The position numbers were made by a program, and so were the translations under genes. The notes beneath the pieces are model-generated. The model made no database searches. It saw only the letters and a program-made list of their open reading frames with translations, and had not been told where the DNA came from. 64,000 nt of DNA from Bacteroidales bacterium. Its GTDB lineage: Bacteria; Bacteroidota; Bacteroidia; Bacteroidales; UBA932. The first letter of the stretch is position 1. Each line of letters starts with the position of its first letter. The stretch lies in the NCBI GenBank assembly GCA_024402135.1, contig JAKSJN010000012.1, positions 1 to 64,000 on the forward strand, written 5' to 3'. Positions 1 through 64,000 of this stretch are shown here, piece after piece.

Positions 1-258
1 ACCCCCTGGCATCGGGCGGGCAGCCCTCATCTGCCAGTATATTTGGTCTTGCAGGCCCCGGTGCCGTACCCTCGTCACATCGCTGCAACGGGTCGTGAGC
101 TCTTGCCTCGCGTTTTCACCCTTACCGTGCTGGACGGCGGTAGTTTTCTGTTACGGCATCCAAAAGATTACTCCCTTCTGCGCTTTCCGCAGCGGGGCGC
201 CCTTTCCTGTCCGGACTTTCCTCTCATTATCGAGCGGCAGATCGTCCCACCTGTTTTT
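1..258 (-). ncRNA. rnpB: RNase P RNA, class A (3' part outside window)
   Basis: Catalytic RNA of ribonuclease P, which trims the 5' leader of pre-tRNAs. Read on the minus strand, the 5' half carries the highly conserved GAGGAAAGTCCGGAC block (positions about 213-229), then the ACAGAAAACTACCGCC-like element and the GTAAGGGTGAAAA stretch, all in the order expected for bacterial RNase P RNA. About 258 nt are visible; the usual length is 350-400 nt, so the 3' end lies before base 1. The 5' end is inferred from the promoter at 265-296. The short reading frames on either strand here are not genes. Recognition is by conserved motifs and order, not by a covariance model. Confidence 0.93.
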
Positions 259-264
259 CCTGTG

Positions 265-296
265 CAAAAATACTGACAATAGCGCAAATGCCCAAA
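265..296 (-). promoter_or_regulatory. Promoter of rnpB
   Basis: On the minus strand there is TTTG at 296-293, a 20-base spacer, and TATTTTTG at 272-265. This is a full match to the Bacteroidota -33/-7 consensus. It would start transcription near 258. It lies back to back with the slyD promoter. Confidence 0.75.
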
Positions 297-304
297 TGTT
301 CGGG

Positions 305-335
305 TTTGAGAAATATTGGCGATTGTGTATATTTG
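305..335 (+). promoter_or_regulatory. Promoter of the SlyD-like gene
   Basis: TTTG at 305-308, a 19-base spacer and TATATTTG at 328-335 match the Bacteroidota consensus. Transcription would start near 342, leaving a leader of only about 14 nt before the ATG at 356. Confidence 0.75.
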
Positions 336-355
336 TATGACAATACAGAAACGAT

Positions 356-1021
356 ATGATTATTGAAAATAAAGCAGTCGTCGCTCTCAGCTACGTGCTC
401 GAGGTTGACGGCAAGGTAGTGGATCAGGCTGGATCCGACGCACCATTCGACTATATCCATGGAACATGCATGATCATTCCCAAGCTTGAGGCTACGCTTG
501 ATGGAATGTCGGCCGGTCAGGACTTTGAGTGCACCGTCTCTCCTGAAGAGGGCTATGGCGAGTATGACATGGCGAAAGTGTTTGACGTCCCTATGTCGAC
601 TTTCATGTTCAAGGGAGAGCTCCGCAAGGATCTCCTCGAAGTCGGACGTTACATCCCGCTGCTCAACTCGGCAGGCGAGGTTTGCCGTGCAATGGTAGTT
701 GAGGTCAAGGAGGACAGCGTGACTCTTGATTTCAACGATCCTATGGCCGGAAAGACCCTTGTATTCCGCGGTACCATCCTGAGTGTCCGCGAGGCTACCG
801 AGAAGGAAATGCTGGAAGGCCTTCACGGCGAGTTCCTCCCTCCGCAGGGAGGTTGCTGTCACGGCGGTTGCCATGGTCAGGACGGTTGCCATGGTCAGGG
901 CGGATGCCACGGTGATGGTGGCTGCTGCCATGGAGAAGGTCATGAGTGCAATTGCGGCGAAGAAGGCCACGAGTGCCATTGTGGCGAGGATGGCCACGAA
1001 TGCAATTGCGGAAAGAACTGA
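356..1021 (+). CDS. slyD: SlyD-like FKBP-type peptidyl-prolyl isomerase with metal-binding tail
   Basis: Peptidyl-prolyl cis-trans isomerase and folding helper of the SlyD branch of FKBPs, expected in the cytoplasm because there is no signal peptide. Residues 1 to about 150 form the FKBP domain interrupted by the insert-in-flap chaperone domain; the EEGYGEYD segment near 64-71 is typical of SlyD. Residues 165-221 form a tail with 13 Cys and 9 His, ending in three 9-residue repeats of the GHECxCGxx type. Such tails bind nickel or other transition metals in known SlyD proteins. The tail is richer in Cys than the E. coli one as I remember it. The ATG at 356 fits the promoter. The glycosyltransferase gene begins 6 bases after the stop and is probably cotranscribed. 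Confidence 0.9.
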   Translation: MIIENKAVVALSYVLEVDGKVVDQAGSDAPFDYIHGTCMIIPKLEATLDGMSAGQDFECTVSPEEGYGEYDMAKVFDVPMSTFMFKGELRKDLLEVGRYIPLLNSAGEVCRAMVVEVKEDSVTLDFNDPMAGKTLVFRGTILSVREATEKEMLEGLHGEFLPPQGGCCHGGCHGQDGCHGQGGCHGDGGCCHGEGHECNCGEEGHECHCGEDGHECNCGKN

Positions 1022-1027
1022 TAATGT

Positions 1028-2089
1028 ATGAGCAAGGTCGCGGTCGTAATACTCAACTGGAATACCAGGGGATTGCTCGAGCGTTTCCTGCCTGTTCTGG
1101 CGAAAAGCCTGGAGGGTCTGGATTCGGCGTTGATCGTGGCCGATAATGCTTCAACGGATGACTCTGTGCAGTTTCTGCGCGAAAACTGGCCGGATGTCGG
1201 ACTTATTACACTGGATAAGAATTACGGCTTCACCGGCGGGTACAATCGTGCTCTGGCTCAGGTTGAGGCCGATTATTATGTGCTGATCAATTCGGATGTC
1301 GAGGTCCCTGACGGATGGCTTCAGCCTCTTGTCTCATGGATGGACTCGCATCCTCAGTGCGCCGTATGCGGCCCCAAACTCCATGCTCTCAAAGACCGGG
1401 ATAGTTTCGAGTATGCCGGAGCTGCCGGTGGTCTCATTGACCGTTGGGGGTTCCCATTCTGCCGTGGACGCGTCATGGGCAGGCTTGAGAAGGATTGTGG
1501 GCAATATGACGACAGGAATCCGTCCGTCCTTTGGGTAAGTGGAGCCTGTATGATGGTGCGCAGCAGTGTCTGGCGCAGGCTCGGAGGCCTTGATGAGAAT
1601 TTCTTTGCCCACATGGAGGAAATCGATTTCTGCTGGCGTGCCCAGCTGACCGGATACGATGTGGACATGGTATCTCAGTCCATGGTATGGCATCTTGGTG
1701 GCGGGACGTTGCCGCAGGGCTCACCCAGAAAACTCAAGCTGAACTATCGTAACAACCTTCTCATGCTCAGCAAGAATCTTGCTGGCACTTATATGTGCGC
1801 TGGAATGGAGCCGGCAAGGGCGCGCCGTAAGGCTGGACGCAAGCTCCGACTCCGTATGATCATAGACAGGCTGACGGCACTGGCCTATGTCCTGGAGTTC
1901 CACATCAAGGACTTCAGGGCTGTCCGGGAAGCCCATCGGGAGTTCATGTCAATCCGCAGAAACATGCCGCCTGCAGCAGCCCCGCTCAGGACTGTGCCTG
2001 TGTCTGGAATCTATCATGGAAGCATGATCCTGGCTTCTATTCTCCATCGGGGCAAAGTTTTCTCATACCTTAGGAATAAGGGTATCTAA
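1028..2089 (+). CDS. Family 2 glycosyltransferase (rhamnosyltransferase-like)
   Basis: Predicted inverting glycosyltransferase with a GT-A fold that moves a sugar from a nucleotide donor to a cell-surface glycan. The N-terminus has the GT2 pattern VVILNWN, followed by VADNASTDDS (about 37-46) and an acidic metal-binding site INSDVE (about 87-92). The DEIDFCWRA-like segment in the second half is typical of WbbL-type rhamnosyltransferases, followed by VWHLGGGT. The length of 353 aa is normal. It has no transmembrane segment I can identify with confidence. It follows the SlyD-like gene by 6 bases. Donor and acceptor cannot be told from the sequence, and no polysaccharide cluster surrounds it. 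Confidence 0.85.
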   Translation: MSKVAVVILNWNTRGLLERFLPVLAKSLEGLDSALIVADNASTDDSVQFLRENWPDVGLITLDKNYGFTGGYNRALAQVEADYYVLINSDVEVPDGWLQPLVSWMDSHPQCAVCGPKLHALKDRDSFEYAGAAGGLIDRWGFPFCRGRVMGRLEKDCGQYDDRNPSVLWVSGACMMVRSSVWRRLGGLDENFFAHMEEIDFCWRAQLTGYDVDMVSQSMVWHLGGGTLPQGSPRKLKLNYRNNLLMLSKNLAGTYMCAGMEPARARRKAGRKLRLRMIIDRLTALAYVLEFHIKDFRAVREAHREFMSIRRNMPPAAAPLRTVPVSGIYHGSMILASILHRGKVFSYLRNKGI

Positions 2090-2198
2090 CCCTGTTTTTC
2101 TCATAGAATTGGCAGATTTTGACGAAAAAAGTGTTGAAATGTACTAATTCTCATTACTGATGGATTTTTTCAAACATCTCCTTACTGCAATAAATACC

Positions 2199-2206
2199 TA
2201 TATTTG
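2199..2206 (+). promoter_or_regulatory. -7 element before the SUMF1 lipoprotein / hybrid sensor operon
   Basis: TATATTTG lies 26 bases before the ATG at 2233 in the 143-base gap after the glycosyltransferase. I see no clean TTTG at the -33 position, so only the -7 box is claimed. It is the only good promoter candidate for the three genes that follow. Confidence 0.55.
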
Positions 2207-2232
2207 TGTGAGAACCTATTACTGATTTGCTC

Positions 2233-3162
2233 ATGAATAAGAATATTGCAGTCTTAGCCCTGGCTTCCATCTGTTTCCTGGCTTGTTCCAAGCCGTCGTC
2301 TTTTGTAGAAATGGTGGATGTCGAGGGCGGTGTTTTCCTGATGGGTGCACATACTTCTGAACTTGACTGGGCTACACAGGATGATCTTCCTGCCCATATG
2401 GTGCGCCTTAGCGACTACAAGATCAGCAAGTATGAGATTACTGTCGGACAGTTCAAGACCTTTGTCGATGAGACCGGATATGTGACTCTTGCGGAGAGGA
2501 GGGATACCCTTGTCGACAAGCTTTACAAGAGCTGGATTGTCGATACTACTGGTGGCGTATCCCGGCAAGTCCAGGTCGATTCTGTGATTTCCTGGCGAAA
2601 CGGCATGTTCGGACAGAGGCTTACTCCAGATGATTATGACCTTCCTGTCGCAATGGTTACATTCGACGACTGCAAGGCATTCTGCCGGTGGCTGTCTGAA
2701 AAGGAAGGTGTCGAGTATGATCTTCCGACTGAGGCACAGTGGGAGTTTGCGGCCAGGGGGGGCAACCTGTCGCATGACTATTTCGCGTCTGGCAGCAATG
2801 ATGTCGACAAAGTGGCATGGTACGCTGACAATTCAGGCGGAGAACTGCATCCGGTCGGAAAAAAGATGGCCAACGAACTTGGAATTCATGACATGACGGG
2901 CAACGTCCGTGAATGGACTCTTGATCATTCCCTGGGCTATCGTGGTTTCGCGCATATCGATACTTTGGTGAATCCTGTCCTTCAAAGTAAAAGTATCACC
3001 TTTGACAATCATGTGGGACGAGGCAGTTCGTCCAATCTGACCGTCTCAAGATGCAGGAATTCCTATCGCACTGCTTTCCAGTCGGCAAAACATGGTGCCG
3101 GACTAGGTTTCAGGATAGTGCAGCGTTCGGAGCCGAACAGGATTTATTACTCCATTGACTAA
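2233..3162 (+). CDS. SUMF1/formylglycine-generating-enzyme-fold lipoprotein
   Basis: Predicted exported lipoprotein of 309 aa. The signal peptide ends in a lipobox with the lipidated Cys at residue 18 (ICFLAC). The rest is a SUMF1/FGE-sulfatase fold: the start EGGVFLMG, the KYEITVGQFKTF segment, LPTEAQWEFAARGG, MTGNVREWT and the final GLGFRIV are all diagnostic. In true formylglycine-generating enzyme two cysteines near the C-terminus are catalytic; here the matching region SRCRNSYR keeps one Cys and has Arg at the other place by eye. It may therefore be a structural or binding member, like GldK/GldJ-type proteins. The ATG at 2233 is preferred over an in-frame TTG at 2227. The first sensor gene starts 17 bases downstream, so the three genes are probably one operon. 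Confidence 0.87.
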   Translation: MNKNIAVLALASICFLACSKPSSFVEMVDVEGGVFLMGAHTSELDWATQDDLPAHMVRLSDYKISKYEITVGQFKTFVDETGYVTLAERRDTLVDKLYKSWIVDTTGGVSRQVQVDSVISWRNGMFGQRLTPDDYDLPVAMVTFDDCKAFCRWLSEKEGVEYDLPTEAQWEFAARGGNLSHDYFASGSNDVDKVAWYADNSGGELHPVGKKMANELGIHDMTGNVREWTLDHSLGYRGFAHIDTLVNPVLQSKSITFDNHVGRGSSSNLTVSRCRNSYRTAFQSAKHGAGLGFRIVQRSEPNRIYYSID

Positions 3163-3179
3163 TCTTAACTGATCATAAA

Positions 3180-6100
3180 ATGAAAAATATACTTTTTGCA
3201 TTGGCTCTCTCGCTGGCACTGCCATTGATGCAGTTGCAAGCGAACAACATCAGGCCTGGAGATATCCAGAAGAAGACAATCTCGATTCTGGACGGATTGA
3301 GTTCTTCCAACGTGACCTGTATTTCATCAGATCAGGATGGTCATCTATGGGTTGGAACGGATGAAGGCTTCAATATCATCAACAATGGCCATGTTTTTCC
3401 TTTCAGCCAATATCAGCAGGAGGGAGATACCCTGAGGAGAAGGATCGGTAAAGTCGAAGCGATGGCCGTATCCCAGCACAGGGCACTGATAGCGTCTGAA
3501 TCAGGATTGCTCTTGTTTGATAACAAGACAGGTAATTACAAGGAGATCCTGCAGAATGGCAGGAGCATGGAAGTTACCGCAATCGCAGAACTTGGAGATG
3601 GCAAGGGCGGTTTTTATCTGTTCGATTCCGCATCAAACTGTCTTTTCCTTTCTTCTGTTGAAAATGGAGAGCTGCGCCTTGTCAGGGATTTTGGTGAGAA
3701 TGTGAGCTACAGATTCGGAAAGATTCTGACTCATCCGGAAAAGGAAGATGTTCTGTTCTTTGCTGATGATGAAAAGGGTGTCTTTACAATGCCGATCAGT
3801 TCCGGAAAGCTGACCAAGGTCGTTCCTGGAGATGAGAAGATTGTAGCCAAGAGCTGCATTCTTGATAATGAGGGCAGAATCTGGGTGTCAAAGTTCGGAA
3901 AGGGTTTTTCCTCATATCCTGTCGACGGCCGTCACAACATCGGAACAAGCCTTACTACCGCAAATTCCGAGCTTCCAAGCGACTATGTCAACAGTGCTCT
4001 TCTGCTTACAAATGGCAATATCGCTGTTTCGACGGATGCCGGAGTCTGTGTGATCAACAGACCTGATGGCCGGATCGAGTCCATTACCGACCACTCGGCA
4101 TGGTTCTCTACCGCTCTCTTTACTACATCGCCACTTGAATTGATTGTCGGTACACGCTTCAACGGCATACATGAACTGCGTCGTACATCGCTTCATTCTA
4201 TCGGGCATTCACATGACGCTTCAGGTTTTTCTCTTCCAGCCGAGGTGATTCTGTCTTCGCTTCCAGGGCACGACGGTGATCTCTGGCTTGGAACGGCAGG
4301 AGGAGGCCTTTATCTTTTCAATGAGTATGAGCGCAGTCTGGAAACCTTCAAGTCAACACAGGGCAATCAGATTTCTTCCATCTGCAATCTGAATGAGAAC
4401 ACGCTCCTTGCGGTTTCCCGTTTCGAGGGACTGAAGGTTTTCAACAAGAAGGATTCCGGTTTTGCTCCATATCATCTGAACTGTATGGATGCTTCATCCG
4501 ATGGCAGGGAAGACTACGTGAACATCCTGCTGAGCAACGCGGCAGACGGCTCCATTCTTATATTCAATCTCGATGGCAGGTGCTGCCGTCTCAGGAATGG
4601 GCAGGAAGAGGTGTTCCAATTGTTTCCAATGGATTCGAAAGAGAAGATAGATAAGGTATTCTCTCATAGATTCACCAATGTCCTGGTCGGAAAGAGAAAG
4701 ATCTATGCCATGGACAACCGCGATGAATTATGGTTAAGGACTGTGCTTTCGACCGATGAGGACATACTGTCTTCTACCATAGATGACGAATGCAACATCT
4801 GGTTCATTACACGTTCGGGTGTATACAGACATGTCCTTTCTACCTCCGAGACTGAACGGGTGGTTGCCCAAGACAAAGACCACCGTTTCAATGGCATTCA
4901 GTACATCGATGATCAGGTTTGGCTGTCAGGCCGGGATCGCTGCCTGTACCGCTATTCAGTCAAAGACAAGGTTATGTCTGCATTCTCTGAGGAGGATGGC
5001 ATCCTTCCTGGCAACGATTTCTCCGGAATGTCTTTCAGGTCGGAGAATGCATGTTATTTTGCTGGTCTTGAGGGGGTGGTCGCAGCAGTTCCATCCGAGT
5101 CGCCTGTTCCTGTCCGCAGTCTCGGATTTGATATCGAGTGCCTCACCATGGCCGTGGATGGCAAGACGGCAAGGTATGAAAAGGGTAATTATGTGCTTCC
5201 AAAGCAATATAACAGGGCAATCCTGATTCTGTCTGTAATCTCACCTTCAGCCATCACACCGGCATTGTTCAGGTATGAGATGGTTGACAGGTCAGGGCAC
5301 GTAATTGCATCCTCGGAAGTCAGTGATCCTGTGGTTTCAATCGGAAGATTGCCATCTGGAGTTCATTCATTGCGTGTTTCTTCATTTGATGGAAACGGAT
5401 GGACCGGGTATAAGGAGGTCGCCAGGATTCTTCGCACAAGTGATTTATTGCCAGAGTCCCTCGTTGTCTTCGTATTGTCTTTCCTGCTGGCTGCACTCTG
5501 CCTCTATCTTTATACCATGCTTATGAAGAGAAACAAGGAAAAAGCCAGTTTCAAGGACTACGTGGATACCATCAAGAATGATAACCGTAAAATCCGGGCT
5601 GATTTCAATGCCAATGTAGTACGTGAAATCAGCTCTCCACTGACCATGATTTCGGATCAGCTCAAGTCCATTATGGCTCAGAACAGTGGCAATGACGTTC
5701 TTGAGAAACAACTGAAGGATGTGCTGCATCAGGCAGGCAGGCTCAAGGGCTGGCTTGGAATAATACATCCATTCACGCAGACCGGAATCTCATACCAAAG
5801 ACCAGGGATAGAGGTTATTTCCATTGATGAGTGTCTCCAGGAGATAATGAATGACAATGCCATGTCTGCAAAGAATAGGAAACTCATCTTGGAGTATATC
5901 CCTTCGTCAGCTCCATTGGTAGCCAATACAAACCGAGGCTATTTTTCTGATGCGATCGGCATGTTTATATTGAATGCATTCGTAAATCACGCCAAGAGCA
6001 CGGTCAGAATCAGTTCATCGACCACGAATCTTGGATACGTCAGGGTTTCAGTCATTGATGATGGCGACTCATATCCGGGAGATTATGATGACCTGTTCTC

Positions 6101-7184
6101 TTCATCATCCGGTATGCTGACATCTGATGGATTCTCGGCCATGGGACTGGCTGCCGTCCGTGCAAGGCTCGAGTCAATCGGAGGTAAAGTGTCCGGCTAC
6201 AGGAATGTGGATCAGGGAGGCTCGACGTTCTACGTAGATGTCCCTGTGGCTCCAGATAAGCAATCTGCAGCTGAAGCGCCTGTTGCAGCCGATTCCTCTA
6301 AGCCGGCTGGCAGACCAGAACCGGTGGTTGATCCTTCATTCTCTCCGGTCGAGGTTCCGGAGATCGGCGAGTATGAGAATGTATCCGAGATGCTTGATGT
6401 CGATAGCTTTGATACAAAAGACCAGACTCTTCTGATCGTTGATGATGAGCCTGATGTAAGGGAGTATCTTTCAACTGTATATGCTTCAAGATTCAAGACC
6501 ATATACGTTGCTGCCGATGGTAAGGAAGGCCTTGAGGTAGCAAGAGAGAAACAGCCTAACATAATTGTATCAGATGTAAAGATGCCGAAGATGAATGGTT
6601 TCGAGTTCTGCAAGGCTGTCAAGTCTGACATCGAGATTTCCCATCTTCCATTCATTCTGCTCACTTCGCTTGCCGAATCCAAGAGCCAGGAAATCGGATA
6701 CAAGATGGGTGCGGATGTCTTCATCCCTAAGCCATTCGATACCAAGATGCTTTATAACGCCATTCAGACTCAGCTCCGCAACAGATATGAGATCAAGAAG
6801 CGTTACTTCTCGTCGGCTCTACCTGAAATCACCGAGGAGCAGACGTTCAGTGCTGCGGATGAGTCCTTCGTGCTGAAACTCAACAAGTTCATCAATGACA
6901 ACATCAGCAACCCTGATCTCAATATCGATATGATTCTCAATGAGATGTGTGTTTCCAGGTCGACCCTTTTCAATAAGATGAACAGCATTATCGGAGTTTC
7001 TGCTGCGAGATATATAAAGAATATCAGGGTTGAAAGAGCCAAGAACCTGCTTTCAAAGACATCGATGACAATCTTTGAGGTCGCATCCGAAGTTGGTTTC
7101 ACTGAAAGCCAGTATTTCAGCACTGTTTTCAAGCAGGAGACAGGATTTACTCCATCTCAGTATCGTAGCCAGAATAGCAAGTAA
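3180..7184 (+). CDS. Hybrid two-component sensor/regulator with degenerate kinase and intact AraC domain
   Basis: One-piece signalling protein of 1334 aa. In order: signal peptide (about 1-22), periplasmic beta-propellers with Reg_prop repeats such as HLWVGTDEGFNII and DLWLGTAGGGL (about 25-660), a Y_Y_Y-type beta-sandwich (about 690-750), one membrane helix (about 758-780), a kinase region (about 790-1020), a receiver (about 1083-1195, phospho-Asp 1132 in SDVKMP) and a full AraC-type helix-turn-helix pair (about 1225-1332). The H-box reads VVREISSPL, so residue 815 is Arg (codon CGT, 5622-5624) where His is expected. The glycines of the ATP-binding G-boxes are also partly lost (DDGDSYP, FSAMGLA). 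It probably cannot phosphorylate itself but can still receive phosphate and bind DNA. The next gene is its paralog and starts 3 bases after the stop. Confidence 0.92.
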   Translation: MKNILFALALSLALPLMQLQANNIRPGDIQKKTISILDGLSSSNVTCISSDQDGHLWVGTDEGFNIINNGHVFPFSQYQQEGDTLRRRIGKVEAMAVSQHRALIASESGLLLFDNKTGNYKEILQNGRSMEVTAIAELGDGKGGFYLFDSASNCLFLSSVENGELRLVRDFGENVSYRFGKILTHPEKEDVLFFADDEKGVFTMPISSGKLTKVVPGDEKIVAKSCILDNEGRIWVSKFGKGFSSYPVDGRHNIGTSLTTANSELPSDYVNSALLLTNGNIAVSTDAGVCVINRPDGRIESITDHSAWFSTALFTTSPLELIVGTRFNGIHELRRTSLHSIGHSHDASGFSLPAEVILSSLPGHDGDLWLGTAGGGLYLFNEYERSLETFKSTQGNQISSICNLNENTLLAVSRFEGLKVFNKKDSGFAPYHLNCMDASSDGREDYVNILLSNAADGSILIFNLDGRCCRLRNGQEEVFQLFPMDSKEKIDKVFSHRFTNVLVGKRKIYAMDNRDELWLRTVLSTDEDILSSTIDDECNIWFITRSGVYRHVLSTSETERVVAQDKDHRFNGIQYIDDQVWLSGRDRCLYRYSVKDKVMSAFSEEDGILPGNDFSGMSFRSENACYFAGLEGVVAAVPSESPVPVRSLGFDIECLTMAVDGKTARYEKGNYVLPKQYNRAILILSVISPSAITPALFRYEMVDRSGHVIASSEVSDPVVSIGRLPSGVHSLRVSSFDGNGWTGYKEVARILRTSDLLPESLVVFVLSFLLAALCLYLYTMLMKRNKEKASFKDYVDTIKNDNRKIRADFNANVVREISSPLTMISDQLKSIMAQNSGNDVLEKQLKDVLHQAGRLKGWLGIIHPFTQTGISYQRPGIEVISIDECLQEIMNDNAMSAKNRKLILEYIPSSAPLVANTNRGYFSDAIGMFILNAFVNHAKSTVRISSSTTNLGYVRVSVIDDGDSYPGDYDDLFSSSSGMLTSDGFSAMGLAAVRARLESIGGKVSGYRNVDQGGSTFYVDVPVAPDKQSAAEAPVAADSSKPAGRPEPVVDPSFSPVEVPEIGEYENVSEMLDVDSFDTKDQTLLIVDDEPDVREYLSTVYASRFKTIYVAADGKEGLEVAREKQPNIIVSDVKMPKMNGFEFCKAVKSDIEISHLPFILLTSLAESKSQEIGYKMGADVFIPKPFDTKMLYNAIQTQLRNRYEIKKRYFSSALPEITEEQTFSAADESFVLKLNKFINDNISNPDLNIDMILNEMCVSRSTLFNKMNSIIGVSAARYIKNIRVERAKNLLSKTSMTIFEVASEVGFTESQYFSTVFKQETGFTPSQYRSQNSK

Positions 7185-7187
7185 GAA

Positions 7188-10100
7188 ATGAAAAGCCTCC
7201 GTACCCTATTAGTCGCGGCTCTTGCTCTGGTGGCATGTTCCGCAATCCACGCCGGAGAAGTTGCATACCGGCGTTTCCTTCCTGACCAGGAAGTCCGGTT
7301 CATGACCCTTGATGATCATTGTCGTCTTTGGGTGGGAACCAATGATGGTTTCTCGATCATAAATAACGCAATAGTCCGTAGTTTCACGGTTTCGGATCCA
7401 TCTATGAACCAGCTGTCGGATGCGGCTGTATCATATATAGTTCCTTCCGGAAAGCAGGCTCTGCTGGCTACCTCAAACACGCTTTTCCTCTTTGATATAG
7501 AAACTCAGGAATTTGAGGAGATAACACTTGAGAAAAAGAAACTGTCAGTCGATGCTGTGTCATTCTATTCTGACAAGGCCTATCTCTACTCGATTTCGGA
7601 CCAGGCACTGTACAGTTTCTCGTTCGCCTCAAAAAGTCTGGAGGTATGTTACCGTTTTGACCAGCATGACCGCTATCAGTTCAGAAGCATTTCGGTAGGA
7701 TATGATAACTATCTTCTTCTGGCGGACAATAACCTGGGTATCTTCAAGTATGACCTGTATAACGACACGTTGGAACATGTTGATGAGCTTCCCGAGAACA
7801 TCATCGCATCTGCTGTCACGATAAGCCAGGACAGGTCTCATCTCTGGGTCCCTGGTCCATTCGGAATCAATTGCTACAAAATCTCAGGCGAACAGCTCAG
7901 CCTCGTGTCGACATTCTCACGCGAAGCGGGTACGTTGAATACCAACGATACACAGGACATCGTTGCGGTTACAGACAATGCCTATGTCGTTGCCCAGGGT
8001 TACGGTCTGTTGCGTCTCGATGCCAAGAACGGCACGACTCAGAGGTATGTAGGTGGTTTCACCAACAATCTGATCAAGATTGTTGCACCAAGGTATAGCC
8101 CGACCATCATCGGTGGCACTTCATACAATGGCATCATCAGTGGCAAGGACAAGATGATTACTGAACTTTCCAGTACAGCCATCTCAAACTCGACATTGAC
8201 CAGCAGTACCGTTACATCATATCTGGATACAAATGACGGACTTGTATGGCTGGGAACAGCAGGTAACGGAATAAACAGCTATGACCAGTTGACTCATGAA
8301 GTGAGAAAATACCCTCTGCCTTCGACAGGAACGGTCACTTCCATGGCACAATATGGTGAAGATCGGATTCTTTGTGTCATCAACCATAGTGATGTCGCGC
8401 TGTTCTCGAAAATAAGCGGGAAGATAGAGCAGGAAACGATTCCATCCCTCGAGAGTCTCCTTGCAGACATCGATACAGACAGTCAGGTCATGGTTGCTGA
8501 CGCTGGAAGAGGTTCTTTCTACGTCCTCAACGTGAACGGAATCAACTACAGGCTGACACCTGGAGTGAACAATATCGAGTCATTTGTTCTCGGAACCAGA
8601 GACAACCCTGACCGGGTCGTTGGAATAGAGGTTGCACGCAACTCGACTTTCATTCACAGCAACGATGCGGTATATGAACTTGATAACGGCAGCATGATGG
8701 TCCGCAGGCTGTATTACGACGACGAGAATCAGATTCGTGATATCAGCTGCGTGGGTGATGAAACTGTGTATGTTGCTCTCCGTGATGGACTGATCCGTAT
8801 CGATGCCAGGAACAGCAGCTATGAAGACGCCTCCGATATTCTTGATTCAGAGCAGGCGCTGGGTATCTGTTTTGATGGCAAAGGGGTCCTGTGGGCTCTG
8901 ACAGACAGGAATTTCCTGATGTGTTCCGACCTGGCGACAGGCAAGAGAAGATATTTCCCTGAGGCCGGTTATGGCCAGTATTCCGGTTTCTTCTCTTACT
9001 CTACAAAAGAGAACAATCTGTTCTTCTCAAGATCCTCCGGTGTTCTGACCATAGATGTCGATGAACTCATAAATCATGAAGATGACACGGTCAAGCCGCG
9101 TATCGCAATCGAGCGTCTGAGCCTCAATGGTGAGGCTATGGAAATGCCGCTGGGAACAAACAGGATTGAATTCCCATCGAACAATAACTTCTTCGAATTT
9201 GATATCCTTGTCATTTCTGACGACCCTATGTCACAGGTGCCTGTCAATCTCTCGATACACAACAAGAAAGGTGAGTGGGGCTCTCTGTATGGCAGTATCA
9301 CGACCTATACCATATCCAGATTCAATCCAGGCAAGTACCAGATCAAGGTATCCATGCTGACATCCTCCGGATGGACCGATGAAGAGACCATCCTTGAGGT
9401 TCATGTCCACAGTCCATGGTACTTTACCTGGTGGGCGCTGCTTTTGGCCTTGCTTGTACTGGTCGGTATCTTCTTCGCTGAAAGTCTGGTGATCAAGTCA
9501 AAGAGAAAGAGGAGCCTGGAAAAGACAGCGAACATCATCGAGCACCAGAAGACCGAGGAGAAGATATCTCTTATGGCAAATCTGGCTCATGACCTGAGAT
9601 CGCCGCTGTCGCTTGTCAGGAATATGATAGTCTCGGTAATGGATGAGCATGAGGATGACGCATTCGTGTCAAAGACACTGGGCGGTACCTTGCCTCAGAT
9701 ATCCCGTATGACCGACATGATCAACATGATCCTGAGCACCCAGAAGATGGATGCGACAAGTGAAGAAGTGAAATATGAAGTCATCAATCTTAACAAGTGG
9801 ATTTCCGACAGACTTGAGTATGAATATAAGCCGAAGTGCGTAGCCAAGGGTCTCCAGCTGGAATTCATTCCGGAAAAGCGACTCAAGGAGATCAACATGG
9901 ATGCGTCAAAGATCTATGCATGCTTCCAGAACCTGATGACGAATGCGATAAAGTTCAGTGAGGAAGGAACGATCACGGTATCCACAGAGATCGTGAACAA
10001 CTATATCCGCGTAAGCGTCGCTGATGAGGGCTGCGGATTCAGCGGTCCGGTGGAAGACCTGTTCAAGAAGTTCTATCGTCAGCAGACATCGGTTGCCGGC

Positions 10101-10886
10101 TATGGCCTTGGGCTGGCCTATGTCAAGACCCTCGTCGAGAAACTTGGCGGAGTCGTGTCAGCGTATCATAATCTTTCCGGAGTCGGTTCAACCTTCTATT
10201 TTGACGTTCCTCTTATCAATGTCGAGGGAGCTGCTACTGCTGTCGAAAGAGAACGCAATGTTGAATACGACAGCCGCCATGACATCCTCATGGTAGTCGA
10301 CGACCAGAAAGACATCAGAGAGTATGTCTGCAATCTGTTCAAGGATAAATTCAAGAAGATCCTGACCGCACCGGACGGACTCCAGGCTCTGCAGATCATC
10401 AAGGACAGGCATCCGGACCTTATCATCAGTGACCTTATCATGCCGAACATGGATGGTTTCGAACTCTGCAAGCAGGTTAAGTCTACAACAGAGATAAGCC
10501 ATATCCCGTTCGTGCTCTTCTCAACCAAGGAAGACGCGCTTGGACAGCACATCAGCTACAAGCTCGGTCCTGATGACTGTATCGCCAAGCCTTTTGATGT
10601 CAAGCTTCTCGCAGATATCATCAAGTTCCAGCTTAAGAGCCGCAGAAAGTTCAAGGATGCCATGCGGGCAAAGGAAATCAAGAGGATCGGCAAGGAGATG
10701 CTTATCAGCAAGGCTGACGAAGACTTCATCGCGCTTCTTGATACTTTCATTCTCCGTGGTAATGCTACATCGGAGACATGCGCAGAGCATATGGGTATGT
10801 TCGAGAGGGATTTTGATAACAAACTCGAGTCCCTTACCGGCCTGAGGGCAGAAGACTACATCCAGATGGTCATTTTGAATGATTGA
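7188..10886 (+). CDS. Hybrid two-component sensor kinase with truncated AraC domain
   Basis: Paralog of the preceding protein, 1232 aa. It has an N-terminal export signal, beta-propeller Reg_prop repeats (RLWVGTNDGFSII, LVWLGTAGNGI), a Y_Y_Y-type domain, a membrane helix (about 744-768), a histidine kinase core and a receiver (about 1033-1150). The kinase looks intact: His 801 in AHDLRSPLSL, N-box LMTNAIKFS, G-boxes DEGCGF and YGLGLAYVK. The receiver has acidic residues VVDDQ, phospho-Asp 1082 in SDLIMP and Lys in AKPFD. The final 80 residues hold only the first half of an AraC helix-turn-helix region and stop after GLRAEDYIQMVILND. The second helix-turn-helix is absent, and trkA starts 38 bases later, so it is not hidden by a frameshift. 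It is probably a kinase that no longer binds DNA. Confidence 0.92.
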   Translation: MKSLRTLLVAALALVACSAIHAGEVAYRRFLPDQEVRFMTLDDHCRLWVGTNDGFSIINNAIVRSFTVSDPSMNQLSDAAVSYIVPSGKQALLATSNTLFLFDIETQEFEEITLEKKKLSVDAVSFYSDKAYLYSISDQALYSFSFASKSLEVCYRFDQHDRYQFRSISVGYDNYLLLADNNLGIFKYDLYNDTLEHVDELPENIIASAVTISQDRSHLWVPGPFGINCYKISGEQLSLVSTFSREAGTLNTNDTQDIVAVTDNAYVVAQGYGLLRLDAKNGTTQRYVGGFTNNLIKIVAPRYSPTIIGGTSYNGIISGKDKMITELSSTAISNSTLTSSTVTSYLDTNDGLVWLGTAGNGINSYDQLTHEVRKYPLPSTGTVTSMAQYGEDRILCVINHSDVALFSKISGKIEQETIPSLESLLADIDTDSQVMVADAGRGSFYVLNVNGINYRLTPGVNNIESFVLGTRDNPDRVVGIEVARNSTFIHSNDAVYELDNGSMMVRRLYYDDENQIRDISCVGDETVYVALRDGLIRIDARNSSYEDASDILDSEQALGICFDGKGVLWALTDRNFLMCSDLATGKRRYFPEAGYGQYSGFFSYSTKENNLFFSRSSGVLTIDVDELINHEDDTVKPRIAIERLSLNGEAMEMPLGTNRIEFPSNNNFFEFDILVISDDPMSQVPVNLSIHNKKGEWGSLYGSITTYTISRFNPGKYQIKVSMLTSSGWTDEETILEVHVHSPWYFTWWALLLALLVLVGIFFAESLVIKSKRKRSLEKTANIIEHQKTEEKISLMANLAHDLRSPLSLVRNMIVSVMDEHEDDAFVSKTLGGTLPQISRMTDMINMILSTQKMDATSEEVKYEVINLNKWISDRLEYEYKPKCVAKGLQLEFIPEKRLKEINMDASKIYACFQNLMTNAIKFSEEGTITVSTEIVNNYIRVSVADEGCGFSGPVEDLFKKFYRQQTSVAGYGLGLAYVKTLVEKLGGVVSAYHNLSGVGSTFYFDVPLINVEGAATAVERERNVEYDSRHDILMVVDDQKDIREYVCNLFKDKFKKILTAPDGLQALQIIKDRHPDLIISDLIMPNMDGFELCKQVKSTTEISHIPFVLFSTKEDALGQHISYKLGPDDCIAKPFDVKLLADIIKFQLKSRRKFKDAMRAKEIKRIGKEMLISKADEDFIALLDTFILRGNATSETCAEHMGMFERDFDNKLESLTGLRAEDYIQMVILND

Positions 10887-10904
10887 CGGAAAAAAGTATA
10901 TTTG
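10874..10904 (+). promoter_or_regulatory. Promoter of trkA
   Basis: TTTG at 10874-10877, a 19-base spacer and TATATTTG at 10897-10904. The -33 box lies inside the last codons of the second sensor gene. The expected start near 10911 supports translation from the ATG at 10925 and not from the upstream in-frame codon at 10883. Confidence 0.75.
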
Positions 10905-10924
10905 CACTTTGCGTCAATCATATT

Positions 10925-12319
10925 ATGAGGATAGTAATTGAGGGAGCTGGCGAGATTGGATCACATCTCGCAAAGATGCTCAGTCGCGAGGATAACGAGA
11001 TAACGGTCATCGACACTGATTCCCAGAGGCTTGCGCGTCTTACCGGAGGGGCTGATGTCGCTGTGGTTCAGGGCCATCCATCATCCATACAGACCATGAA
11101 GGCCGCCGGAGTACCGACTGCCGATCTCTTTATCGCCGTAAATCCGTTCGTTCCGCAGGATGTGAACATCGTAAGCGCCATCCTGGCATACAAGCTCGGA
11201 GCGCGCAAGGTTTCAGCGCGTGTCGACGATGAAGAGTTCCTCGAGCCGGAAAACAAGGTCATGTTCAAGGAACTTGGTCTGGACCTGATGTTCTTCCCTG
11301 AACGTATTGCAGCTGAAGAGATTGCTGACCAGTTGAAGTATACCGCGTCTTCGGAATCCATGAACTTTGCAAACGGCAAGCTGGGAATCGCGGTATTCAA
11401 GATTGACAATGACTCTCCGCTTCTGGACATGACAGTAAAGGAGTTCGCGGAGACCGCAGGCGAGAACGAATTGTTCCGTATCATCGCGATCACCAGGAAC
11501 GACGAAACCATCATCCCTAAGTACAACACCCGTTTCAAATATTGTGACATGGTGTTCACCATCTCCCGCCGTGAAGGCTCGGAGATGCTCATGCGCCGTC
11601 TCGGCAAGAACAACATCACCGTACGCAGGCTTATGATAGTCGGTGGCTCAGTGATGGCGGAACAGGTCGCAAAGTCCCTGGCGAACAGCAATGTGTCCAT
11701 CAAGATCATCGAGAATGACAGGGCTCGTTGCCTGGAACTTCGCGAGCGGCTGGACGACAGTGTCGCAATCGTGTGTGGAGACGGCCGCAATACCGACCTG
11801 CTTGTCGAGGAACTCATCACTGAATATGATGCTTTCGCGGCTCTGACCGGCAGCGATGAGACAAATGTGCTGGCCTGTGCGGCTGCAAAGCGTTTCGGAG
11901 TGGATCTGACCATCGCAGATGTGGAGCATAAGGAGTATATACATCTTGCCGAAGAGATCGGAGTCGATACCGTCATCAACAAGAAGCTTCTGACAGCCGG
12001 CAAGATATTCAAGTTCACACTCAGCGGCAAGGCCCGTTCCATCAGGTATATGAGCGGCACAAACGCCGAGATTCTCGAATATATCGTAGCGCCAGGCAGC
12101 GCGATTACCAAGGGACGGCTCATGGATATCGGTTTTCCTGCCGGAGCTGTCATCGGTGGTGTCATCCGAGGCAGCGAGGCATTCATCGCTGTGGGCTCGA
12201 CACGAATAGAGAAATATGACAGGGTTGTAGTCTTTGCAATGCCGGAGACTGCACGCGAAGTCGACAGATTCTTCAAGAAAGACAATGGCGAGTTATCTTC
12301 AGATAGAGAACATATCTAA
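10925..12319 (+). CDS. trkA: Trk potassium uptake regulatory protein TrkA
   Basis: Cytoplasmic NAD(H)-binding regulatory subunit of a Trk/Ktr potassium uptake system, 464 aa. It is a tandem duplication of RCK_N and RCK_C modules: the first Rossmann domain begins with EGAGEIGSHLA and the second with VGGSVMAEQVA near residue 240, each followed by a C-terminal ligand-binding domain. This two-fold layout is typical of TrkA and not of single-module KtrA. No trkH channel gene lies in the window, so the partner must be encoded elsewhere. The 3' end overlaps the ABC-F gene by 35 bases, so the two are very probably cotranscribed. Confidence 0.93.
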   Translation: MRIVIEGAGEIGSHLAKMLSREDNEITVIDTDSQRLARLTGGADVAVVQGHPSSIQTMKAAGVPTADLFIAVNPFVPQDVNIVSAILAYKLGARKVSARVDDEEFLEPENKVMFKELGLDLMFFPERIAAEEIADQLKYTASSESMNFANGKLGIAVFKIDNDSPLLDMTVKEFAETAGENELFRIIAITRNDETIIPKYNTRFKYCDMVFTISRREGSEMLMRRLGKNNITVRRLMIVGGSVMAEQVAKSLANSNVSIKIIENDRARCLELRERLDDSVAIVCGDGRNTDLLVEELITEYDAFAALTGSDETNVLACAAAKRFGVDLTIADVEHKEYIHLAEEIGVDTVINKKLLTAGKIFKFTLSGKARSIRYMSGTNAEILEYIVAPGSAITKGRLMDIGFPAGAVIGGVIRGSEAFIAVGSTRIEKYDRVVVFAMPETAREVDRFFKKDNGELSSDREHI

Positions 12320-14078
12320 GTCATACGGACCGAAGATACTGTTTGAAAATATCGGATTCAATATCAACGAGGGCGACAAGATCGCCCTCATTGCGCCCAA
12401 CGGAACCGGCAAGACAACCCTCATGCGGATTCTGGCCGGCAAGGACAAGTCGGACTCTGGTGGACGTATAACCTTCCTCAAGCAGATACGCATCGCTTTC
12501 CTTGAACAGGAGTACGATTACGATCCGGAAAGTACAATCTTCAACCAGATCATGTCGTCAAGCAAGGAGTTCACTTCCCGTCTTGATGATGACGGACTGT
12601 TTGAATACGAGCGTCGTGTACAGCGCATACTGACGGACTTCGGCATGAACAGCGCCCAGAAGATGTCCGAGCTCTCCGGCGGTGAGGTCAAGCGTGTTGC
12701 TCTGACCCAGATGCTTGCTACCGAAGCGGACTTCCTTATCATGGACGAGCCGACCAACCACCTGGACATCGATGCGATCGAGTATCTGGAAGCATCGCTG
12801 AAGCGTTCGCGATGCACTCTGTTCATGGTGACCCACGACCGCTACTTCCTGGACCGTGTCTGCAATACTGTCATGGAAATGGATCACGGTGCGATCTATG
12901 TCTACAGGGGTGACTATGCCAACTATCTGGAGAAGAGACAGGAACGTATCGACAACTATAATGCTGAGACTGACAAGGTCCGCAATGTCCTGCGTCGTGA
13001 ACTTGAGTGGATACATGCCACACCATGTGCCCGGTCAGGCAAGGCAAAGTATCGCATCAACGCTTTCCATGACCTGAAGGACAGAGCCGAACAGGTTTAT
13101 ACCAGCAAACAGATCAGCATCGCCCCAGACCTCGGTGTCGCATCAAGACTGGGAACCAAGATCATCAACTGCAAGGATGTCAGCTTCAGCTATGACGGCA
13201 GGTGCTACCTGGACCATTTCACATATAATTTCCAGAGATACGAAAAGGTCGGAATAGTCGGTCGCAACGGCGTCGGCAAAAGTACATTCATCAACCTCCT
13301 CATGGGAGCAGATACGGGAACAGGCATATTGAGCGGAGTGATCGACAGGGGAGAATCTCTCAAGATAGGCTATTATAACCAGAAGGGAATCACTTTCGAC
13401 GAGGACCAGACAGTACTGGAGACAGTCAACGATACAAGGCTTCTGAACCAGTTCCTCTTCCCGCATGATATGCTCAACAACAAGATTGCCCGCCTGTCCG
13501 GAGGAGAGAAGCGCAGACTCTATCTGCTTACCATCCTGATGCAGCAGCCGAACCTGCTGATTCTCGACGAGCCTACGAACGACCTGGACATCGTGACCCT
13601 GAACATCCTCGAGGAGTATCTCCTCGGATACCAGGGCTCGCTTATCATCGTGTCCCATGACCGCCATTTCCTTGACCGACTGGTGGATCACCTGTTCGTA
13701 TTCTGTGGAGAGGGAGTGGTCAAGGATTTCATCGGTGGCTATTCAGAGTACCGTTCCTTCATAAAGGATTATGAAGCCCAGCAGCGCAAGGATGCCAGAG
13801 AGGCGGAAGCCCGTGAAAAGGCTGCGGCTGCGAAGTCGGCTCCTGTGACAGAAGCTCCGGCTAAGAAACGTAAGCTCAGCTGGAAGGAACAGCGCGAGCT
13901 TGAGACGCTAGAGGCTGATATGGCCTCGCTCGGGGCGGAGAAGGAAGAACTTGAAGCGAAGATGTCCGCCGGCGGCATGGATTACGCCGAGGTCCAGAAA
14001 GTGACAGACCGCTACGCCGAGGTCAAGGATCTTCTGGACGAAAAGGAACTCCGCTGGTTGGAACTCTCCGTGGACTGA
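12285..14078 (+). CDS. ABC-F family ATP-binding protein
   Basis: Soluble ATPase with two ABC domains on one chain and no membrane domain, 597 aa. The first domain has Walker A PNGTGKTTL and signature ELSGGEVKR; the second has GRNGVGKST and RLSGGEKRR, with Walker B segments MDEPTNHLDI and LDEPTNDLDI. A linker joins them, and the C-terminus (about 500-597) is a charged coiled coil as in Uup-type proteins. ABC-F proteins act on ribosomes or, for Uup, in nucleic acid metabolism. The ATG at 12285 starts the conserved MASYLQIENI segment; a farther upstream start would add a non-conserved leader read out of trkA. Which subfamily it belongs to is uncertain. Confidence 0.92.
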   Translation: MASYLQIENISKSYGPKILFENIGFNINEGDKIALIAPNGTGKTTLMRILAGKDKSDSGGRITFLKQIRIAFLEQEYDYDPESTIFNQIMSSSKEFTSRLDDDGLFEYERRVQRILTDFGMNSAQKMSELSGGEVKRVALTQMLATEADFLIMDEPTNHLDIDAIEYLEASLKRSRCTLFMVTHDRYFLDRVCNTVMEMDHGAIYVYRGDYANYLEKRQERIDNYNAETDKVRNVLRRELEWIHATPCARSGKAKYRINAFHDLKDRAEQVYTSKQISIAPDLGVASRLGTKIINCKDVSFSYDGRCYLDHFTYNFQRYEKVGIVGRNGVGKSTFINLLMGADTGTGILSGVIDRGESLKIGYYNQKGITFDEDQTVLETVNDTRLLNQFLFPHDMLNNKIARLSGGEKRRLYLLTILMQQPNLLILDEPTNDLDIVTLNILEEYLLGYQGSLIIVSHDRHFLDRLVDHLFVFCGEGVVKDFIGGYSEYRSFIKDYEAQQRKDAREAEAREKAAAAKSAPVTEAPAKKRKLSWKEQRELETLEADMASLGAEKEELEAKMSAGGMDYAEVQKVTDRYAEVKDLLDEKELRWLELSVD

Positions 14079-14158
14079 CATAATGGCAGAGCAGACTCAT
14101 TGGCAGGCAATTTGAGTCTATAGGGGAAAAGCATAATCAGATAAAAAGAAAACGACAT

Positions 14159-14725
14159 ATGGCAGAGAAAGAAGAAAAGAAGCAGGCACAGGTTGAAGAA
14201 AAGCCCGTGAATGCAAAGGAAAGCAAGAAAGAGGCAAAGAAGAGCGAGGAACTTTCTGCAAAGATCAGCGAACTTGAGTCAAAGCTTGAGGAATCCGAGA
14301 AGAAGGTTTCAGAGGCTAAGGATGACTATCTGCGTCTCATGGCCGAGTTCGAGACCTTCCGCCGCAGAAGTTCCGAGGACAGGCTGAACCTTGTTGCAAA
14401 CGCTTCTGCAGAGACCATCAAGGGTCTCCTTCCTGTCCTTGACGACTGCGAGAGGGCACTTGCCATTCTTGCAAACGGTGCCGATGAGGCCGCAAAGGAG
14501 GGAACCAGCCTCATTTATAATAAACTGATGGATTATCTCAAGACCAAGGGACTCACAGTGATCGAGGCGAAGGACTGCAAGTTCGACGTTGATTTTCATG
14601 AGGCTGTGGCACAGTTTCCGGTTCCTGAGGAAGATCGCAAGGGCGTCGTGATCGACGTGGTTCAGACCGGCTATCTCCTCAATGGAAAGGTCCTCAGATA
14701 TGCAAAGGTTGTAGTTGGAGCATAA
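14159..14725 (+). CDS. grpE: Nucleotide exchange factor GrpE
   Basis: Co-chaperone that releases ADP from DnaK, 188 aa, cytoplasmic. Residues 1-60 are a highly charged Lys/Glu-rich helix that forms the long coiled coil of the GrpE dimer. The conserved core starts at LRLMAEFETFRRR and ends with a beta domain containing FHEAVAQ and VVQTGYLLNGKVLRYAKVVV. The dnaJ gene begins 1 base after the stop. dnaK is not in the window. I see no clear consensus promoter in the 80-base gap upstream. Confidence 0.96.
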   Translation: MAEKEEKKQAQVEEKPVNAKESKKEAKKSEELSAKISELESKLEESEKKVSEAKDDYLRLMAEFETFRRRSSEDRLNLVANASAETIKGLLPVLDDCERALAILANGADEAAKEGTSLIYNKLMDYLKTKGLTVIEAKDCKFDVDFHEAVAQFPVPEEDRKGVVIDVVQTGYLLNGKVLRYAKVVVGA

Positions 14726-14726
14726 T

Positions 14727-15902
14727 ATGGCAGAGAAAAGAGATTACTACGAGGTCCTTGGATTGACCAAGGGAGCCTCAGAAAGCGATATCAAGAGCGC
14801 CTACAGGAAGGCTGCCATCAAATGGCATCCTGACAAGTGGGTGAATGGCACCGAGTCGGAGAAGAAGAACGCTGAGGAAAAGTTCAAGGAAGCATCCGAG
14901 GCATATTCAGTCCTCAGTGATCCTGACAAGAAGGCACGTTACGATCAGTACGGCTTTGCCGGTGTGGACGGCGCGTCCGGACCAGACTTCAGCCAGGGCT
15001 TCGGCAATCTGAACGATATTCTCAACAGCATCTTCGGCGGTGGTTTCGGTGGATTCGGCGGCTTTGGCGGCTTCGACTTCGGTGGAGGCAGCAGCCAGAA
15101 TCAGCAGCGTGTATACCGTGGGCGTGACATCCGCACCAGCGTGACCCTTACACTCGAAGAGATTGCAAACGGTGTAGAGAAGGAGGTCAGCATAGAGCGC
15201 AGCCGTCCATGTCCAGATTGTAACGGCCAGGGAACCAAGAACAGTTCAGATGTAAAAACCTGTCCTCAGTGTCAGGGCCGCGGCCAGGTGCAGCACGTGG
15301 TGAACTCTCTCTTCGGCCGTACCATGACATACAGCACCTGCCCTCAGTGTAACGGAGAAGGAAAGGTCATCAGCAATCCATGCCGCAGCTGTGGTGGTAC
15401 CGGCCTGGTCCGTAAGCGTGAGACTGTCAAGGTCAAGATTCCTGCAGGAGTTGAAGCAGGCATGCAGCTTACCGTACGTGGAGAAGGCCATTCAGCCCCT
15501 CATAACGGCGTGAACGGCGACTTGCTGGTTGTCATCAAGGAAGTCGATCATCCTCAGCTCAAGCGCGAAGGAGATAACCTGTTCTATTCCCAGATCATTT
15601 CAGTCATGGACGCCATGCTCGGCTGCGAGATCACCGTACCATGCATTGATGGCTCATACAAGGTCAAGGTAGATGCCGGAACCCAATCGGGAACCGTTCT
15701 CAAACTCAGAGGCAAAGGACTGCCATCCGTGAATGGCTACGGAAAGGGTGACCTTTATGTCAAGGTTCTTGTATGGATACCTCGCAAACTCTCCCGTGCA
15801 GAAAAGGAGAAGATGGAGTCAATGAGACAGTCCGAGTGCTTCAAGCCGGATCTCTCAAGAGACGACAAGGCACTCTTTGACAAGGAGAAGAAGATTTTCT
15901 AG
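14727..15902 (+). CDS. dnaJ: Chaperone protein DnaJ
   Basis: Hsp40 co-chaperone that delivers clients to DnaK and stimulates its ATPase, 391 aa. The J domain carries the essential HPD in KWHPDKW. A Gly/Phe-rich region (about 90-125) and a zinc-binding domain with four CxxCxGxG repeats (CPDCNGQG, CPQCQGRG, CPQCNGEG, CRSCGGTG) follow, then the two substrate-binding beta domains. This is the complete type I layout. The ATG at 14727 follows the grpE stop directly; an in-frame ATG at 14715 inside grpE is less likely. It converges with tldE, leaving only 12 bases between them. Confidence 0.97.
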   Translation: MAEKRDYYEVLGLTKGASESDIKSAYRKAAIKWHPDKWVNGTESEKKNAEEKFKEASEAYSVLSDPDKKARYDQYGFAGVDGASGPDFSQGFGNLNDILNSIFGGGFGGFGGFGGFDFGGGSSQNQQRVYRGRDIRTSVTLTLEEIANGVEKEVSIERSRPCPDCNGQGTKNSSDVKTCPQCQGRGQVQHVVNSLFGRTMTYSTCPQCNGEGKVISNPCRSCGGTGLVRKRETVKVKIPAGVEAGMQLTVRGEGHSAPHNGVNGDLLVVIKEVDHPQLKREGDNLFYSQIISVMDAMLGCEITVPCIDGSYKVKVDAGTQSGTVLKLRGKGLPSVNGYGKGDLYVKVLVWIPRKLSRAEKEKMESMRQSECFKPDLSRDDKALFDKEKKIF

Positions 15903-15908
15903 AAAATA

Positions 15909-15925
15909 TCAGCGCTAGCCGCTGA
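15909..15925 (-). terminator. Weak hairpin between dnaJ and tldE
   Basis: A 6-bp stem (TCAGCG/CGCTGA) with a 5-base loop covers the tldE stop codon. On the minus strand it is followed by a short T-rich stretch, so it may end the long tldE operon. It is small and the call is tentative. Confidence 0.35.
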
Positions 15926-17258
15926 AATCCACATCAGTGAAGGCAATCGATGGGATGAGTCTGGTCGTACAAGGTCTGGCATCGTCTCCGATTGCCTTCA
16001 GGTGTTTCCAGAGCTCGATGAGGTTGCCGGTTATCAGCATCTCGCGGACAGGGTGGGTGATCTTTCCATCCTTGAATGCGAAACCTTCCACTCCGAAAGA
16101 ATAGTCTCCGGTCGCGCTGTTGGAATTGCCTCCGTTGAAACGTGTCACGAGTATTCCGTTACGACATTCCTTCATGAGAGCGTTCCTGTCCATGCCCGGC
16201 TTTGGCCATGACATAAGATGAGGACGTACGGCATCGTCGATGGTTGGCTCCATGCCTGTCTTTGCAGCCATGTATGTGTTCGTGAAGTAGGTCTTCACCA
16301 CTCCGTTCTCTATTATTGGCATCACCTTGGTCGCAACACCCTCGCTGTCGAACAATCTTGTACCTGTGAATCCTCTGCTGCGGCACTCATCCATTACAGT
16401 CATTCCTTCATGGAACATCTGCTTGCCAAGGCTGTCGACGAGGAACGAGTTCTGCTGTTGTAATGAATAGGTGTTGAGGGCCTTGAGGATAGGGGAGAGC
16501 ACTCTTGAGGAGCATGCCGTGTCAAGTACCATGTTGTACGATCCGCTGCGACGTGGCTTCGGATTGAACTGTGCCTTGGCAAGCTCGATGGCCTTGCTGC
16601 AGCAGATTTCCGGATGCATTTCGTCTCTCTTGGGAGCCGCATCCCACCAGAAAGCGCTGTAACGTCGACCAGCTTCATCAGCAAGGGTGACTTCCACACT
16701 GTACTCGAAAGAGGTCTCTATGTGACGGCAACGTGTGCCGTTACTGTCCAGTATCAGCGAATCGAACAGGCAGTCGCAGTATTCAGCCTCTTCCGACATC
16801 AGGCTGCCTTTTTGCAGTGTCTTGTACAGCGACGCAGCAAGTGCGGTTTCAAGCCTTTTCTCGGCGGTCATCTCTTCGTACAATGGATCGTAAAGGTCGA
16901 GCTCAAGTCCGCTTCCGGCTCCTTTTTCGACTCTTGACTGGTCTGGCAGCATCCTGCATGGATCCGGTGCCAGCAGGCGTGTCATGGCAACAGCTTTCTC
17001 TATGAACGATTCTATTGCATCTGCTTCAAGCCTGTTGGTTGAGAAAGTGCCGAAACGGCCGTCAACGAACAGACAAAGACTCATGGATCTGTCCAGACTG
17101 TGGGTGACTTTGTCAATCTCGCCGTCAAGGGTGCCGATCTGGTCCATCGTGCTGCGGTTCAGCGTGATCCTGAACTTGTCCGCGCCTTTCTCGCGCGCTA
17201 TCTTCATTGCCAGCTCAGTGAGCTGCAGTTCTTCCTGTGTGAATGTGTTCTCTGACAT
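15915..17258 (-). CDS. tldE: TldE/PmbA family protease subunit
   Basis: Catalytically silent partner of the TldD/TldE heterodimeric metalloprotease, 447 aa, cytoplasmic. It has the TldD/PmbA N-terminal domain (FRITLNRSTMDQIGTLDG, weakly conserved), a middle domain and the C-terminal beta domain ending in IPSIAFTDVDFSG. It lacks the HExxxH zinc site that the upstream tldD carries, as expected of TldE. In E. coli the complex matures microcin B17 and degrades the CcdA antitoxin. The start lies 1 base from the tldD stop, so the subunits are translated together. Confidence 0.92.
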   Translation of the reverse strand: MSENTFTQEELQLTELAMKIAREKGADKFRITLNRSTMDQIGTLDGEIDKVTHSLDRSMSLCLFVDGRFGTFSTNRLEADAIESFIEKAVAMTRLLAPDPCRMLPDQSRVEKGAGSGLELDLYDPLYEEMTAEKRLETALAASLYKTLQKGSLMSEEAEYCDCLFDSLILDSNGTRCRHIETSFEYSVEVTLADEAGRRYSAFWWDAAPKRDEMHPEICCSKAIELAKAQFNPKPRRSGSYNMVLDTACSSRVLSPILKALNTYSLQQQNSFLVDSLGKQMFHEGMTVMDECRSRGFTGTRLFDSEGVATKVMPIIENGVVKTYFTNTYMAAKTGMEPTIDDAVRPHLMSWPKPGMDRNALMKECRNGILVTRFNGGNSNSATGDYSFGVEGFAFKDGKITHPVREMLITGNLIELWKHLKAIGDDARPCTTRLIPSIAFTDVDFSG

Positions 17259-17259
17259 A

Positions 17260-18696
17260 TCATTCTCCTCCTACTGTCAGTTCCTTTACCAGGACTGTCG
17301 GCATACCGCAGCTTACGGGTACGCTCTGCTCCTTGCCGCAGGTCCATGTTCCATTATGTATCTTCAGGTCATTCCCGACAGCAACTATGTCGGCGAGAGC
17401 CTGAGGACCGTTACCAATGATGTTGATGTCCTTTACCGGCATGGTCAGCCGGCCGCCTTCGATGAGGAATCCGCTCTGGACGAAGAAAGTGAAATCGCCT
17501 TCTCCGATCTGTACCTGGCCGTTGGAGAATTCATCTACGTAGATTCCCTTGTCTACCGATGCTATGATGCTCTCAGGATCGCATTCTCCATTCTCCATGT
17601 AGGTTGCACGCATACGTGGGATAGGCTGATAGCGGAAAGATTCGCGTCTGCCGTTTCCTGTCGGCCTTACTCCATAATGGTCGGCGCTGATACGGTCATG
17701 GAGGTATGAGGTAAGGACACCATCGGTGACCATCGCCGTATACTGCCCAGGGACACCCTCGTCATCGTAGTTTACAGCTCCACGGTTGCCTCGTATCGTT
17801 CCATCGTCCACAATCGTGATTGAACTGTCGCATACCTTCTGGCCCATCTTCTCCGAGAAGATTGACTGCCCCTTGCGGTTGAAGTCGGCTTCGAATGCAT
17901 GTCCCATTGCTTCATGAAGCAGGATTCCGGACGCTCCGGCTCCCATAACGACGCTCATCTTGCCTCCTTTTGGCCTGCGGGCTTCGAAACGTTCGTCTAT
18001 GCCGTGGACTGCATCCATGACTATGTCATTGAAAAGCTCGTCATCAAGCATCTCGAATCCGCTTCGGAAACTGCGGGACACCGACTTGGTCTCGGTCTTT
18101 CCGCCTTGGCTGAATATCACTGAAACGGAGATGCTTCCGATAGGACGTGTGTCATATTTGATCTCTTCCAGAGAATTGTACATAAGGATGTCACTGACCT
18201 GGTTAGACATCATTGCAATGACTTTTATGACACGCTGATCCTTCTCCCTTATGGCTTTCTCGAGCCTTTCGAGGAAAGGAACCTGTGTGGATATGTCAGC
18301 TGTGCGCCAGTCCTGGATCATAGGATATCTGTCTGCGGCAGGGTTGGGTTTGCCGAATCTGTGCCGGTTCGAAATGTCCAGTGTCTTTGATACAGTTCCG
18401 GTTGTGATTGCGGCAGCGGCACGAACAGCGTTGAGCATCGACGCCTTGTCCGTGCTTTCCGAATATGCATATCCGGTCCGTTCTCCTTTAAGGACTCGTA
18501 TTCCAACACCGTAGTCGACATGAAATCCGCCGGATGCGACTTGGCCGTCACGCAGAAGCAGATTGCTGCAGGTCGTGCTCTCGAAATAAAGGTCGCAGAA
18601 GTCGCCGCCGGTGCGGAGACCTTCCCTGGTCAGTTCATCCAGGAGCCTGTCGCTGACCTTGAACAGGTCAAGGTAATATGTCTTGTCGTTTATCAT
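17260..18696 (-). CDS. tldD: TldD metalloprotease
   Basis: Zinc-bearing subunit of the TldD/TldE protease, 478 aa. The metal site HEAMGH is at residues 261-266, matching the HExxxH of the family. The surrounding segment GASGILLHEAMGHAFEAD and the later DDGTIRGNRGAVNYDDEG are hallmarks. The enzyme degrades unfolded peptides threaded into a chamber formed with TldE. The ATG overlaps the stop of the zeta-like kinase gene as ATGA, so the two are translationally coupled. Confidence 0.95.
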   Translation of the reverse strand: MINDKTYYLDLFKVSDRLLDELTREGLRTGGDFCDLYFESTTCSNLLLRDGQVASGGFHVDYGVGIRVLKGERTGYAYSESTDKASMLNAVRAAAAITTGTVSKTLDISNRHRFGKPNPAADRYPMIQDWRTADISTQVPFLERLEKAIREKDQRVIKVIAMMSNQVSDILMYNSLEEIKYDTRPIGSISVSVIFSQGGKTETKSVSRSFRSGFEMLDDELFNDIVMDAVHGIDERFEARRPKGGKMSVVMGAGASGILLHEAMGHAFEADFNRKGQSIFSEKMGQKVCDSSITIVDDGTIRGNRGAVNYDDEGVPGQYTAMVTDGVLTSYLHDRISADHYGVRPTGNGRRESFRYQPIPRMRATYMENGECDPESIIASVDKGIYVDEFSNGQVQIGEGDFTFFVQSGFLIEGGRLTMPVKDINIIGNGPQALADIVAVGNDLKIHNGTWTCGKEQSVPVSCGMPTVLVKELTVGGE

Positions 18697-19274
18697 TGAT
18701 TCTGTCTTAGAAGATCGCTGATTATCCTTTCGTATGTCTTCTGGTCACGTATGACCGTATCGTTGGCGTTGCCCTCGGCAATTACCGAGAACGGGGGCCT
18801 TGAGTTGTCTGCCAGGATCCACCTGTCGCAGGCCGGGCAGTAGTCGTTGAAGAAATATTGCAGCCCCATGGTATAACGTCTGCGTATGATGTTCTCGGGT
18901 ATGTCATGCCCTCCGTTGCTGACGCGCTCTTTCACACGGCTGACAGCCATCTCCGGACTCTCAAGCCAGAAGAAAAGAAGCGTCACCGTATAGCCATTGC
19001 TCTTTGCTTCCTCTATCGTTCTCATGAGCGAGCGGGTCGCGAGGGTTGTCTCGATGCTGAAGTCTTCCTTCCTGCGCATCAGGTAATGGATCTTTTCTAC
19101 CATGTAGCGGCCGGCCATCAGGGACGCATCCTGAGGTGTGAAAGGGGATAGGTATTTTGCAAACTCGTCCGAATTCACATATTGGTAGCATTCAAGCATT
19201 TCCGGCAACAGGCTATAGGATGCCGTCGTCTTGCCGGCACCGTTGCAACCTGCTATGATGTAGAGTTTAGGCAT
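18693..19274 (-). CDS. Zeta-toxin-like P-loop kinase
   Basis: Small P-loop ATPase of 193 aa in the zeta toxin / COG4185 group. It has Walker A GCNGAGKTT at residues 9-17, an acidic NSDEF segment at 34-38 and the motif FSIETTLATRSLM that follows in zeta-like kinases. Plasmid zeta toxins phosphorylate UDP-N-acetylglucosamine; chromosomal relatives of this length are mostly uncharacterised. No epsilon-like antitoxin lies next to it. It overlaps the TIGR02757 gene by 8 bases upstream and tldD by 4 bases downstream, which embeds it in the protease operon. Family is seen from motifs; substrate is unknown. Confidence 0.8.
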   Translation of the reverse strand: MPKLYIIAGCNGAGKTTASYSLLPEMLECYQYVNSDEFAKYLSPFTPQDASLMAGRYMVEKIHYLMRRKEDFSIETTLATRSLMRTIEEAKSNGYTVTLLFFWLESPEMAVSRVKERVSNGGHDIPENIIRRRYTMGLQYFFNDYCPACDRWILADNSRPPFSVIAEGNANDTVIRDQKTYERIISDLLRQNQ

Positions 19275-19977
19275 CCTGCTGGTGTGTCACGCCATATCCG
19301 AAGAGAGCGAAATCCCCCAGACATGGGTCATCAGGGAATATCTCCCTGAATGCATCTGTGATCTGTACAGCAGTGGTGAGATCCTTCGTTCGTCTTCTGG
19401 TCAGTCCGTTGGCTACAGCCTGGTCATAGACGTGGACGTCCAGTGGAATGACAAGCTCCGACGGACTGGTGCTATCCCAAAGCCCCAAATCAACCTTGCC
19501 GTCGTTACGGACCATCCAGCGGCGCATCATGTTTATCTTCTTATCAGGGGCCTTAGGGTCCTCCTTCATGCCGAAGATGCTGACACGCATGTCCTTGGCA
19601 CTTAGTTCCTCGAGGGATTCATTCCATCTGTACCACTCGCGAAGCCGGCGGCAGATGCGTGCAACATCGGACCACTTCGTTGTGCGGTGTATGCTGGTGT
19701 CGTCGTCGCGCCAGTCACCTGCCTTGACGTATTCGAAAGGCTTCCATTCCATATGGTCAAAGAGCCTTTCGCAGTCCCGGACTATCATGGAGCGCCTGCC
19801 CCATGCAAACAGGGATGCAAACACAGCCGCGATCTCCACGTCCTGGAGAACGGCTGAACCATCCTCCAGGTCTGCGGCGAACTTCTTCGGGAAGATTATC
19901 GGATCCTCGGTGAAGTACTGCGGGTCGTTATATGTCTCGGCCCATTCGCGCAGCTGCGCGGCTATTGCTGCATCCAT
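19267..19977 (-). CDS. TIGR02757 (DUF2400) family protein
   Basis: Conserved Bacteroidota protein of 236 aa. The pattern VFASLFAWGRRSMI, followed by MMRRWMVRNDGKVDLGLW and IPLDVHVYDQAVANGL, fits the TIGR02757 family, which is distantly related to helix-hairpin-helix DNA glycosylases. The C-terminal DPCLGDFALFGYGV resembles the closing segment of that fold. No function is established. It starts 6 bases after pepD and overlaps the zeta-like kinase gene, so it is part of the same operon. Confidence 0.82.
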   Translation of the reverse strand: MDAAIAAQLREWAETYNDPQYFTEDPIIFPKKFAADLEDGSAVLQDVEIAAVFASLFAWGRRSMIVRDCERLFDHMEWKPFEYVKAGDWRDDDTSIHRTTKWSDVARICRRLREWYRWNESLEELSAKDMRVSIFGMKEDPKAPDKKINMMRRWMVRNDGKVDLGLWDSTSPSELVIPLDVHVYDQAVANGLTRRRTKDLTTAVQITDAFREIFPDDPCLGDFALFGYGVTHQQDA

Positions 19978-19983
19978 GGCTGA

Positions 19984-21462
19984 TTATTTTTCAGGAATCG
20001 CTTCGAGGACTGCCTTGAGGAAGTCCCATACCTTCTGGACTGCGGGTATGTATGCTCTCTCGTCAGGTGAGTGAGGACTCATGAGGGTAGGACCACAGGA
20101 TACCATGTCCCAGTTTGGATATGCTCCTGCGAGGATTCCGCATTCAAGACCTGCGTGGATAGCCATGACTGCAGGCTCCTTTCCATACATGTCTGCGTAA
20201 ACCTTCTTCATGGTCTTGAGGATAGGAGAGCTCATGTTTGGTGCCCAGCCTGAGTATCCTCCGGCGAGTTCTACCTTGCATCCGGCAAGTTCGAATGCTG
20301 CACAGAGCTTGGTTGCAAGGAATTCCTTCGAGCTGTCGACTGAACTTCTCATGAGAGACTTCACGAAGAATTCGCCACGGTAGATCTTTACCATAGCCAT
20401 GTTGTTCGAAGTCTCAACCATTCCAGGCATCTGGTCGCTCATGCGGTCTACGCCGTCAGGACACGCGAGGATGGCGCGGATGAATCTGAGAGCCGCAGCC
20501 TCCTCGACGTACTTGCAGTCCTCGTGATCGCAAGGCTCGTCGCAGTCATATGGCTTGAATACGAACTCTGCGTCAGGATCAGTGGCAGCGTATTCTGCCT
20601 TGACCTTTGCTGCAACCTCATCTACGATAGACTTGGCGAGCTCGACCTTGTCCTTAGGTACATATACGCTTGCGAAAGCTTCGCGTGGAATCGCATTGCG
20701 CAGGGTGCCTCCTTCGAGGTCGATGAGCTTGACGTCCGCTCTGGTAAGAAGCTCGATGAGTACACGTGCTGCAACCTTGTTGGCATTGGCGCGGCAAAGT
20801 ATGATGTCCATTCCCGAGTGTCCGCCCTTGAAACCCTTTACTGCGAGTTCGTAGCACTCATAACCTTCCTCTGGCTCAGGCATGCACTCGTATGTGGCGC
20901 TTGCGGTAGCGTCGAGACCTCCAGCACAGCCGACGTAGAGTTCTCCTTCAGCTTCGGAATCGAGGTTGATGAGGATGTCGCCCTGGAGAATGCCAGGCTT
21001 GAGTGCTCTTGCTCCGGTCATTCCGGTCTCCTCGTCATAGGTGACAAGCACCTCGATAGGACCATGCTTGAGCTCCGGGCTTTCAAGGACAGCCAATGCC
21101 ATTGCAACGCCAAGTCCGTTGTCCGCTCCGAGGGTAGTACCTTTTGCTTTAAGCCACTCTCCGTCAACCCATGTCTCGATAGGGTCGTTCTCGAAGTCGT
21201 GTACCTTGTCGGCATTCTTCTGTGGTACCATATCCATATGGCCCTGGAGGATGACTCCCTTGCGGTTCTCATATCCTGGAGTCGCAGGGATGCGCATTAT
21301 GATGTTGCCGGTCTCGTCCTTCATGGTCTCGATGTTGTGGCTCTTGCCCCATTCGAGAAGGTAAGCGATGACCTTTTCCTCGTGCTTTGACGGACGAGGT
21401 ATACGGGTAAGCTGATAGAAGTTGTTCCAAACGATTTTTGGAGTGAGATCGTTGATAGTCAT
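19984..21462 (-). CDS. pepD: Aminoacyl-histidine dipeptidase PepD (M20)
   Basis: Cytosolic zinc dipeptidase of the M20 family (beta-alanyl-histidine or Xaa-His dipeptidase), 492 aa. Metal ligands and catalytic residues lie in GHMDMVPQ, LGADNGLGVAMA and DEETGMTGA, followed by a dimerisation lid domain and a final His in the HAGLECG segment. The start at 21462 gives the conserved MTINDLTPKIVWNNFYQL; upstream in-frame codons lie inside the acyltransferase gene and are rejected. It starts 4 bases after that gene's stop. Confidence 0.95.
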   Translation of the reverse strand: MTINDLTPKIVWNNFYQLTRIPRPSKHEEKVIAYLLEWGKSHNIETMKDETGNIIMRIPATPGYENRKGVILQGHMDMVPQKNADKVHDFENDPIETWVDGEWLKAKGTTLGADNGLGVAMALAVLESPELKHGPIEVLVTYDEETGMTGARALKPGILQGDILINLDSEAEGELYVGCAGGLDATASATYECMPEPEEGYECYELAVKGFKGGHSGMDIILCRANANKVAARVLIELLTRADVKLIDLEGGTLRNAIPREAFASVYVPKDKVELAKSIVDEVAAKVKAEYAATDPDAEFVFKPYDCDEPCDHEDCKYVEEAAALRFIRAILACPDGVDRMSDQMPGMVETSNNMAMVKIYRGEFFVKSLMRSSVDSSKEFLATKLCAAFELAGCKVELAGGYSGWAPNMSSPILKTMKKVYADMYGKEPAVMAIHAGLECGILAGAYPNWDMVSCGPTLMSPHSPDERAYIPAVQKVWDFLKAVLEAIPEK

Positions 21463-21466
21463 GGTA

Positions 21467-22390
21467 TTATTTCTTTTTGTAATTGTTTTCAATCTGCTTC
21501 CAGCGCTTGTGCGACCACAGGTAATTATCAGGCTGGGCCTCGATGTCCCGCTGCAGCCTTTCATAGAAACCTTCCATTATCGCCTGTGCCGTAGTCTCGC
21601 CGGCATTGCTGCATATCGTGTCGAAAGAGTATGTATAGTGTCCCCGTCTGTCGCGCCGCATGCCGAGATATACCACTGCCATGTCAAGCCTGCACGCCAG
21701 CTGCGCGCCTCCTGTAAGGGCCAGGGTCGGCTGGTTCATGAAACTCTCTATCTCGCAGCTTGCGGCTCCTCTGTAAGGGAACTGGTCGTTCGGAAAGACG
21801 TACAGCAGCTTTTCGTCACGATGACGGACGGCGAAACGCAGCACATCCTGGCTCTCGATCAAGTTTGTGAATCCGGTATTTTTGAGTGGCGCAGTGCGGT
21901 TGTCCTGCATGAACCTGTCCCACATGGGACTTTTGAGCTTCTTGTAGACTTCACCGACCTGTGCCTGGGTGAAAGGCAGCGGAGTGCCAGAGTCGAAGAT
22001 CAGGCCTGTGAGCTCCCAGTTGCCTGCGTGCGAAGTCATGACCATCACCGAAGAATTTCCGTTCCATGCTTCGATGAGAGGCTGGACATCCTCGATGGCA
22101 AGATGCTTTCTTACCCGTCTGTCTCCGGCTTTGCATGATCCCAGCCATATTGTCTCTGCGATGATCTCTCCGAAATGACGGTAGAATCCGTGGCGTATCG
22201 CCCGGCGTTCCTTGTCAGTCTTGTCAGGGAAGGCATTCCCGATGTTTCGCTCTACAACGAACCTGCGGTAACGCAGAACGTGTTCGGCCAGAAATGCAGG
22301 AATGCCGCAAAGGGCATAATGGACCGGCAGCGGAAGTCTCGATAGAGCTCCCACCGTCGCCCTGAAGAGTATTTCGCCCAAATTCTTCAT
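21467..22390 (-). CDS. LpxL/HtrB-like lipid A acyltransferase
   Basis: Predicted inner-membrane acyltransferase that adds a secondary acyl chain during lipid A assembly, 307 aa. The catalytic HX4E motif is His 121 to Glu 126 in TSHAGNWE. An N-terminal hydrophobic stretch (about 8-38) may anchor it. Segments such as RRFVVERNIGNAFPDKT and the later region FPYRGAASCEIESFMNQPTL (residues near 205-225) fit LpxL-type enzymes of Bacteroidota. It is the first gene of a six-gene minus-strand operon that continues into pepD. Whether it acts on lipid A or another lipid is inferred from family only. Confidence 0.88.
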   Translation of the reverse strand: MKNLGEILFRATVGALSRLPLPVHYALCGIPAFLAEHVLRYRRFVVERNIGNAFPDKTDKERRAIRHGFYRHFGEIIAETIWLGSCKAGDRRVRKHLAIEDVQPLIEAWNGNSSVMVMTSHAGNWELTGLIFDSGTPLPFTQAQVGEVYKKLKSPMWDRFMQDNRTAPLKNTGFTNLIESQDVLRFAVRHRDEKLLYVFPNDQFPYRGAASCEIESFMNQPTLALTGGAQLACRLDMAVVYLGMRRDRRGHYTYSFDTICSNAGETTAQAIMEGFYERLQRDIEAQPDNYLWSHKRWKQIENNYKKK

Positions 22391-22410
22391 CCTGCGGCCC
22401 TGCCTTCACA

Positions 22411-22418
22411 CAAATATA
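22411..22418 (-). promoter_or_regulatory. -7 element for the lpxL-like operon
   Basis: TATATTTG on the minus strand, 21 bases before the start codon at 22390. No clear -33 TTTG is present at the right distance. It sits only 11 bases from the opposing -7 box of the POT transporter, so the two promoters overlap. Confidence 0.55.
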
Positions 22419-22429
22419 GGAAAAAATCT

Positions 22430-22437
22430 TATCTTTG
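22430..22437 (+). promoter_or_regulatory. -7 element for the POT transporter gene
   Basis: TATCTTTG fits TAnnTTTG and lies 35 bases before the ATG at 22473. No convincing -33 box is visible. It overlaps the promoter region of the divergent acyltransferase operon. Confidence 0.5.
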
Positions 22438-22472
22438 TCTTACGTCAAATCTTAATTAAAACTATAACCACT

Positions 22473-24167
22473 ATGTTCAAAGGACAACCAAAAGGTCTGT
22501 TTGCCCTCGCTATCGCCAATACCGGTGAGCGCTTCGGCTACTACACCATGCTTGCCATCTTCATGCTTTTCCTCCAGGCCAAGTTCGGCTGGGGTGGATC
22601 ACTGGCCAGCACAATTTACGCAGTATTCCTCGCAGCAGTTTATTTCTTCCCGGTTCTGGGAGGTGTCCTCGCCGACAAGATCGGCTATGGCAAGTGTGTC
22701 GTTACCGGCGTGAGCGTAATGTTCCTCGGATATCTGGCACTGTCAATCCCTACAGGCGCGAATGCGATGGGTATCACACTCATGATCGCAGCTCTCGCAC
22801 TCATCGCCCTCGGTACCGGTCTTTTCAAGGGTAACCTCCAGGTACTCGTCGGCAACCTTTTCGATGATCCAAAGTATGCTGCAAAGCGTGACTCTGCGTT
22901 CAGCCTCTTCTACATGGCAATCAACATCGGCGCAATGTTCGCTCCTTCTGCAGCTACCGCAATCACCAACAAGTTCCTTGCAAAGGCAGGCCTCATCTAC
23001 AAGGCTGACATCCCTGCACTCGCACACCAGCTTCTCAATGGAACCATCACTGCTGAAAACGCCGACAGGCTCGCAGCCCTCCAGGGAATCATGCCAGGTG
23101 CTGATGTGAATGCAATGTCGGCAGGCGAGTTCAGCCAGTACTACATCGACCATCTTTCTTCTTCATACAACATGGGCTTTGCAGTGGCATGTATCTCACT
23201 CATCTTCTCGATGGCTGTATACTTCGCTACACGCAAGTGGTTCGCTCATGCTGACGTGAATGCAAAGCAGGCTGCAGCACAGGGCGCTCCTACCGTGGAG
23301 CTTACCCCTAAGCAGACCAAGGACCGCATCGTCGCTCTCTGCATGGTATTCGCAGTCGTAATCTTCTTCTGGATGGCTTTCCACCAGAACGGCCAGTCTC
23401 TTACCTGGTTCGCACGTGACTACACCCAGAGCACAGTGGCAGGATGGTCTCGTATCGGTTTCAACATCTGGGCACTTGCACTCATCGCTGCTTCAGTATA
23501 CACTGCATTCGGAATCTTCCAGGCAGAGGATACCAAGGGCAAGGCAATCAACGGTGTCGTAACAGCAGTCCTCTGGGTCGGAGCATATCTCATCTACGCA
23601 GGTATCGACAACCCTCTCGAGATACAGCCTCAGCTCTTCCAGCAGTTCAACCCATTCTTCGTAGTAGCCCTCACACCTGTTTCAATGGCAGTGTTCAGCT
23701 CACTCGCTGCAAAGAAGTCAGAAAAGCATCCTAAGGGCATGGAGCCTTCAGCTCCTATGAAGATCGCTCTCGGTATGGTTGTGGCTGCAGTAGGCTACTT
23801 CGTGATGGTGCTCGCTTCACGCGGCCAGGCATCGCCAGCACAGCTCGCAGGTACCGTATCTCCTGATCCGGTTGTCCCTCTGTACCTCATGGGTACCTAT
23901 CTTGTACTTACCTTCGCAGAGCTTCTCCTTTCTCCAATGGGTATCTCATTCGTATCAAAGGTTGCTCCTCCAAAGTACAAGGGTCTCATGATGGGTCTCT
24001 GGTTCGCTGCAACCGCAGTCGGCAACTACCTCAGCTCTATCCCTGGACTTCTCTGGGAGAAGGTTTCTCTCGTTGCAAACTGGGGTATTCTCATGGGTCT
24101 CTGCATTATCGCAGCAGTCATCATGTTCGCAATGCTCAAGAAGATCAACGCTGCAACCGCAGAGTAA
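22473..24167 (+). CDS. POT family proton-dependent peptide transporter
   Basis: Inner-membrane proton-coupled importer of di- and tripeptides, 564 aa with 12 or more hydrophobic helices. The POT signature ExxERFxYY is represented by NTGERFGYYTM near residues 17-27, and the second signature region GTGLFKGNLQVLVG is present. An extra loop of about 50 polar residues (near 185-235) lies between helices, as in several Bacteroidota members. The gene has its own promoter and terminator. Codon use is strongly biased toward a small set, suggesting high expression. Nearby peptidase genes (pepD) fit peptide use, but no operon links them. Confidence 0.93.
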   Translation: MFKGQPKGLFALAIANTGERFGYYTMLAIFMLFLQAKFGWGGSLASTIYAVFLAAVYFFPVLGGVLADKIGYGKCVVTGVSVMFLGYLALSIPTGANAMGITLMIAALALIALGTGLFKGNLQVLVGNLFDDPKYAAKRDSAFSLFYMAINIGAMFAPSAATAITNKFLAKAGLIYKADIPALAHQLLNGTITAENADRLAALQGIMPGADVNAMSAGEFSQYYIDHLSSSYNMGFAVACISLIFSMAVYFATRKWFAHADVNAKQAAAQGAPTVELTPKQTKDRIVALCMVFAVVIFFWMAFHQNGQSLTWFARDYTQSTVAGWSRIGFNIWALALIAASVYTAFGIFQAEDTKGKAINGVVTAVLWVGAYLIYAGIDNPLEIQPQLFQQFNPFFVVALTPVSMAVFSSLAAKKSEKHPKGMEPSAPMKIALGMVVAAVGYFVMVLASRGQASPAQLAGTVSPDPVVPLYLMGTYLVLTFAELLLSPMGISFVSKVAPPKYKGLMMGLWFAATAVGNYLSSIPGLLWEKVSLVANWGILMGLCIIAAVIMFAMLKKINAATAE

Positions 24168-24186
24168 TCATATCAGATTGATTGAT

Positions 24187-24210
24187 CAAGCCGGTCCAAT
24201 GGCCGGCTTG
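24187..24210 (+). terminator. Hairpin after the POT transporter gene
   Basis: An 8-bp GC-rich stem CAAGCCGG/CCGGCTTG with an 8-base loop, 19 bases after the stop codon. The following sequence is A/T rich but lacks a long T run, so termination may be partial. Confidence 0.6.
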
Positions 24211-24232
24211 ATTGTTATATAAGCATCTTGTT

Positions 24233-25768
24233 ATGAAAATCAGAACAGTGATAATAGCGGCTCTGGCATGTTCATTAGCCATGGCATGCGGCCGCAAGGA
24301 AGGGGATACCCTTGTAAAGATTACCTCAGGCCAGATATCCGGTGCGTACGAAGACGGTATCTATTCGTATAAGGGTATCCAGTACGCCGAGGCAGAGCGA
24401 TTCCAGCCGGCCAAGCCGGTCAAGTGGGACGGAGTGCGCGAATGCCTGGAGTATGCCCCTTGGGCTAAGCAGGCCGGCAATCAAGGCTCAGACGAGGCGA
24501 CCGGAAACTTCGCTCTCAATGTCTGGACAGCAGGACTCGAGGACGGAGCGAAGCGTCCTGTGATGATGTGGATCCATGGAGGCGGCTTCTCTACCGGAGC
24601 AGGCTCTGCAGGTCCAGTAGATGGTACTGAACTCGCAAAGAAAGGCGTAGTACTTATCAGCATCAACCACAGACTCGATGTGCTTGGTTTCCTTGATCTT
24701 TCGTCATTCGGCGGAAAATGGGAGAACAGCGTGAACGTTGGCATGCTTGATATTGTCGAAGCCCTCAAGTGGGCCAAGGCCAATGCCAAGACTTTCGGCG
24801 GTGATCCGGACAACATCACCATCTTCGGCGAGTCCGGCGGTGGCGGCAAGGTGGGAACCCTTCTCAACATGCCTGAGTCAAAAGGACTCTTCAAGAAAGC
24901 CATCATCATGAGCGGAGCAAAGGTCAATATCACCGACTCGAAGATATCACAGCCTCTCGGCGAAAGTGTGGTTGCCGAACTCGGCCTGACGGCAGAGACC
25001 ATCGACCAGATCCAGACCATCGATTTCGAGACCTTGTCCGCTGCTGCACGCAAGTGCCAGGCCGCCAGCCTCGGAGCACGTACTCCGGGAAGCGTCAAGA
25101 TGTGGGGCTTCTGTCCTACTGCCGACGGCAAGACTCTTCTCGAGCAGCCTTATACTCCAGGCTTCACCAATCTCTATCCGGATATCCCGGTAATGATCGG
25201 ATCTACCTATAACGAGCTTGAGCGTACCCAGTATTACAGCGATCCTGATTTCAACGAGGCTCTGGCACTCGAGATTCTGGACAAACGCTACGGCGAAAGA
25301 GCTGGAGAGTTCCTTGAACTGATAAAAGAGGCATATCCGGAGTCGAAGCCAGAGGACTGGGTGACCATAGACAGCAACATCCGCCTTCTTTCACTTGATG
25401 CGGCAGATGCACGCAGCGCCGCAGGCGGTGCTCCTGTCTACTCATTCCTTCTTACCTGGTACGGAAAGAACGCAGAAGGCCGTCTAAGCCCGTCATATCA
25501 TGGATTGGATATTCCTCTTGCATTCAACAATCCTGGTGACGAGCGTGCCATCAATCCAAAAGACGAACGGGCAGATAAGATTGCTGATATCATGAGTGAC
25601 TGCTGGGTGAACTTTGCCAAGACAGGCGTTCCTTCTTCTCCTTCCCTTCCAGAATGGGAACCATATACCAAGGAGACAGGAGCTTCCATGATACTCGATG
25701 ACGTCTGTGGAATGAAGTACAACTTCGACCGCAAGCTTGAGACATTCCTGAAAGACTATCTTAAATAG
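24233..25768 (+). CDS. Type-B carboxylesterase lipoprotein
   Basis: Exported alpha/beta-hydrolase of the carboxylesterase type B family, 511 aa. A signal peptide ends with a lipobox (SLAMAC, lipidated Cys near 19). The N-terminal YKGIQYAEAERFQPAKP, the oxyanion segment WIHGGGFSTG and the nucleophile elbow FGESGGGG are diagnostic; the elbow has Gly where GESAGG is usual. The C-terminal His lies in the SPSYHGLDIPLAF segment. Likely substrates are acyl or aryl esters on glycans or lipids, which cannot be told from sequence. The ATG at 24233 is chosen because it begins the signal peptide. A second member of the family is at 46235. Confidence 0.88.
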   Translation: MKIRTVIIAALACSLAMACGRKEGDTLVKITSGQISGAYEDGIYSYKGIQYAEAERFQPAKPVKWDGVRECLEYAPWAKQAGNQGSDEATGNFALNVWTAGLEDGAKRPVMMWIHGGGFSTGAGSAGPVDGTELAKKGVVLISINHRLDVLGFLDLSSFGGKWENSVNVGMLDIVEALKWAKANAKTFGGDPDNITIFGESGGGGKVGTLLNMPESKGLFKKAIIMSGAKVNITDSKISQPLGESVVAELGLTAETIDQIQTIDFETLSAAARKCQAASLGARTPGSVKMWGFCPTADGKTLLEQPYTPGFTNLYPDIPVMIGSTYNELERTQYYSDPDFNEALALEILDKRYGERAGEFLELIKEAYPESKPEDWVTIDSNIRLLSLDAADARSAAGGAPVYSFLLTWYGKNAEGRLSPSYHGLDIPLAFNNPGDERAINPKDERADKIADIMSDCWVNFAKTGVPSSPSLPEWEPYTKETGASMILDDVCGMKYNFDRKLETFLKDYLK

Positions 25769-25770
25769 TA

Positions 25771-25807
25771 AAATGAAGGACCGGCTTTCCTGCCGGTCCT
25801 TCATTTT
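25771..25807. terminator. Bidirectional terminator between esterase and AMP ligase genes
   Basis: A 15-bp perfect stem (25771-25785 with 25792-25806) with a 6-base loop is followed by T-rich sequence on the plus strand and preceded by A-rich sequence, so it can work in both directions for these convergent genes. Confidence 0.85.
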
Positions 25808-25823
25808 GTTTTATGAGTTGGGA

Positions 25824-27443
25824 TTACCTTTTGGTGTAAAGGAATCTCTTTATCTTCTGTGACGGGGTCTTCTCGAATCCTTCAGGATGGTATTCGATGG
25901 CCGAGATGCGTGAGAACTTGTTGACTCTCTCGTTGACATACGCCCTGACCTCGTTGTGAATCTCCTGGATTGCATCACCGACTTCATTGCCAAGAGCCTT
26001 GACAGCCTTGTCAAGCTTGTCCTTGTCATAAGCCACGAGTGCCAGAAGATGCCCTTTGTCCATGAGGACGATAGATTCTGTGACGAGTTCGTGGGTGTTG
26101 ATGACGTTCTCGATCTCTTCCGGATAGATATTCTCTCCCGAAGGTCCCACAATCATGTTGTTTACGCGTCCGGTGATGCTCAGATGGCCATTCTTGGCAA
26201 CTGTGCAGATATCCTTGGTGCGGAACCATCCATCTTCGGTGAGCGCGTCACGGGTGGCCTCAGGGTTCTTGTAGTAGCCGAGCATGATGCTTGGGGTCTT
26301 GACTTCAAGCTCTCCCTGACCGTTCTCGTCCTCGTTTACGATTCTGTATTCGATGCCGTGGCAAGGTGTGCCGGTAGTTCCGACTCTTGTCTGGCCTACG
26401 GTTGCTCCAAACAGCAGCGGGGCAGTCTCGGTAAGACCATATCCGATTGCAATAGGCAAGCGGCCCTCGTTGAGGAATCTGTCAGTCTCGCTGTTGAGCT
26501 TCGCACCTCCGATGCCGATGAACCGAATGTTGCCTCCAAATATTTCAGCCAGCTTCCTGCCGGCAATCCTGTGATAGATCTTGCGGACAGGAGCAAGCTT
26601 GTATGCTGCGGCTCCTATCTTGGTCGCAGTGATTGTTGCACGGATCTTTGCACGGTAGATCTTGTCAAGTACGAGAGGTACACAGATGAAGACTGTTGGC
26701 CGGATCTTTTTGAATGCAGGGATGAGTGCCGCAGCGGTAGGCATTCTGTCCAGATAGACGACATGGCATCCACTGCTGAACGGATAAAGCATTCCGATAG
26801 AACACTCATAGGTGTGAGAAAGAGGCAGAATGGACAGGAATACGTCACTGCTGTCAATCGTGAAGAAATGAACGTACATCTCCAATTGGCTCATGAAAGC
26901 CTTGTGCGTAAGCATTACGCCCTTGGGGCTGGAAGTTGTACCGGATGTGTAGATGATGACGGCAAGATCGTCCGCATTTGGAACGACTGCCTCGCCTCTT
27001 GGGATCACCTGTCCATCGTTCTGCTTCTTTTCGGCTATTGTGTTAAGGTTCGTTGTACTGATGCATATGTTCAGGCTCTCGATCGCATCCTGGGGAATGG
27101 ACTTGTAGAGCTGCTCCGAGACGAACAGTGCCTTGGTCTCGGAGTGTTTCAGCAGTTTTGCGACCTCTTCTCCCGTGAAATCGGGGAGAATCGGTACGAC
27201 TATGATGCCGGATGTAACGCAGGTGAAATACGCGACAGGCCAATAAATAGTACTGCGGGAAAAGATGGCCACTTTATCACCCGCAGTGACTCCTGCGTTC
27301 AACAGGCGTTCGCGGGTCTGTGCCACGAGGTCGCCGAACTGTCTGTAGGTTACACTGTCTCCGTTTATCATTGAGAACGCGGTTTTTTCCGCGAAACTCG
27401 CAACGGAATTGTCAAAGAGATCTTTGAAGGTTTCAGGTTTCAT
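25824..27443 (-). CDS. Long-chain fatty acid-CoA ligase (AMP-binding enzyme)
   Basis: ANL-family adenylating enzyme of 539 aa, expected to activate a fatty acid with ATP and then form its CoA thioester. The P-loop-like motif is YTSGTTSSPKG, followed by ILPLSHTYE, GYGLTETAP (A5 core), the A7 region GWFRTKDI and the A10 lysine in FEKTPSQKIKRF near the C-terminus. Length and order fit FadD-like synthetases of Bacteroidota. It is monocistronic, divergent from an AraC regulator and convergent with the esterase. Chain-length preference is not visible. Confidence 0.9.
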   Translation of the reverse strand: MKPETFKDLFDNSVASFAEKTAFSMINGDSVTYRQFGDLVAQTRERLLNAGVTAGDKVAIFSRSTIYWPVAYFTCVTSGIIVVPILPDFTGEEVAKLLKHSETKALFVSEQLYKSIPQDAIESLNICISTTNLNTIAEKKQNDGQVIPRGEAVVPNADDLAVIIYTSGTTSSPKGVMLTHKAFMSQLEMYVHFFTIDSSDVFLSILPLSHTYECSIGMLYPFSSGCHVVYLDRMPTAAALIPAFKKIRPTVFICVPLVLDKIYRAKIRATITATKIGAAAYKLAPVRKIYHRIAGRKLAEIFGGNIRFIGIGGAKLNSETDRFLNEGRLPIAIGYGLTETAPLLFGATVGQTRVGTTGTPCHGIEYRIVNEDENGQGELEVKTPSIMLGYYKNPEATRDALTEDGWFRTKDICTVAKNGHLSITGRVNNMIVGPSGENIYPEEIENVINTHELVTESIVLMDKGHLLALVAYDKDKLDKAVKALGNEVGDAIQEIHNEVRAYVNERVNKFSRISAIEYHPEGFEKTPSQKIKRFLYTKR

Positions 27444-27475
27444 TGCTTACGCTTTCTACACATTCGATACGTTTG

Positions 27476-27483
27476 CAAAGGTA
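27476..27483 (-). promoter_or_regulatory. -7 element for the AMP ligase gene
   Basis: TACCTTTG on the minus strand fits TAnnTTTG, 32 bases before the start at 27443. No good -33 box is seen. Confidence 0.45.
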
Positions 27484-27571
27484 TACCGGTATTGGATTTC
27501 GAAAAAGGTTGATTTTCTTTAATATTGGACGATTTTAATCATATATGTTCATATTTTAGGTCTTTTGTGTC

Positions 27572-27579
27572 TATATTTG
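27572..27579 (+). promoter_or_regulatory. -7 element for the AraC-type regulator
   Basis: TATATTTG lies 23 bases before the ATG at 27603 in the 159-base divergent gap. The rest of that gap is A/T rich with no other structure that I can see. Confidence 0.55.
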
Positions 27580-27602
27580 TTAGAAATTAGTTGATTTTTC
27601 AT

Positions 27603-28484
27603 ATGGAACAGCATTCATTGATTCCGCAGATATGGACAGCAGATACAGCCCGTGAGGCAGGTCGCGTAGTCCTTGGAGACGATATCGTCATGGTGCGCCG
27701 TATGACGGCATCCTCTTTCCTTGCCCATCCTTTCCGACTGGACTATTATGTGCTGATCATCTGCCGTATGGGCAGCATGAGAGGTACCATCAACATGATG
27801 TCCCATACTATTTCATATCCAAGTCTCGCAATGATTCAGCCAGGCAGCATGATCAGCTTTGACAGTTTCAGTGATGATTTCCGTTGCTACTATATACTGA
27901 TATCAAGAAAGTTTCTGGACGGGATGAACATCACCGTGTCCAATCTTGTTCCTCTTCGTTTCTTCTTGATGATGCGAGACCATCCGGTGCTGAACCTGTC
28001 TTCTTCGGATTCCGATGTCGTCGTTTCCTATTTTAACCTTCTGTACCGCATTGTACGTGATGATACGAATCCCTACCGCGACAAATGCGCTCTGGATATC
28101 ATACGTTCCTTCTTCTACCTGGCAGCGTCCTTCATCGGCCGTAACATGGACAGCATAGAGGTCTCGGAGCGTGACCCATTGATAACGCGCTTGATGACGA
28201 TGATACATAAACATGCACGTCAGCATCGAGACGTCGCCTACTATGCCGACCGGCTGTCCCTGTCTCCCAATCATCTGTACAAGCTGATAAAGTCTGCGAC
28301 AGGGCGCTCTGTCCACGAGTGGATAGACGAGTACCTGGTCAGCGAGGCAAAGGCAAAGCTGAAGACTACGGACATGACTGTCCAGCAGATCAGTGACGAT
28401 CTTAACTTTCCTTCACAGTCTTTCTTCGGCAAGTATTTCAAGCGCCTGACAGGTATGAGTCCCAGAGAATACAGGAAGGCCTGA
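27603..28484 (+). CDS. AraC family transcriptional regulator
   Basis: DNA-binding regulator of 293 aa. The N-terminal half (about 20-170) resembles the cupin-like sensor domain of AraC proteins. The C-terminal half (about 190-293) holds both helix-turn-helix units: YADRLSLSPNHLYKLIKSAT and QISDDLNFPSQSFFGKYFKR, ending in GMSPREYRKA. The ligand is unknown. It lies between a divergent fatty-acid ligase gene and a MATE-DMT pair on the same strand, either of which could be its target. The ATG at 27603 is preferred to an in-frame TTG at 27591. Confidence 0.9.
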   Translation: MEQHSLIPQIWTADTAREAGRVVLGDDIVMVRRMTASSFLAHPFRLDYYVLIICRMGSMRGTINMMSHTISYPSLAMIQPGSMISFDSFSDDFRCYYILISRKFLDGMNITVSNLVPLRFFLMMRDHPVLNLSSSDSDVVVSYFNLLYRIVRDDTNPYRDKCALDIIRSFFYLAASFIGRNMDSIEVSERDPLITRLMTMIHKHARQHRDVAYYADRLSLSPNHLYKLIKSATGRSVHEWIDEYLVSEAKAKLKTTDMTVQQISDDLNFPSQSFFGKYFKRLTGMSPREYRKA

Positions 28485-28492
28485 TTATTTGC

Positions 28493-28500
28493 TATATTTG
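28493..28500 (+). promoter_or_regulatory. -7 element for the MATE transporter gene
   Basis: TATATTTG just after the araC-type stop and 19 bases before the ATG at 28520. No -33 box is clear. It suggests the MATE-DMT pair has its own promoter. Confidence 0.5.
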
Positions 28501-28519
28501 CGCCCTGTTTTCATAAGAG

Positions 28520-29842
28520 ATGCAGTTAAGCGACCATTTCAATACATCCCGACTGCTGAGATTCACATGGCCGTCAATCGCCATGATGGTGTTCACCTCG
28601 GTATATTCCCTGGTGGACGGCTATTTCGTGTCCAATTTTGTCGGAAAGGTGCCTTTTGCGGCTCTGAACCTCATATGGCCGGCAATCGCAGTGCTTTCAG
28701 CCGCCGGATTCATGTTCGGCTCCGGTGGCAGTGCCCTTACGGCAAAGACAATGGGAGAAGGTGATATGGAGAGGGCGAACGAATATTTCTCGATGAATGT
28801 CGAATTCACGGTAATTCTTGGTCTGCTGTCCAGTCTTGCCGGCTTCATGTTCATTGGTCCCATAGCACGATTTCTGGGCGCTAATGAAGCAATGCTGCCG
28901 TACTGCTGCCTGTATGGCAGGATACTTCTGGCAGGAAACGTCTTTGCAATGCTCCAGAACCTTTTCCAGCCTTTCTTTGTTACGGCAGGCAAACCAAAAT
29001 ACGGGCTCAGGGTCATGGTGGCGGCCGGAATCACCAACATAGTGATGGATGCACTGTTCATACCAGTATTCGGCTGGGGGCTTGCTGGAGCCGCTCTTGC
29101 GACAGTAGCAGGCTGGCTTGTCGGTGGTCTTACCGGTCTGTTCTATTTCCTGCGCATAAAAAACACCAGCTCACTGATATTACGTCTGGCCAGAATAGAA
29201 CCCCGTCCTGTCGCGCAGTCGGCAAGCAATGGATTCTCCGAACTGATGACCCAGGTATGCATGTCACTCGTCAGCATGGTCTATAATGCCCAGCTGATGA
29301 AATACGCAGGTGAGAATGGAGTGGCTTCATACGGAATGATCATGTACTTCAGCTTCTTCTTCATGGCGATCTTCCTGGGCTTCTCGGTTGGCGCTTCGCC
29401 TGTCATTGCATATCACTACGGGGCTCGGAACAAGTCGGAGATGCGGAATCTTCTCCACATAGGAATAAGACTGAACCTCATAGGAGGCATTGCCATGGTT
29501 CTTATGACTTTCCTGATTGCTTCTCCTGTTTCATATCTGTTCCTCGGTTATGACCAGGAACTGTTTGCCATGGGACGCCGGGGAATGTATCTGTTCAACC
29601 TATGCTACCTCATTGCCGGACTCAATGTCTTTGCAAGTGCATTCTTCACGGCACTTAACAATGGCCCTGTTTCCGCCCAGGTTGCATTTTCACGCAGTTT
29701 CTTCGAGGCTATAGCAGTAATATTGATACCTTTGATGCTCAGCTCGGAATACATCTGGCTGTCCAGCAGCGTGGCTGAGATCGCCGCCCTCATTGTCGCG
29801 GCACTTTATCTTGTTGGACTTAGAAAACGATATGGCTACTGA
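28520..29842 (+). CDS. MATE family efflux transporter
   Basis: Inner-membrane cation-coupled efflux protein of 440 aa with about 12 hydrophobic helices arranged as two halves. The start FTWPSIAMMVFTSVYSLVDG and the later segment GFSVGASPVIAYHYGARN fit the MATE/NorM superfamily, in particular the DinF/MepA-like branch. Typical substrates are drugs and dyes, but none can be assigned here. The last 11 bases overlap the next transporter gene, so the pair is cotranscribed. Confidence 0.9.
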   Translation: MQLSDHFNTSRLLRFTWPSIAMMVFTSVYSLVDGYFVSNFVGKVPFAALNLIWPAIAVLSAAGFMFGSGGSALTAKTMGEGDMERANEYFSMNVEFTVILGLLSSLAGFMFIGPIARFLGANEAMLPYCCLYGRILLAGNVFAMLQNLFQPFFVTAGKPKYGLRVMVAAGITNIVMDALFIPVFGWGLAGAALATVAGWLVGGLTGLFYFLRIKNTSSLILRLARIEPRPVAQSASNGFSELMTQVCMSLVSMVYNAQLMKYAGENGVASYGMIMYFSFFFMAIFLGFSVGASPVIAYHYGARNKSEMRNLLHIGIRLNLIGGIAMVLMTFLIASPVSYLFLGYDQELFAMGRRGMYLFNLCYLIAGLNVFASAFFTALNNGPVSAQVAFSRSFFEAIAVILIPLMLSSEYIWLSSSVAEIAALIVAALYLVGLRKRYGY

Positions 29843-30695
29843 TAAAAGCAATACCAGATCCTTGATGCAGGCGCACCTTGCAGTCCTGCTGTTCGGCCTG
29901 GCCGGAGTCATCGGCAGGGGAGTGTCGTCGCCGGCATTCGTGGTTACATTTGCAAGAGTGCTGTTCTCGTCCATCACGCTTGGCCTCTTCTTTCTGTTCA
30001 GGCGCAAGGATGTCAGGTTAAAGAGGCCGGGAGATCTGGCAATGCTTGCCCTTGCCGGAGTCATAATGGCTGCCCACTGGACCATGTTCATGGCTTCTAT
30101 TCAGCAGGCTGGAGTTGCGGTGGGAACAATAACCTTTGCGACTTTCCCTCTCTTTGTGACTTTCCTTGAGCCTCTGATGTTCCATGAAAAGCTGAAGACA
30201 GGTGGAATAATACAGGCTGTCATCATGCTGGTGGGAGTGATGGTGCTGGCACCTCTTGGCAAACCGGATCCTGGACTGGTATCCGGCATATTGCTCGGCA
30301 TGGGCTCCAGTCTGACCTATGCCATGCTGTCTCTTCTGAATCGTCGCTTTACGGCAAGTTATTCCAGCACCCAGGTCTGCTTCTATGAACAGAGTATCGC
30401 TACGTTGGTCCTGCTGCCGCTGATCTTGATTCAGCGCCCGGAAGTGATTGTCGCAGACATTCCGTATCTCATCGTTCTTGGCATTGTGTGCACGGCTCTG
30501 GCTCATTCGCTCTTCATTGCCTCTTTCGCCGGTCTCAAGGTCCGTACTGCAGGAATCATATCCGGGATGGAGACCGTGTACAGCATCATACTGGCCAGCC
30601 TGCTCCTGGCTGAATTTCCATCGGTACGTGAACTCATAGGTGGAGCCATAATTCTGGGCGTGGTGATGTACACAACTTTGAAAACTGAGAAATAA
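29832..30695 (+). CDS. EamA/DMT family transporter
   Basis: Inner-membrane protein of 287 aa with ten predicted hydrophobic helices made of two EamA repeats (about 10-140 and 155-285). The LMFHEKLKTGGIIQAVIMLV and LLLAEFPSVRELIGGAII segments are the usual repeat ends. Members export or import metabolites; the substrate is unknown. The ATG at 29832 lies inside the end of the MATE gene, in another frame. Confidence 0.87.
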   Translation: MATDKSNTRSLMQAHLAVLLFGLAGVIGRGVSSPAFVVTFARVLFSSITLGLFFLFRRKDVRLKRPGDLAMLALAGVIMAAHWTMFMASIQQAGVAVGTITFATFPLFVTFLEPLMFHEKLKTGGIIQAVIMLVGVMVLAPLGKPDPGLVSGILLGMGSSLTYAMLSLLNRRFTASYSSTQVCFYEQSIATLVLLPLILIQRPEVIVADIPYLIVLGIVCTALAHSLFIASFAGLKVRTAGIISGMETVYSIILASLLLAEFPSVRELIGGAIILGVVMYTTLKTEK

Positions 30696-30731
30696 TCTGG
30701 TTTAACTTCTTAGAGTTGACCGGATGCCATG

Positions 30732-30762
30732 AAAAAAGCCGAGTGGAATCCACCCGGCTTTT
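30732..30762. terminator. Bidirectional terminator between DMT transporter gene and rplI
   Basis: Hairpin with arms AAAAGCCG-A-GTGG and CCAC-C-CGGCTTTT around a 3-base loop. A-rich and T-rich flanks let it serve both convergent units. Confidence 0.8.
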
Positions 30763-30782
30763 ATAGATATTTGCGATACTGA

Positions 30783-31229
30783 TTACTCAGCAACAACCTC
30801 GAACTTGAGGTCAGCGAAGACGCCCTTGTAGCACTTCACCTTTGCATCGTAAACACCTGGCTCCTTAACTGACTCAGAAACGATGGTTACGTTCTTCTTG
30901 TCAACATCGAAACCTGCTGCTACGAGTGCCTCAGCGATCTGACCAGCGGTGATTGAACCGTAGATCTTACCGGTCTCGCTAACCTTGGCGGTGAGCTTGA
31001 TGAGTGACTCTGAGATCTTTGCTGCAACAGCCTGTGCATCTGCAACAAGCTTAGCCTCCTTGTGTGCTCTCTGACGGATGGTCTCCTCGTGCTGCTTGAT
31101 AGCTGAAGGAGTTCCGAGGGTTGCGAAACCCTGAGGGATAAGGTAATTGAGAGCGTATCCGGTCTTTACTTCAACGATATCTCCAGCCTCGCCGAGATTC
31201 GCTACGTCTTTCTTAAGAATGATTTTCAT
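30783..31229 (-). CDS. rplI: 50S ribosomal protein L9
   Basis: Ribosomal protein of 148 aa that binds 23S rRNA near the L1 stalk base. The N-terminal domain starts MKIILKKDVANLGEAGDIVEVK with the GYALNYLIPQG loop, followed by a long helix and the C-terminal domain ending in VKCYKGVFADLKFEVV. The ATG at 31229 starts the conserved sequence. It is the last gene of the rpsF-rpsR-rplI operon. Confidence 0.97.
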   Translation of the reverse strand: MKIILKKDVANLGEAGDIVEVKTGYALNYLIPQGFATLGTPSAIKQHEETIRQRAHKEAKLVADAQAVAAKISESLIKLTAKVSETGKIYGSITAGQIAEALVAAGFDVDKKNVTIVSESVKEPGVYDAKVKCYKGVFADLKFEVVAE

Positions 31230-31241
31230 ATCTCTCAATTA

Positions 31242-31520
31242 TTATTTAAGAAGGTCGGTTACATATGGGAGAAGGGCGAGAGAGCGAGCTCTCTTGACAG
31301 CCTGAGCTACCTTTCTCTGGAACTTGAGGGAAGTACCGGTGATACGGCGAGGGAGAATCTTACCCTGCTCGTTGAGGAACTTCTTGAGGAACTCAGGATC
31401 CTTATAGTCGATATACTTGATGCCTGCCTTCTTGAAACGGCAGTACTTCTTCTTGCGAACCTCTACGGTAGGAGGGTTGAGATAGCGGATGCCGCCATTC
31501 TGTTCGTTGTTCTGTGCCAT
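31242..31520 (-). CDS. rpsR: 30S ribosomal protein S18
   Basis: Small-subunit protein of 92 aa that pairs with S6 on the 16S rRNA platform. The conserved [18 protein letters not shown] and [20 protein letters not shown] segments identify it. It keeps the single early Cys but has no CxxC zinc pair. It lies between rpsF (16-base gap) and rplI (12-base gap). Confidence 0.97.
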
Positions 31521-31536
31521 AGTCTAGTCCTCCGGA

Positions 31537-31926
31537 TTATGCTTCAGTTGTTTCTTCAGCCTTTGGTGCCTCCTCTGCAGGAGCAGCAGCCTTAGCCATC
31601 TTGTTGTTTCTTCTCTTCTCAGCGTATGCAACTGCATCCTTGTCAAGAGCTACGGTGAGGTAACGGAGAATTCTCTCGTCACGACGGTACTGGGTCTCGA
31701 GCTTTGCGATGACCTCAGGGTTAGCCTTGAACTCGATGAGGTGATAGAATCCTGATGTCTTGTGGTCGATTGGGTAAGCAAGCTGCTTGAGACCCCAATC
31801 CTCTTCGTACACGATCTCGCCGCCCTTGGCCTTGATGTACTCGGTGTACTTTGCTACCGCTTCCTTCATCTGTGAATCAGACAAAACGGGAGTTGCGATG
31901 AAAACGGTTTCGTACTGTTTGATCAT
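31537..31926 (-). CDS. rpsF: 30S ribosomal protein S6
   Basis: Small-subunit protein of 129 aa. It begins [19 protein letters not shown] and has the [16 protein letters not shown] core, followed by a basic then Ala/Glu-rich C-terminal tail (about 110-129). The ATG at 31926 is chosen; an upstream in-frame start would place residues inside the promoter region. It leads the S6-S18-L9 operon. Confidence 0.97.
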
Positions 31927-31968
31927 TGTTTGTAATATTAATTGATAAAGTGTTCCAAAAATGGAGCG

Positions 31969-32000
31969 CAAATATATGAATTACTTTTCTAAACTCCAAA
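31969..32000 (-). promoter_or_regulatory. Promoter of the rpsF-rpsR-rplI operon
   Basis: TTTG at 32000-31997, a 20-base spacer and TATATTTG at 31976-31969 on the minus strand form a complete Bacteroidota promoter. The leader of about 36 nt shows a small TCCA/TGGA hairpin but no CCG-loop S6:S18 motif. Confidence 0.8.
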
Positions 32001-32004
32001 TATT

Positions 32005-32559
32005 CTAGCGGGTTATGTATTTTTCAGGATGCTTTCCGACGAGCTTCCTGTCCTCGTACGCCTGCTGGAGTCTCTCTGTATCCTTTCTGGCGTTGTCAGT
32101 GAGCTCGAAAGGAACTTCGTCGAATCCTACCTGCTTCTTGCCCCAGTCAAAATAACCCATATAGACCGGACAGCCTACGGAACGCGCGATCAGGTGATAG
32201 CCTGTCTTCCACTTGCCAATCGGCTTCCTGGTACCTTCAGGACAGATTGCAATGTAGAAATTCTCGGCATCCTTCATTGCATCTATGATTCCCTTCATGC
32301 TTGCAGTGGAATTCGCACGGTCGAGGGGCAAGGCTCCCATTCCGCGGAGTATCGGACCGAGAGGCCAGAAGAAGAATTCTTTCTTTATCATGACCTTGAT
32401 CTGGCTGTCAATCGATCTCGCGAAAAGCCAGCTTACGACGAAATCCATCATGGAGGTGTGTGGAACGCCGAGGATTACACCTTTTCTTGTCTCGGGATTC
32501 GGGTTATTGTGGCTCCATCCCATACGGGTCAGCAGCCAGTGTGCTGTCTTTGGTCTCAT
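32005..32559 (-). CDS. PlsC-like 1-acylglycerol-3-phosphate acyltransferase family protein
   Basis: Small acyltransferase of 184 aa. The HX4D motif is His 34 to Asp 39 in PHTSMMDF, and the second block ICPEGTR follows near residue 110. It lacks the N-terminal membrane helices of full-length PlsC and is shorter than the usual 240 aa, so it may be a soluble or peripherally bound member. It probably acylates a phospholipid or related lipid. The start codon overlaps the parE stop as ATGA, so it is translated together with parE. Confidence 0.85.
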   Translation of the reverse strand: MRPKTAHWLLTRMGWSHNNPNPETRKGVILGVPHTSMMDFVVSWLFARSIDSQIKVMIKKEFFFWPLGPILRGMGALPLDRANSTASMKGIIDAMKDAENFYIAICPEGTRKPIGKWKTGYHLIARSVGCPVYMGYFDWGKKQVGFDEVPFELTDNARKDTERLQQAYEDRKLVGKHPEKYITR

Positions 32560-34484
32560 ATGTCAATGTCTTCGAGTTCCTCCTCGGAACGCAGGTTGCC
32601 GCAGATGAAGTTCTGGCGCTCGATGGTGTTGTCGCCCATATAGAACTCCATGATCTCGGCGAGCGATTCCTCGTCGGACAGTTTAACGTGATCCAGGCGC
32701 ATGCCTTTACCGATGAAGTCTTTGAACTCACCGGAAGAAATCTCACCAAGACCTTTGAATCGGGTGATTTCTGCGCCTTTCAATGATTCGATTGCAGCCT
32801 CCTTCTCTTCGATCGAGTAGCAGTAGCGTGTCTCTTTCTTGTTTCTTACACGGAAGAGCGGAGTCTGGAGGATGTGGACGTGTCCACGGCGGATGAGGTC
32901 AGGATAATACTTCATAAGGAATGTAAGCACCAGCATCCTGATATGCATTCCGTCATCATCGGCATCGGTTGCAACGATGATGTTGTTGTATCTGAGATCT
33001 TCAAGGTCGTCTTCCACGCCCAAAGCTGAAATGAGCAGGTTCAACTCCTCGTTCTCCGCAACTTTGCGGCGGCTCTCCTTGTAACAGTTGATAGGCTTGC
33101 CTCGCAGACTGAACACGGCCTGGAACTCTGCGTTGCGGGCCTGGGTGATGGTACCGCTCGCAGAATCACCCTCGGTGATGAACACGCTGGATTTCTCGAT
33201 ATTCTCCTGGGTCTTTTCGGTGATCTTGTCACAGTAGTGGAAGCGGCAGTCGCGAAGCTTCTTGTTATAGACATTTGCCTTTTTATTGTGCTCGCGTGTC
33301 TTTTTCTGGATGGTCTGGATATCCTCTCGCTCCTTCTGGGACTCCTTGATCTTTTCTTCGATGATCGGAACAATCTCCTTGTGCATGTGGAGGTAGTTGT
33401 CCAGCTTTTTGGCTATGAAGTCATTCACGAAGCTTCGGATAGTCGGTCCGCGGTCAGTCATGACTGCTCCGTCGTCGCCCTTTACAGGATGGCCGTTCTC
33501 GTCCTTTACAACGTTCTCCCACATGTAGGTAGAACCGAGCTTTGTCTTTGTCTGACCCTCGAACTGAGGCTCCTGGATCTGTATGCTGATGGCTCCGATG
33601 ATGCCCTGGCGGCAGTCTACCGGATCGTAGTTTTTCTTGAAGAATTCCTTAAGAGTCTTTGCCACGGCCTCGCGATATGCAGCAAGGTGGGTTCCGCCGT
33701 TGATGGTGTTCTGGCCATTGACGAACGATGCGACATTCTCGCCATACTGGGTGCCGTGCGAGAGCACGATCTCGATGTCCTCGTCCTCGATATGGATAGG
33801 CGGGTACAGCGGTTTAGCAGACATGCTGTCGTTGACAAGGTCAAGCAGACCGTTCTCGGACTTGAAGGTCGTTCCGTTGAGGACCAGAGCCAGTCCCTTC
33901 TTGAGATATGAGAAGTTCTTGACCATGGTCTCAAGGTAGTCCATGTTGAAGACGTAATCGCCGAACATGTCATGGTCAGGACGGAATACGACAAGTGTGC
34001 CATTCTTTTCATTTGTCTCGCCCTTTCCGCTGTCCAGCAGCTCGCCGCGGCAGAATCTTGCCCAGGAGCACTCGCCGTCACGGTGAGAACATACGTAGAA
34101 CTCCTCGGAAAGCGCATTCACGGCCTTTGTACCCACACCGTTCAATCCGACTGACTTCTTGAACGCCTTGTCGTCGAACTTTCCTCCGGTGTTCAGGTCG
34201 CTGGTCGCCTTGATGACGGAATTCAGTGGAATACCACGGCCGAAGTCACGGATGGTCACCTGCCCGTCCTCTATCTTGATCTGAATCTGTTTTCCGAATC
34301 CCATCGCGAACTCGTCGATGGAGTTGTCTACAATTTCCTTGACGAGCACGTAGATTCCGTCCTCGGGGTTGTCTCCATTGCCCAGACGGCCGATATACAT
34401 ACCTGCTCTGCGGCGGATATGCTCTCTCCAGTCAAGGGTGATGATATTTTCGTCTGTGTAGTTTACAGTTTGGTTACTGGCCAT
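32556..34484 (-). CDS. parE: DNA topoisomerase IV subunit B
   Basis: ATPase subunit of a type IIA topoisomerase, 642 aa. The GHKL ATPase domain has DNSIDEFAMG (Asn for Mg-ATP) and the glycine loop GVNGVGTKAVNA-like segment; the transducer domain follows, and the Toprim domain has EGDSASGTI and DADDDGMHI. The end GDNTIERQNFICGNL is typical. The divergent Bacteroidota ParE, and not GyrB, is favoured because of IDEFAMGFGK and the short length. parC is not adjacent here; a PlsC-like gene overlaps its 3' end. Confidence 0.9.
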   Translation of the reverse strand: MASNQTVNYTDENIITLDWREHIRRRAGMYIGRLGNGDNPEDGIYVLVKEIVDNSIDEFAMGFGKQIQIKIEDGQVTIRDFGRGIPLNSVIKATSDLNTGGKFDDKAFKKSVGLNGVGTKAVNALSEEFYVCSHRDGECSWARFCRGELLDSGKGETNEKNGTLVVFRPDHDMFGDYVFNMDYLETMVKNFSYLKKGLALVLNGTTFKSENGLLDLVNDSMSAKPLYPPIHIEDEDIEIVLSHGTQYGENVASFVNGQNTINGGTHLAAYREAVAKTLKEFFKKNYDPVDCRQGIIGAISIQIQEPQFEGQTKTKLGSTYMWENVVKDENGHPVKGDDGAVMTDRGPTIRSFVNDFIAKKLDNYLHMHKEIVPIIEEKIKESQKEREDIQTIQKKTREHNKKANVYNKKLRDCRFHYCDKITEKTQENIEKSSVFITEGDSASGTITQARNAEFQAVFSLRGKPINCYKESRRKVAENEELNLLISALGVEDDLEDLRYNNIIVATDADDDGMHIRMLVLTFLMKYYPDLIRRGHVHILQTPLFRVRNKKETRYCYSIEEKEAAIESLKGAEITRFKGLGEISSGEFKDFIGKGMRLDHVKLSDEESLAEIMEFYMGDNTIERQNFICGNLRSEEELEDIDI

Positions 34485-34505
34485 TTCGTGCTACCTTTTA
34501 TCCTG

Positions 34506-34513
34506 CAAATTTA
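34506..34513 (-). promoter_or_regulatory. -7 element for parE
   Basis: TAAATTTG on the minus strand fits TAnnTTTG and lies 21 bases before the parE start. The -33 box is not clear. Confidence 0.45.
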
Positions 34514-34522
34514 CCAAAAAAA

Positions 34523-35326
34523 TCATACAAACAGAAGCCCGGTCCAGCCGATGGCAAGAGCAAGGGCACTCTTGATGAGCTTCATGCGGATGAATGCCTT
34601 TCTGTCACTGGCCATCAGAGGAATGCCGGCGTGCCCCTCCTGCGCTATGCAGTTTGCAAGAAAGACAGGGAGAGGAAGAATTCCTTGCGCGAACAATGTG
34701 ACGAATACCATGTGAGGACCTGAAGCCGGAATAAGGCCGATGAGGACTGCTATCAATACAAGGACGCCGGCTTTTCCCGCGACCAGGGACTCAAGGTCGA
34801 TATAGACGCTTGCAATCCGTACGGCAAGCATGATGCAGGATGCCCAGACAAATACTTTCAATGCATGGAGCAGACTGTGCTTCAATCCAGAATGATCATG
34901 CCCGGCAATGGGTTCCGTAACGGTGGAATCTGTATAGCCATTGCCAATAATGGCATTGCAGGCATATCCAACGACAATGCCCACCGCTACAACGCCCGCG
35001 ATTATTGCAAGAGCTGTCTTTGGGAACATGGCAAGCATCACGAAGGTCTCGTCGCCCATGGTGGCAATGGCCATGGCCATGAGAGCACCGAAAGGTACGA
35101 CCCTCTTGTTATACAGCGATACAGTAACATAGCCTCCGATGCATCCGGGAACTGCGCCCAGAATTGCTGCCAGCGGGATTATCCAGCCCTTGCGTTCCCA
35201 CAGCCTGCTTTCGGCCATGCTGCCGGCATACTTGCGGACGATGTCTACAAGCAGCATGATTCCCACCACGACTGCGGTGAGAATCAAAGTTTCCTTTATT
35301 ATGTCGAAAAGCTGGCTAGAGTCCAT
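34523..35326 (-). CDS. ArsP_2-type (10-TM) putative metal exporter
   Basis: Multi-pass membrane protein of 267 aa with seven to ten hydrophobic segments. The patterns LGAVPGCIGGYVTVSLY and LIGLIPASGPHMVFVTLF repeat in the two halves, each with a Gly-Pro turn, as in the putative 10-TM heavy-metal exporter family (Pfam ArsP_2). A cytoplasmic or loop region with several His (AGHDHSGLKHSLLHALK) divides the halves and could bind metal. The substrate is unproven; some members are annotated as manganese or arsenic efflux. It starts 4 bases after the DUF1573 gene stop. Confidence 0.75.
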   Translation of the reverse strand: MDSSQLFDIIKETLILTAVVVGIMLLVDIVRKYAGSMAESRLWERKGWIIPLAAILGAVPGCIGGYVTVSLYNKRVVPFGALMAMAIATMGDETFVMLAMFPKTALAIIAGVVAVGIVVGYACNAIIGNGYTDSTVTEPIAGHDHSGLKHSLLHALKVFVWASCIMLAVRIASVYIDLESLVAGKAGVLVLIAVLIGLIPASGPHMVFVTLFAQGILPLPVFLANCIAQEGHAGIPLMASDRKAFIRMKLIKSALALAIGWTGLLFV

Positions 35327-35330
35327 GGTG

Positions 35331-36497
35331 TCAATTGAGGAAACCTGTCACGCAAAGAGCTACAAGCGGTCTTACAGGTGAGTTCGTGGTGAGGTTGATC
35401 ATTATTGTAGCCTCGCCTTTCTCAAGCCCCTTGGTGTCGAATTCAACGACAAGTTTTCCGCTCTTTCCAGCCGCAATGGACTGAGGAAGCTTGAAACTGG
35501 CACGTCTTGTGTCGCAGTCTGCCTTGTATATCACGAGCGGCTCCTTGCCTGTATTTGTGATTTCGAATTCGGCCTTGACCTTGGTGCCGACGCCCGCCTT
35601 GCCGAAAGTGAAGGTTGTATTCTTGAAACTTGGGATTGGGGCATTCTTTCGCGCCTCCTTGGTTATCCCGCTGAAATTCTCCTTGGTGAAGGCCCAGAAG
35701 CCGATCTTGGAGCTGCCCTTGCCAAGTTCAGGATTCGGCTCGCTGACGATCGCATCGCCGCCGGCGGCAGCCGACTTGTTCTCAGGCTCTCCTGTGGACT
35801 TCATCACCTGGCCGTTGACGAGAGGAGTGGCATAATACCAGCACTTGCCCCAGTTCGAACGGTCGGCGGCAACGTTGTATACTATGGTTCCGGTTCCGCC
35901 GGCAGGGATTGTCTCAGGGGTCACGCTGATGCTGAGATTAGGCGAGACATCCTTGAAGCTGAGCTTGAGAGGACTTTTTCCAATGTTTGCGACTTTGACC
36001 TGACCTCCGCGCTGCTCACCCTGCGAGAGATTGCCTACGCGAATTTCGGTCTCCTTCAATGCAAGGTTGCCGAAATGTACAGGATAAGCCTGATCCAGAG
36101 GCAGAGCCTTCTGGCGGGATGTTCCACGCAGGTGGAGAACTATAGGCTTGTTGATGTCGCTGACGTATACCGTGAGGGTCTTGTCGAATGGATATGGACC
36201 CTCGTCATTGCTGTATGTCGCAGAGATCTTGCCGCTTGCGCCTGGTTTGAGCTCATTTCTGGTCCAGGTGACGTCCGTGCAGCCGCAAGAGCTCACGACA
36301 CTGAGGATGGTTACATTGTCGTTGCCGATGTTCTTGACATTGAAGCTGTGACTTACCGGCCCTTCGCTCATGTAGACATCGCCGAAATCGTGTATGGTGT
36401 TGTCGATCTCCACCTTGCCGGAAAACTTTGTCTGTCCGGTAAGGATCGTGCAGCTGAGATTAAGGGCTGCCAGTATGAATGCTATGGTTCGTTTCAT
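35331..36497 (-). CDS. DUF1573 domain protein, exported
   Basis: Secreted or periplasmic protein of 388 aa with a signal peptide (about 1-25). It contains two or three beta-sandwich repeats of the DUF1573/ASPM-SPD2-Hydin type: HDFGDVYMSEGPVSHSFNVKN with SSCGCTDV near 65-70, a middle repeat, and FTFGKAGVGTKVKAEFEITN with DCDTRRAS near the C-terminus. Such proteins are common in Bacteroidota and poorly understood. The start at 36497 is chosen because it begins the signal sequence. It is followed by the ArsP_2-type permease in one operon. Confidence 0.82.
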   Translation of the reverse strand: MKRTIAFILAALNLSCTILTGQTKFSGKVEIDNTIHDFGDVYMSEGPVSHSFNVKNIGNDNVTILSVVSSCGCTDVTWTRNELKPGASGKISATYSNDEGPYPFDKTLTVYVSDINKPIVLHLRGTSRQKALPLDQAYPVHFGNLALKETEIRVGNLSQGEQRGGQVKVANIGKSPLKLSFKDVSPNLSISVTPETIPAGGTGTIVYNVAADRSNWGKCWYYATPLVNGQVMKSTGEPENKSAAAGGDAIVSEPNPELGKGSSKIGFWAFTKENFSGITKEARKNAPIPSFKNTTFTFGKAGVGTKVKAEFEITNTGKEPLVIYKADCDTRRASFKLPQSIAAGKSGKLVVEFDTKGLEKGEATIMINLTTNSPVRPLVALCVTGFLN

Positions 36498-36503
36498 GTT
36501 TTG

Positions 36504-36511
36504 CAAAGTTA
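36504..36511 (-). promoter_or_regulatory. -7 element for the DUF1573 gene
   Basis: TAACTTTG on the minus strand, only 6 bases before the ATG at 36497, which would give an almost leaderless mRNA. The short spacing makes the call tentative. Confidence 0.35.
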
Positions 36512-36531
36512 GTAGAAAAATTGGTCCCGAA

Positions 36532-36562
36532 TTTGAATATTCACAATTATCCTATACATTTG
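36532..36562 (+). promoter_or_regulatory. Promoter of the small ferredoxin gene
   Basis: TTTG at 36532-36535, a 19-base spacer and TACATTTG at 36555-36562 match both consensus boxes. It leaves a leader of about 48 nt that is A-rich just before the start codon. Confidence 0.75.
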
Positions 36563-36617
36563 TAGTGCCAAAGGCACAAAATGACAAAACATTTTTAACT
36601 AATAAACGAAAACGATT

Positions 36618-36791
36618 ATGGCTCACAAAATTTCTGCAGATATCTGCGTAGCTTGCGGTTCTTGCCAGGCTGAGTGCGCACAGGGCGCAATCAAGGAAGG
36701 CGATGTATACAGCATCGATCCTGCAATCTGCATCGACTGCGGCGCTTGTGCCGATGCTTGCCCAATGGGCGCTATCAGCGCAGCTGAGTAA
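36618..36791 (+). CDS. Small 2[4Fe-4S] ferredoxin
   Basis: Very short protein of 57 aa, starting MAHKISADICVACGSCQAEC and ending MGAISAAE. It carries two CxxCxxCxxxC motifs: Cys 10, 13, 16 and 20, and Cys 38, 41, 44 and 48, the full set for two [4Fe-4S] clusters. It is a soluble low-potential electron carrier, a natural partner for the pyruvate:ferredoxin oxidoreductase at 40306-43833. It has a complete promoter and a strong terminator, so it is monocistronic. An A-rich stretch precedes the ATG, as is common in this phylum. Easily missed because of its length. Confidence 0.95.
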   Translation: MAHKISADICVACGSCQAECAQGAIKEGDVYSIDPAICIDCGACADACPMGAISAAE

Positions 36792-36803
36792 TAGGCAGAT
36801 ACC

Positions 36804-37265
36804 TTAAAGGTCTCCGGCAGCGAAGTCTTCAAGGCTTCGCTGCTTTTTTATGATGCTTACACGAAGGTCGTCTCCCTGACGTACGAGCTCAATGTCGCGT
36901 TCAGGGTCGTCGGGGGATGTGAAATGGCATTCCACGCCTTCGCCTACGCCGATACGTACCGGCATACGGTGTGCGTCCCCTGGTTTGAGCTGGCTCGGAA
37001 GTCCCTCGCCGAATGCTTCGCGTGCGGCTTTGTACCAGAATGAGATCTGTGATGCATATTCCATGAACCTGACTCCGTGATGTGTCAGTTCTACCGAACC
37101 TCTATTGCGGACAAACAGGCTCTTACCCATAAGTTTTTCCAATTCTGAGATGTTCTGGCTTACAGCCGGCTGACTGATGCCGCATTCACGTGCAGCCAGG
37201 GTAAAGCTGCCGAGACGTGCCACACTGATAAAAATTTTCAGTCTTGAGTCCTCGAATTCTGCCAT
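36804..37265 (-). CDS. Short LysR-type DNA-binding protein without effector domain
   Basis: Protein of 153 aa. Residues 1-65 are a LysR-type winged helix-turn-helix: LKIFISVARLGSFTLAAREC, then ISQPAVSQNISELEKLMGKSLF. The remaining 88 residues are too short for the usual two-lobed co-inducer domain of about 200 aa and do not resemble it. The C-terminus is charged. It may be a constitutive or protein-regulated DNA binder. Its last codons lie over the terminator hairpin of the convergent ferredoxin gene, 12 bases past that gene's stop. Target unknown. Confidence 0.82.
   Translation of the reverse strand: MAEFEDSRLKIFISVARLGSFTLAARECGISQPAVSQNISELEKLMGKSLFVRNRGSVELTHHGVRFMEYASQISFWYKAAREAFGEGLPSQLKPGDAHRMPVRIGVGEGVECHFTSPDDPERDIELVRQGDDLRVSIIKKQRSLEDFAAGDL
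36817..36849 (+). terminator. Terminator of the ferredoxin gene
   Basis: A 9-bp stem GCAGCGAAG/CTTCGCTGC followed by six T residues. It lies wholly inside the 3' coding end of the opposing LysR-type gene. Confidence 0.85.
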
Positions 37266-37287
37266 TGTGCATAATTGTTGCTTATGG

Positions 37288-37295
37288 CAAAGCTA
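37288..37295 (-). promoter_or_regulatory. -7 element for the short LysR gene
   Basis: TAGCTTTG on the minus strand, 22 bases before the start at 37265. No -33 box is evident. Confidence 0.4.
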
Positions 37296-37401
37296 CAGTT
37301 TTTTCCGCATAATCGGGGCATAATGTAAAAAATGTTATTTCTTTGTAGCAAAAGGTCCAGGACCTTCGTCAAATAGAAAGAACGAAACCAAATTTTATAA
37401 C

Positions 37402-40203
37402 ATGAAAAAGTTACTCGTATTCTTCGTGGCAATGATCACTGCTTTCACCTTCGCGGGAGCGCAGGAAATGCAGATGTTGCCAAATGATCCGGCTGTGAAG
37501 ACCGGAAAGCTTGATAATGGCATGACCTATTATATCAGGCATAACGAGAAACCGGCAGACCGTGCCGAATTCTATCTCGCAACACATGTCGGTGCTCTCC
37601 AGGAGGCTCCCGACCAGGATGGTCTGGCGCATTTCCTCGAGCACATGTGCTTCAATGGTACCAAGAACTTCCCAGGAAAGGGTATCCTTAATTATCTTGA
37701 GAGTATCGGTGCGTCATTCGGAGGCAATGTCAATGCTTCGACCGGTGTCGAGCAGACAATCTATCTGCTTACCAATATTCCACTGGTGAATGATCAGGTA
37801 GTGGACAACTGTCTTCTCATCATGCACGACTATTCTCATTTCGTAACCTGCGATCCAGCGGAGATCGATGCCGAAAGGGGAGTCATCCTCGAGGAGAAGC
37901 GTACCCGCAACGATGCCAACTGGCGTATGCGTGAGCAACTCTACCAGTATCTTTTCAAAGATACCAAGTATGCAACAACTTCCATCATCGGAAGCGAGGA
38001 GAACCTCAAGACTTTCAAACCTGAGTCTCTCGTCAACTTCTACCAGACCTGGTACCAGCCAAACAACCAGGCACTTATCGTTGTCGGCGACGTCGACGTG
38101 GATGAGGTTGAGGCAAAGATCAAGAAAATCTTTGCGGACATCCCTGCGCCGGTTGATCCAAAGGCCAAGGAGGTCATCATGATTCCGGGAAACAGCGAGC
38201 CTGTGATAGGTATCGTTACCGATCCAGAGTGTCCAAATGTAAGCATGGACGTGTTCTGGAACAGTGATGCAACTCCTGCAATCATCAACTCAACGGCTCA
38301 GGGACTCATGGTGGATCTTCTCAAGGACATCATCAGCACTGTCATGGCAGAGCGTTTCAATGACATTGCAGCTCAGCCTGATTCACCATTCCTCAATGCA
38401 GGTATGTCATTCGCAAATCTCTGCGAGACCATGGAGAGCGCATATGCAAGTGTGGCTGCGGCTCCTGACAAGATCCTCCCTGCATTCGCGGCAATGATGG
38501 TAGAGATCGAGAAGATGAAGCGTTTCGGATTTACCGATGCCGAGGTAGAGCGTGCGAAGACCGAGATCCTTTCTCAGTATGAAAGTGCAGCAAGAAAGGC
38601 TGACACCCGTACCAACTCCGAGTTTGTGATGCCTCTCATCAATCATTTCTTCCAGCAGAAGGCATATATGGATCCTCAGCAGAGGTTCGAGATCGTCAGC
38701 ATGATCATGCCTCAGCTTCAGGCTCAGGTCATCAACATGGTGGCTGCCCAGCTCATCACCGATGAGAATATGGTTGTTCTCTATGAAGGTCCAAAGAAGG
38801 AAGGCATCTACAATCCTTCAGAAGAGGAGATCAAGGCTGTCCTCGATGCTGTCAAGGGAATGGAGATTCAGGCAAATGAGGCAGAAGAGGTTGACAGTGA
38901 ATTCCTCAATCCGGCAAGTCTGAAGGGCTCAAAGATCAAGAAGTCTGCAGCCGGAGCATATGGCAGCACCATCTGGACCCTTAAGAACGGCGTCAAGGTT
39001 GTCCTCCTTCCTACTGAACATGAGAAGGACAGAATCTCATTCAATCTCAGACTTGCAGGTGGAACCAGCCTCATCAGCGATGCCGACGTGAAGTCGTTCG
39101 AGGATAACATCCTGACCCTCTTCCTCCAGAACAGCGGTATTTCCCAGTTCTCCAACACTCAGGTCCAGAAGATGCTCAGCGGCAAGCAGCTTACTGTAAG
39201 CCCATACATCAGCCAGCTCAACCATGGTGTCAATGGCTCTTCAACCGTCAAGGATATCGAGACAGCGTTCCAGATGATGTATCTCCAGTTCGTTGATCCT
39301 CGTTTCGATGAGAATGAGTATGCTCAGGGAATCAAGACCATCGAGGCGGTCCTCCCTGGTCTTATGAGCCAGCCTAACTATAAACTCCAGGAAGAGCTTA
39401 TCTCTACTATCTACGATTCTCCACGCAAGGCGTTCATCAGTGATGAAGTCCTCAAGGCTGCAAGCCTCGATGCCATCGAGCGCAACTACCGCATGCTCTT
39501 CAAGGATGCTGCCGGTGCTGTCCTCTATGTTGTAGGAGACTTCGAGATTGATGAAATGCGCCCTCTAGTCGAGAAGTATATCGGCAGCCTTCCAAAGGGT
39601 AAGAAGGCTCTCAACTGGAAGGATACAGGCGAGTCCATCGCATCAAAGACTGTGAAGAACGAGTTCCGTTCAACAATGGAGACTCCAAAGGTTACCGTTG
39701 TCGAGGTTTACAAGGCAGAAACTCCATATTCTTATGATCTTGAAGTGAACATGGATGCCCTCTCTTACATCCTCAACATGCTCTATGTCGAGACTCTCCG
39801 CGAGTCTGAGGGCGGTACCTATGGCGCTCAGGTTGCTTCTGATGTAAGCAGAAGGCCACGGCAGTATGCAATCCTTCAGGTCGCATTCGAAACCAATGAG
39901 GCACAGGCTGACCAGCTCCAGAAGATTGCCCTCGACGGTTTGAAGCAGATCGCTGCAGAAGGTCCTTCGCAGGATTACTTCGAGAAGACCGTGAACAACC
40001 TCAAGAAGAACATTCCGGAGTCACGCATCCGCAACAGCTACTGGCTCGGCAGACTCATCACCAACCAGGAGTACAGCGAGGATGGAGACAAGGCTTATGA
40101 GGCTGCTGTCGATGCCCTCACTCCTGATTCAATCAAGAAGATGGCAAAGGCGCTGGTAGACGGCTACCTCATGGAAGTTGTCCAGAGACCAGCCCAGAAA
40201 TAA
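37402..40203 (+). CDS. M16 family zinc protease (tandem domains), exported
   Basis: Exported metallopeptidase of 933 aa with a signal peptide (about 1-20, ending AGA). The inverted zinc motif HxxEH is His 77, Glu 80 and His 81 in AHFLEHMCFNGT, followed by a downstream Glu in the AEIDAERGVILEE segment. The C-terminal half (about 515-933) is a second M16 domain without the zinc motif, as in pitrilysin-like two-domain enzymes. The likely role is cleavage of short peptides in the periplasm. A single gene with its own terminator. I see no clean TAnnTTTG box in the 136-base gap upstream, only an imperfect TTTCTTTG near 37340. Confidence 0.92.
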   Translation: MKKLLVFFVAMITAFTFAGAQEMQMLPNDPAVKTGKLDNGMTYYIRHNEKPADRAEFYLATHVGALQEAPDQDGLAHFLEHMCFNGTKNFPGKGILNYLESIGASFGGNVNASTGVEQTIYLLTNIPLVNDQVVDNCLLIMHDYSHFVTCDPAEIDAERGVILEEKRTRNDANWRMREQLYQYLFKDTKYATTSIIGSEENLKTFKPESLVNFYQTWYQPNNQALIVVGDVDVDEVEAKIKKIFADIPAPVDPKAKEVIMIPGNSEPVIGIVTDPECPNVSMDVFWNSDATPAIINSTAQGLMVDLLKDIISTVMAERFNDIAAQPDSPFLNAGMSFANLCETMESAYASVAAAPDKILPAFAAMMVEIEKMKRFGFTDAEVERAKTEILSQYESAARKADTRTNSEFVMPLINHFFQQKAYMDPQQRFEIVSMIMPQLQAQVINMVAAQLITDENMVVLYEGPKKEGIYNPSEEEIKAVLDAVKGMEIQANEAEEVDSEFLNPASLKGSKIKKSAAGAYGSTIWTLKNGVKVVLLPTEHEKDRISFNLRLAGGTSLISDADVKSFEDNILTLFLQNSGISQFSNTQVQKMLSGKQLTVSPYISQLNHGVNGSSTVKDIETAFQMMYLQFVDPRFDENEYAQGIKTIEAVLPGLMSQPNYKLQEELISTIYDSPRKAFISDEVLKAASLDAIERNYRMLFKDAAGAVLYVVGDFEIDEMRPLVEKYIGSLPKGKKALNWKDTGESIASKTVKNEFRSTMETPKVTVVEVYKAETPYSYDLEVNMDALSYILNMLYVETLRESEGGTYGAQVASDVSRRPRQYAILQVAFETNEAQADQLQKIALDGLKQIAAEGPSQDYFEKTVNNLKKNIPESRIRNSYWLGRLITNQEYSEDGDKAYEAAVDALTPDSIKKMAKALVDGYLMEVVQRPAQK

Positions 40204-40211
40204 TAACGGCT

Positions 40212-40244
40212 GAAGCCCGGCGTGAAAGCCGGGCTTCTTTTTTT
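40212..40244 (+). terminator. Terminator of the M16 protease gene
   Basis: A perfect 10-bp GC-rich stem with a 6-base loop and a run of seven T, 9 bases after the stop codon. Confidence 0.92.
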
Positions 40245-40256
40245 CTCAACAAAAAG

Positions 40257-40282
40257 GAAGGCGACTCGAAAGAGCCGCCTTC
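40257..40282 (-). terminator. Terminator of nifJ
   Basis: An 11-bp stem with a GAAA/TTTC loop. The only imperfect pair is a G-U in the minus-strand transcript, and a T-rich stretch follows on that strand. It sits 23 bases after the nifJ stop. Confidence 0.8.
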
Positions 40283-40305
40283 TTTGGTTTATCGTATAGC
40301 AAGGA

Positions 40306-43300
40306 TTACTTGCTTGCGAGACGCTGGTAGGTTCCGAGACGGAGCTTAGCGAACTCCTCAGTCTTCTGGAGGAGCTCCTCGGCCTGATCAGGGAAGAGCT
40401 TGTAGAGGGAAGCGAAACGAACCTCACCCTTGAGGAAGTCCTGGAACTTGCTCCAGTCTGGCTCCTTGCTGTCGAGGGTGAATGGGTTCTTGCCCTCAGC
40501 CTCGAGAGCTGGGTTGAAGCGGTACAGATGCCAGTAACCGCACTCAACAGCGAGCTTCTCCTCCTTCTGGCTGAGACCCATGCCGGCCTTGAGACCATGG
40601 TTGATACATGGAGCGTAAGCGATGATGAGTGATGGTCCATCGTATGCCTCTGCCTCCTTGATTGCGTTCATATACTGAACAGGGCTTGCACCCATTGCAA
40701 CCTGAGCGACGTATACGTAGCCATAGCTCATTGCCATCATACCGAGATCCTTCTTGCGGATCTTCTTGCCTGAAGCAGCGAACTTTGCGATAGCTCCTAC
40801 AGGGGTAGCCTTTGATGACTGACCACCGGTGTTAGAGTAAACCTCGGTATCGAGAACGAGGATGTTCACATTCTCACCAGAAGCGAGTACATGGTCGAGA
40901 CCGCCGTAACCGATATCGTAGCTTGCACCGTCACCACCGAAGATCCACTGGCTGCGTGCAGGAATGAACTGCTTGAGCTTGAGGAGAGCCTTGCAAGTGT
41001 CGCAGCCACAAGCCTCCATGAGAGGGATGAGTCTGTCGCATACGTCACGGGTTACTGCATAGTCATTGCGGTTCTCGAGCCACTTGCTGAAGAGTGACTT
41101 CATCTCCTCGGTGCAGCAGCTGCACTCGAGACCCTTCTGCATGAGAGCTGCAACAGACTCACGCATACGGTCTGAACCGAGATGCATACCAAGACCGAAC
41201 TCGCAGAAATCCTCGAAGAGTGAGTTAGCCCAAGCTGGACCATGACCCTTTGCGTCGGTGCAGTATGGAGATGCAGGGAATGAAGCGCCGTAGATTGAAG
41301 AACAGCCGGTAGCGTTGGCGATCATCATGTGGTCACCGAAGAGCTGGGTGATGTTCTTGATGTATGGGGTCTCACCACAACCTGCACAAGCTCCTGAGAA
41401 CTCGAACAGCGGCTGTGCGAACTGTGCGTTCTTCATGTTTGCAGCCTTGTTCACTGCCTCCTCCTTGTAACCTACGTTAGCGTGGAGGTAGTCGAAGTTA
41501 GCCTGCTCGGCCTCGTTTCCGAGGTATGACTCCATCTTGAGAGCCTTCTCCTTGCTGAGACATACGTCAACACAGTTGCCGCAACCGGTACAGTCAGCTA
41601 CAGAAACTGAGAGAGCGTACTTGTAATCCTTGAGGGTTGCCTTTCCGTCAGCCATCTTGAGACCTGCAGGAGCTGCAGCAGCCTCGTCAGCTGTGAGGAG
41701 GAATGGACGGATTGCTGCGTGAGGGCAGACGAATGCACAGCTGTTGCACTGGATACACTTCTCTGCATCCCATACAGGAACGCTGGTAGCTACACCACGC
41801 TTCTCGAATGCTGCGCTTCCTGCAGGCATGGTACCATCCATATATGGAAGGAAAGCACTTACAGGGAGGGTGTCGCCGCACTGTGAGTTCACAACGTCTG
41901 CGATCTCCTTCACGAATGGGGTTGCAAGGCGGCCTGCGTTAGGGTTCTGGAACTTCGCGGTGATCTCAGCCCACTCTGCAGGAACCTCAACCTTGGTGTA
42001 CTCGCCACCACGGTCGATAGCTGCGTAGTTCATGTTGACGATATTCTCGCCCTTCTTGCCGTAGCTCTTGAGAGCTGCGTCCTTCATGTACTTCACAGCG
42101 TCATCGGCAGGGATGATGCCGGTGATGCGGAAGAATGCACTCTGGAGAATGGTGTTGGTACGTCCGCCGAGACCGATCTCTGCTGCAATCTTGGTAGCGT
42201 TGATGATATAGAGGTTGATGTGCTTGCGGCCGATGACTGCCTTTGCGTGGTCAGGGATTCTCTTGAGGGTCTCCTGCTCGTCCCAGAGAGAGTTGAGAAG
42301 GAGTGAACCGCCTTCCTTGATGCCCTTGAGTACGTCATACTTGCTGAGGTATGAAGGAACGTGGCAAGCCACGAAGTCAGGAGTGTTCACGAGATAAGGT
42401 GCCTTGATAGGAGCCTCGCCGAAACGGAGGTGTGAACAGGTGTATCCACCTGACTTCTTTGAGTCGTAATCAAAATATGCCTGGCTGTAGAGGTCGGTGT
42501 GTGAACCGATGATCTTGATGGTGTTCTTGTTTGCACCTACGGTACCGTCTGAACCGAGACCGAAGAACTTGCACTCGGTAGTGCCTTCCTTCACGATAGA
42601 GATCTCCTCCTTGACAGGGAGTGACTTGAAGGTGACGTCATCCACGATGCCGATGGTGAAGCCGTTCTTAGGCTCTCTGAGCTCGAGGTTGTCGTATACA
42701 GCGACGATCTGTGCAGGAGAGGTGTCCTTTGAAGAAAGACCATAGCGTCCGCCGACGATGAGAGGAGACTCCTCCTTGCCCTGGAATACGGTCTTGATGT
42801 CCTGGTAGAGAGGCTCGCCGAGCGATCCTGGCTCCTTGGTTCTGTCGAGGACAGCGATCTTCTTTACGTTCTTAGGGAGAACCTTGAGGAAGTACTTCTC
42901 AGCGAAAGGTCTGTAGAGGTGAACGGTGATGAGACCGCACTTGCGACCCTGCTTTGCGAGGTAGTCGATGGTTTCCTTGATGGTCTCGGTAACTGAACCC
43001 ATTGCAACGATGATGTTCTCAGCCTCAGCGTCGCCATAGTACTCGAATGGACGGTACTGACGGCCGGTAAGCTCGCTGATCTCACCCATGTAGCGTGCAA
43101 CGATGTCAGGAATGTTGTCATATACCTGGTTGCGTGACTCCACTGCCTGGAAGAATACGTCGCCATTCTGGGCGGTACCTCTGGTTACAGGAGCCTCAGG
43201 AGTGAGCGCGCTCTTGCGGAAACGGTCGAGAGACTTGGTGCTGACCATGTCACGGAGTGCATCCTCGTCGAGGAGCTCGATCTTCTGGATCTCGTGAGAG

Positions 43301-43833
43301 GTTCTGAAACCGTCAAAGAAGTGGAGGAAAGGAATGCTTCCCTTGATAGCTGAAAGGTGTGCTACGGCAGCCATATCCTGAGCTTCCTGTACAGAGCCGG
43401 AAGCGAGCATGGCGAAACCTGTCTGGCGGCATGCCATCACATCCTGATGGTCACCGAAGATTGACAGAGCATGTGAAGCAAGGGCGCGGGCTGATACATG
43501 GAAGACTGCAGGGAGCATCTCGCCGGCGATCTTGTACATGTTAGGAATCATCAGCAGGAGACCCTGGGATGCGGTGTAGGTGGTGGTGAGGGCACCGGCC
43601 TGGAGTGAACCGTGTACTGCACCGGCAGCACCAGCCTCGCTCTGCATTTCGGTTACCTTTACGACCTCGCCCCAGAGATTCTTCTTTCCGTGGGCTGCCC
43701 ACTCATCGATGTTCTCTGCCATCGTCGAAGAAGGTGTGATAGGGTAGATGGCAGCGTGCTCACTGAAGAGGTAAGCGATGTTGGACGCTGCGTAGTTACC
43801 GTCACAGGTGATGAATTTCTTTTCTTTTGCCAT
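40306..43833 (-). CDS. nifJ: Pyruvate:ferredoxin (flavodoxin) oxidoreductase
   Basis: Single-chain thiamine-diphosphate enzyme of 1175 aa that converts pyruvate and CoA to acetyl-CoA and CO2, reducing ferredoxin. The order is the full one: N-terminal pyrimidine-binding domain (GNYAASNIAYLFSE, YPITPSSTMAE), the CoA-binding region, two 4Fe-4S motifs (CIQCNSCAFVCPHAAIRP, then CTGCGNCVDVC), a third-cluster Cys in SGACAGCGETP, and the TPP domain with GDGASYDIGYGGLDH and YSNTGGQSS. Codon use is strongly biased, as for abundant proteins. fabD lies 43 bases upstream on the same strand without a terminator between. Central enzyme of anaerobic pyruvate use. Confidence 0.98.
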   Translation of the reverse strand: MAKEKKFITCDGNYAASNIAYLFSEHAAIYPITPSSTMAENIDEWAAHGKKNLWGEVVKVTEMQSEAGAAGAVHGSLQAGALTTTYTASQGLLLMIPNMYKIAGEMLPAVFHVSARALASHALSIFGDHQDVMACRQTGFAMLASGSVQEAQDMAAVAHLSAIKGSIPFLHFFDGFRTSHEIQKIELLDEDALRDMVSTKSLDRFRKSALTPEAPVTRGTAQNGDVFFQAVESRNQVYDNIPDIVARYMGEISELTGRQYRPFEYYGDAEAENIIVAMGSVTETIKETIDYLAKQGRKCGLITVHLYRPFAEKYFLKVLPKNVKKIAVLDRTKEPGSLGEPLYQDIKTVFQGKEESPLIVGGRYGLSSKDTSPAQIVAVYDNLELREPKNGFTIGIVDDVTFKSLPVKEEISIVKEGTTECKFFGLGSDGTVGANKNTIKIIGSHTDLYSQAYFDYDSKKSGGYTCSHLRFGEAPIKAPYLVNTPDFVACHVPSYLSKYDVLKGIKEGGSLLLNSLWDEQETLKRIPDHAKAVIGRKHINLYIINATKIAAEIGLGGRTNTILQSAFFRITGIIPADDAVKYMKDAALKSYGKKGENIVNMNYAAIDRGGEYTKVEVPAEWAEITAKFQNPNAGRLATPFVKEIADVVNSQCGDTLPVSAFLPYMDGTMPAGSAAFEKRGVATSVPVWDAEKCIQCNSCAFVCPHAAIRPFLLTADEAAAAPAGLKMADGKATLKDYKYALSVSVADCTGCGNCVDVCLSKEKALKMESYLGNEAEQANFDYLHANVGYKEEAVNKAANMKNAQFAQPLFEFSGACAGCGETPYIKNITQLFGDHMMIANATGCSSIYGASFPASPYCTDAKGHGPAWANSLFEDFCEFGLGMHLGSDRMRESVAALMQKGLECSCCTEEMKSLFSKWLENRNDYAVTRDVCDRLIPLMEACGCDTCKALLKLKQFIPARSQWIFGGDGASYDIGYGGLDHVLASGENVNILVLDTEVYSNTGGQSSKATPVGAIAKFAASGKKIRKKDLGMMAMSYGYVYVAQVAMGASPVQYMNAIKEAEAYDGPSLIIAYAPCINHGLKAGMGLSQKEEKLAVECGYWHLYRFNPALEAEGKNPFTLDSKEPDWSKFQDFLKGEVRFASLYKLFPDQAEELLQKTEEFAKLRLGTYQRLASK

Positions 43834-43876
43834 AATGTTATTTTATGAATTTTTTATGTGTTAGTCGGTTAGTGAC

Positions 43877-44767
43877 TTATTGCATTCCTTCGATAAGCAC
43901 AGTCTTGCCGATAGCTCCCGAGATTCTTTTGACGAGACCCTGGAGTACTGCTCCCGGTCCGAGTTCTGTGAATGCTTCGGCTCCATCCTCGAGCATCTGC
44001 TTCACTGACTGTGTCCAGCGTACCGGAGAGGTCAGCTGTGCAAGCAGGTTGGCCTTGATTACGGTTGGGTCGGCCTCGGCCTTTGCACTGACATTCTGGT
44101 ATACAGGACAGCATGGAGTATGGAACTCAGTGACCTCGATGGCCTTGCCAAGCTCGACACGTGCCGGCTCCATGAGAGGGGAGTGGAATGCTCCGCTTAC
44201 TGCCAGAGGAAGAGCACGCTTTGCTCCAGCTTCCTTGAGTTTCGCGCATGCCTCTTCGATGGCTTCCTTCTCGCCTGAAATCACCAGCTGGCCATCGCAG
44301 TTGTAGTTCGCAGGAATCACGGTTCCGGTGATGGACGAGCATATATCCTCGACCTTCTCATTGTCAAGTCCGATGATGGCAGCCATGCCTCCAGGGACAG
44401 TCTCGCAGCACTTCTGCATGAGGGAAGCGCGGATGCTGACAAGCTTGAGGGCGCTTGCGAAATCCATTGCTCCGGTCGCTGCAAGTGCGGAGAACTCTCC
44501 GAGTGAATGACCTGCTGCCATGTCCGGGGCAAATCCTTCCATGCTGAGAGCGAGGGCGGCGGAGTGGATGAAGATTGCAGGCTGGGTGACTGCAGTCTCC
44601 TTGAGCTGCGCGTCGCTTCCTTCAAACATGATATCGGTGATTCTGAATCCGAGGATGTCATTTGCATCCTCCATCAGCTGTCTTGCCTTTGGGTTGGTTT
44701 CATAAAGTGCCTTGCCCATTCCAGCAAACTGAGCTCCCTGTCCGGGAAATATGTAAGCTTTTTTCAT
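43877..44767 (-). CDS. fabD: Malonyl-CoA:ACP transacylase
   Basis: Enzyme of type II fatty acid synthesis that moves the malonyl group from CoA to acyl carrier protein, 296 aa. It begins with AYIFPGQGAQFAGMGKALY. The nucleophile is Ser 88 in GHSLGEF, with an Arg in the ALKLVSIRASLMQ segment and the catalytic His in SGAFHSPLM. The rest of the fab cluster is not nearby. It lies just upstream of nifJ, whose product makes the acetyl-CoA from which malonyl-CoA is formed; whether they share a transcript is not proven. Confidence 0.96.
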   Translation of the reverse strand: MKKAYIFPGQGAQFAGMGKALYETNPKARQLMEDANDILGFRITDIMFEGSDAQLKETAVTQPAIFIHSAALALSMEGFAPDMAAGHSLGEFSALAATGAMDFASALKLVSIRASLMQKCCETVPGGMAAIIGLDNEKVEDICSSITGTVIPANYNCDGQLVISGEKEAIEEACAKLKEAGAKRALPLAVSGAFHSPLMEPARVELGKAIEVTEFHTPCCPVYQNVSAKAEADPTVIKANLLAQLTSPVRWTQSVKQMLEDGAEAFTELGPGAVLQGLVKRISGAIGKTVLIEGMQ

Positions 44768-44870
44768 TGCAAAGATGTTTGTTTAAATATGGGTATAATG
44801 CACCAAAATACAATCATACAAAATTACTCAAAAACTCCAATTTATTAAAGAAAATGGCTTTTTATTTTGT

Positions 44871-44878
44871 TATATTTG
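44871..44878 (+). promoter_or_regulatory. -7 element for tRNA-Arg (and purT)
   Basis: TATATTTG lies 19 bases before the tRNA. No clear -33 TTTG is present. There is no second promoter between the tRNA and purT. Confidence 0.6.
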
Positions 44879-44897
44879 CGGGTACAACCGGTATTTT

Positions 44898-44969
44898 GCC
44901 CCTTTAGTTTAATGGATAGAATTCGGGATTCCGGTTCCCGCGATAGCGGTTCGATTCCGCTAGGGGGTA
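44898..44969 (+). tRNA. tRNA-Arg (anticodon CCG)
   Basis: A 72-nt cloverleaf: acceptor strands GCCCCTT and AGGGGGT, an anticodon arm with stem CGGGA/TCCCG and loop TTCCGGT (anticodon CCG at 44931-44933, reads CGG), and a T arm with stem AGCGG/CCGCT and loop TTCGATT. The discriminator is A and the CCA end is not encoded. Folding was done by eye. Confidence 0.93.
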
Positions 44970-45007
44970 CGAGGAAACACCATAATAGAAACTAACACAG
45001 ATAGTTA

Positions 45008-46177
45008 ATGAAGAAGATAATGTTGCTCGGCTCTGGTGAGCTTGGAAAGGAATTCGTGATCGCTGCCCAGAGGCTCGGACAGACCGTCATCGCGTGCGAC
45101 CGCTATGCCGGAGCTCCAGCGATGCAGGTTGCTGATGAATGCGAAGTGTTCGACATGCTTGACGGCGATGCTCTCGAGGCTGCCGTGAAGAAGCACAATC
45201 CGGATATCATCGTTCCTGAGATCGAGGCTATCCGTACCGAAAAGCTCTATTCCCTCGAGGAACAGGGTATCCAGGTCGTGCCAAGTGCACGTGCAGTGAA
45301 CTTCACCATGAACCGCAAGGCTATCCGTGATCTGGCAGCAGTGGATCTTGGCCTCAAGACTGCGCGTTACCGCTATGCCAAAAGTCTTGATGAACTCAAG
45401 GCTGCAGTCGAGGAGATAGGCCTTCCTTGCGTCATCAAGCCTCTCATGTCTTCTTCAGGAAAAGGTCAGTCAGTCCTTAAGACAGAGGCTGACATCGAGC
45501 CGGCATGGAAATATGCATGTGAGGGTTCCCGCGGAGACATCCGTGAGATCATCGTAGAGGAATTCATAAAGTTCGACAGCGAGATAACCCTCCTTACCGT
45601 TACCCAGAAGGACGGCAACACCCTCTTCTGTCCACCTATCGGACATGTGCAGATCCATGGTGACTATCGTGAGAGTTTCCAGCCTGCACGCGTGTCTGAC
45701 GAACAGCTCGCCGAGGCCCAGAGAATGGCAGCGGCAGTTACAAAGTCGCTGACCGGCGCCGGCATTTGGGGCGTTGAGTTCTTCCTCAGTGACAAGGATG
45801 GCGTGTATTTCTCAGAGCTCTCGCCACGTCCTCACGATACAGGTATGGTAACCCTGGCGGGTACCCAGAACCTTTCCGAGTTCGAGCTCCATTGCCGTGC
45901 CGTCCTCGGAATTCCTATCCCTGAGATAACATATGAGCGCAAGGGCGCGTCTGCAGTTGTCCTCTCCGGCATTGCATCCGATGCTGTTCCTCAGTACGAG
46001 GGCGTCGAGGCTGCGGCTGCCACCCATCCTTGCAACGACATAAGAATCTTCGGAAAGCCAAGCACAAGAGTCAACCGCCGTATGGGAGTCGTTGTGGGCT
46101 ATGCTCCGAAGGACAGTGACCTTGATGCGCTGAGAGAGCGTGTAAAGGCTGCTGCAGCACTGATTACCGTGAAGTAA
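45008..46177 (+). CDS. purT: Formate-dependent phosphoribosylglycinamide formyltransferase (GART 2)
   Basis: ATP-grasp enzyme of purine synthesis that makes formyl-GAR from GAR, formate and ATP, without folate, 389 aa. The N-terminal domain starts [20 protein letters not shown]; the ATP-grasp core includes [13 protein letters not shown] and [18 protein letters not shown]; the metal and active-site region contains [14 protein letters not shown]. The ending GVVVGYA is typical. It starts 38 bases after tRNA-Arg with no terminator or promoter between, so a joint transcript is likely. Formate is available in anaerobic fermentation. Confidence 0.96.
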
Positions 46178-46234
46178 TCCTGTCCCCGGAAGGGGCGATA
46201 ACACTGATTTTACCAATAACCAATCAATATTAAC

Positions 46235-47671
46235 ATGAGAAAGGTATTGTCATTCATGCTTGCGTTGGCTCTTGTCGCGTGCCAGAGCGTGCAGCAGAAT
46301 CCGATCCTGACCATTGAAGGAGGCCAGATCCAGGGCGTTGACACCGATATCGCCGGAGTCGTCGTCTATCGTGGTATCCCTTATGCGGCTCCACCTATCA
46401 AGGATCTGCGCTGGAAGGCTCCTCAGCCGGTCGTTCCATGGGACGGTGTCAAGGTCTGTGACGAGTTCGGTCACCCTGGATACCAGTCCGTGCATTACCC
46501 AGGTGGCTATACCACAGAATGGGGTTATGGCGCAGAGGCCCCTTACAGCGAAGACTGTCTCTATCTCAATGTCTGGACCAAGGAATCAGGCAATCCTGAC
46601 GCGAAGCTTCCTGTGGCTCTGTGGATCCATGGCGGCGGTTACCGCGAAGGATGGGGCTCTGAGCCTGAGTTTGACGGTCAGGAGTGGGCAGACAAGGACG
46701 TCGTCCTCGTTTCAATCAACTATCGTCTTGGAGTATTCGGATTCCTTACCCATCCTGAACTATCTGCAGAAAGTCCTCAGCATGTGTCAGGCAACTACGG
46801 TATCCTTGACCAGATCGAGTCCCTCAAGTGGATAAAGAAGAATATCGCACAGTTCGGTGGCGATCCGGATAATGTCATGGTATTCGGCCAGAGTGCCGGT
46901 GCCGGCAGCGTCAGGACTCTCTGTGCATCTCCTCTTACCCAGGGACTTTTCAACAAAGCTATCATCATGAGTGGCGGTGGACTGGTCAATGCAGTTGCTC
47001 CTCAGCACATCGGACCATTCTCGACACTTACTCTTGATGAGTCAGAGGCTGTCTCAAAGGAAATCTTCGACTGGGCAGGTCTCACTGACATAAAGAAGAT
47101 GCGTTCGGCCAGCACTGAGATGGTCTATTCCGTAGCCAATATGTACAATGCGGCTTCGGGCAAGCGTAACAGTTTGACTCTCATGCCTATGGTTGACGGA
47201 TATGTAATGAAGGAGAGTTTCGATGACGCAGCCGAGAACAATAACCTTCCTCATATCCCTTACATGATCGGATTCACTCTCAACGACATGGGCAGCATGG
47301 CTCCAGGCATCCTCGAGTTCTGCTACAACCGTGAATCTTTGGGTGACAAGGCGTGGGCATATCAGTTTGCCCGTCCTCTCCCTGATGACGGAAGTCAGCC
47401 AAACGTGCTCAAGGGCGCCTTCCATTCATCCGATCTCTGGTATGCATTCAAGTCACTCAAGCATTGCTGGCGTCCTTGGACAAAGGGCGACTGGGATCTT
47501 TCCGAGAAAATGCTCACTGCCTGGAGCAACTTCGCCAAGTATGGCGATCCTAATGGCGCTGCCGCTGGCGAGTGGACTGTATGTACCAAGGAAAACCCTG
47601 ATTTCATGCTCTTCAAGCTCGATGCAGGCGATGCCGAGAATTCAGAAATGGGTGAACCTATCAAACCGTAA
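46235..47671 (+). CDS. Type-B carboxylesterase lipoprotein (second copy)
   Basis: Exported alpha/beta-hydrolase of 478 aa. The signal peptide ends in the lipobox LALVAC (lipidated Cys near residue 16). Family marks are VVYRGIPYAAPP, SEDCLYLNVWT, LWIHGGGYREG and the nucleophile elbow FGQSAGAGS, with Gln in place of the usual Glu. Clearly related to the protein at 24233 but not a close copy by eye. It stands ahead of the unknown secreted protein and the GH43 gene with a 33-base gap, so a role in removing ester groups from plant glycans is possible. The substrate is not proven. Confidence 0.88.
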   Translation: MRKVLSFMLALALVACQSVQQNPILTIEGGQIQGVDTDIAGVVVYRGIPYAAPPIKDLRWKAPQPVVPWDGVKVCDEFGHPGYQSVHYPGGYTTEWGYGAEAPYSEDCLYLNVWTKESGNPDAKLPVALWIHGGGYREGWGSEPEFDGQEWADKDVVLVSINYRLGVFGFLTHPELSAESPQHVSGNYGILDQIESLKWIKKNIAQFGGDPDNVMVFGQSAGAGSVRTLCASPLTQGLFNKAIIMSGGGLVNAVAPQHIGPFSTLTLDESEAVSKEIFDWAGLTDIKKMRSASTEMVYSVANMYNAASGKRNSLTLMPMVDGYVMKESFDDAAENNNLPHIPYMIGFTLNDMGSMAPGILEFCYNRESLGDKAWAYQFARPLPDDGSQPNVLKGAFHSSDLWYAFKSLKHCWRPWTKGDWDLSEKMLTAWSNFAKYGDPNGAAAGEWTVCTKENPDFMLFKLDAGDAENSEMGEPIKP

Positions 47672-47704
47672 ACACTAACACTTTTATTTTTATAAAACCA
47701 CGTT

Positions 47705-48472
47705 ATGAATTTCATTAAAAGAACAACCATCCTCGCGGCTGGTCTCCTCTGCCTTGCAGGAGCTGCAAAGGCACAGGACTTCACCAACTCGAACTACTTC
47801 ACCCCAGTTACGGGTGACGTAGCAAGTCCAGACGCTAACGGCTTCATCGGCCGCTGGCTTCTTCTTGAGCCATTCGATTTTCCAAACGGCTCGAACACCG
47901 TTTTCGTGGATAGCTATATCCGCGAGACCTTCGCAAAGTTCTCAGACACCTATCTCGGTGGCGATCTTGCAAAGGTTCCTACAACCGGCAAGAAGGGAGA
48001 GGTAATCAAGTACAAGACTCAGTATGAGAAGGCTACCTTCAGAGGTTTCGGCGCTCCTCAGGCTCCTGAAATCGTAAAGGTTGACCGCAAGCTCAAGTGG
48101 CATGCTCTCGACAGCAAGCTCTTCAATGTAAAGCTTATGCGTTTCGCTTCTGACCTCAACCGTGACAAGTATGGTCTCGTATTCTGGGCTGTTACCGTTA
48201 TCGATGTACCAGAGGACATGACCGTAAGACTCGCAGTTGGTTCCAACTCAGCTTCTATGTGGTGGGTTGACGGTGAGGAGGCTCTTATCCTCTCAGGTGA
48301 CCGCCGTATGGTTGCAGACGACGGTATGTCGGCTCGCATGACCCTCACCAAGGGCAAGCACGTCCTCCGTGGCGCTGTCATCAATGGACCTGGTATGAGC
48401 GACTTCTGCGTTCGTTTCGTAGACGAGAACCTCAAGCCAGTAAAGAACTATACAATCAGCACAACCAAATAA
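47705..48472 (+). CDS. Exported protein of unknown function near GH43
   Basis: Protein of 255 aa with a signal peptide (about 1-24, ending AKA). The mature part begins with DFTNSNYFTP and has repeated aromatic and beta-rich segments: GRWLLLEPFDFPNGSN, FVDSYIRETF, KWHALDSKLFNVKLMRFA, GSNSASMWWVDGEEALIL and LRGAVINGPGMSDFCVRF. No catalytic motif that I recognise. From memory, similar segments occur in accessory modules linked to xylan-active esterases in Bacteroidota; not verified. It is placed 12 bases before the GH43 gene and uses the same biased codons. It could be a glycan-binding protein. Confidence 0.7.
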   Translation: MNFIKRTTILAAGLLCLAGAAKAQDFTNSNYFTPVTGDVASPDANGFIGRWLLLEPFDFPNGSNTVFVDSYIRETFAKFSDTYLGGDLAKVPTTGKKGEVIKYKTQYEKATFRGFGAPQAPEIVKVDRKLKWHALDSKLFNVKLMRFASDLNRDKYGLVFWAVTVIDVPEDMTVRLAVGSNSASMWWVDGEEALILSGDRRMVADDGMSARMTLTKGKHVLRGAVINGPGMSDFCVRFVDENLKPVKNYTISTTK

Positions 48473-48484
48473 TTCTGAAGTATC

Positions 48485-49948
48485 ATGAAAAACAGATCCA
48501 TCATTCTTTCAGCGGCAGTGCTGTTTGCAATGGCTTCCGCTTATGAGGCAAAGGCCCAGGTGGGCACTCCATACATCCACGACCCTTCTAACATCATGCT
48601 CTGCAACGGTAAGTACTATACTTACGGTACCGGCGGCGGCGGCCTTTGGTCACCAGACGGTTGGCATTGGTCAGCAATCGAGGCTCCAGAAGGCGTAAAC
48701 GCACGTCCAGGCGGTGGTGCAGCTCCAGATGCACTCAAGATCGGTGATCGTTATCTCATCGGTTACTCAGCTACCGGTGGCGGTCTTGGTGGTGGTCACG
48801 CAGGCCGTATCCTCACCATGTGGAACAATGACCTCGACCCTAACTCTAAGAACTTCGGTTACACCGAGGCTGTAGAGGTTGCTCATTCAGAGTTCGATGA
48901 GGATTGCGATGCTATCGATATCGGTCTCTTCCTCGATCCTACCACCGGCCGTATGTTTGCTACCTTCGGAACATACTTCGGATTCATCCGTCAGTGCGAG
49001 CTCGATCCTAAGACCGGCTACCGCAAGGAAGGCACCAAGGACCTCGACGTAGCTGTCGACTGCGAGGCTTCTGACATGATCTATCACAATGGTTGGTATT
49101 ATCTTCTTGGTACCCACGGTACCTGCTGTGACGGTGTAAACTCTACCTACAACATCGTAGTAGGACGTTCTCGCAATGTCAACGGACCATTCATCGACAA
49201 CGTTGGCCGTTCAATGATCGAGGGTGGCGGTAAGATGGTTGTTGCTGCTGGTTACGGCAAGACCGGTGCAGGTCACTTCGGCCGTTACATCGAGGAGGAA
49301 GGCATCGAGAAGATGTCATTCCACTGGGAGGCTGACTACGACCAGGGTGGCCGTAGCGTTCTCGCTATCCGTCCTCTCCTTTGGAAGAACGATTGGCCAG
49401 TTGCCGGCGAGCCTTTCTTCGAGGGTGTTTACGAGATCGAGTCAGTTCGTAGAGGTTATGCTCTTGAGCTTGCAGTAGACTTCCAGAGACAGAATGTTGC
49501 ACGTCCAATGCGTGGCAGCACCGATCCTATTCCTAACCCTTCATTCCAGAAGCTTGAGGAAGTTATCGGCACATGGCCAGCTGGCGATATCCCTGCAAGA
49601 ATCGGTGACTACATGTTCCGCCCTCACCAGAAGTGGTCTGTAGTTGCAGTTGACGAGGCAGGTGGTTACCTTGGCGCTCCTTACTACAAGATCGTTATCG
49701 AGGGAACCGAGCGTGCTCTTGCAGCTACCGCTGACCTCGAGGTCAAGACTGTAGAGAAGTACACCGGCGCTGACGAGCAGCTTTGGAGAATCGAGCAGTG
49801 CACCGATGGTACCTTCAGAATCATGCCTAAGGCTATCCCTGGCTGCAATGAGCCTCTTTGCCTCATCTCAGCTGGTGACAGCACCCCTTCACTCGGCAAG
49901 TTCGATTTCAACAGCGACAACTGCAAGTGGAACTTCTGCACCCGCTAA
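48485..49948 (+). CDS. GH43-like glycoside hydrolase with ricin-like C-terminal domain
   Basis: Exported glycosidase of 487 aa with a signal peptide (about 1-25). The five-bladed propeller of the GH43 clan is suggested by IHDPSNIMLCNGKYYTYGTG. The probable catalytic acids are Asp 33 (HDPS), Asp 145 (DAIDIG) and Glu 194 (CEASD), in the normal order base, pKa modulator, acid. The last 110 residues have RICIN-like repeats (DEQLWRIEQCTDGTFRI, CKWNF) that may bind sugar. Likely substrates are arabinan or arabinoxylan side chains. Codons are strongly biased, as in pckA and nifJ, suggesting high expression. No SusC/SusD genes are near. Confidence 0.87.
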   Translation: MKNRSIILSAAVLFAMASAYEAKAQVGTPYIHDPSNIMLCNGKYYTYGTGGGGLWSPDGWHWSAIEAPEGVNARPGGGAAPDALKIGDRYLIGYSATGGGLGGGHAGRILTMWNNDLDPNSKNFGYTEAVEVAHSEFDEDCDAIDIGLFLDPTTGRMFATFGTYFGFIRQCELDPKTGYRKEGTKDLDVAVDCEASDMIYHNGWYYLLGTHGTCCDGVNSTYNIVVGRSRNVNGPFIDNVGRSMIEGGGKMVVAAGYGKTGAGHFGRYIEEEGIEKMSFHWEADYDQGGRSVLAIRPLLWKNDWPVAGEPFFEGVYEIESVRRGYALELAVDFQRQNVARPMRGSTDPIPNPSFQKLEEVIGTWPAGDIPARIGDYMFRPHQKWSVVAVDEAGGYLGAPYYKIVIEGTERALAATADLEVKTVEKYTGADEQLWRIEQCTDGTFRIMPKAIPGCNEPLCLISAGDSTPSLGKFDFNSDNCKWNFCTR

Positions 49949-49970
49949 TCGGTTGCAATGAAATACCCAA

Positions 49971-50001
49971 AAGGGATGGCCATCCGGCCATCCCTTTTTT
50001 T
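49971..50001 (+). terminator. Terminator of the GH43 cluster
   Basis: A perfect 9-bp stem GGGATGGCC/GGCCATCCC with a 4-base loop and a run of seven T, 24 bases after the stop codon. Confidence 0.92.
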
Positions 50002-50046
50002 GTTGATGCCGGGTTTGTGCACCCGGTCTATGTCATCGTGTGAGGT

Positions 50047-50487
50047 TTATTCAGCAGTGACCTTCAGGTTCTTTTCCAGATGAACGATAGCGTTGGTAAG
50101 AAGGCTGTCGTTCCTGCAGGCTGCCATGATTATGCAGAGAACTCCTGGAAGAATCTCTATGCTCATCATGCGCATAGGAGAGTTGTCCTCGCAGAGAACC
50201 TCATAACCGATAGCTTCCTTTCCCTGGAAGTCCCAGACATACAATGGATCCTCGTCATCCTCGTCGTCTTCTCCAACGATGTCCAGGTATGAGTTGTATG
50301 CCTCCTGTTCTGCGTTGGAGCCTTCGGGCATAGGACCGACATAGATGTCCACAAGAGCTTTGTCCGACTGTGTCTTCTCGTCAGGCAGGAATGCCTGCAT
50401 ATGTGTGATTTCCTGACCTTCCTCAGTCAGAATCTCGCTTTCATTTGACCATCCTTTCGGGAGCGGCAGTGTTATTGAGTAACTCAT
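50047..50487 (-). CDS. Conserved-looking acidic protein of unknown function
   Basis: Cytoplasmic-looking protein of 146 aa without signal peptide or membrane helix. It starts MSYSITLPLPKGWSNESEIL and has a very acidic stretch (GEDDEDDEDP, near 72-81), then a hydrophobic C-terminal part (PGVLCIIMAACRNDSLLTN). It keeps a good codon bias and a promoter, so it looks like a real gene. I do not recognise a family. Its neighbours, GH43 (convergent) and an S9 peptidase (same strand, 88 bases upstream), give no clear hint. Confidence 0.7.
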   Translation of the reverse strand: MSYSITLPLPKGWSNESEILTEEGQEITHMQAFLPDEKTQSDKALVDIYVGPMPEGSNAEQEAYNSYLDIVGEDDEDDEDPLYVWDFQGKEAIGYEVLCEDNSPMRMMSIEILPGVLCIIMAACRNDSLLTNAIVHLEKNLKVTAE

Positions 50488-50516
50488 GCTTAAATGTATT
50501 AATCCGTCTTTGCTGA

Positions 50517-50524
50517 CAAATATA
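50517..50524 (-). promoter_or_regulatory. -7 element for the acidic hypothetical protein
   Basis: TATATTTG on the minus strand, 29 bases before the start at 50487. The nearest TTTG upstream is 23 bases away, slightly too far. Confidence 0.5.
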
Positions 50525-50575
50525 TGGTTAAATCATAAAAATATCAACAAAGACGGAATAAAATTATGTTAAACG

Positions 50576-52807
50576 TTATTTTATCCAGCGTTCAAGCCAG
50601 TTGAAGAACTCTCTGTTCCAGTAGAGGGTGTTCTGTGGCTGGAGAATCCAGTGATTCTCCTCAGGGAAAATGACAAGCTTTGAAGGTACTCCCATCATCT
50701 GGGCGGCGTTGAATGCAGCCATACCCTGCTCGTAAGGAATACGGTAGTCCATCATGCCGTGGAAGCAGAGGATAGGCGTATGCCATCTGGTGACCATTGA
50801 TGCCGGATCATTCGCATAGTGACGCTGTGCCTTTGGAGTTGACGCGTAAGGTGCTCCTGCCTGCTGGAGGCCTCCGAAGGTGATGCCGTCGCCGGCAGGG
50901 CCCTGTTGGCCTTCGGTGTACGCAAATTCAGTAAGTCCGCCGTTGTCCCAGTTTGCGAACCACATTTCTTCGGTGGTATACCACATCTGGGTCTCGTCGA
51001 AGATACCTGCATGCGCGATGAAGCAGTCATAGAGGTCACCATGGAGACCTTCAAGCATATATACAGAGAAACCACCGTAAGATGCACCTACACAGGCTAG
51101 CTTGTCTACGTATGGCTGGCTCTTGATGTATCGGCCGGCTACGAGATAGTCCTGCATGTTCAGACCGCAGTAGTCACCGCTGATCTGCTCTTTCCACTCT
51201 TGGCCGAACGCAGTCGTTCCACGGCGGTTAGGCATGATGACTACGTAACCCTGCTGGGCCATGAGACGGTAGCACCAGCGGTAGCTCCAGTCCTGGCTGT
51301 TGGTTCCCTGAGGTCCGCCGAGTACGATCTCGATGGCAGGGTACTGCTTGTTCTTGTCGAACTTTGGTGGATAGAGCACCCAGCACTGCATATCCTTGCC
51401 GTCAACGGTCTTGAGAATCACGCTCTCTGATGTTGGTTCGTCAAGCTGAGAAAGGATATGCTCATTCTCATGGCTGATCTGCTCGAAGGTAACGTTGCCG
51501 TCCTGGCCGACTGTGAGGCTGATGAGCTCAACAGGGAAGTTGAGTGCATAATAAGAGGCGTAGAGGGTACATGATCCGTCAGATGCCTTCATGGCGAATG
51601 GACTGAAGAAGTCGTATGCCCACTCATCCTTGGTGATCTGCTTTACATTGCCGTCCTGTCCTGCGCAGAAGACCTTCTGGGTGCCTTCTGCGAGTGCCTG
51701 GAAGATGATGTTTCCGTTCTCGTATGGATTCCAGAAGATGCCTGAGACATCATACTTGAAATCAGGGCAAAGGTCACGTACGTTGCTGAAGTTCATGCCG
51801 AATCCCTGGTTCTCTTCGCTGGTCGCAACATCGGCAACCATGAGGCTCTGGTGGTCTGCCTCATATCCATCTCGTGCCATTGAAACCCATGCAAGCTGAC
51901 TTCCATCAGGAGACCATACAGGGTCGGTGTCATATCCGCCATCGCCCTTTACTGTGACGGTCTGACCTGTGACTATGTCATAGACATAGATACCGCAGTT
52001 TGTAGAGAATGCATACTGCTTGCCCATGTGCTTGCGGCATGAATATGCAATGTGGCGACCGTCTGGCGCCCAGTCAAGCTGCTCTGCGCCACCGAAAGGC
52101 TCGGTTGGAAGCTCGTAAGGCTCCTCGCCGAGAATGTCTACGGAGTTCTCCGGGGTGATCATGCCATTCACCAGAGTTGCGACGTAGCTTCTTGGGGTCT
52201 CGGTAACCCAATGGTCCCAATGGCGGTACATCAGGTCTTCGGTGGCATATGCGTTGGCCTTGTCAAGCTTAGGGTCGGTGTCTACGGGCTGTACGAGCTT
52301 GCTGTTCTTGATGGTGCTGATGTAGATTACCTGAGTCTGGTCAGGAGAGAGCTTGAACTCGGAAATTCCTGAAGGAACGTCACTGAGCTGAACTCTCTTG
52401 CCGAGCTTGTTGCCCTGGAGCGGAGCCTGCCAGATCTGTCCTCCCTGGATGAAAAAGATACTCTTTCCGTCAGCAGCCCAGCGAGCGTTGCTGACACTCT
52501 TTGCATAGCGTGTGAGCTGGACGCGCTCGCTGCCGTCCACGTTGGCAAGGAAGAGGTTTCGGCATGAACGGTTCTCTTCGATCGAGGTGTAGCTCATTCC
52601 GTAAAGGATCTTCTCTCCGTCAGGGGAGATCTGAGGATCGCTGAGACGTCCGAATGCGAGAAGGGTCTCGGGAGTCATCACTCCGTCGGCAATCTTGATG
52701 TCTGAAGGGCCTATATAGCCCGCAGAAAGATCTGTCTTTGTACTCTGGTTGCAGCTCATGATTCCGAAAAGGCACACGAGTGCGCCCATGATTCTTGGAT
52801 GTTTCAT
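50576..52807 (-). CDS. S9 family prolyl oligopeptidase-like lipoprotein
   Basis: Exported serine peptidase of 743 aa (dipeptidyl peptidase IV / acylaminoacyl peptidase group). The signal peptide ends in a lipobox (FGIMSC, Cys near 19). The N-terminal part is a WD40-like beta-propeller (SDPQISPDGEKILY, DPVWSPDGSQLAWVS) and the C-terminal part the alpha/beta-hydrolase domain with nucleophile GASYGGF, Asp in HGMMDYRIP and His in EENHWI. The ATG at 52807 is chosen because it starts the signal peptide; the upstream in-frame extension lies inside recG. It follows recG by 13 bases and is probably cotranscribed. Confidence 0.93.
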   Translation of the reverse strand: MKHPRIMGALVCLFGIMSCNQSTKTDLSAGYIGPSDIKIADGVMTPETLLAFGRLSDPQISPDGEKILYGMSYTSIEENRSCRNLFLANVDGSERVQLTRYAKSVSNARWAADGKSIFFIQGGQIWQAPLQGNKLGKRVQLSDVPSGISEFKLSPDQTQVIYISTIKNSKLVQPVDTDPKLDKANAYATEDLMYRHWDHWVTETPRSYVATLVNGMITPENSVDILGEEPYELPTEPFGGAEQLDWAPDGRHIAYSCRKHMGKQYAFSTNCGIYVYDIVTGQTVTVKGDGGYDTDPVWSPDGSQLAWVSMARDGYEADHQSLMVADVATSEENQGFGMNFSNVRDLCPDFKYDVSGIFWNPYENGNIIFQALAEGTQKVFCAGQDGNVKQITKDEWAYDFFSPFAMKASDGSCTLYASYYALNFPVELISLTVGQDGNVTFEQISHENEHILSQLDEPTSESVILKTVDGKDMQCWVLYPPKFDKNKQYPAIEIVLGGPQGTNSQDWSYRWCYRLMAQQGYVVIMPNRRGTTAFGQEWKEQISGDYCGLNMQDYLVAGRYIKSQPYVDKLACVGASYGGFSVYMLEGLHGDLYDCFIAHAGIFDETQMWYTTEEMWFANWDNGGLTEFAYTEGQQGPAGDGITFGGLQQAGAPYASTPKAQRHYANDPASMVTRWHTPILCFHGMMDYRIPYEQGMAAFNAAQMMGVPSKLVIFPEENHWILQPQNTLYWNREFFNWLERWIK

Positions 52808-52820
52808 TATCTGTTTGTTA

Positions 52821-54998
52821 TTATGATATCTTGCTGTAGTCCTTGATGTTGTATTTGTCCTTGCGCAGCTCCCTGAGCAGCATCGCATTGTCCGGAGATT
52901 CAAGTGACGGATCTTTCTCCAGGATACTCTCAGCGTATTGGCGGGCCTGTGACAGAAGGATGCCGTCCTTGGCAAGTGACGCAATGTTCAGGCTTATAGG
53001 CAGACCGCTCTGCTGGGTGCCTTCCAGGTCTCCTGGCCCTCGCATCTTCATATCCTCTTCTGCGATCTCGAATCCATTTTCGGTCGCACACATGAGGTCA
53101 AGCCTTTTCTGCGATTCCTTGCTGATCTTGTTGTCCTTTACAAGGATGCAGAAGGCCTCGTCCGCACCTCGTCCGACGCGTCCTCGCAACTGGTGAAGCT
53201 GAGACAGGCCGAAGCGCTGGGCACTTTCAATGACCATCACGGATGCATTCGGCACATCTACACCTACCTCGATGACCGTAGTCGAAACCAGGATATGTGC
53301 GCGTCCGGCGGCAAATGCATCCATGTTGAAGTTCTTCTCGTCGTTTGTCTGCTGGCCATGGACTATGGCGACCTTGTAGTCCGGAAGCGGGAATTTGCTT
53401 ACGATGTCTTCATAACCCTGCTCCAGGCTCTCCAGCTCAAGCTTGTCGCTCTCGAAAATAAGAGGAAATACAATGAATGCCTGACGTCCCAGTGCGATCT
53501 GGTCGCGGACAAAACGGTACATGGCATTCTTCTTTCCCTGTCCGATCTGTATGGTCTGGACAGGTTTGCGGCCAGGAGGCAGTTCGTCGATGACGGACAC
53601 GTCAAGATCGCCGTACAGTGTCATGGCAAGCGTGCGGGGAATAGGAGTCGCTGTCATCACCAGCACGTGAGGAGGCGCACCGCAGCTGGTCTTGTTCCAA
53701 AGTTTCGCGCGCTGGTCCACGCCGAATCTGTGCTGCTCGTCTATTACGGCAAGTCCGAGATTCCTGAATATGACATTGTCCTCGATGAGGGCATGGGTTC
53801 CGATTATGATTCCTATGCTTCCGTCCTGGAGCCCGGCGTGTATCTCCCTGCGCGCTGCAGTTCCTGTGCTTCCGGTAAGGAGGGCGCATTTCACGTCCGT
53901 GTCCTTAAGGTACTTGCATACGTTCTTATAATGCTGCTGCGCCAGTACTTCCGTCGGAGCCATGATACAGCTCTGGTACCCGTTGCCGGATGCTATCAGG
54001 CAGCTGAGCACAGCGACCATGGTCTTGCCGGAACCTACGTCTCCCTGCAGGAGACGGTTCATCTGGCGGCCGCTCATCATGTCGGCACGAATCTCATGGA
54101 CGACCCGCTTCTGTGCTCCTGTAAGGTCGAAAGGCAGTCCCCGGTAGCATGCGTTGAATGCCTCTCCGACTCTAGGCATGGCGATGCCGTTTTCGGCTCG
54201 GCTGCGGACATACTTCTGTTTCAGCAGGGACAGCTGAAGGAAGAAGAGCTCCTCGAATTTCAGTCTGCGGCTTGCCTTTTCCAGCGCTTCGGGGCTCTCG
54301 GGAAAATGAATGTTTCTTACGGCCCAGGCGAGGTTTGGAAGATTGTTGTCGCGTATGACATAGTCAGGGAGTGTCTCACGCATCTCAGGAAGACCCAGAT
54401 TGAGAGCGGCTGCCATTATCCTGGTCATCGCCTTGCCGGTTATTCCGCTATCCTTGAGCTTTTCGGTACTGTTGTATACTCCTGTCATGCCTGCTCCAGC
54501 GGTCATGTTGCCCGCCTGGGGAGGATCGTCAACCTCGGGGTGGACCATGTTGAGGTATCCGTTGTAAGCCTGAGGTTTGCCGAAGAACAGGAACATCCTG
54601 CCTGGACGCAGTCTCTCGTAATTCCACTTGATGCCCTTGAAGAAGACCATCTCCATTACGCCGGTAGCGTCCGCTATCATTATGGAGAGCCTCTTGGCGG
54701 CATTCATCCTTAGATCTGCCGATGCCTTCTGGAGCACTCCCTGGGCGTTCTCCTTCAGTATTACCGATCCTTTGGGTCCATAAAGTGTGACTTCGGTGAT
54801 GCGGCCGATGACCTGGACATATGCCATGGATGAAGTTACGTGGGCGATGGGAAATACCGTGCTCCGGTCTATGTATCGGAACGGATAGAATTGAAGCAGC
54901 TGACCTACAGTCGATATGCCCAGCTCGCGCTCAAGCAGTCCGGCCCTCTTAGGCCCGACTCCGCTGATAAACTGAATGCTGCTGTCCAATGCTCCCAT
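52821..54998 (-). CDS. recG: ATP-dependent DNA helicase RecG
   Basis: Branch-migrating helicase that reverses stalled forks and acts on Holliday junctions, 725 aa. The N-terminal wedge domain is an OB fold (VIGRITEVTLYGPKG region). The helicase core has Walker A GDVGSGKTMVA, motif II DEQHRFGVDQR, the TATPIPRT motif, and the end motif GRVGRGADEAFC, followed by the TRG-region segment MRGPGDLEGTQQSGLP. The start at 54998 fits the promoter at 55020-55027. It leads the recG-S9 peptidase pair. Confidence 0.96.
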   Translation of the reverse strand: MGALDSSIQFISGVGPKRAGLLERELGISTVGQLLQFYPFRYIDRSTVFPIAHVTSSMAYVQVIGRITEVTLYGPKGSVILKENAQGVLQKASADLRMNAAKRLSIMIADATGVMEMVFFKGIKWNYERLRPGRMFLFFGKPQAYNGYLNMVHPEVDDPPQAGNMTAGAGMTGVYNSTEKLKDSGITGKAMTRIMAAALNLGLPEMRETLPDYVIRDNNLPNLAWAVRNIHFPESPEALEKASRRLKFEELFFLQLSLLKQKYVRSRAENGIAMPRVGEAFNACYRGLPFDLTGAQKRVVHEIRADMMSGRQMNRLLQGDVGSGKTMVAVLSCLIASGNGYQSCIMAPTEVLAQQHYKNVCKYLKDTDVKCALLTGSTGTAARREIHAGLQDGSIGIIIGTHALIEDNVIFRNLGLAVIDEQHRFGVDQRAKLWNKTSCGAPPHVLVMTATPIPRTLAMTLYGDLDVSVIDELPPGRKPVQTIQIGQGKKNAMYRFVRDQIALGRQAFIVFPLIFESDKLELESLEQGYEDIVSKFPLPDYKVAIVHGQQTNDEKNFNMDAFAAGRAHILVSTTVIEVGVDVPNASVMVIESAQRFGLSQLHQLRGRVGRGADEAFCILVKDNKISKESQKRLDLMCATENGFEIAEEDMKMRGPGDLEGTQQSGLPISLNIASLAKDGILLSQARQYAESILEKDPSLESPDNAMLLRELRKDKYNIKDYSKIS

Positions 54999-55019
54999 TT
55001 CTATCTCCGTACTTGTACG

Positions 55020-55027
55020 CAAAGATA
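55020..55027 (-). promoter_or_regulatory. -7 element for recG
   Basis: TATCTTTG on the minus strand, 21 bases before the start at 54998. It supports that start over an in-frame TTG at 55022 inside the promoter. Confidence 0.6.
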
Positions 55028-55040
55028 CTCTATCTTTTGC

Positions 55041-55048
55041 TATATTTG
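55041..55048 (+). promoter_or_regulatory. -7 element for the PepC-like gene
   Basis: TATATTTG, 18 bases before the ATG at 55067. It lies 13 bases from the opposing recG box, so the two promoters occupy the same DNA. Confidence 0.6.
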
Positions 55049-55066
55049 TGGAAAACTCAGTACCGA

Positions 55067-56440
55067 ATGAAAAAGTATCTCCTTATTCCATCATTGTTCG
55101 TCAGCCTGGCAGCCGGCGCACAGACCATAGGCAAGGCAGAACTGGCCGATATCCAGGGCAGTTTCGTGAAAGACGATGCCACACTGGCCATCCAGAACAT
55201 GCTCACTGCAGACAAGAACATCAAGACCAAGGTCTACAGCTATGAGAAGAAGAGTTCCATCGATCATTTCTTCAAGTACCGCACCTCGGTGAGCGGAATC
55301 ACTGACCAGCAGAGCTCAGGCCGATGCTGGTTATTCACTTCGATGAATCATCTGCGTCCCCTCGTGATGGAGAAGTACAACATCTCTTCATTCGACTTCT
55401 CGCATAACTACTGTTCGTTCTATGACCTTCTCGAAAAGAGCAATCTTTTCCTCGAGAACGTGATTGCGACAGCGGACCGCAGCTTTGATGACCGCGAGGT
55501 AGTGACCTTCTTCCAGTCTCCGATCGATGACGGCGGCGTGTGGAACCTGTTCTATAACGTAGCCGAGAAATACGGCGTCGTGCCTGCTGAGGTTTTTCCT
55601 GAGACCGAGCATTCGAACAACACATCCCAGATGATCGGCATTCTCAAGGAAAGGCTCCGCACAGGTGGTTATGCCATCCGTGAGGCCGCAGAGAAGGGCG
55701 CAAAGCCAAAGGCCCTCCGTGCCCAGAAGATAGAGATCATGAAGGACATCTATCGCGTACTGGCTCTCTGTCTCGGCGAGCCTCCGACCGAGTTCACCTG
55801 GAAGTACAAGGACAAGTCAGGCGAGGTCAAGACACTGACTGCGACTCCTATGGAATTCTACAAGGGAATCATTCCTGATCCATACGATCCGCAGACATAT
55901 GTGATGATCATGAACGATCCTACCCGTGAGTACTACAAGGTGTACGATATCAAGAATTACACGAATACGGTAGAGGGTCTGGACTGGGTCTATCTCAATC
56001 TTCCGAATGAGGATATCAAGGCTGCTGCACTCAAGTCGATCAAGGACAATGAGCCTATGTATGCTTCATGCGATGTCGGCAAGCAGAGCAATACCACTGA
56101 CGGTATCCTTGACGTCAATCTGTATGACTACCAGAAATTGCTTGGCATCGATCTGTCCATGGACAAGAAAGCCCGCATCCTGACACGCCAGAGCGGCTCA
56201 TCGCACGCGATGCTCCTGGTGGCTTGTGATACGGATGACAATGACGTCCCTGTGAAGTGGCAGTTCGAGAACAGCTGGGGCGCATCGTCCGGCAATCATG
56301 GATATCTCACCTTCACTGACGATTGGTTCAGTGAGTACATGTTCCGTCTTGTGATCAACAGGAAATACCTCGACAGCAAGGCTATCGACGCTCTGAAGAC
56401 CAAACCTGTACAGCTCCCTGTCTGGGACTACATGTTCTAA
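55067..56440 (+). CDS. C1B cysteine aminopeptidase (PepC/bleomycin hydrolase), exported
   Basis: Papain-like aminopeptidase of 457 aa. The catalytic Cys 87 lies in SGRCWLF, the His in [12 protein letters not shown] and the Asn in [15 protein letters not shown]. The C-terminal tail that blocks the active site in this group ends in VWDYMF. Unlike cytosolic PepC of lactobacilli, it has a signal peptide (about 1-18, ending AGA), so it works in the periplasm or outside. The ATG at 55067 starts that signal. Its stop codon overlaps the recQ stop on the other strand. Confidence 0.94.
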
Positions 56441-58326
56441 TCTATACGATACATCGGAATTTCTCCCCCGTCTATGAGCTCTCGCAGGACAGCAAGGTAG
56501 TCGGGGGATAGTCTTACCCTGTCGGCGGCGTAAGAGGCGTTCACTTCTTCAAGGGTGTAACCTCCTTCCTTGCACGCCAGTGAAATGAGCCACTTGCGGG
56601 TACGGCCCGACAGTGATGCACGTCCGCGGCATAGGTCGCATGATCCGCATGGACGTGTCTCCTCCTGGCCGAAATAGTGCATCAGGTATTCTGCGCGGCA
56701 TCCCTGGTCTATGGTGGCATATTCCAGCATGGCCATCGCCCTGTCGTGGCAGTTGTTCTTGAGGAGCTTGTACCGTTCCGGGTCCAGGTTCACGTTCCCG
56801 GGAACCAGGCGGTTATGGTTGATGGTAAGTACGGAAGACTGGTCTCCGGGAATATATTTTATGACATGCTCAAGCGACAGCCTGTACAGCAGTTCGCGCA
56901 GCTGAGGAATGGATATGCCCATGTCTGCGGCCAGGACATCCTCGTCCACCGGGACAGGGAAGGAGAATATTCCGACGTATCGGCGCATGAGCCGGTCCAG
57001 AAGCAGGGGCATCTGCCTGTCCGGCAGGTCTACGTCATACAGTGTGGTTCTGTCCACAGAGATTTTAACCCTTGTATTGATCTCGACATCCTCGCTGTAG
57101 CTGAGGTGCGAGGTCATCTCAAGGTAATGAATGGCGTAATGTGCGGTGGCGCGGTTGAACTTGTAATGCGCGGCAAAATCCTCGAGGCGGAACTTGAATG
57201 TGGCTCCTTCTCCTGTCTCGTATGGCAGGTTGTTGTAGATGTGTATCTTCTGGTAGATGTCGGCGATGGTGTCCAGGGGAGGGAATGAGACATCCTCTAT
57301 CTGCCGCATTCGCTTTATGTCATTGTCGTTCCACAGCAGGACCGCATATGAATGCTTACCGTCTCGTCCGGCACGGCCGGCTTCCTGGAAATAGGATTCG
57401 GGTCCGTCCGGAAGATCCATATGAACTACAAAGCGTACGTCAGGCTTGTCGATGCCCATTCCGAAGGCGTTCGTGCAGACCATGATGCGTACTTCGCCGC
57501 TTTTCCACTGTGCCTGCCTCTCGCTCCTCGCGTGCTGGCTCAGTCCGGCGTGATAATAGGACGCATTCTGACCGTTAGCCACCAGGAATCCGGCCAGTTC
57601 TTCGCATTTCTTTCTGCTGCGCATATAGATTATGCCGGTGCCTGGAACTCCTCGGCAGACGTCCAGCAGCTGTCCCTGCTTGTCATTGGTGCGACGGACA
57701 ACGTAGCTGAGATTGTCGCGTTCGAAACTGCCCTTCAGGAGGACCCCCTCGTCGCCGAAGTCAAGCCTGTCCATTATATCCCTGGCAACCTTAGGAGTTG
57801 CGGTAGCGGTCAGGGCGATGACAGGGGCATCGATCAGTTCTCGAAGCTTTCCTATCTGGAGGTAATCGGGGCGGAAGTCATATCCCCATTGCGAGATACA
57901 GTGAGCTTCATCGACTACTATGTAATTGATATTCAGGACTCCCAGGTATGATTGAAACAGAGAGGTCCTGAGCCGCTCCGGCGAGATGTAGAGAAACTTG
58001 TAGTCGCCGTAGGCGGCATTGTTGAGGGCAATGTCAACCTCGTGGCGGTTCATTCCGGCATGTATGGCGAGGGCTCTGATGCCTCTGTCGCGGAGGTTCT
58101 GAACCTGGTCCTTCATGAGTGCGATGAGCGGTGTGACAACCAGGGCTATTCCATCGCTCATAAGCGCTGGAACCTGGAAGCAGATGGACTTTCCTCCACC
58201 GGTAGGAAGTATCGCGAGAACGTCCTTCCCCTCCAGTGCAGCACTTATAATCTCCTCCTGTTTAGGCCTGAAGCTGTCATAGCCCCAGTACTCTTTAAGG
58301 ATGTCGTTTGCGGTCCCTGTCATCAC
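56437..58326 (-). CDS. recQ: ATP-dependent DNA helicase RecQ
   Basis: 3'-5' DNA helicase of 629 aa for recombination and repair. Motif 0 is FRPKQEEII, Walker A is [11 protein letters not shown], motif II is [16 protein letters not shown] and motif VI is [11 protein letters not shown] zinc-binding domain follows ([20 protein letters not shown]) and a winged helix region. The C-terminus ends soon after, so the usual HRDC domain appears to be absent. The start is one of two adjacent ATG codons (58326 or 58323). Its 3' end overlaps pepC tail to tail by 4 bases. Confidence 0.95.
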
Positions 58327-58352
58327 CTCGGTTCATTACATTGCGATTAGTA

Positions 58353-58360
58353 CAAAAGTA
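58353..58360 (-). promoter_or_regulatory. -7 element for recQ
   Basis: TACTTTTG on the minus strand fits TAnnTTTG, 26 bases before the start. No -33 box is evident. Confidence 0.4.
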
Positions 58361-58371
58361 CGCAATATTCT

Positions 58372-58402
58372 TTTGAAAAGTGGGGGAATTTGAGTAAATT
58401 TG
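58372..58402 (+). promoter_or_regulatory. Promoter of pckA
   Basis: TTTG at 58372-58375, a 19-base spacer and TAAATTTG at 58395-58402, a full consensus match. The leader is about 64 nt. I see no known riboswitch in it. Confidence 0.75.
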
Positions 58403-58472
58403 CGGAGATTTGGTGGACAAGGGTCCGCTGGATTTTTTAAAGAATTTTACAAACACTTAATATTATTTCGAA

Positions 58473-60086
58473 ATGGACATCAAAAACCTTGAGAAGTACG
58501 GTATTACCGGAACTACCGAGATTATTTACAACCCATCTTACGAAGTACTCTTCGCTGAGGAGACCAAGGCTGGTCTCGAGGGCTTTGACAAGGGTGTTAA
58601 CACCGAGCTTGATGCAGTCAACGTAATGACTGGTATCTACACCGGCCGTTCGCCTAAGGACAAGTACATCGTTATGGATGCAAACTCAAAGGACACCGTA
58701 TGGTGGACTACTCCTGAGTACAAGAACGACAACCACCCTATGTCAGAGGACGTATGGGCTACCGTCAAGGACCTCGCTGTAAAGGAACTCTGTGGCAAGA
58801 AGCTTTATGTAGTTGACGCTTTCTGCGGTGCTAACGCTGATACCCGCATGGCAGTCCGCTTCATCATGGAGGTTGCATGGCAGGCACACTTCGTAAAGAA
58901 CATGTTCATCCAGCCTACAGCTGAGGAGCTCGCAAACTTCGAGCCTAACTTCGTTATCTACAACGCTTCAAAGGCAAAGGTAGCTAACTACGCTGAGCTC
59001 GGCCTCAACTCTGAGACCTGTGTTGCTTTCAACGTTACCAGCCGTGAGCAGGTTATCATCAACACCTGGTATGGTGGTGAGATGAAGAAGGGTATGTTCT
59101 CAATGATGAACTACTACCTTCCACTCCAGGGCATCGCTTCAATGCACTGCTCTGCAAACTGCGACATGAACGGTGAGAACACCGCTATCTTCTTCGGTCT
59201 TTCAGGAACCGGTAAGACCACCCTTTCTACCGACCCTAAGCGTCGCCTCATCGGTGATGACGAGCACGGTTGGGATGACAACGGTGTATTCAACTTCGAG
59301 GGTGGCTGCTATGCAAAGGTTATCGGCCTTTCAAAGGAGCACGAGCCAGACATCTACGGCGCTATCAAGAGAAACGCTCTTCTCGAGAACGTAACCGTTG
59401 CTGAGGACGGCAAGATCGACTTCAACGACAAGACCGTTACCGAGAACACCCGCGTATCTTACCCTATCGACCATATCAACAACATCGCAGCTGAGGTTAA
59501 CAAGGTTTCTGCAGGTCCTGCAGCAAAGAATGTAATCTTCCTTTCAGCAGATGCATTCGGCGTACTTCCTCCAGTATCTATCCTTACTCCTGAGCAGACT
59601 CAGTACTACTTCCTCAGCGGTTTCACCGCTAAGCTTGCAGGTACCGAGCGCGGTATCACCGAGCCTACTCCTACCTTCTCAGCTTGCTTCGGTCAGGCAT
59701 TCCTCGAGCTTCACCCAACAAAGTACGCTCAGGAGCTTGTAAAGAAGATGAACGCTAACGGTGCAAAGGCTTACCTTGTAAACACCGGTTGGAACGGAAC
59801 AGGCAAGCGTATCAGCATTCCTGATACCCGTGGTATCATTGACGCTATCCTCGATGGTTCTATCCTCAGCGCACCTACCAAGAAGATCCCTTATTTCGAC
59901 TTCGAGGTTCCTACTCAGCTCAATGGCGTTGCCTGGGGTATCCTTGATCCACGCGATACCTATCAGGATCGTACCAAGTGGGAGGAGAAGGCAAAGGATC
60001 TCGCAGCTCGTTTCATCAAGAACTTCGCGAAGTACACCACCAACGAGGCTGGTAAGGCTCTCGTAGCAGCTGGTCCTCAGCTCTAA
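58473..60086 (+). CDS. pckA: Phosphoenolpyruvate carboxykinase (ATP)
   Basis: Cytosolic enzyme of 537 aa interconverting oxaloacetate and PEP with ATP/ADP; in Bacteroidota it usually works toward oxaloacetate and succinate during fermentation. The kinase-1 P-loop is [11 protein letters not shown], with the metal-binding [12 protein letters not shown] segment, the Arg-containing [10 protein letters not shown] near residue 55 and the final NTGWNGTG block. Codon use is very biased toward a few codons (GGT, GCT, AAC, TAC), typical of an abundant protein. It has a full promoter and terminator and is monocistronic. Confidence 0.98.
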
Positions 60087-60108
60087 TCGTTACTTCGATT
60101 CCAATAAG

Positions 60109-60141
60109 GAAGGTGACCCATCCGGGCCACCTTCTTTTTTT
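60109..60141 (+). terminator. Terminator of pckA
   Basis: Arms GAAGGTG-A-CCC and GGG-C-CACCTTC with a 4-base loop and one A-C mismatch, followed by seven T. On the minus strand the mismatch becomes a G-U pair. Confidence 0.85.
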
Positions 60142-60167
60142 CTATCATCATTCAATGGGCTTCCAGC

Positions 60168-61022
60168 TCAGATATCAAGACCGTCGTATGCGACATGGAC
60201 TCCTTCGGGCAGTTCGGCTTCAAGCTCACTGTGACAGGGAAGAAGATGCGCGACGTGGGTGATATATGAGTCTTTAGCTCCGACTCTCCTGAAAAACGCC
60301 AAAGCCTCATCAAGTGAGAAATGAGAGTGGTGCGGAGTCCGCTTCACACAGTTGATCGTGACTGCACGCAGCCCCTTCAGCTTCTCAAACTCTTCGTCAT
60401 CAATCAGGTTCATGTCCGTGAGGTAGGCGATATCACCGAAACGATAGCCCATCACGGATAGTTTCTTGACCTTGTGGTGCCAGCCGTGGATAGGAATGAC
60501 CTCTACTGATTTTACCTCGACGTCCTCTTTCTTCTCATGCCTGTATCCGAAACCGCTTTCCCATACGAGAGTCTCTTCGTTGTCGTTGGAGAACACCGTG
60601 AAAGGCTTGTTCTCTATGGTATGGACGTGCCATTCAGGAGCACCAGGATATTTCTGGTCGGCGAATGCGTATGAGTATTCCTGCTTGAGCTGCTCGCGCA
60701 CATACTCCTCGCAGTATATGTTTATTGCCTTTCGTTCAAGCAGGTTGAACGAACGCACATCGTCAAGTCCGCCTGTGTGGTCCTTATGGTTATGGGTAAG
60801 CAGGATGGCGTCGAGATGGCGCACGTTCTCGCGCAGCATCTGATAGCGGAAATCAGGACCGCAGTCTACCAGAATGGTGACCCCATCGTACTCCACAAGG
60901 GCAGAAGCCCTCAGGCGCTTGTCGCGATGGTCTGTCGATCTGCAGACAGGACAGTCGCATCCTATCATCGGCACCCCCTGGGACGTTCCTGTTCCCAGAA
61001 ACTTCAGTTTTACGTTGCTCAT
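60168..61022 (-). CDS. MBL-fold metallo-hydrolase (PhnP-like)
   Basis: Metallo-beta-lactamase-fold phosphodiesterase-like protein, 284 aa. Zinc ligands are in LTHNHKDHTGG, a further His/Asp in the middle and HVAHLLPCH near the C-terminus. The N-terminal CDCPVC group and LGTGTSQGVPMIGCDCPVC are typical of the PhnP branch, which hydrolyses cyclic phosphates. No phn genes are near, so the biological substrate is unknown. The start codon overlaps the mtaB stop as ATGA. It is the last gene of the tamB-rsmI-folB-mtaB chain. Confidence 0.87.
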   Translation of the reverse strand: MSNVKLKFLGTGTSQGVPMIGCDCPVCRSTDHRDKRLRASALVEYDGVTILVDCGPDFRYQMLRENVRHLDAILLTHNHKDHTGGLDDVRSFNLLERKAINIYCEEYVREQLKQEYSYAFADQKYPGAPEWHVHTIENKPFTVFSNDNEETLVWESGFGYRHEKKEDVEVKSVEVIPIHGWHHKVKKLSVMGYRFGDIAYLTDMNLIDDEEFEKLKGLRAVTINCVKRTPHHSHFSLDEALAFFRRVGAKDSYITHVAHLLPCHSELEAELPEGVHVAYDGLDI

Positions 61023-62314
61023 ATGGTGACCTCCGTGATCTTTCCTACCAGCTCAGCATCATATGGACGGCTGACCCTGATGTAATTCCTTGTAAATCCT
61101 GACATCGAACCATCCTTCTCGCGGGATTCGAACAGTACTTCTTCCTTCATTCCCTTGTGACTTGCTACAAAGTCATCATGAAGCTGTGCGCAGAGAGCCT
61201 CGAGCCTTTCGACACGTTCCTTCTTGATTTCCTCAGGCACCTGGTCTTTCATGGCTGCAGCCTTGGTCCCTGGCCTGCGGGAATAAGGGAAGATATGTAT
61301 GAACGCAGGCTTGAGACGGCTGATGAAGTTGTAGGTTTCCATGAATAGCTCTTCGGTCTCGCCAGGCAGTCCTACCATCGTGTCGATGCCGAAGAATACC
61401 TTTGGACCGCCTTCTTTCTCCATCTTGGACCGGATGTATTCGATGCGGTCCAGGAAGAATGCCGTATCGTAATGCCTTCCCATGGTCTCAAGGATGCGGT
61501 CGCATCCGCTCTGGAGTGGAATGTGGAAGTGGGGGAGTATCTTGGTGCCGGAGGCTATCCAGTCAACTATCTCCTCCGTGATAAGGTTCGGCTCGATAGA
61601 GGATATGCGGTATCGCTCTATGCCCTCGACTTCGTTCAACGCCTTGAGCAGATCAAGGAAGCTTTCTCCTGTAGTACGGCCGAAATCACCCGTATTGACG
61701 CCTGTAAGGACAATCTCCTTTACTCCGGCTTCGGCAAGCAGTCTTGCCTGTCTTACAGCCTCGCAGACAGGTATGTTGCGGCTTTCACCACGCGCGTATG
61801 GAACGGTGCAGTAGGCGCAGAAGTTGTTGCAGCCATCCTGGACCTTGAGGAATGATCTTGTACGTCCACCAAGCGAAAATGCCGGAAGGATAGTCTTTGA
61901 GATGTGCTTGTACTCTTCCTCGAGATTTTCGCGTGACCAGTTCTCACGGATCACTTCACGGCCTTCCAGCCAGTCTGCCGTCGCCTTGACCAGGTTGCTC
62001 TTCTCCTTTGCGCCGAACACCAGCGACACGCCCTCCATCTTCTCGATCTCGTCACGCTTAAGCTCGGCATAGCAGCCGGTGACGATGATGGCAGCGTCAG
62101 GATTCAGTCTGTGAACCTTGCCGATCAGTCCGCGGGCCTTTCGGTCGGACATGGCAGTCACCGAGCAGGTATTGATCAGGTATATGTCGGTGCCGACCGT
62201 CTGCCATGGCACTGTCTCCATGCCAAGGGCGTTGAAACCACGCTCGTATGTTGAAGTCTCTGCGTAGTTGAGCTTGCATCCGAGAGTCAGATATGCTATT
62301 TTCTTATTGCTCAT
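61019..62314 (-). CDS. mtaB: tRNA t6A37 methylthiotransferase MtaB
   Basis: Radical SAM enzyme of 431 aa that converts t6A to ms2t6A at position 37 of tRNAs. The N-terminal methylthiotransferase domain has Cys in LGCKLN, NTCSVT and TGCYAE for the auxiliary cluster. The radical SAM triad is CNNFCAYC, followed by a TIM barrel (LTGVNTGDFG) and a TRAM-like domain at the C-terminus. LGCKLN and VPYARGESRN favour MtaB over MiaB. The ATG at 62314 is chosen; a TTG at 62326 is possible. It overlaps folB by 11 bases. Confidence 0.93.
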   Translation of the reverse strand: MSNKKIAYLTLGCKLNYAETSTYERGFNALGMETVPWQTVGTDIYLINTCSVTAMSDRKARGLIGKVHRLNPDAAIIVTGCYAELKRDEIEKMEGVSLVFGAKEKSNLVKATADWLEGREVIRENWSRENLEEEYKHISKTILPAFSLGGRTRSFLKVQDGCNNFCAYCTVPYARGESRNIPVCEAVRQARLLAEAGVKEIVLTGVNTGDFGRTTGESFLDLLKALNEVEGIERYRISSIEPNLITEEIVDWIASGTKILPHFHIPLQSGCDRILETMGRHYDTAFFLDRIEYIRSKMEKEGGPKVFFGIDTMVGLPGETEELFMETYNFISRLKPAFIHIFPYSRRPGTKAAAMKDQVPEEIKKERVERLEALCAQLHDDFVASHKGMKEEVLFESREKDGSMSGFTRNYIRVSRPYDAELVGKITEVTI

Positions 62315-62669
62315 ATGGCCAATCAATTGAAACGGAAGACCAGGCGGCTATGCCGTCCACAGGAGGTCTCTGCTTTGATACCTTGACACTGAAGCTGTCG
62401 AGCTGCGGGAACTCTTCGGCGATACGGCCGACGATTGATGCGCAGAGATGCTCCAGAAGATTGCGGCTGCGTCCCATCTCTTCCGCAACTATGTCGTATA
62501 TGGCGGCATAGTTGACAGCATGACGAAGGTCATCGCCTGCAACTGCAGCCCCCATGTCATAGACACCGGAGAAATCTACGATGAAAAGATTCTCGACCAG
62601 CTGCTCGATCTCGAGACAGCCATGCTTTGCATGGAATTCCATGCCTGTCAGTTCAACCTTCCCCTTCAT
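62304..62669 (-). CDS. folB: Dihydroneopterin aldolase
   Basis: Folate-pathway enzyme of 121 aa that cleaves dihydroneopterin to 6-hydroxymethyl-dihydropterin. The N-terminus has VELTGMEFHAKHGCLEIEQ with the usual HAKHG/HGCLE core, followed by DLRHAVNYAAIYDIV and the C-terminal LLEHLCASIVGRI. The start at 62669 overlaps the rsmI-like stop as ATGA; an upstream in-frame start would lie inside that gene. Part of the overlapping five-gene chain. Confidence 0.93.
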   Translation of the reverse strand: MKGKVELTGMEFHAKHGCLEIEQLVENLFIVDFSGVYDMGAAVAGDDLRHAVNYAAIYDIVAEEMGRSRNLLEHLCASIVGRIAEEFPQLDSFSVKVSKQRPPVDGIAAWSSVSIDWPYEQ

Positions 62670-63379
62670 CGTGCAAGAAGTATGAAAACACATGGTCTCT
62701 TACCTATCTCGACCTTGTTCCTGCGCCATTCAGCAACAGTCTTGGTCTTGATATATGCATCAGGCATCGTCACATTGCATGCTATGCAGATTCTTGTTGA
62801 AGCCTGGCAATGCTGAAGAAGGTCACTGAATATGGAATCGTTGCGATATGGGGTCTCGATGAAGATCTGGGACTGTTTACGGGAAGCGGAGATCTTTTCT
62901 ATGTCGCGTATGGCGTTCCTGCGTTCATCCGTCTTTGCCGGAAGATATCCGCAGAACGCGAAGGACTGGCCGTTCATTCCCGAGCCCATCAAGGCCAGCA
63001 TCAATGATGACGGACCAACCATAGGGACAACTTCGATGCCTTTTTCGTGACAGAGTGCAACAAGTGCAGAGCCAGGATCCGCTACGGCTGGAAGTCCGGC
63101 TTCGCTGATCAGGCCGACGTCGCGTCCATCCTCGAACAGTGCGCCCATCGCGGAAATCTCCTGTGCTGTCGTATGCTCGTTGAGAACGTGCAGCTCAAGT
63201 TCCTGGATATGTCCTTTCAAACCTGCACGGGAGAGATAGCGGCGCACGGTGCGCTCCTCTTCGACCACGTATGTCGTGATATGCTGGATGCGCTCCAGTA
63301 CGGCTGCCGGAATTACTTCGGATGGATCATTATCCCCAAGAGGGGATGGTATGAGATATAGTTTTCCTTTCATAATCAT
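62666..63379 (-). CDS. RsmI-like SAM-dependent methyltransferase (tetrapyrrole methylase fold)
   Basis: Methyltransferase of 237 aa related to RsmI, which 2'-O-methylates C1402 of 16S rRNA. It has the start LYLIPSPLGDNDPSEVIP, the GLISEAGLPAVADPGSALV motif, the VPMVGPSSLMLALMGSGMNG segment and IFIETPYRN. It is shorter than E. coli RsmI (about 286 aa) and belongs to the compact Bacteroidota form, so its target is less certain. The ATG at 63379 overlaps the tamB stop as ATGA; a second ATG at 63373 is possible. Confidence 0.87.
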   Translation of the reverse strand: MIMKGKLYLIPSPLGDNDPSEVIPAAVLERIQHITTYVVEEERTVRRYLSRAGLKGHIQELELHVLNEHTTAQEISAMGALFEDGRDVGLISEAGLPAVADPGSALVALCHEKGIEVVPMVGPSSLMLALMGSGMNGQSFAFCGYLPAKTDERRNAIRDIEKISASRKQSQIFIETPYRNDSIFSDLLQHCQASTRICIACNVTMPDAYIKTKTVAEWRRNKVEIGKRPCVFILLAR

Positions 63380-64000
63380 TCAATGCCCATTAGGACTGTT
63401 TCTTCGGTCGTCATTGCCTTCCTGAGGTCTTCCTCGGCCTTTCTGGTCTTGCTCATGAACAGTCTGCGGAAAAACTCCGACAGGGTTGAGAACTCCTTCT
63501 GGTAAGCTACGCCGACTCCGCTTCGCTGGGAGTTGTCAAGGTAGTTCGTGTAATCGTCCGCTGAGTGCGAGAACAGCGTGAGTCGCAGCTGCCCTGTCTT
63601 GTCCAGCTTGACTTCTATGTCAATGTCACCCACGACATCCTCGTTGCCGCTTCGCTGACGGTTTCCGATGGTACCGTTTATGACGGCTCTGTTGTTGAAC
63701 AGCTGCGTCGATATCGCGACGTCGAATATGCTCGTGCCACCCTGGGTGGCCTGATAGTTCAGTCCAAGGTCAAGAGGTATATCCAGCTTCTGGAGTATGT
63801 TGTTGAGCTGGTTGGCCATGATTTCGGCGACGTTGGAGTACAGTATGCTGCTGGAGTTGTTTGTGACTCCGGACTGTTCGTCAGGAAGGAAGTTGTTGGA
63901 GATGAGCAGCGCTACGAATTGCTTCTGGATCTTGTCCTCGGTGTTGAGGGCGCTCTCGACACGCGACTTTGTGATCGGGTCCAGGTCAGGGACGTTGATC
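63376..64000 (-). CDS. tamB: TamB-like translocation and assembly module protein, C-terminal part
   Basis: The 3' end of a long gene whose frame stays open to the end of the window, so the 5' part lies beyond base 64000. The visible part gives about 207 residues, including INVPDLDPITKSRVESALN, TEDKIQKQFVALL, DEQSGVTNNSSSILYSN and the later LFNNRAVINGTIGNRQ. This fits the C-terminal DUF490 domain of TamB, an inner-membrane-anchored protein that links to the outer membrane and carries phospholipids or assists autotransporters. An internal Met at 63819 is not the start. It is the first visible gene of the chain of overlapping genes. Confidence 0.9.
   Translation of the reverse strand, partial: INVPDLDPITKSRVESALNTEDKIQKQFVALLISNNFLPDEQSGVTNNSSSILYSNVAEIMANQLNNILQKLDIPLDLGLNYQATQGGTSIFDVAISTQLFNNRAVINGTIGNRQRSGNEDVVGDIDIEVKLDKTGQLRLTLFSHSADDYTNYLDNSQRSGVGVAYQKEFSTLSEFFRRLFMSKTRKAEEDLRKAMTTEETVLMGIE

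Follow-up and report, generated by a model that had tools for sequence, protein, structure and literature searches.

Two adjacent Bacteroidales hybrid sensors with complementary domain losses as a possible split hybrid two-component system

Described hybrid two-component systems and pseudokinase pairs

The hybrid two-component systems (HTCSs) of Bacteroides are described as single chains that hold all of their modules, and the fidelity of their signalling has been ascribed to this tethering of kinase and regulator, with HK-REC recognition in tethered HTCSs described as promiscuous (PMC11253607). The same work reports an S/CHIP-DK motif whose presence in a Bacteroides HTCS predicts that the protein is inhibited unless phosphorylated. 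All 36 HTCSs of B. thetaiotaomicron are said to carry a C-terminal AraC-type domain, and HTCS sites have been interpreted as direct repeats to which dimers bind, with an average spacing of 21 bp (PMC3878776). In this species, BT4236 has Gln848 where the kinase His would be, together with CSIP-EK, for which the authors suggest a phosphorylation-independent mechanism (PMC11253607), and a shared DNA motif and common regulon have been proposed for the HTCS paralogs BT4178 and BT4182 (PMC3878776). ChrA of Corynebacterium glutamicum was reported to be phosphorylated by the paralogous kinase HrrS where ChrS is dead, and two-hybrid assays gave heterodimers for native ChrS and HrrS and no significant heterodimer with truncated ChrS (PMC9491836). 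The Caulobacter pseudokinase DivL is described as working with the live hybrid kinase CckA (PMC4211667, PMC5361649, PMC9430884).

The window analysed here, a 64,000-nucleotide stretch of a Bacteroidales contig, contains two adjacent sensors, HTCS1 and HTCS2. They resemble the Bacteroides HTCSs BT4124 and BT4663 in having propeller, Y_Y_Y, transmembrane, HisKA/HATPase_c, receiver and AraC modules in equal order and in carrying the S/CHIP-DK motif or nearly so, but they divide kinase and DNA-binding output between two proteins and have an FGE lipoprotein gene as neighbour. HTCS1 shares with BT4236 a phospho-acceptor site that is not His; unlike BT4236 (CSIP-EK), it has SHLP-DK. It also adjoins a paralog with an active-looking kinase core. 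A pseudokinase that works with a live hybrid kinase is, by published description, also found in DivL and CckA. DivL controls CckA, senses a response regulator and, unlike HTCS1, is not known to have a DNA-binding output. Like BT4178/BT4182, the pair consists of related HTCS paralogs that share a locus, although those are reported as regulators with AraC domains and their description does not mention complementary loss (PMC3878776). ChrS/HrrS, in which the regulator of a dead kinase is reportedly served by that kinase's live paralog, is a precedent for a split reading, but involves separate response regulators, a laboratory-evolved mutant and non-hybrid proteins (PMC9491836). We found no split HTCS in the literature searched, whose coverage left out most subscription journals, and one may exist in print.

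Complementary losses in the tandem pair

The pair comprises the following features:

3180..7184, + strand: HTCS1, pseudokinase hybrid sensor with intact receiver and AraC domain, 1334 aa
5565..5795, + strand: HTCS1 DHp region; Arg815 (codon 5622-5624) replaces the phospho-acceptor His
5967..6251, + strand: HTCS1 degenerate ATP-binding (CA) domain, 26.0 bits (cut-off 26.4)
6432..6767, + strand: HTCS1 receiver; phospho-Asp1132 (codon 6573-6575); SHLP loop
6939..7169, + strand: HTCS1 complete AraC (HTH_18) domain, 67.8 bits
7188..10886, + strand: HTCS2, hybrid sensor with intact kinase and receiver and halved AraC domain, 1232 aa
9567..9755, + strand: HTCS2 DHp (HisKA), His801 (codon 9588-9590), 24.7 bits
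9900..10214, + strand: HTCS2 intact CA (HATPase_c) domain, 70.7 bits
10290..10622, + strand: HTCS2 receiver; phospho-Asp1082 (codon 10431-10433); SHIP loop
10707..10886, + strand: HTCS2 half AraC domain (first helix-turn-helix only); D and K of SHIP-DK kept

Both frames are open and separated by 3 bases, and on re-checking the coordinates, gap and frames of the original prediction were all correct. Its claim of paralogy is supported by 24% identity over 1270 columns (306 bits), with the two proteins collinear near full length in pairwise alignment. A tree also groups HTCS1 with HTCS2 (SH-aLRT 99), a grouping that carries a long-branch warning. Both have the HTCS order of propeller, transmembrane segment (read by eye), kinase, receiver and AraC. 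Reg_prop, HATPase_c and REC were found in both sensors, Y_Y_Y fell below cut-off in HTCS2, and HTH_18 was found in HTCS1.

HTCS1 lacks the phospho-acceptor His of an HTCS, and its ATP-binding motifs are altered. Its H-box reads NVVREISSPL (Arg815), its G1 and G2 read DDGDSY and SAMGLA, and HisKA scored 11.9 bits (cut-off 26.9) and HATPase_c 26.0 (cut-off 26.4), alongside 77.3 for REC and 67.8 for HTH_18. The ortholog in G225, a second genome of the same genus, has Gln at the H-box position, and G1 and G2 are altered in both species. Hydrophobic core columns of the HTCS1 DHp are still hydrophobic at 21/27 positions in the window and 16/27 in G225. HTCS2 has H-box NLAHDLRSPL (His801), N-box NLMTNA, G1 DEGCGF and G2 GYGLGL, with profile scores of 70.7 for HATPase_c, 74.8 for REC and 24.7 for HisKA (slightly under cut-off). 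A profile search of the protein gave no HTH match, and in alignment its end, ADEDF...DYIQMVILND, covers no more than the first half of AraC domains. The second helix-turn-helix is missing in both species, whereas HTCS1 has a complete AraC domain. Motifs, scores and alignment agree with what had been predicted: Arg at the H-box, weak ATP-binding motifs and a complete receiver and AraC domain in the first protein, and an intact kinase core and receiver with an incomplete DNA-binding domain in the second.

The original argument that complementary losses exceed chance also holds in the comparison set, which consists of matches to the two window proteins or HTCSs of the same genomes and is no random sample. 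Outside the pair and its G225 orthologs, 55/56 HTCSs keep the H-box His and 0/57 lack the second AraC half. For the His count, 63 rows less 3 duplicates (L010, L011, L040) gave 60 proteins, four being the pair and its orthologs; the motif and AraC-half counts leave out duplicates, the own-genome loci L001-L008, which are partial, and 12 sequences that lack a KPF motif. On visual inspection, 11 of the 12 were other reading frames or neighbour genes; the remaining one, L134, is an HTCS of the window's own genome, with an AraC domain that HTH_18 recognises. One HTCS, L061, is a solo pseudokinase: its H-box has N for H and HATPase_c gave no match at E up to 0.01, while receiver and AraC domain are intact. 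No HTCS adjoins it, so a dead kinase by itself needs no adjacent partner. Two adjacent HTCSs in another genome (G068, L116) keep both His and both AraC domains, and tandem arrangement alone is therefore not the cause of loss; this control was picked by eye among the loci listed, and other tandem pairs may exist.

In both species HTCS1 carries SHLP-DK (Leu for Ile) and HTCS2 SHIP-DK, with the D and K columns placed by alignment and by what we take to be the relevant helices, not against BT4124 itself. The near-consensus motif of HTCS1 predicts phosphorylation-dependent DNA binding, so that phosphate should arrive in trans, most simply from HTCS2, which somewhat strengthens the split-system reading of the original prediction. 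HTCS1 does not combine a missing His with a non-consensus motif as BT4236 does; L061 (GHIP-EK, Asn) fits that type better. Since non-consensus motifs also occur in HTCSs with His (L057, GHIP-ER; L129/L130, CQLP-KK), the motif contrast between HTCS1 and L061 is weak.

Retention and mirrored conservation in a second species

Among 361 same-genus genomes at least 75% complete, the pair was found in two (own included; E up to 1e-102), the window's genome and G225, whose HTCS1 and HTCS2 orthologs are 67% and 73% identical to ours. G225 HTCS2 stops at the same codon as the window's. The original prediction proposed checking whether the two losses co-occur in relatives, and both do in the sole orthologous pair found, which provides one independent comparison; the in-frame retention it noted likewise extends to G225. 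Within the genomes searched, no ortholog had both His and both AraC domains intact, and no stops or frameshifts were found in the G225 copies. A scan of named genomes with P0001 returned 49 loci, the best match being 34% identical (receiver and AraC part), with no ortholog among them.

Conservation mirrors the losses. Between the window and G225, HTCS1 identities were 20/76 (26%) in DHp, 93/142 in CA, 106/119 (89%) in REC, and 50/52 (96%) and 42/47 (89%) in the two AraC halves. HTCS2 showed 63/77 (82%) in DHp, 130/145 (90%) in CA, 103/119 (87%) in REC and 30/48 in its half AraC, the second half missing in both. A control HTCS from the same two genomes (L129/L130) gave 70/83 (84%) in DHp, 112/143 in CA, 109/118 in REC, and 51/52 and 45/47 in the AraC halves; a second control (L127/L128, 95% identical overall) gave 76/81 in DHp. 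DHp is the fastest-evolving HTCS1 domain, with identity lower than in L129/L130 (Fisher p=9e-14) and in HTCS2 (p=3e-12). The C-terminal half of the HTCS1 CA is well conserved (66/79 vs 60/79 in the control), and the transmembrane segment (0.39) and CA-REC linker (0.43) are variable too, these two values being from HTCS1 and its G225 ortholog alone. Sensor domains are equally conserved, at 68% in each protein. Both species retain the kinase motifs of HTCS2 and, in each of the two receivers, the Asp, Thr/Ser and Lys.

The two sensor genes are saturated for synonymous change (pS 0.75 each), so no exact dN/dS can be given for them; dS was 1.1-1.5 in four neighbour genes. For HTCS1, dN was 0.05-0.07 in REC and AraC; for HTCS2 it was 0.07-0.11 in DHp, CA and REC. 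The two receivers had 13 and 17 changed columns, 5 of them shared (p=0.017), a weak co-variation because variable sites alone could produce the overlap.

A third gene, encoding an FGE/SUMF1-domain lipoprotein, travels with the pair and did not figure in the original prediction. It and its upstream region comprise:

2090..2232, + strand: cassette upstream region, 105/146 aligned columns identical with G225
2199-2206, + strand: cassette -7 box TATATTTG
2233..3162, + strand: FGE/SUMF1-domain lipoprotein (P0003), first gene of the cassette; PF03781, 164 bits; lipobox read by eye

P0003 occurs in 2/400 same-genus genomes, the same two as HTCS1 (E up to 1e-50). The three-gene cassette is together in 2/2 genomes, and relatives have none of the three genes at that place. 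Of 31 genomes looked at for trkA, 6 gave no match at cut-off. No SusC/SusD pair was recognised among the flanking genes examined. Against what we assume to be the -33/-7 promoter consensus, ATCT occupies 2176-2179, the expected place of a TTTG -33 box. TTACTG repeats lie 28 bp apart at 2154-2159 and 2182-2187, with a third TTACTG at 2219, and are a candidate site only, because this spacing misfits the published average. A 16-base block (2115-2130) had its only mismatch-free match at this locus, in both genomes. Near matches numbered 35 against 19 for a reversed-pattern control in G225, all except the locus with three mismatches, and 30 against 29 in G000; no wider regulon is claimed.

A possible split switch and its alternatives

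HTCS1 and HTCS2 probably work as one switch. We put at roughly 0.6 the probability that they form an HTCS split over two polypeptides, with HTCS2 trans-phosphorylating HTCS1. HTCS2 would sense through its periplasmic propeller, autophosphorylate on His801 and pass phosphate in trans to Asp1132 of HTCS1 and also to its own Asp1082. Phosphorylation would free the HTCS1 AraC domain from an inhibitory REC-DBD contact, and the domain would then work at a promoter, most probably that of the cassette itself, ahead of the lipoprotein gene, making the system autoregulatory. HTCS1, with a constrained sensor of its own, may gate the transfer by a second signal. The two proteins would associate as a heterodimer or as clustered homodimers. 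The fast-evolving DHp of HTCS1 speaks against a strict DHp heterodimer bundle. Phosphate passing from one co-localised dimer to another, or proteins that pair by their periplasmic sensors, would be just as likely as a DHp heterodimer of the classical kind. A heterodimer would carry a single AraC domain, as against the dimers described as binding direct repeats. Counting against a split system, the comparison spans two sister species.

If HTCS1 were instead a membrane-bound transcription factor independent of phosphorylation, its sensor would drive a conformational change and HTCS2 would signal elsewhere or modulate. The existence of L061, a solo pseudokinase, and of BT4236, with Gln for the kinase His, speaks for this, and the HTCS1 sensor is as conserved as that of HTCS2; we nevertheless consider it unlikely, as HTCS2 lies 3 bases downstream with strictly conserved kinase core and receiver and no complete output domain, and HTCS1 keeps its receiver active-site residues and SHLP-DK where BT4236 has CSIP-EK and L061 GHIP-EK, a suggestive difference only. 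Slightly less likely still is that another kinase or a small-molecule donor phosphorylates the HTCS1 receiver while HTCS2 feeds another response regulator. Further HATPase_c proteins exist in each genome (15 and 10 matches, pair included, some not kinases), and autophosphorylation of HTCS receivers from a small-molecule donor serves as a published assay (PMC11253607), but the losses are complementary, and pair and lipoprotein gene occur together in both genomes and are absent there in relatives.

HTCS2 might mainly be a phosphatase, phosphate sink or titrating partner that keeps HTCS1 inactive. Its retained receiver (87%) and half AraC with SHIP-DK contact residues would suit such negative regulation, which we hold improbable, the kinase core being fully intact and as well conserved as the receiver, although the data fit a kinase and a phosphatase bias alike. 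Decay, raised as an alternative in the original prediction, is very improbable: each protein is missing one domain function and the HTCS1 DHp is down to 26% identity, yet both frames stay open in two species despite saturated synonymous change, with low dN in the kept domains and conservation that mirrors the losses.

The split system may, more tentatively and on balance doubtfully, be a coincidence switch in which an HTCS2 ligand starts phosphorylation and an HTCS1 ligand, perhaps with the FGE lipoprotein, presents the receiver, both being needed. If true, this would be a heteromeric HTCS arising from gene duplication and reciprocal loss, and the pair would illustrate how duplicated single-chain regulators can become a heteromeric receptor. 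A conserved pair that undid the tether by reciprocal loss offers a natural test of the tethering idea, raising the questions of how phosphate stays on the right receiver in a severed chain and whether one promoter can take input from two sensors.

The end of HTCS2 overlaps one further feature, called with the same assumed promoter consensus:

10874..10904, + strand: likely trkA promoter over the HTCS2 end; TTTG 10874-10877, 19 bp, TATATTTG 10897-10904

Because the last HTCS2 codons lie in this likely promoter, selection for a split is not required to account for the truncation; the overlap partly explains the fixed C-terminus, whose shortness may at first have been a by-product of an insertion. 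Positions 10860-10920 are identical with G225 at 59/61 bases, and the last 10 HTCS2 codons are DNA-identical, compared with 438/897 same-residue codons gene-wide.

Adjacent sensors with complementary losses

Two hybrid two-component system sensors (HTCS) are separated by 3 bases.

3180-7184, same strand as HTCS2: HTCS1, hybrid sensor, 1334 residues
7188-10886, same strand as HTCS1: HTCS2, hybrid sensor, 1232 residues

They are paralogs (24% identity over 1270 columns, 306 bits), as the original prediction had it. HTCS1 had Arg815 at the His position of its H-box (NVVREISSPL), and in Pfam its HisKA match fell far under the cut-off (11.9 vs 26.9 bits) and HATPase_c slightly under (26.0 bits), with a full receiver (REC, 77.3 bits) and HTH_18 (67.8 bits). 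HTCS2 had His801 (NLAHDLRSPL), HATPase_c (70.7 bits), a receiver (74.8 bits), and HisKA at 24.7 bits (cut-off 26.9). It contained no Pfam match to an HTH domain, stopping after the first helix-turn-helix of AraC. This confirmed the predicted complementary losses: a defective kinase with complete output in the first sensor, an intact kinase and receiver with an incomplete AraC domain in the second. Among the other HTCS proteins compared, 55/56 kept the H-box His and 0/57 were missing the second AraC half, but most of these had been retrieved as matches to the two sensors, and the counts thus apply to relatives rather than to HTCSs at large. One tandem pair with both His and both AraC domains intact (L116:2292-10345, G068:C31) is an unsplit counterpart of the same arrangement.

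Conservation in a related genome

HTCS1 had one true ortholog in 400 same-genus genomes, in G225 (67% identity); the remaining matches at E up to 1e-75 shared 25–32% identity. With the limit set at E 1e-102, it was confined to G225 and the window's own genome among the 361 same-genus genomes of 75% completeness or more. The upstream lipoprotein (E up to 1e-50) occurred in these two genomes alone out of the 400.

2233-3162: FGE/SUMF1-domain lipoprotein gene, upstream of HTCS1

This co-inherited protein could be a ligand-binding accessory or a regulated target. Both genomes shared the gene order FKBP, GT2, lipoprotein, HTCS1, HTCS2, TrkA, ABC-F. The two losses also occurred together in G225, where HTCS1 had Gln at the His position (NVLQVMGLQR) and HTCS2 had NLAHDLRSPL and ended, as in the window, with DYIQMVILND and a stop. 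The FKBP-type isomerase (356-1021) has a long Cys/His-rich repeat tail, with small changes between the two genomes, that we take to resemble metal-handling SlyD-like proteins.

Identical residues, window vs G225 (control: L129/L130, an ordinary HTCS orthologous between the two genomes, 76% identical)
Domain; HTCS1; HTCS2; control
Sensor; 495/728; 492/720; 536/736
DHp (HisKA region with H-box); 20/76; 63/77; 70/83
CA (ATP-binding HATPase_c); 93/142; 130/145; 112/143
REC; 106/119; 103/119; 109/118
First AraC half; 50/52; 30/48; 51/52
Second AraC half; 42/47; missing; 45/47

HTCS1 was looser than the control in DHp (Fisher p = 9e-14) and in CA as a whole (p = 0.018); a closer second control, L127/L128 (95% identical), had 76/81 in DHp. 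Relative to the control, HTCS1 is therefore loose chiefly in DHp and also in the first half of CA, and HTCS2 in its AraC half. Within the dead ATP-binding domain of HTCS1 (5967-6251), nucleotide motifs were altered while the C-terminal half (66/79) exceeded that of the control (60/79); the conservation of this last part suggests a retained structural or regulatory role. The HTCS1 transmembrane segment (identity 0.39) and CA-REC linker (0.43) were variable too, in figures that cover the window and G225 copies of HTCS1 only. Hydrophobic core columns of DHp were kept at 21/27 (window) and 16/27 (G225) in HTCS1 and 22/27 in each species in HTCS2; the HTCS1 region retains much of its hydrophobic pattern.

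The original prediction had allowed that the pair might be decaying. Between the two genomes, dN in HTCS1 reached 0.75 across the linker and DHp but only 0.07 in REC and 0.05 in AraC, with synonymous change saturated in both genes, which does not resemble decay. In the one species pair compared, the complementarity is conserved and under selection.

Proposed phosphotransfer between the sensors

In Bacteroides HTCSs, as reported in PMC11253607, an S/CHIP-DK contact inhibits the DNA-binding domain as long as the receiver carries no phosphate; for deviating proteins such as BT4236, which has CSIP-EK and Gln848 in place of the kinase His, a phosphorylation-independent mechanism is proposed. HTCS1 had SHLP-DK in both species and HTCS2 had SHIP-DK. 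Since SHLP-DK also occurs in L026 and L032, both with intact His, and non-consensus forms occur in His-bearing HTCS such as L057, the motif is a pointer, not proof. Read through it, HTCS1 would require phosphate that its own kinase cannot supply. HTCS2 would be the obvious donor, as it is adjacent, co-inherited, has an intact kinase, and lacks a complete output domain. We consider trans-phosphorylation the best explanation of the pair, with a probability of roughly 60%. PMC9491836 offers a precedent, in which the live kinase HrrS cross-phosphorylates ChrA, the regulator of its dead paralog ChrS, as proposed here for HTCS2 and HTCS1. The same paper reports no significant heterodimer signal for the truncated pseudokinase ChrS. 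The two sensors may form the heterodimer of the original prediction; the low constraint on the HTCS1 DHp suggests that they may associate in another way, or that transfer may run between neighbouring dimers.

Against a split pair stands a solitary dead kinase in another genome, as does our reliance on a single independent comparison, window vs G225.

1492-5376 of L061 (G109:C26), minus strand: pseudokinase HTCS

In L061, Asn replaces the H-box His, HATPase_c gave no match within an E-value limit of 0.01, the receiver and AraC domain are intact, and the motif reads GHIP-EK. By eye, the genes beside it resemble a SusC/SusD locus; it has no HTCS neighbour. The two further HTCS found in this ~90% complete genome have frames that stay open over 1316 and 1329 residues. 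L061 is possibly a BT4236-like phosphorylation-independent regulator.

Origin of the genes and the trkA junction

At 16/18 other same-genus trkA loci a GT2 match lay within 1.5 kb upstream, the exceptions being L145, cut by a contig end, and L153; a lipoprotein or HTCS match lay in that interval at 0/18. This suggests that the three genes were acquired at this site as one unit. HTCS1 and HTCS2 joined in the tree (SH-aLRT 99, with a long-branch warning), and when either was omitted the other fell in the same 24-row clade. The last 10 HTCS2 codons were identical in DNA between window and G225, compared with 438/897 codons gene-wide, and overlap a candidate promoter ahead of trkA, TTTG-19-TATATTTG, presumed from its consensus. 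The first step may plausibly have been the truncation of HTCS2 at the junction of the insertion. A perfect 10-base inverted repeat, ATGATTGACG / CGTCAATCAT (10879-10888 and 10912-10921), flanks the TATATTTG box before trkA and is possibly an operator or RNA hairpin.
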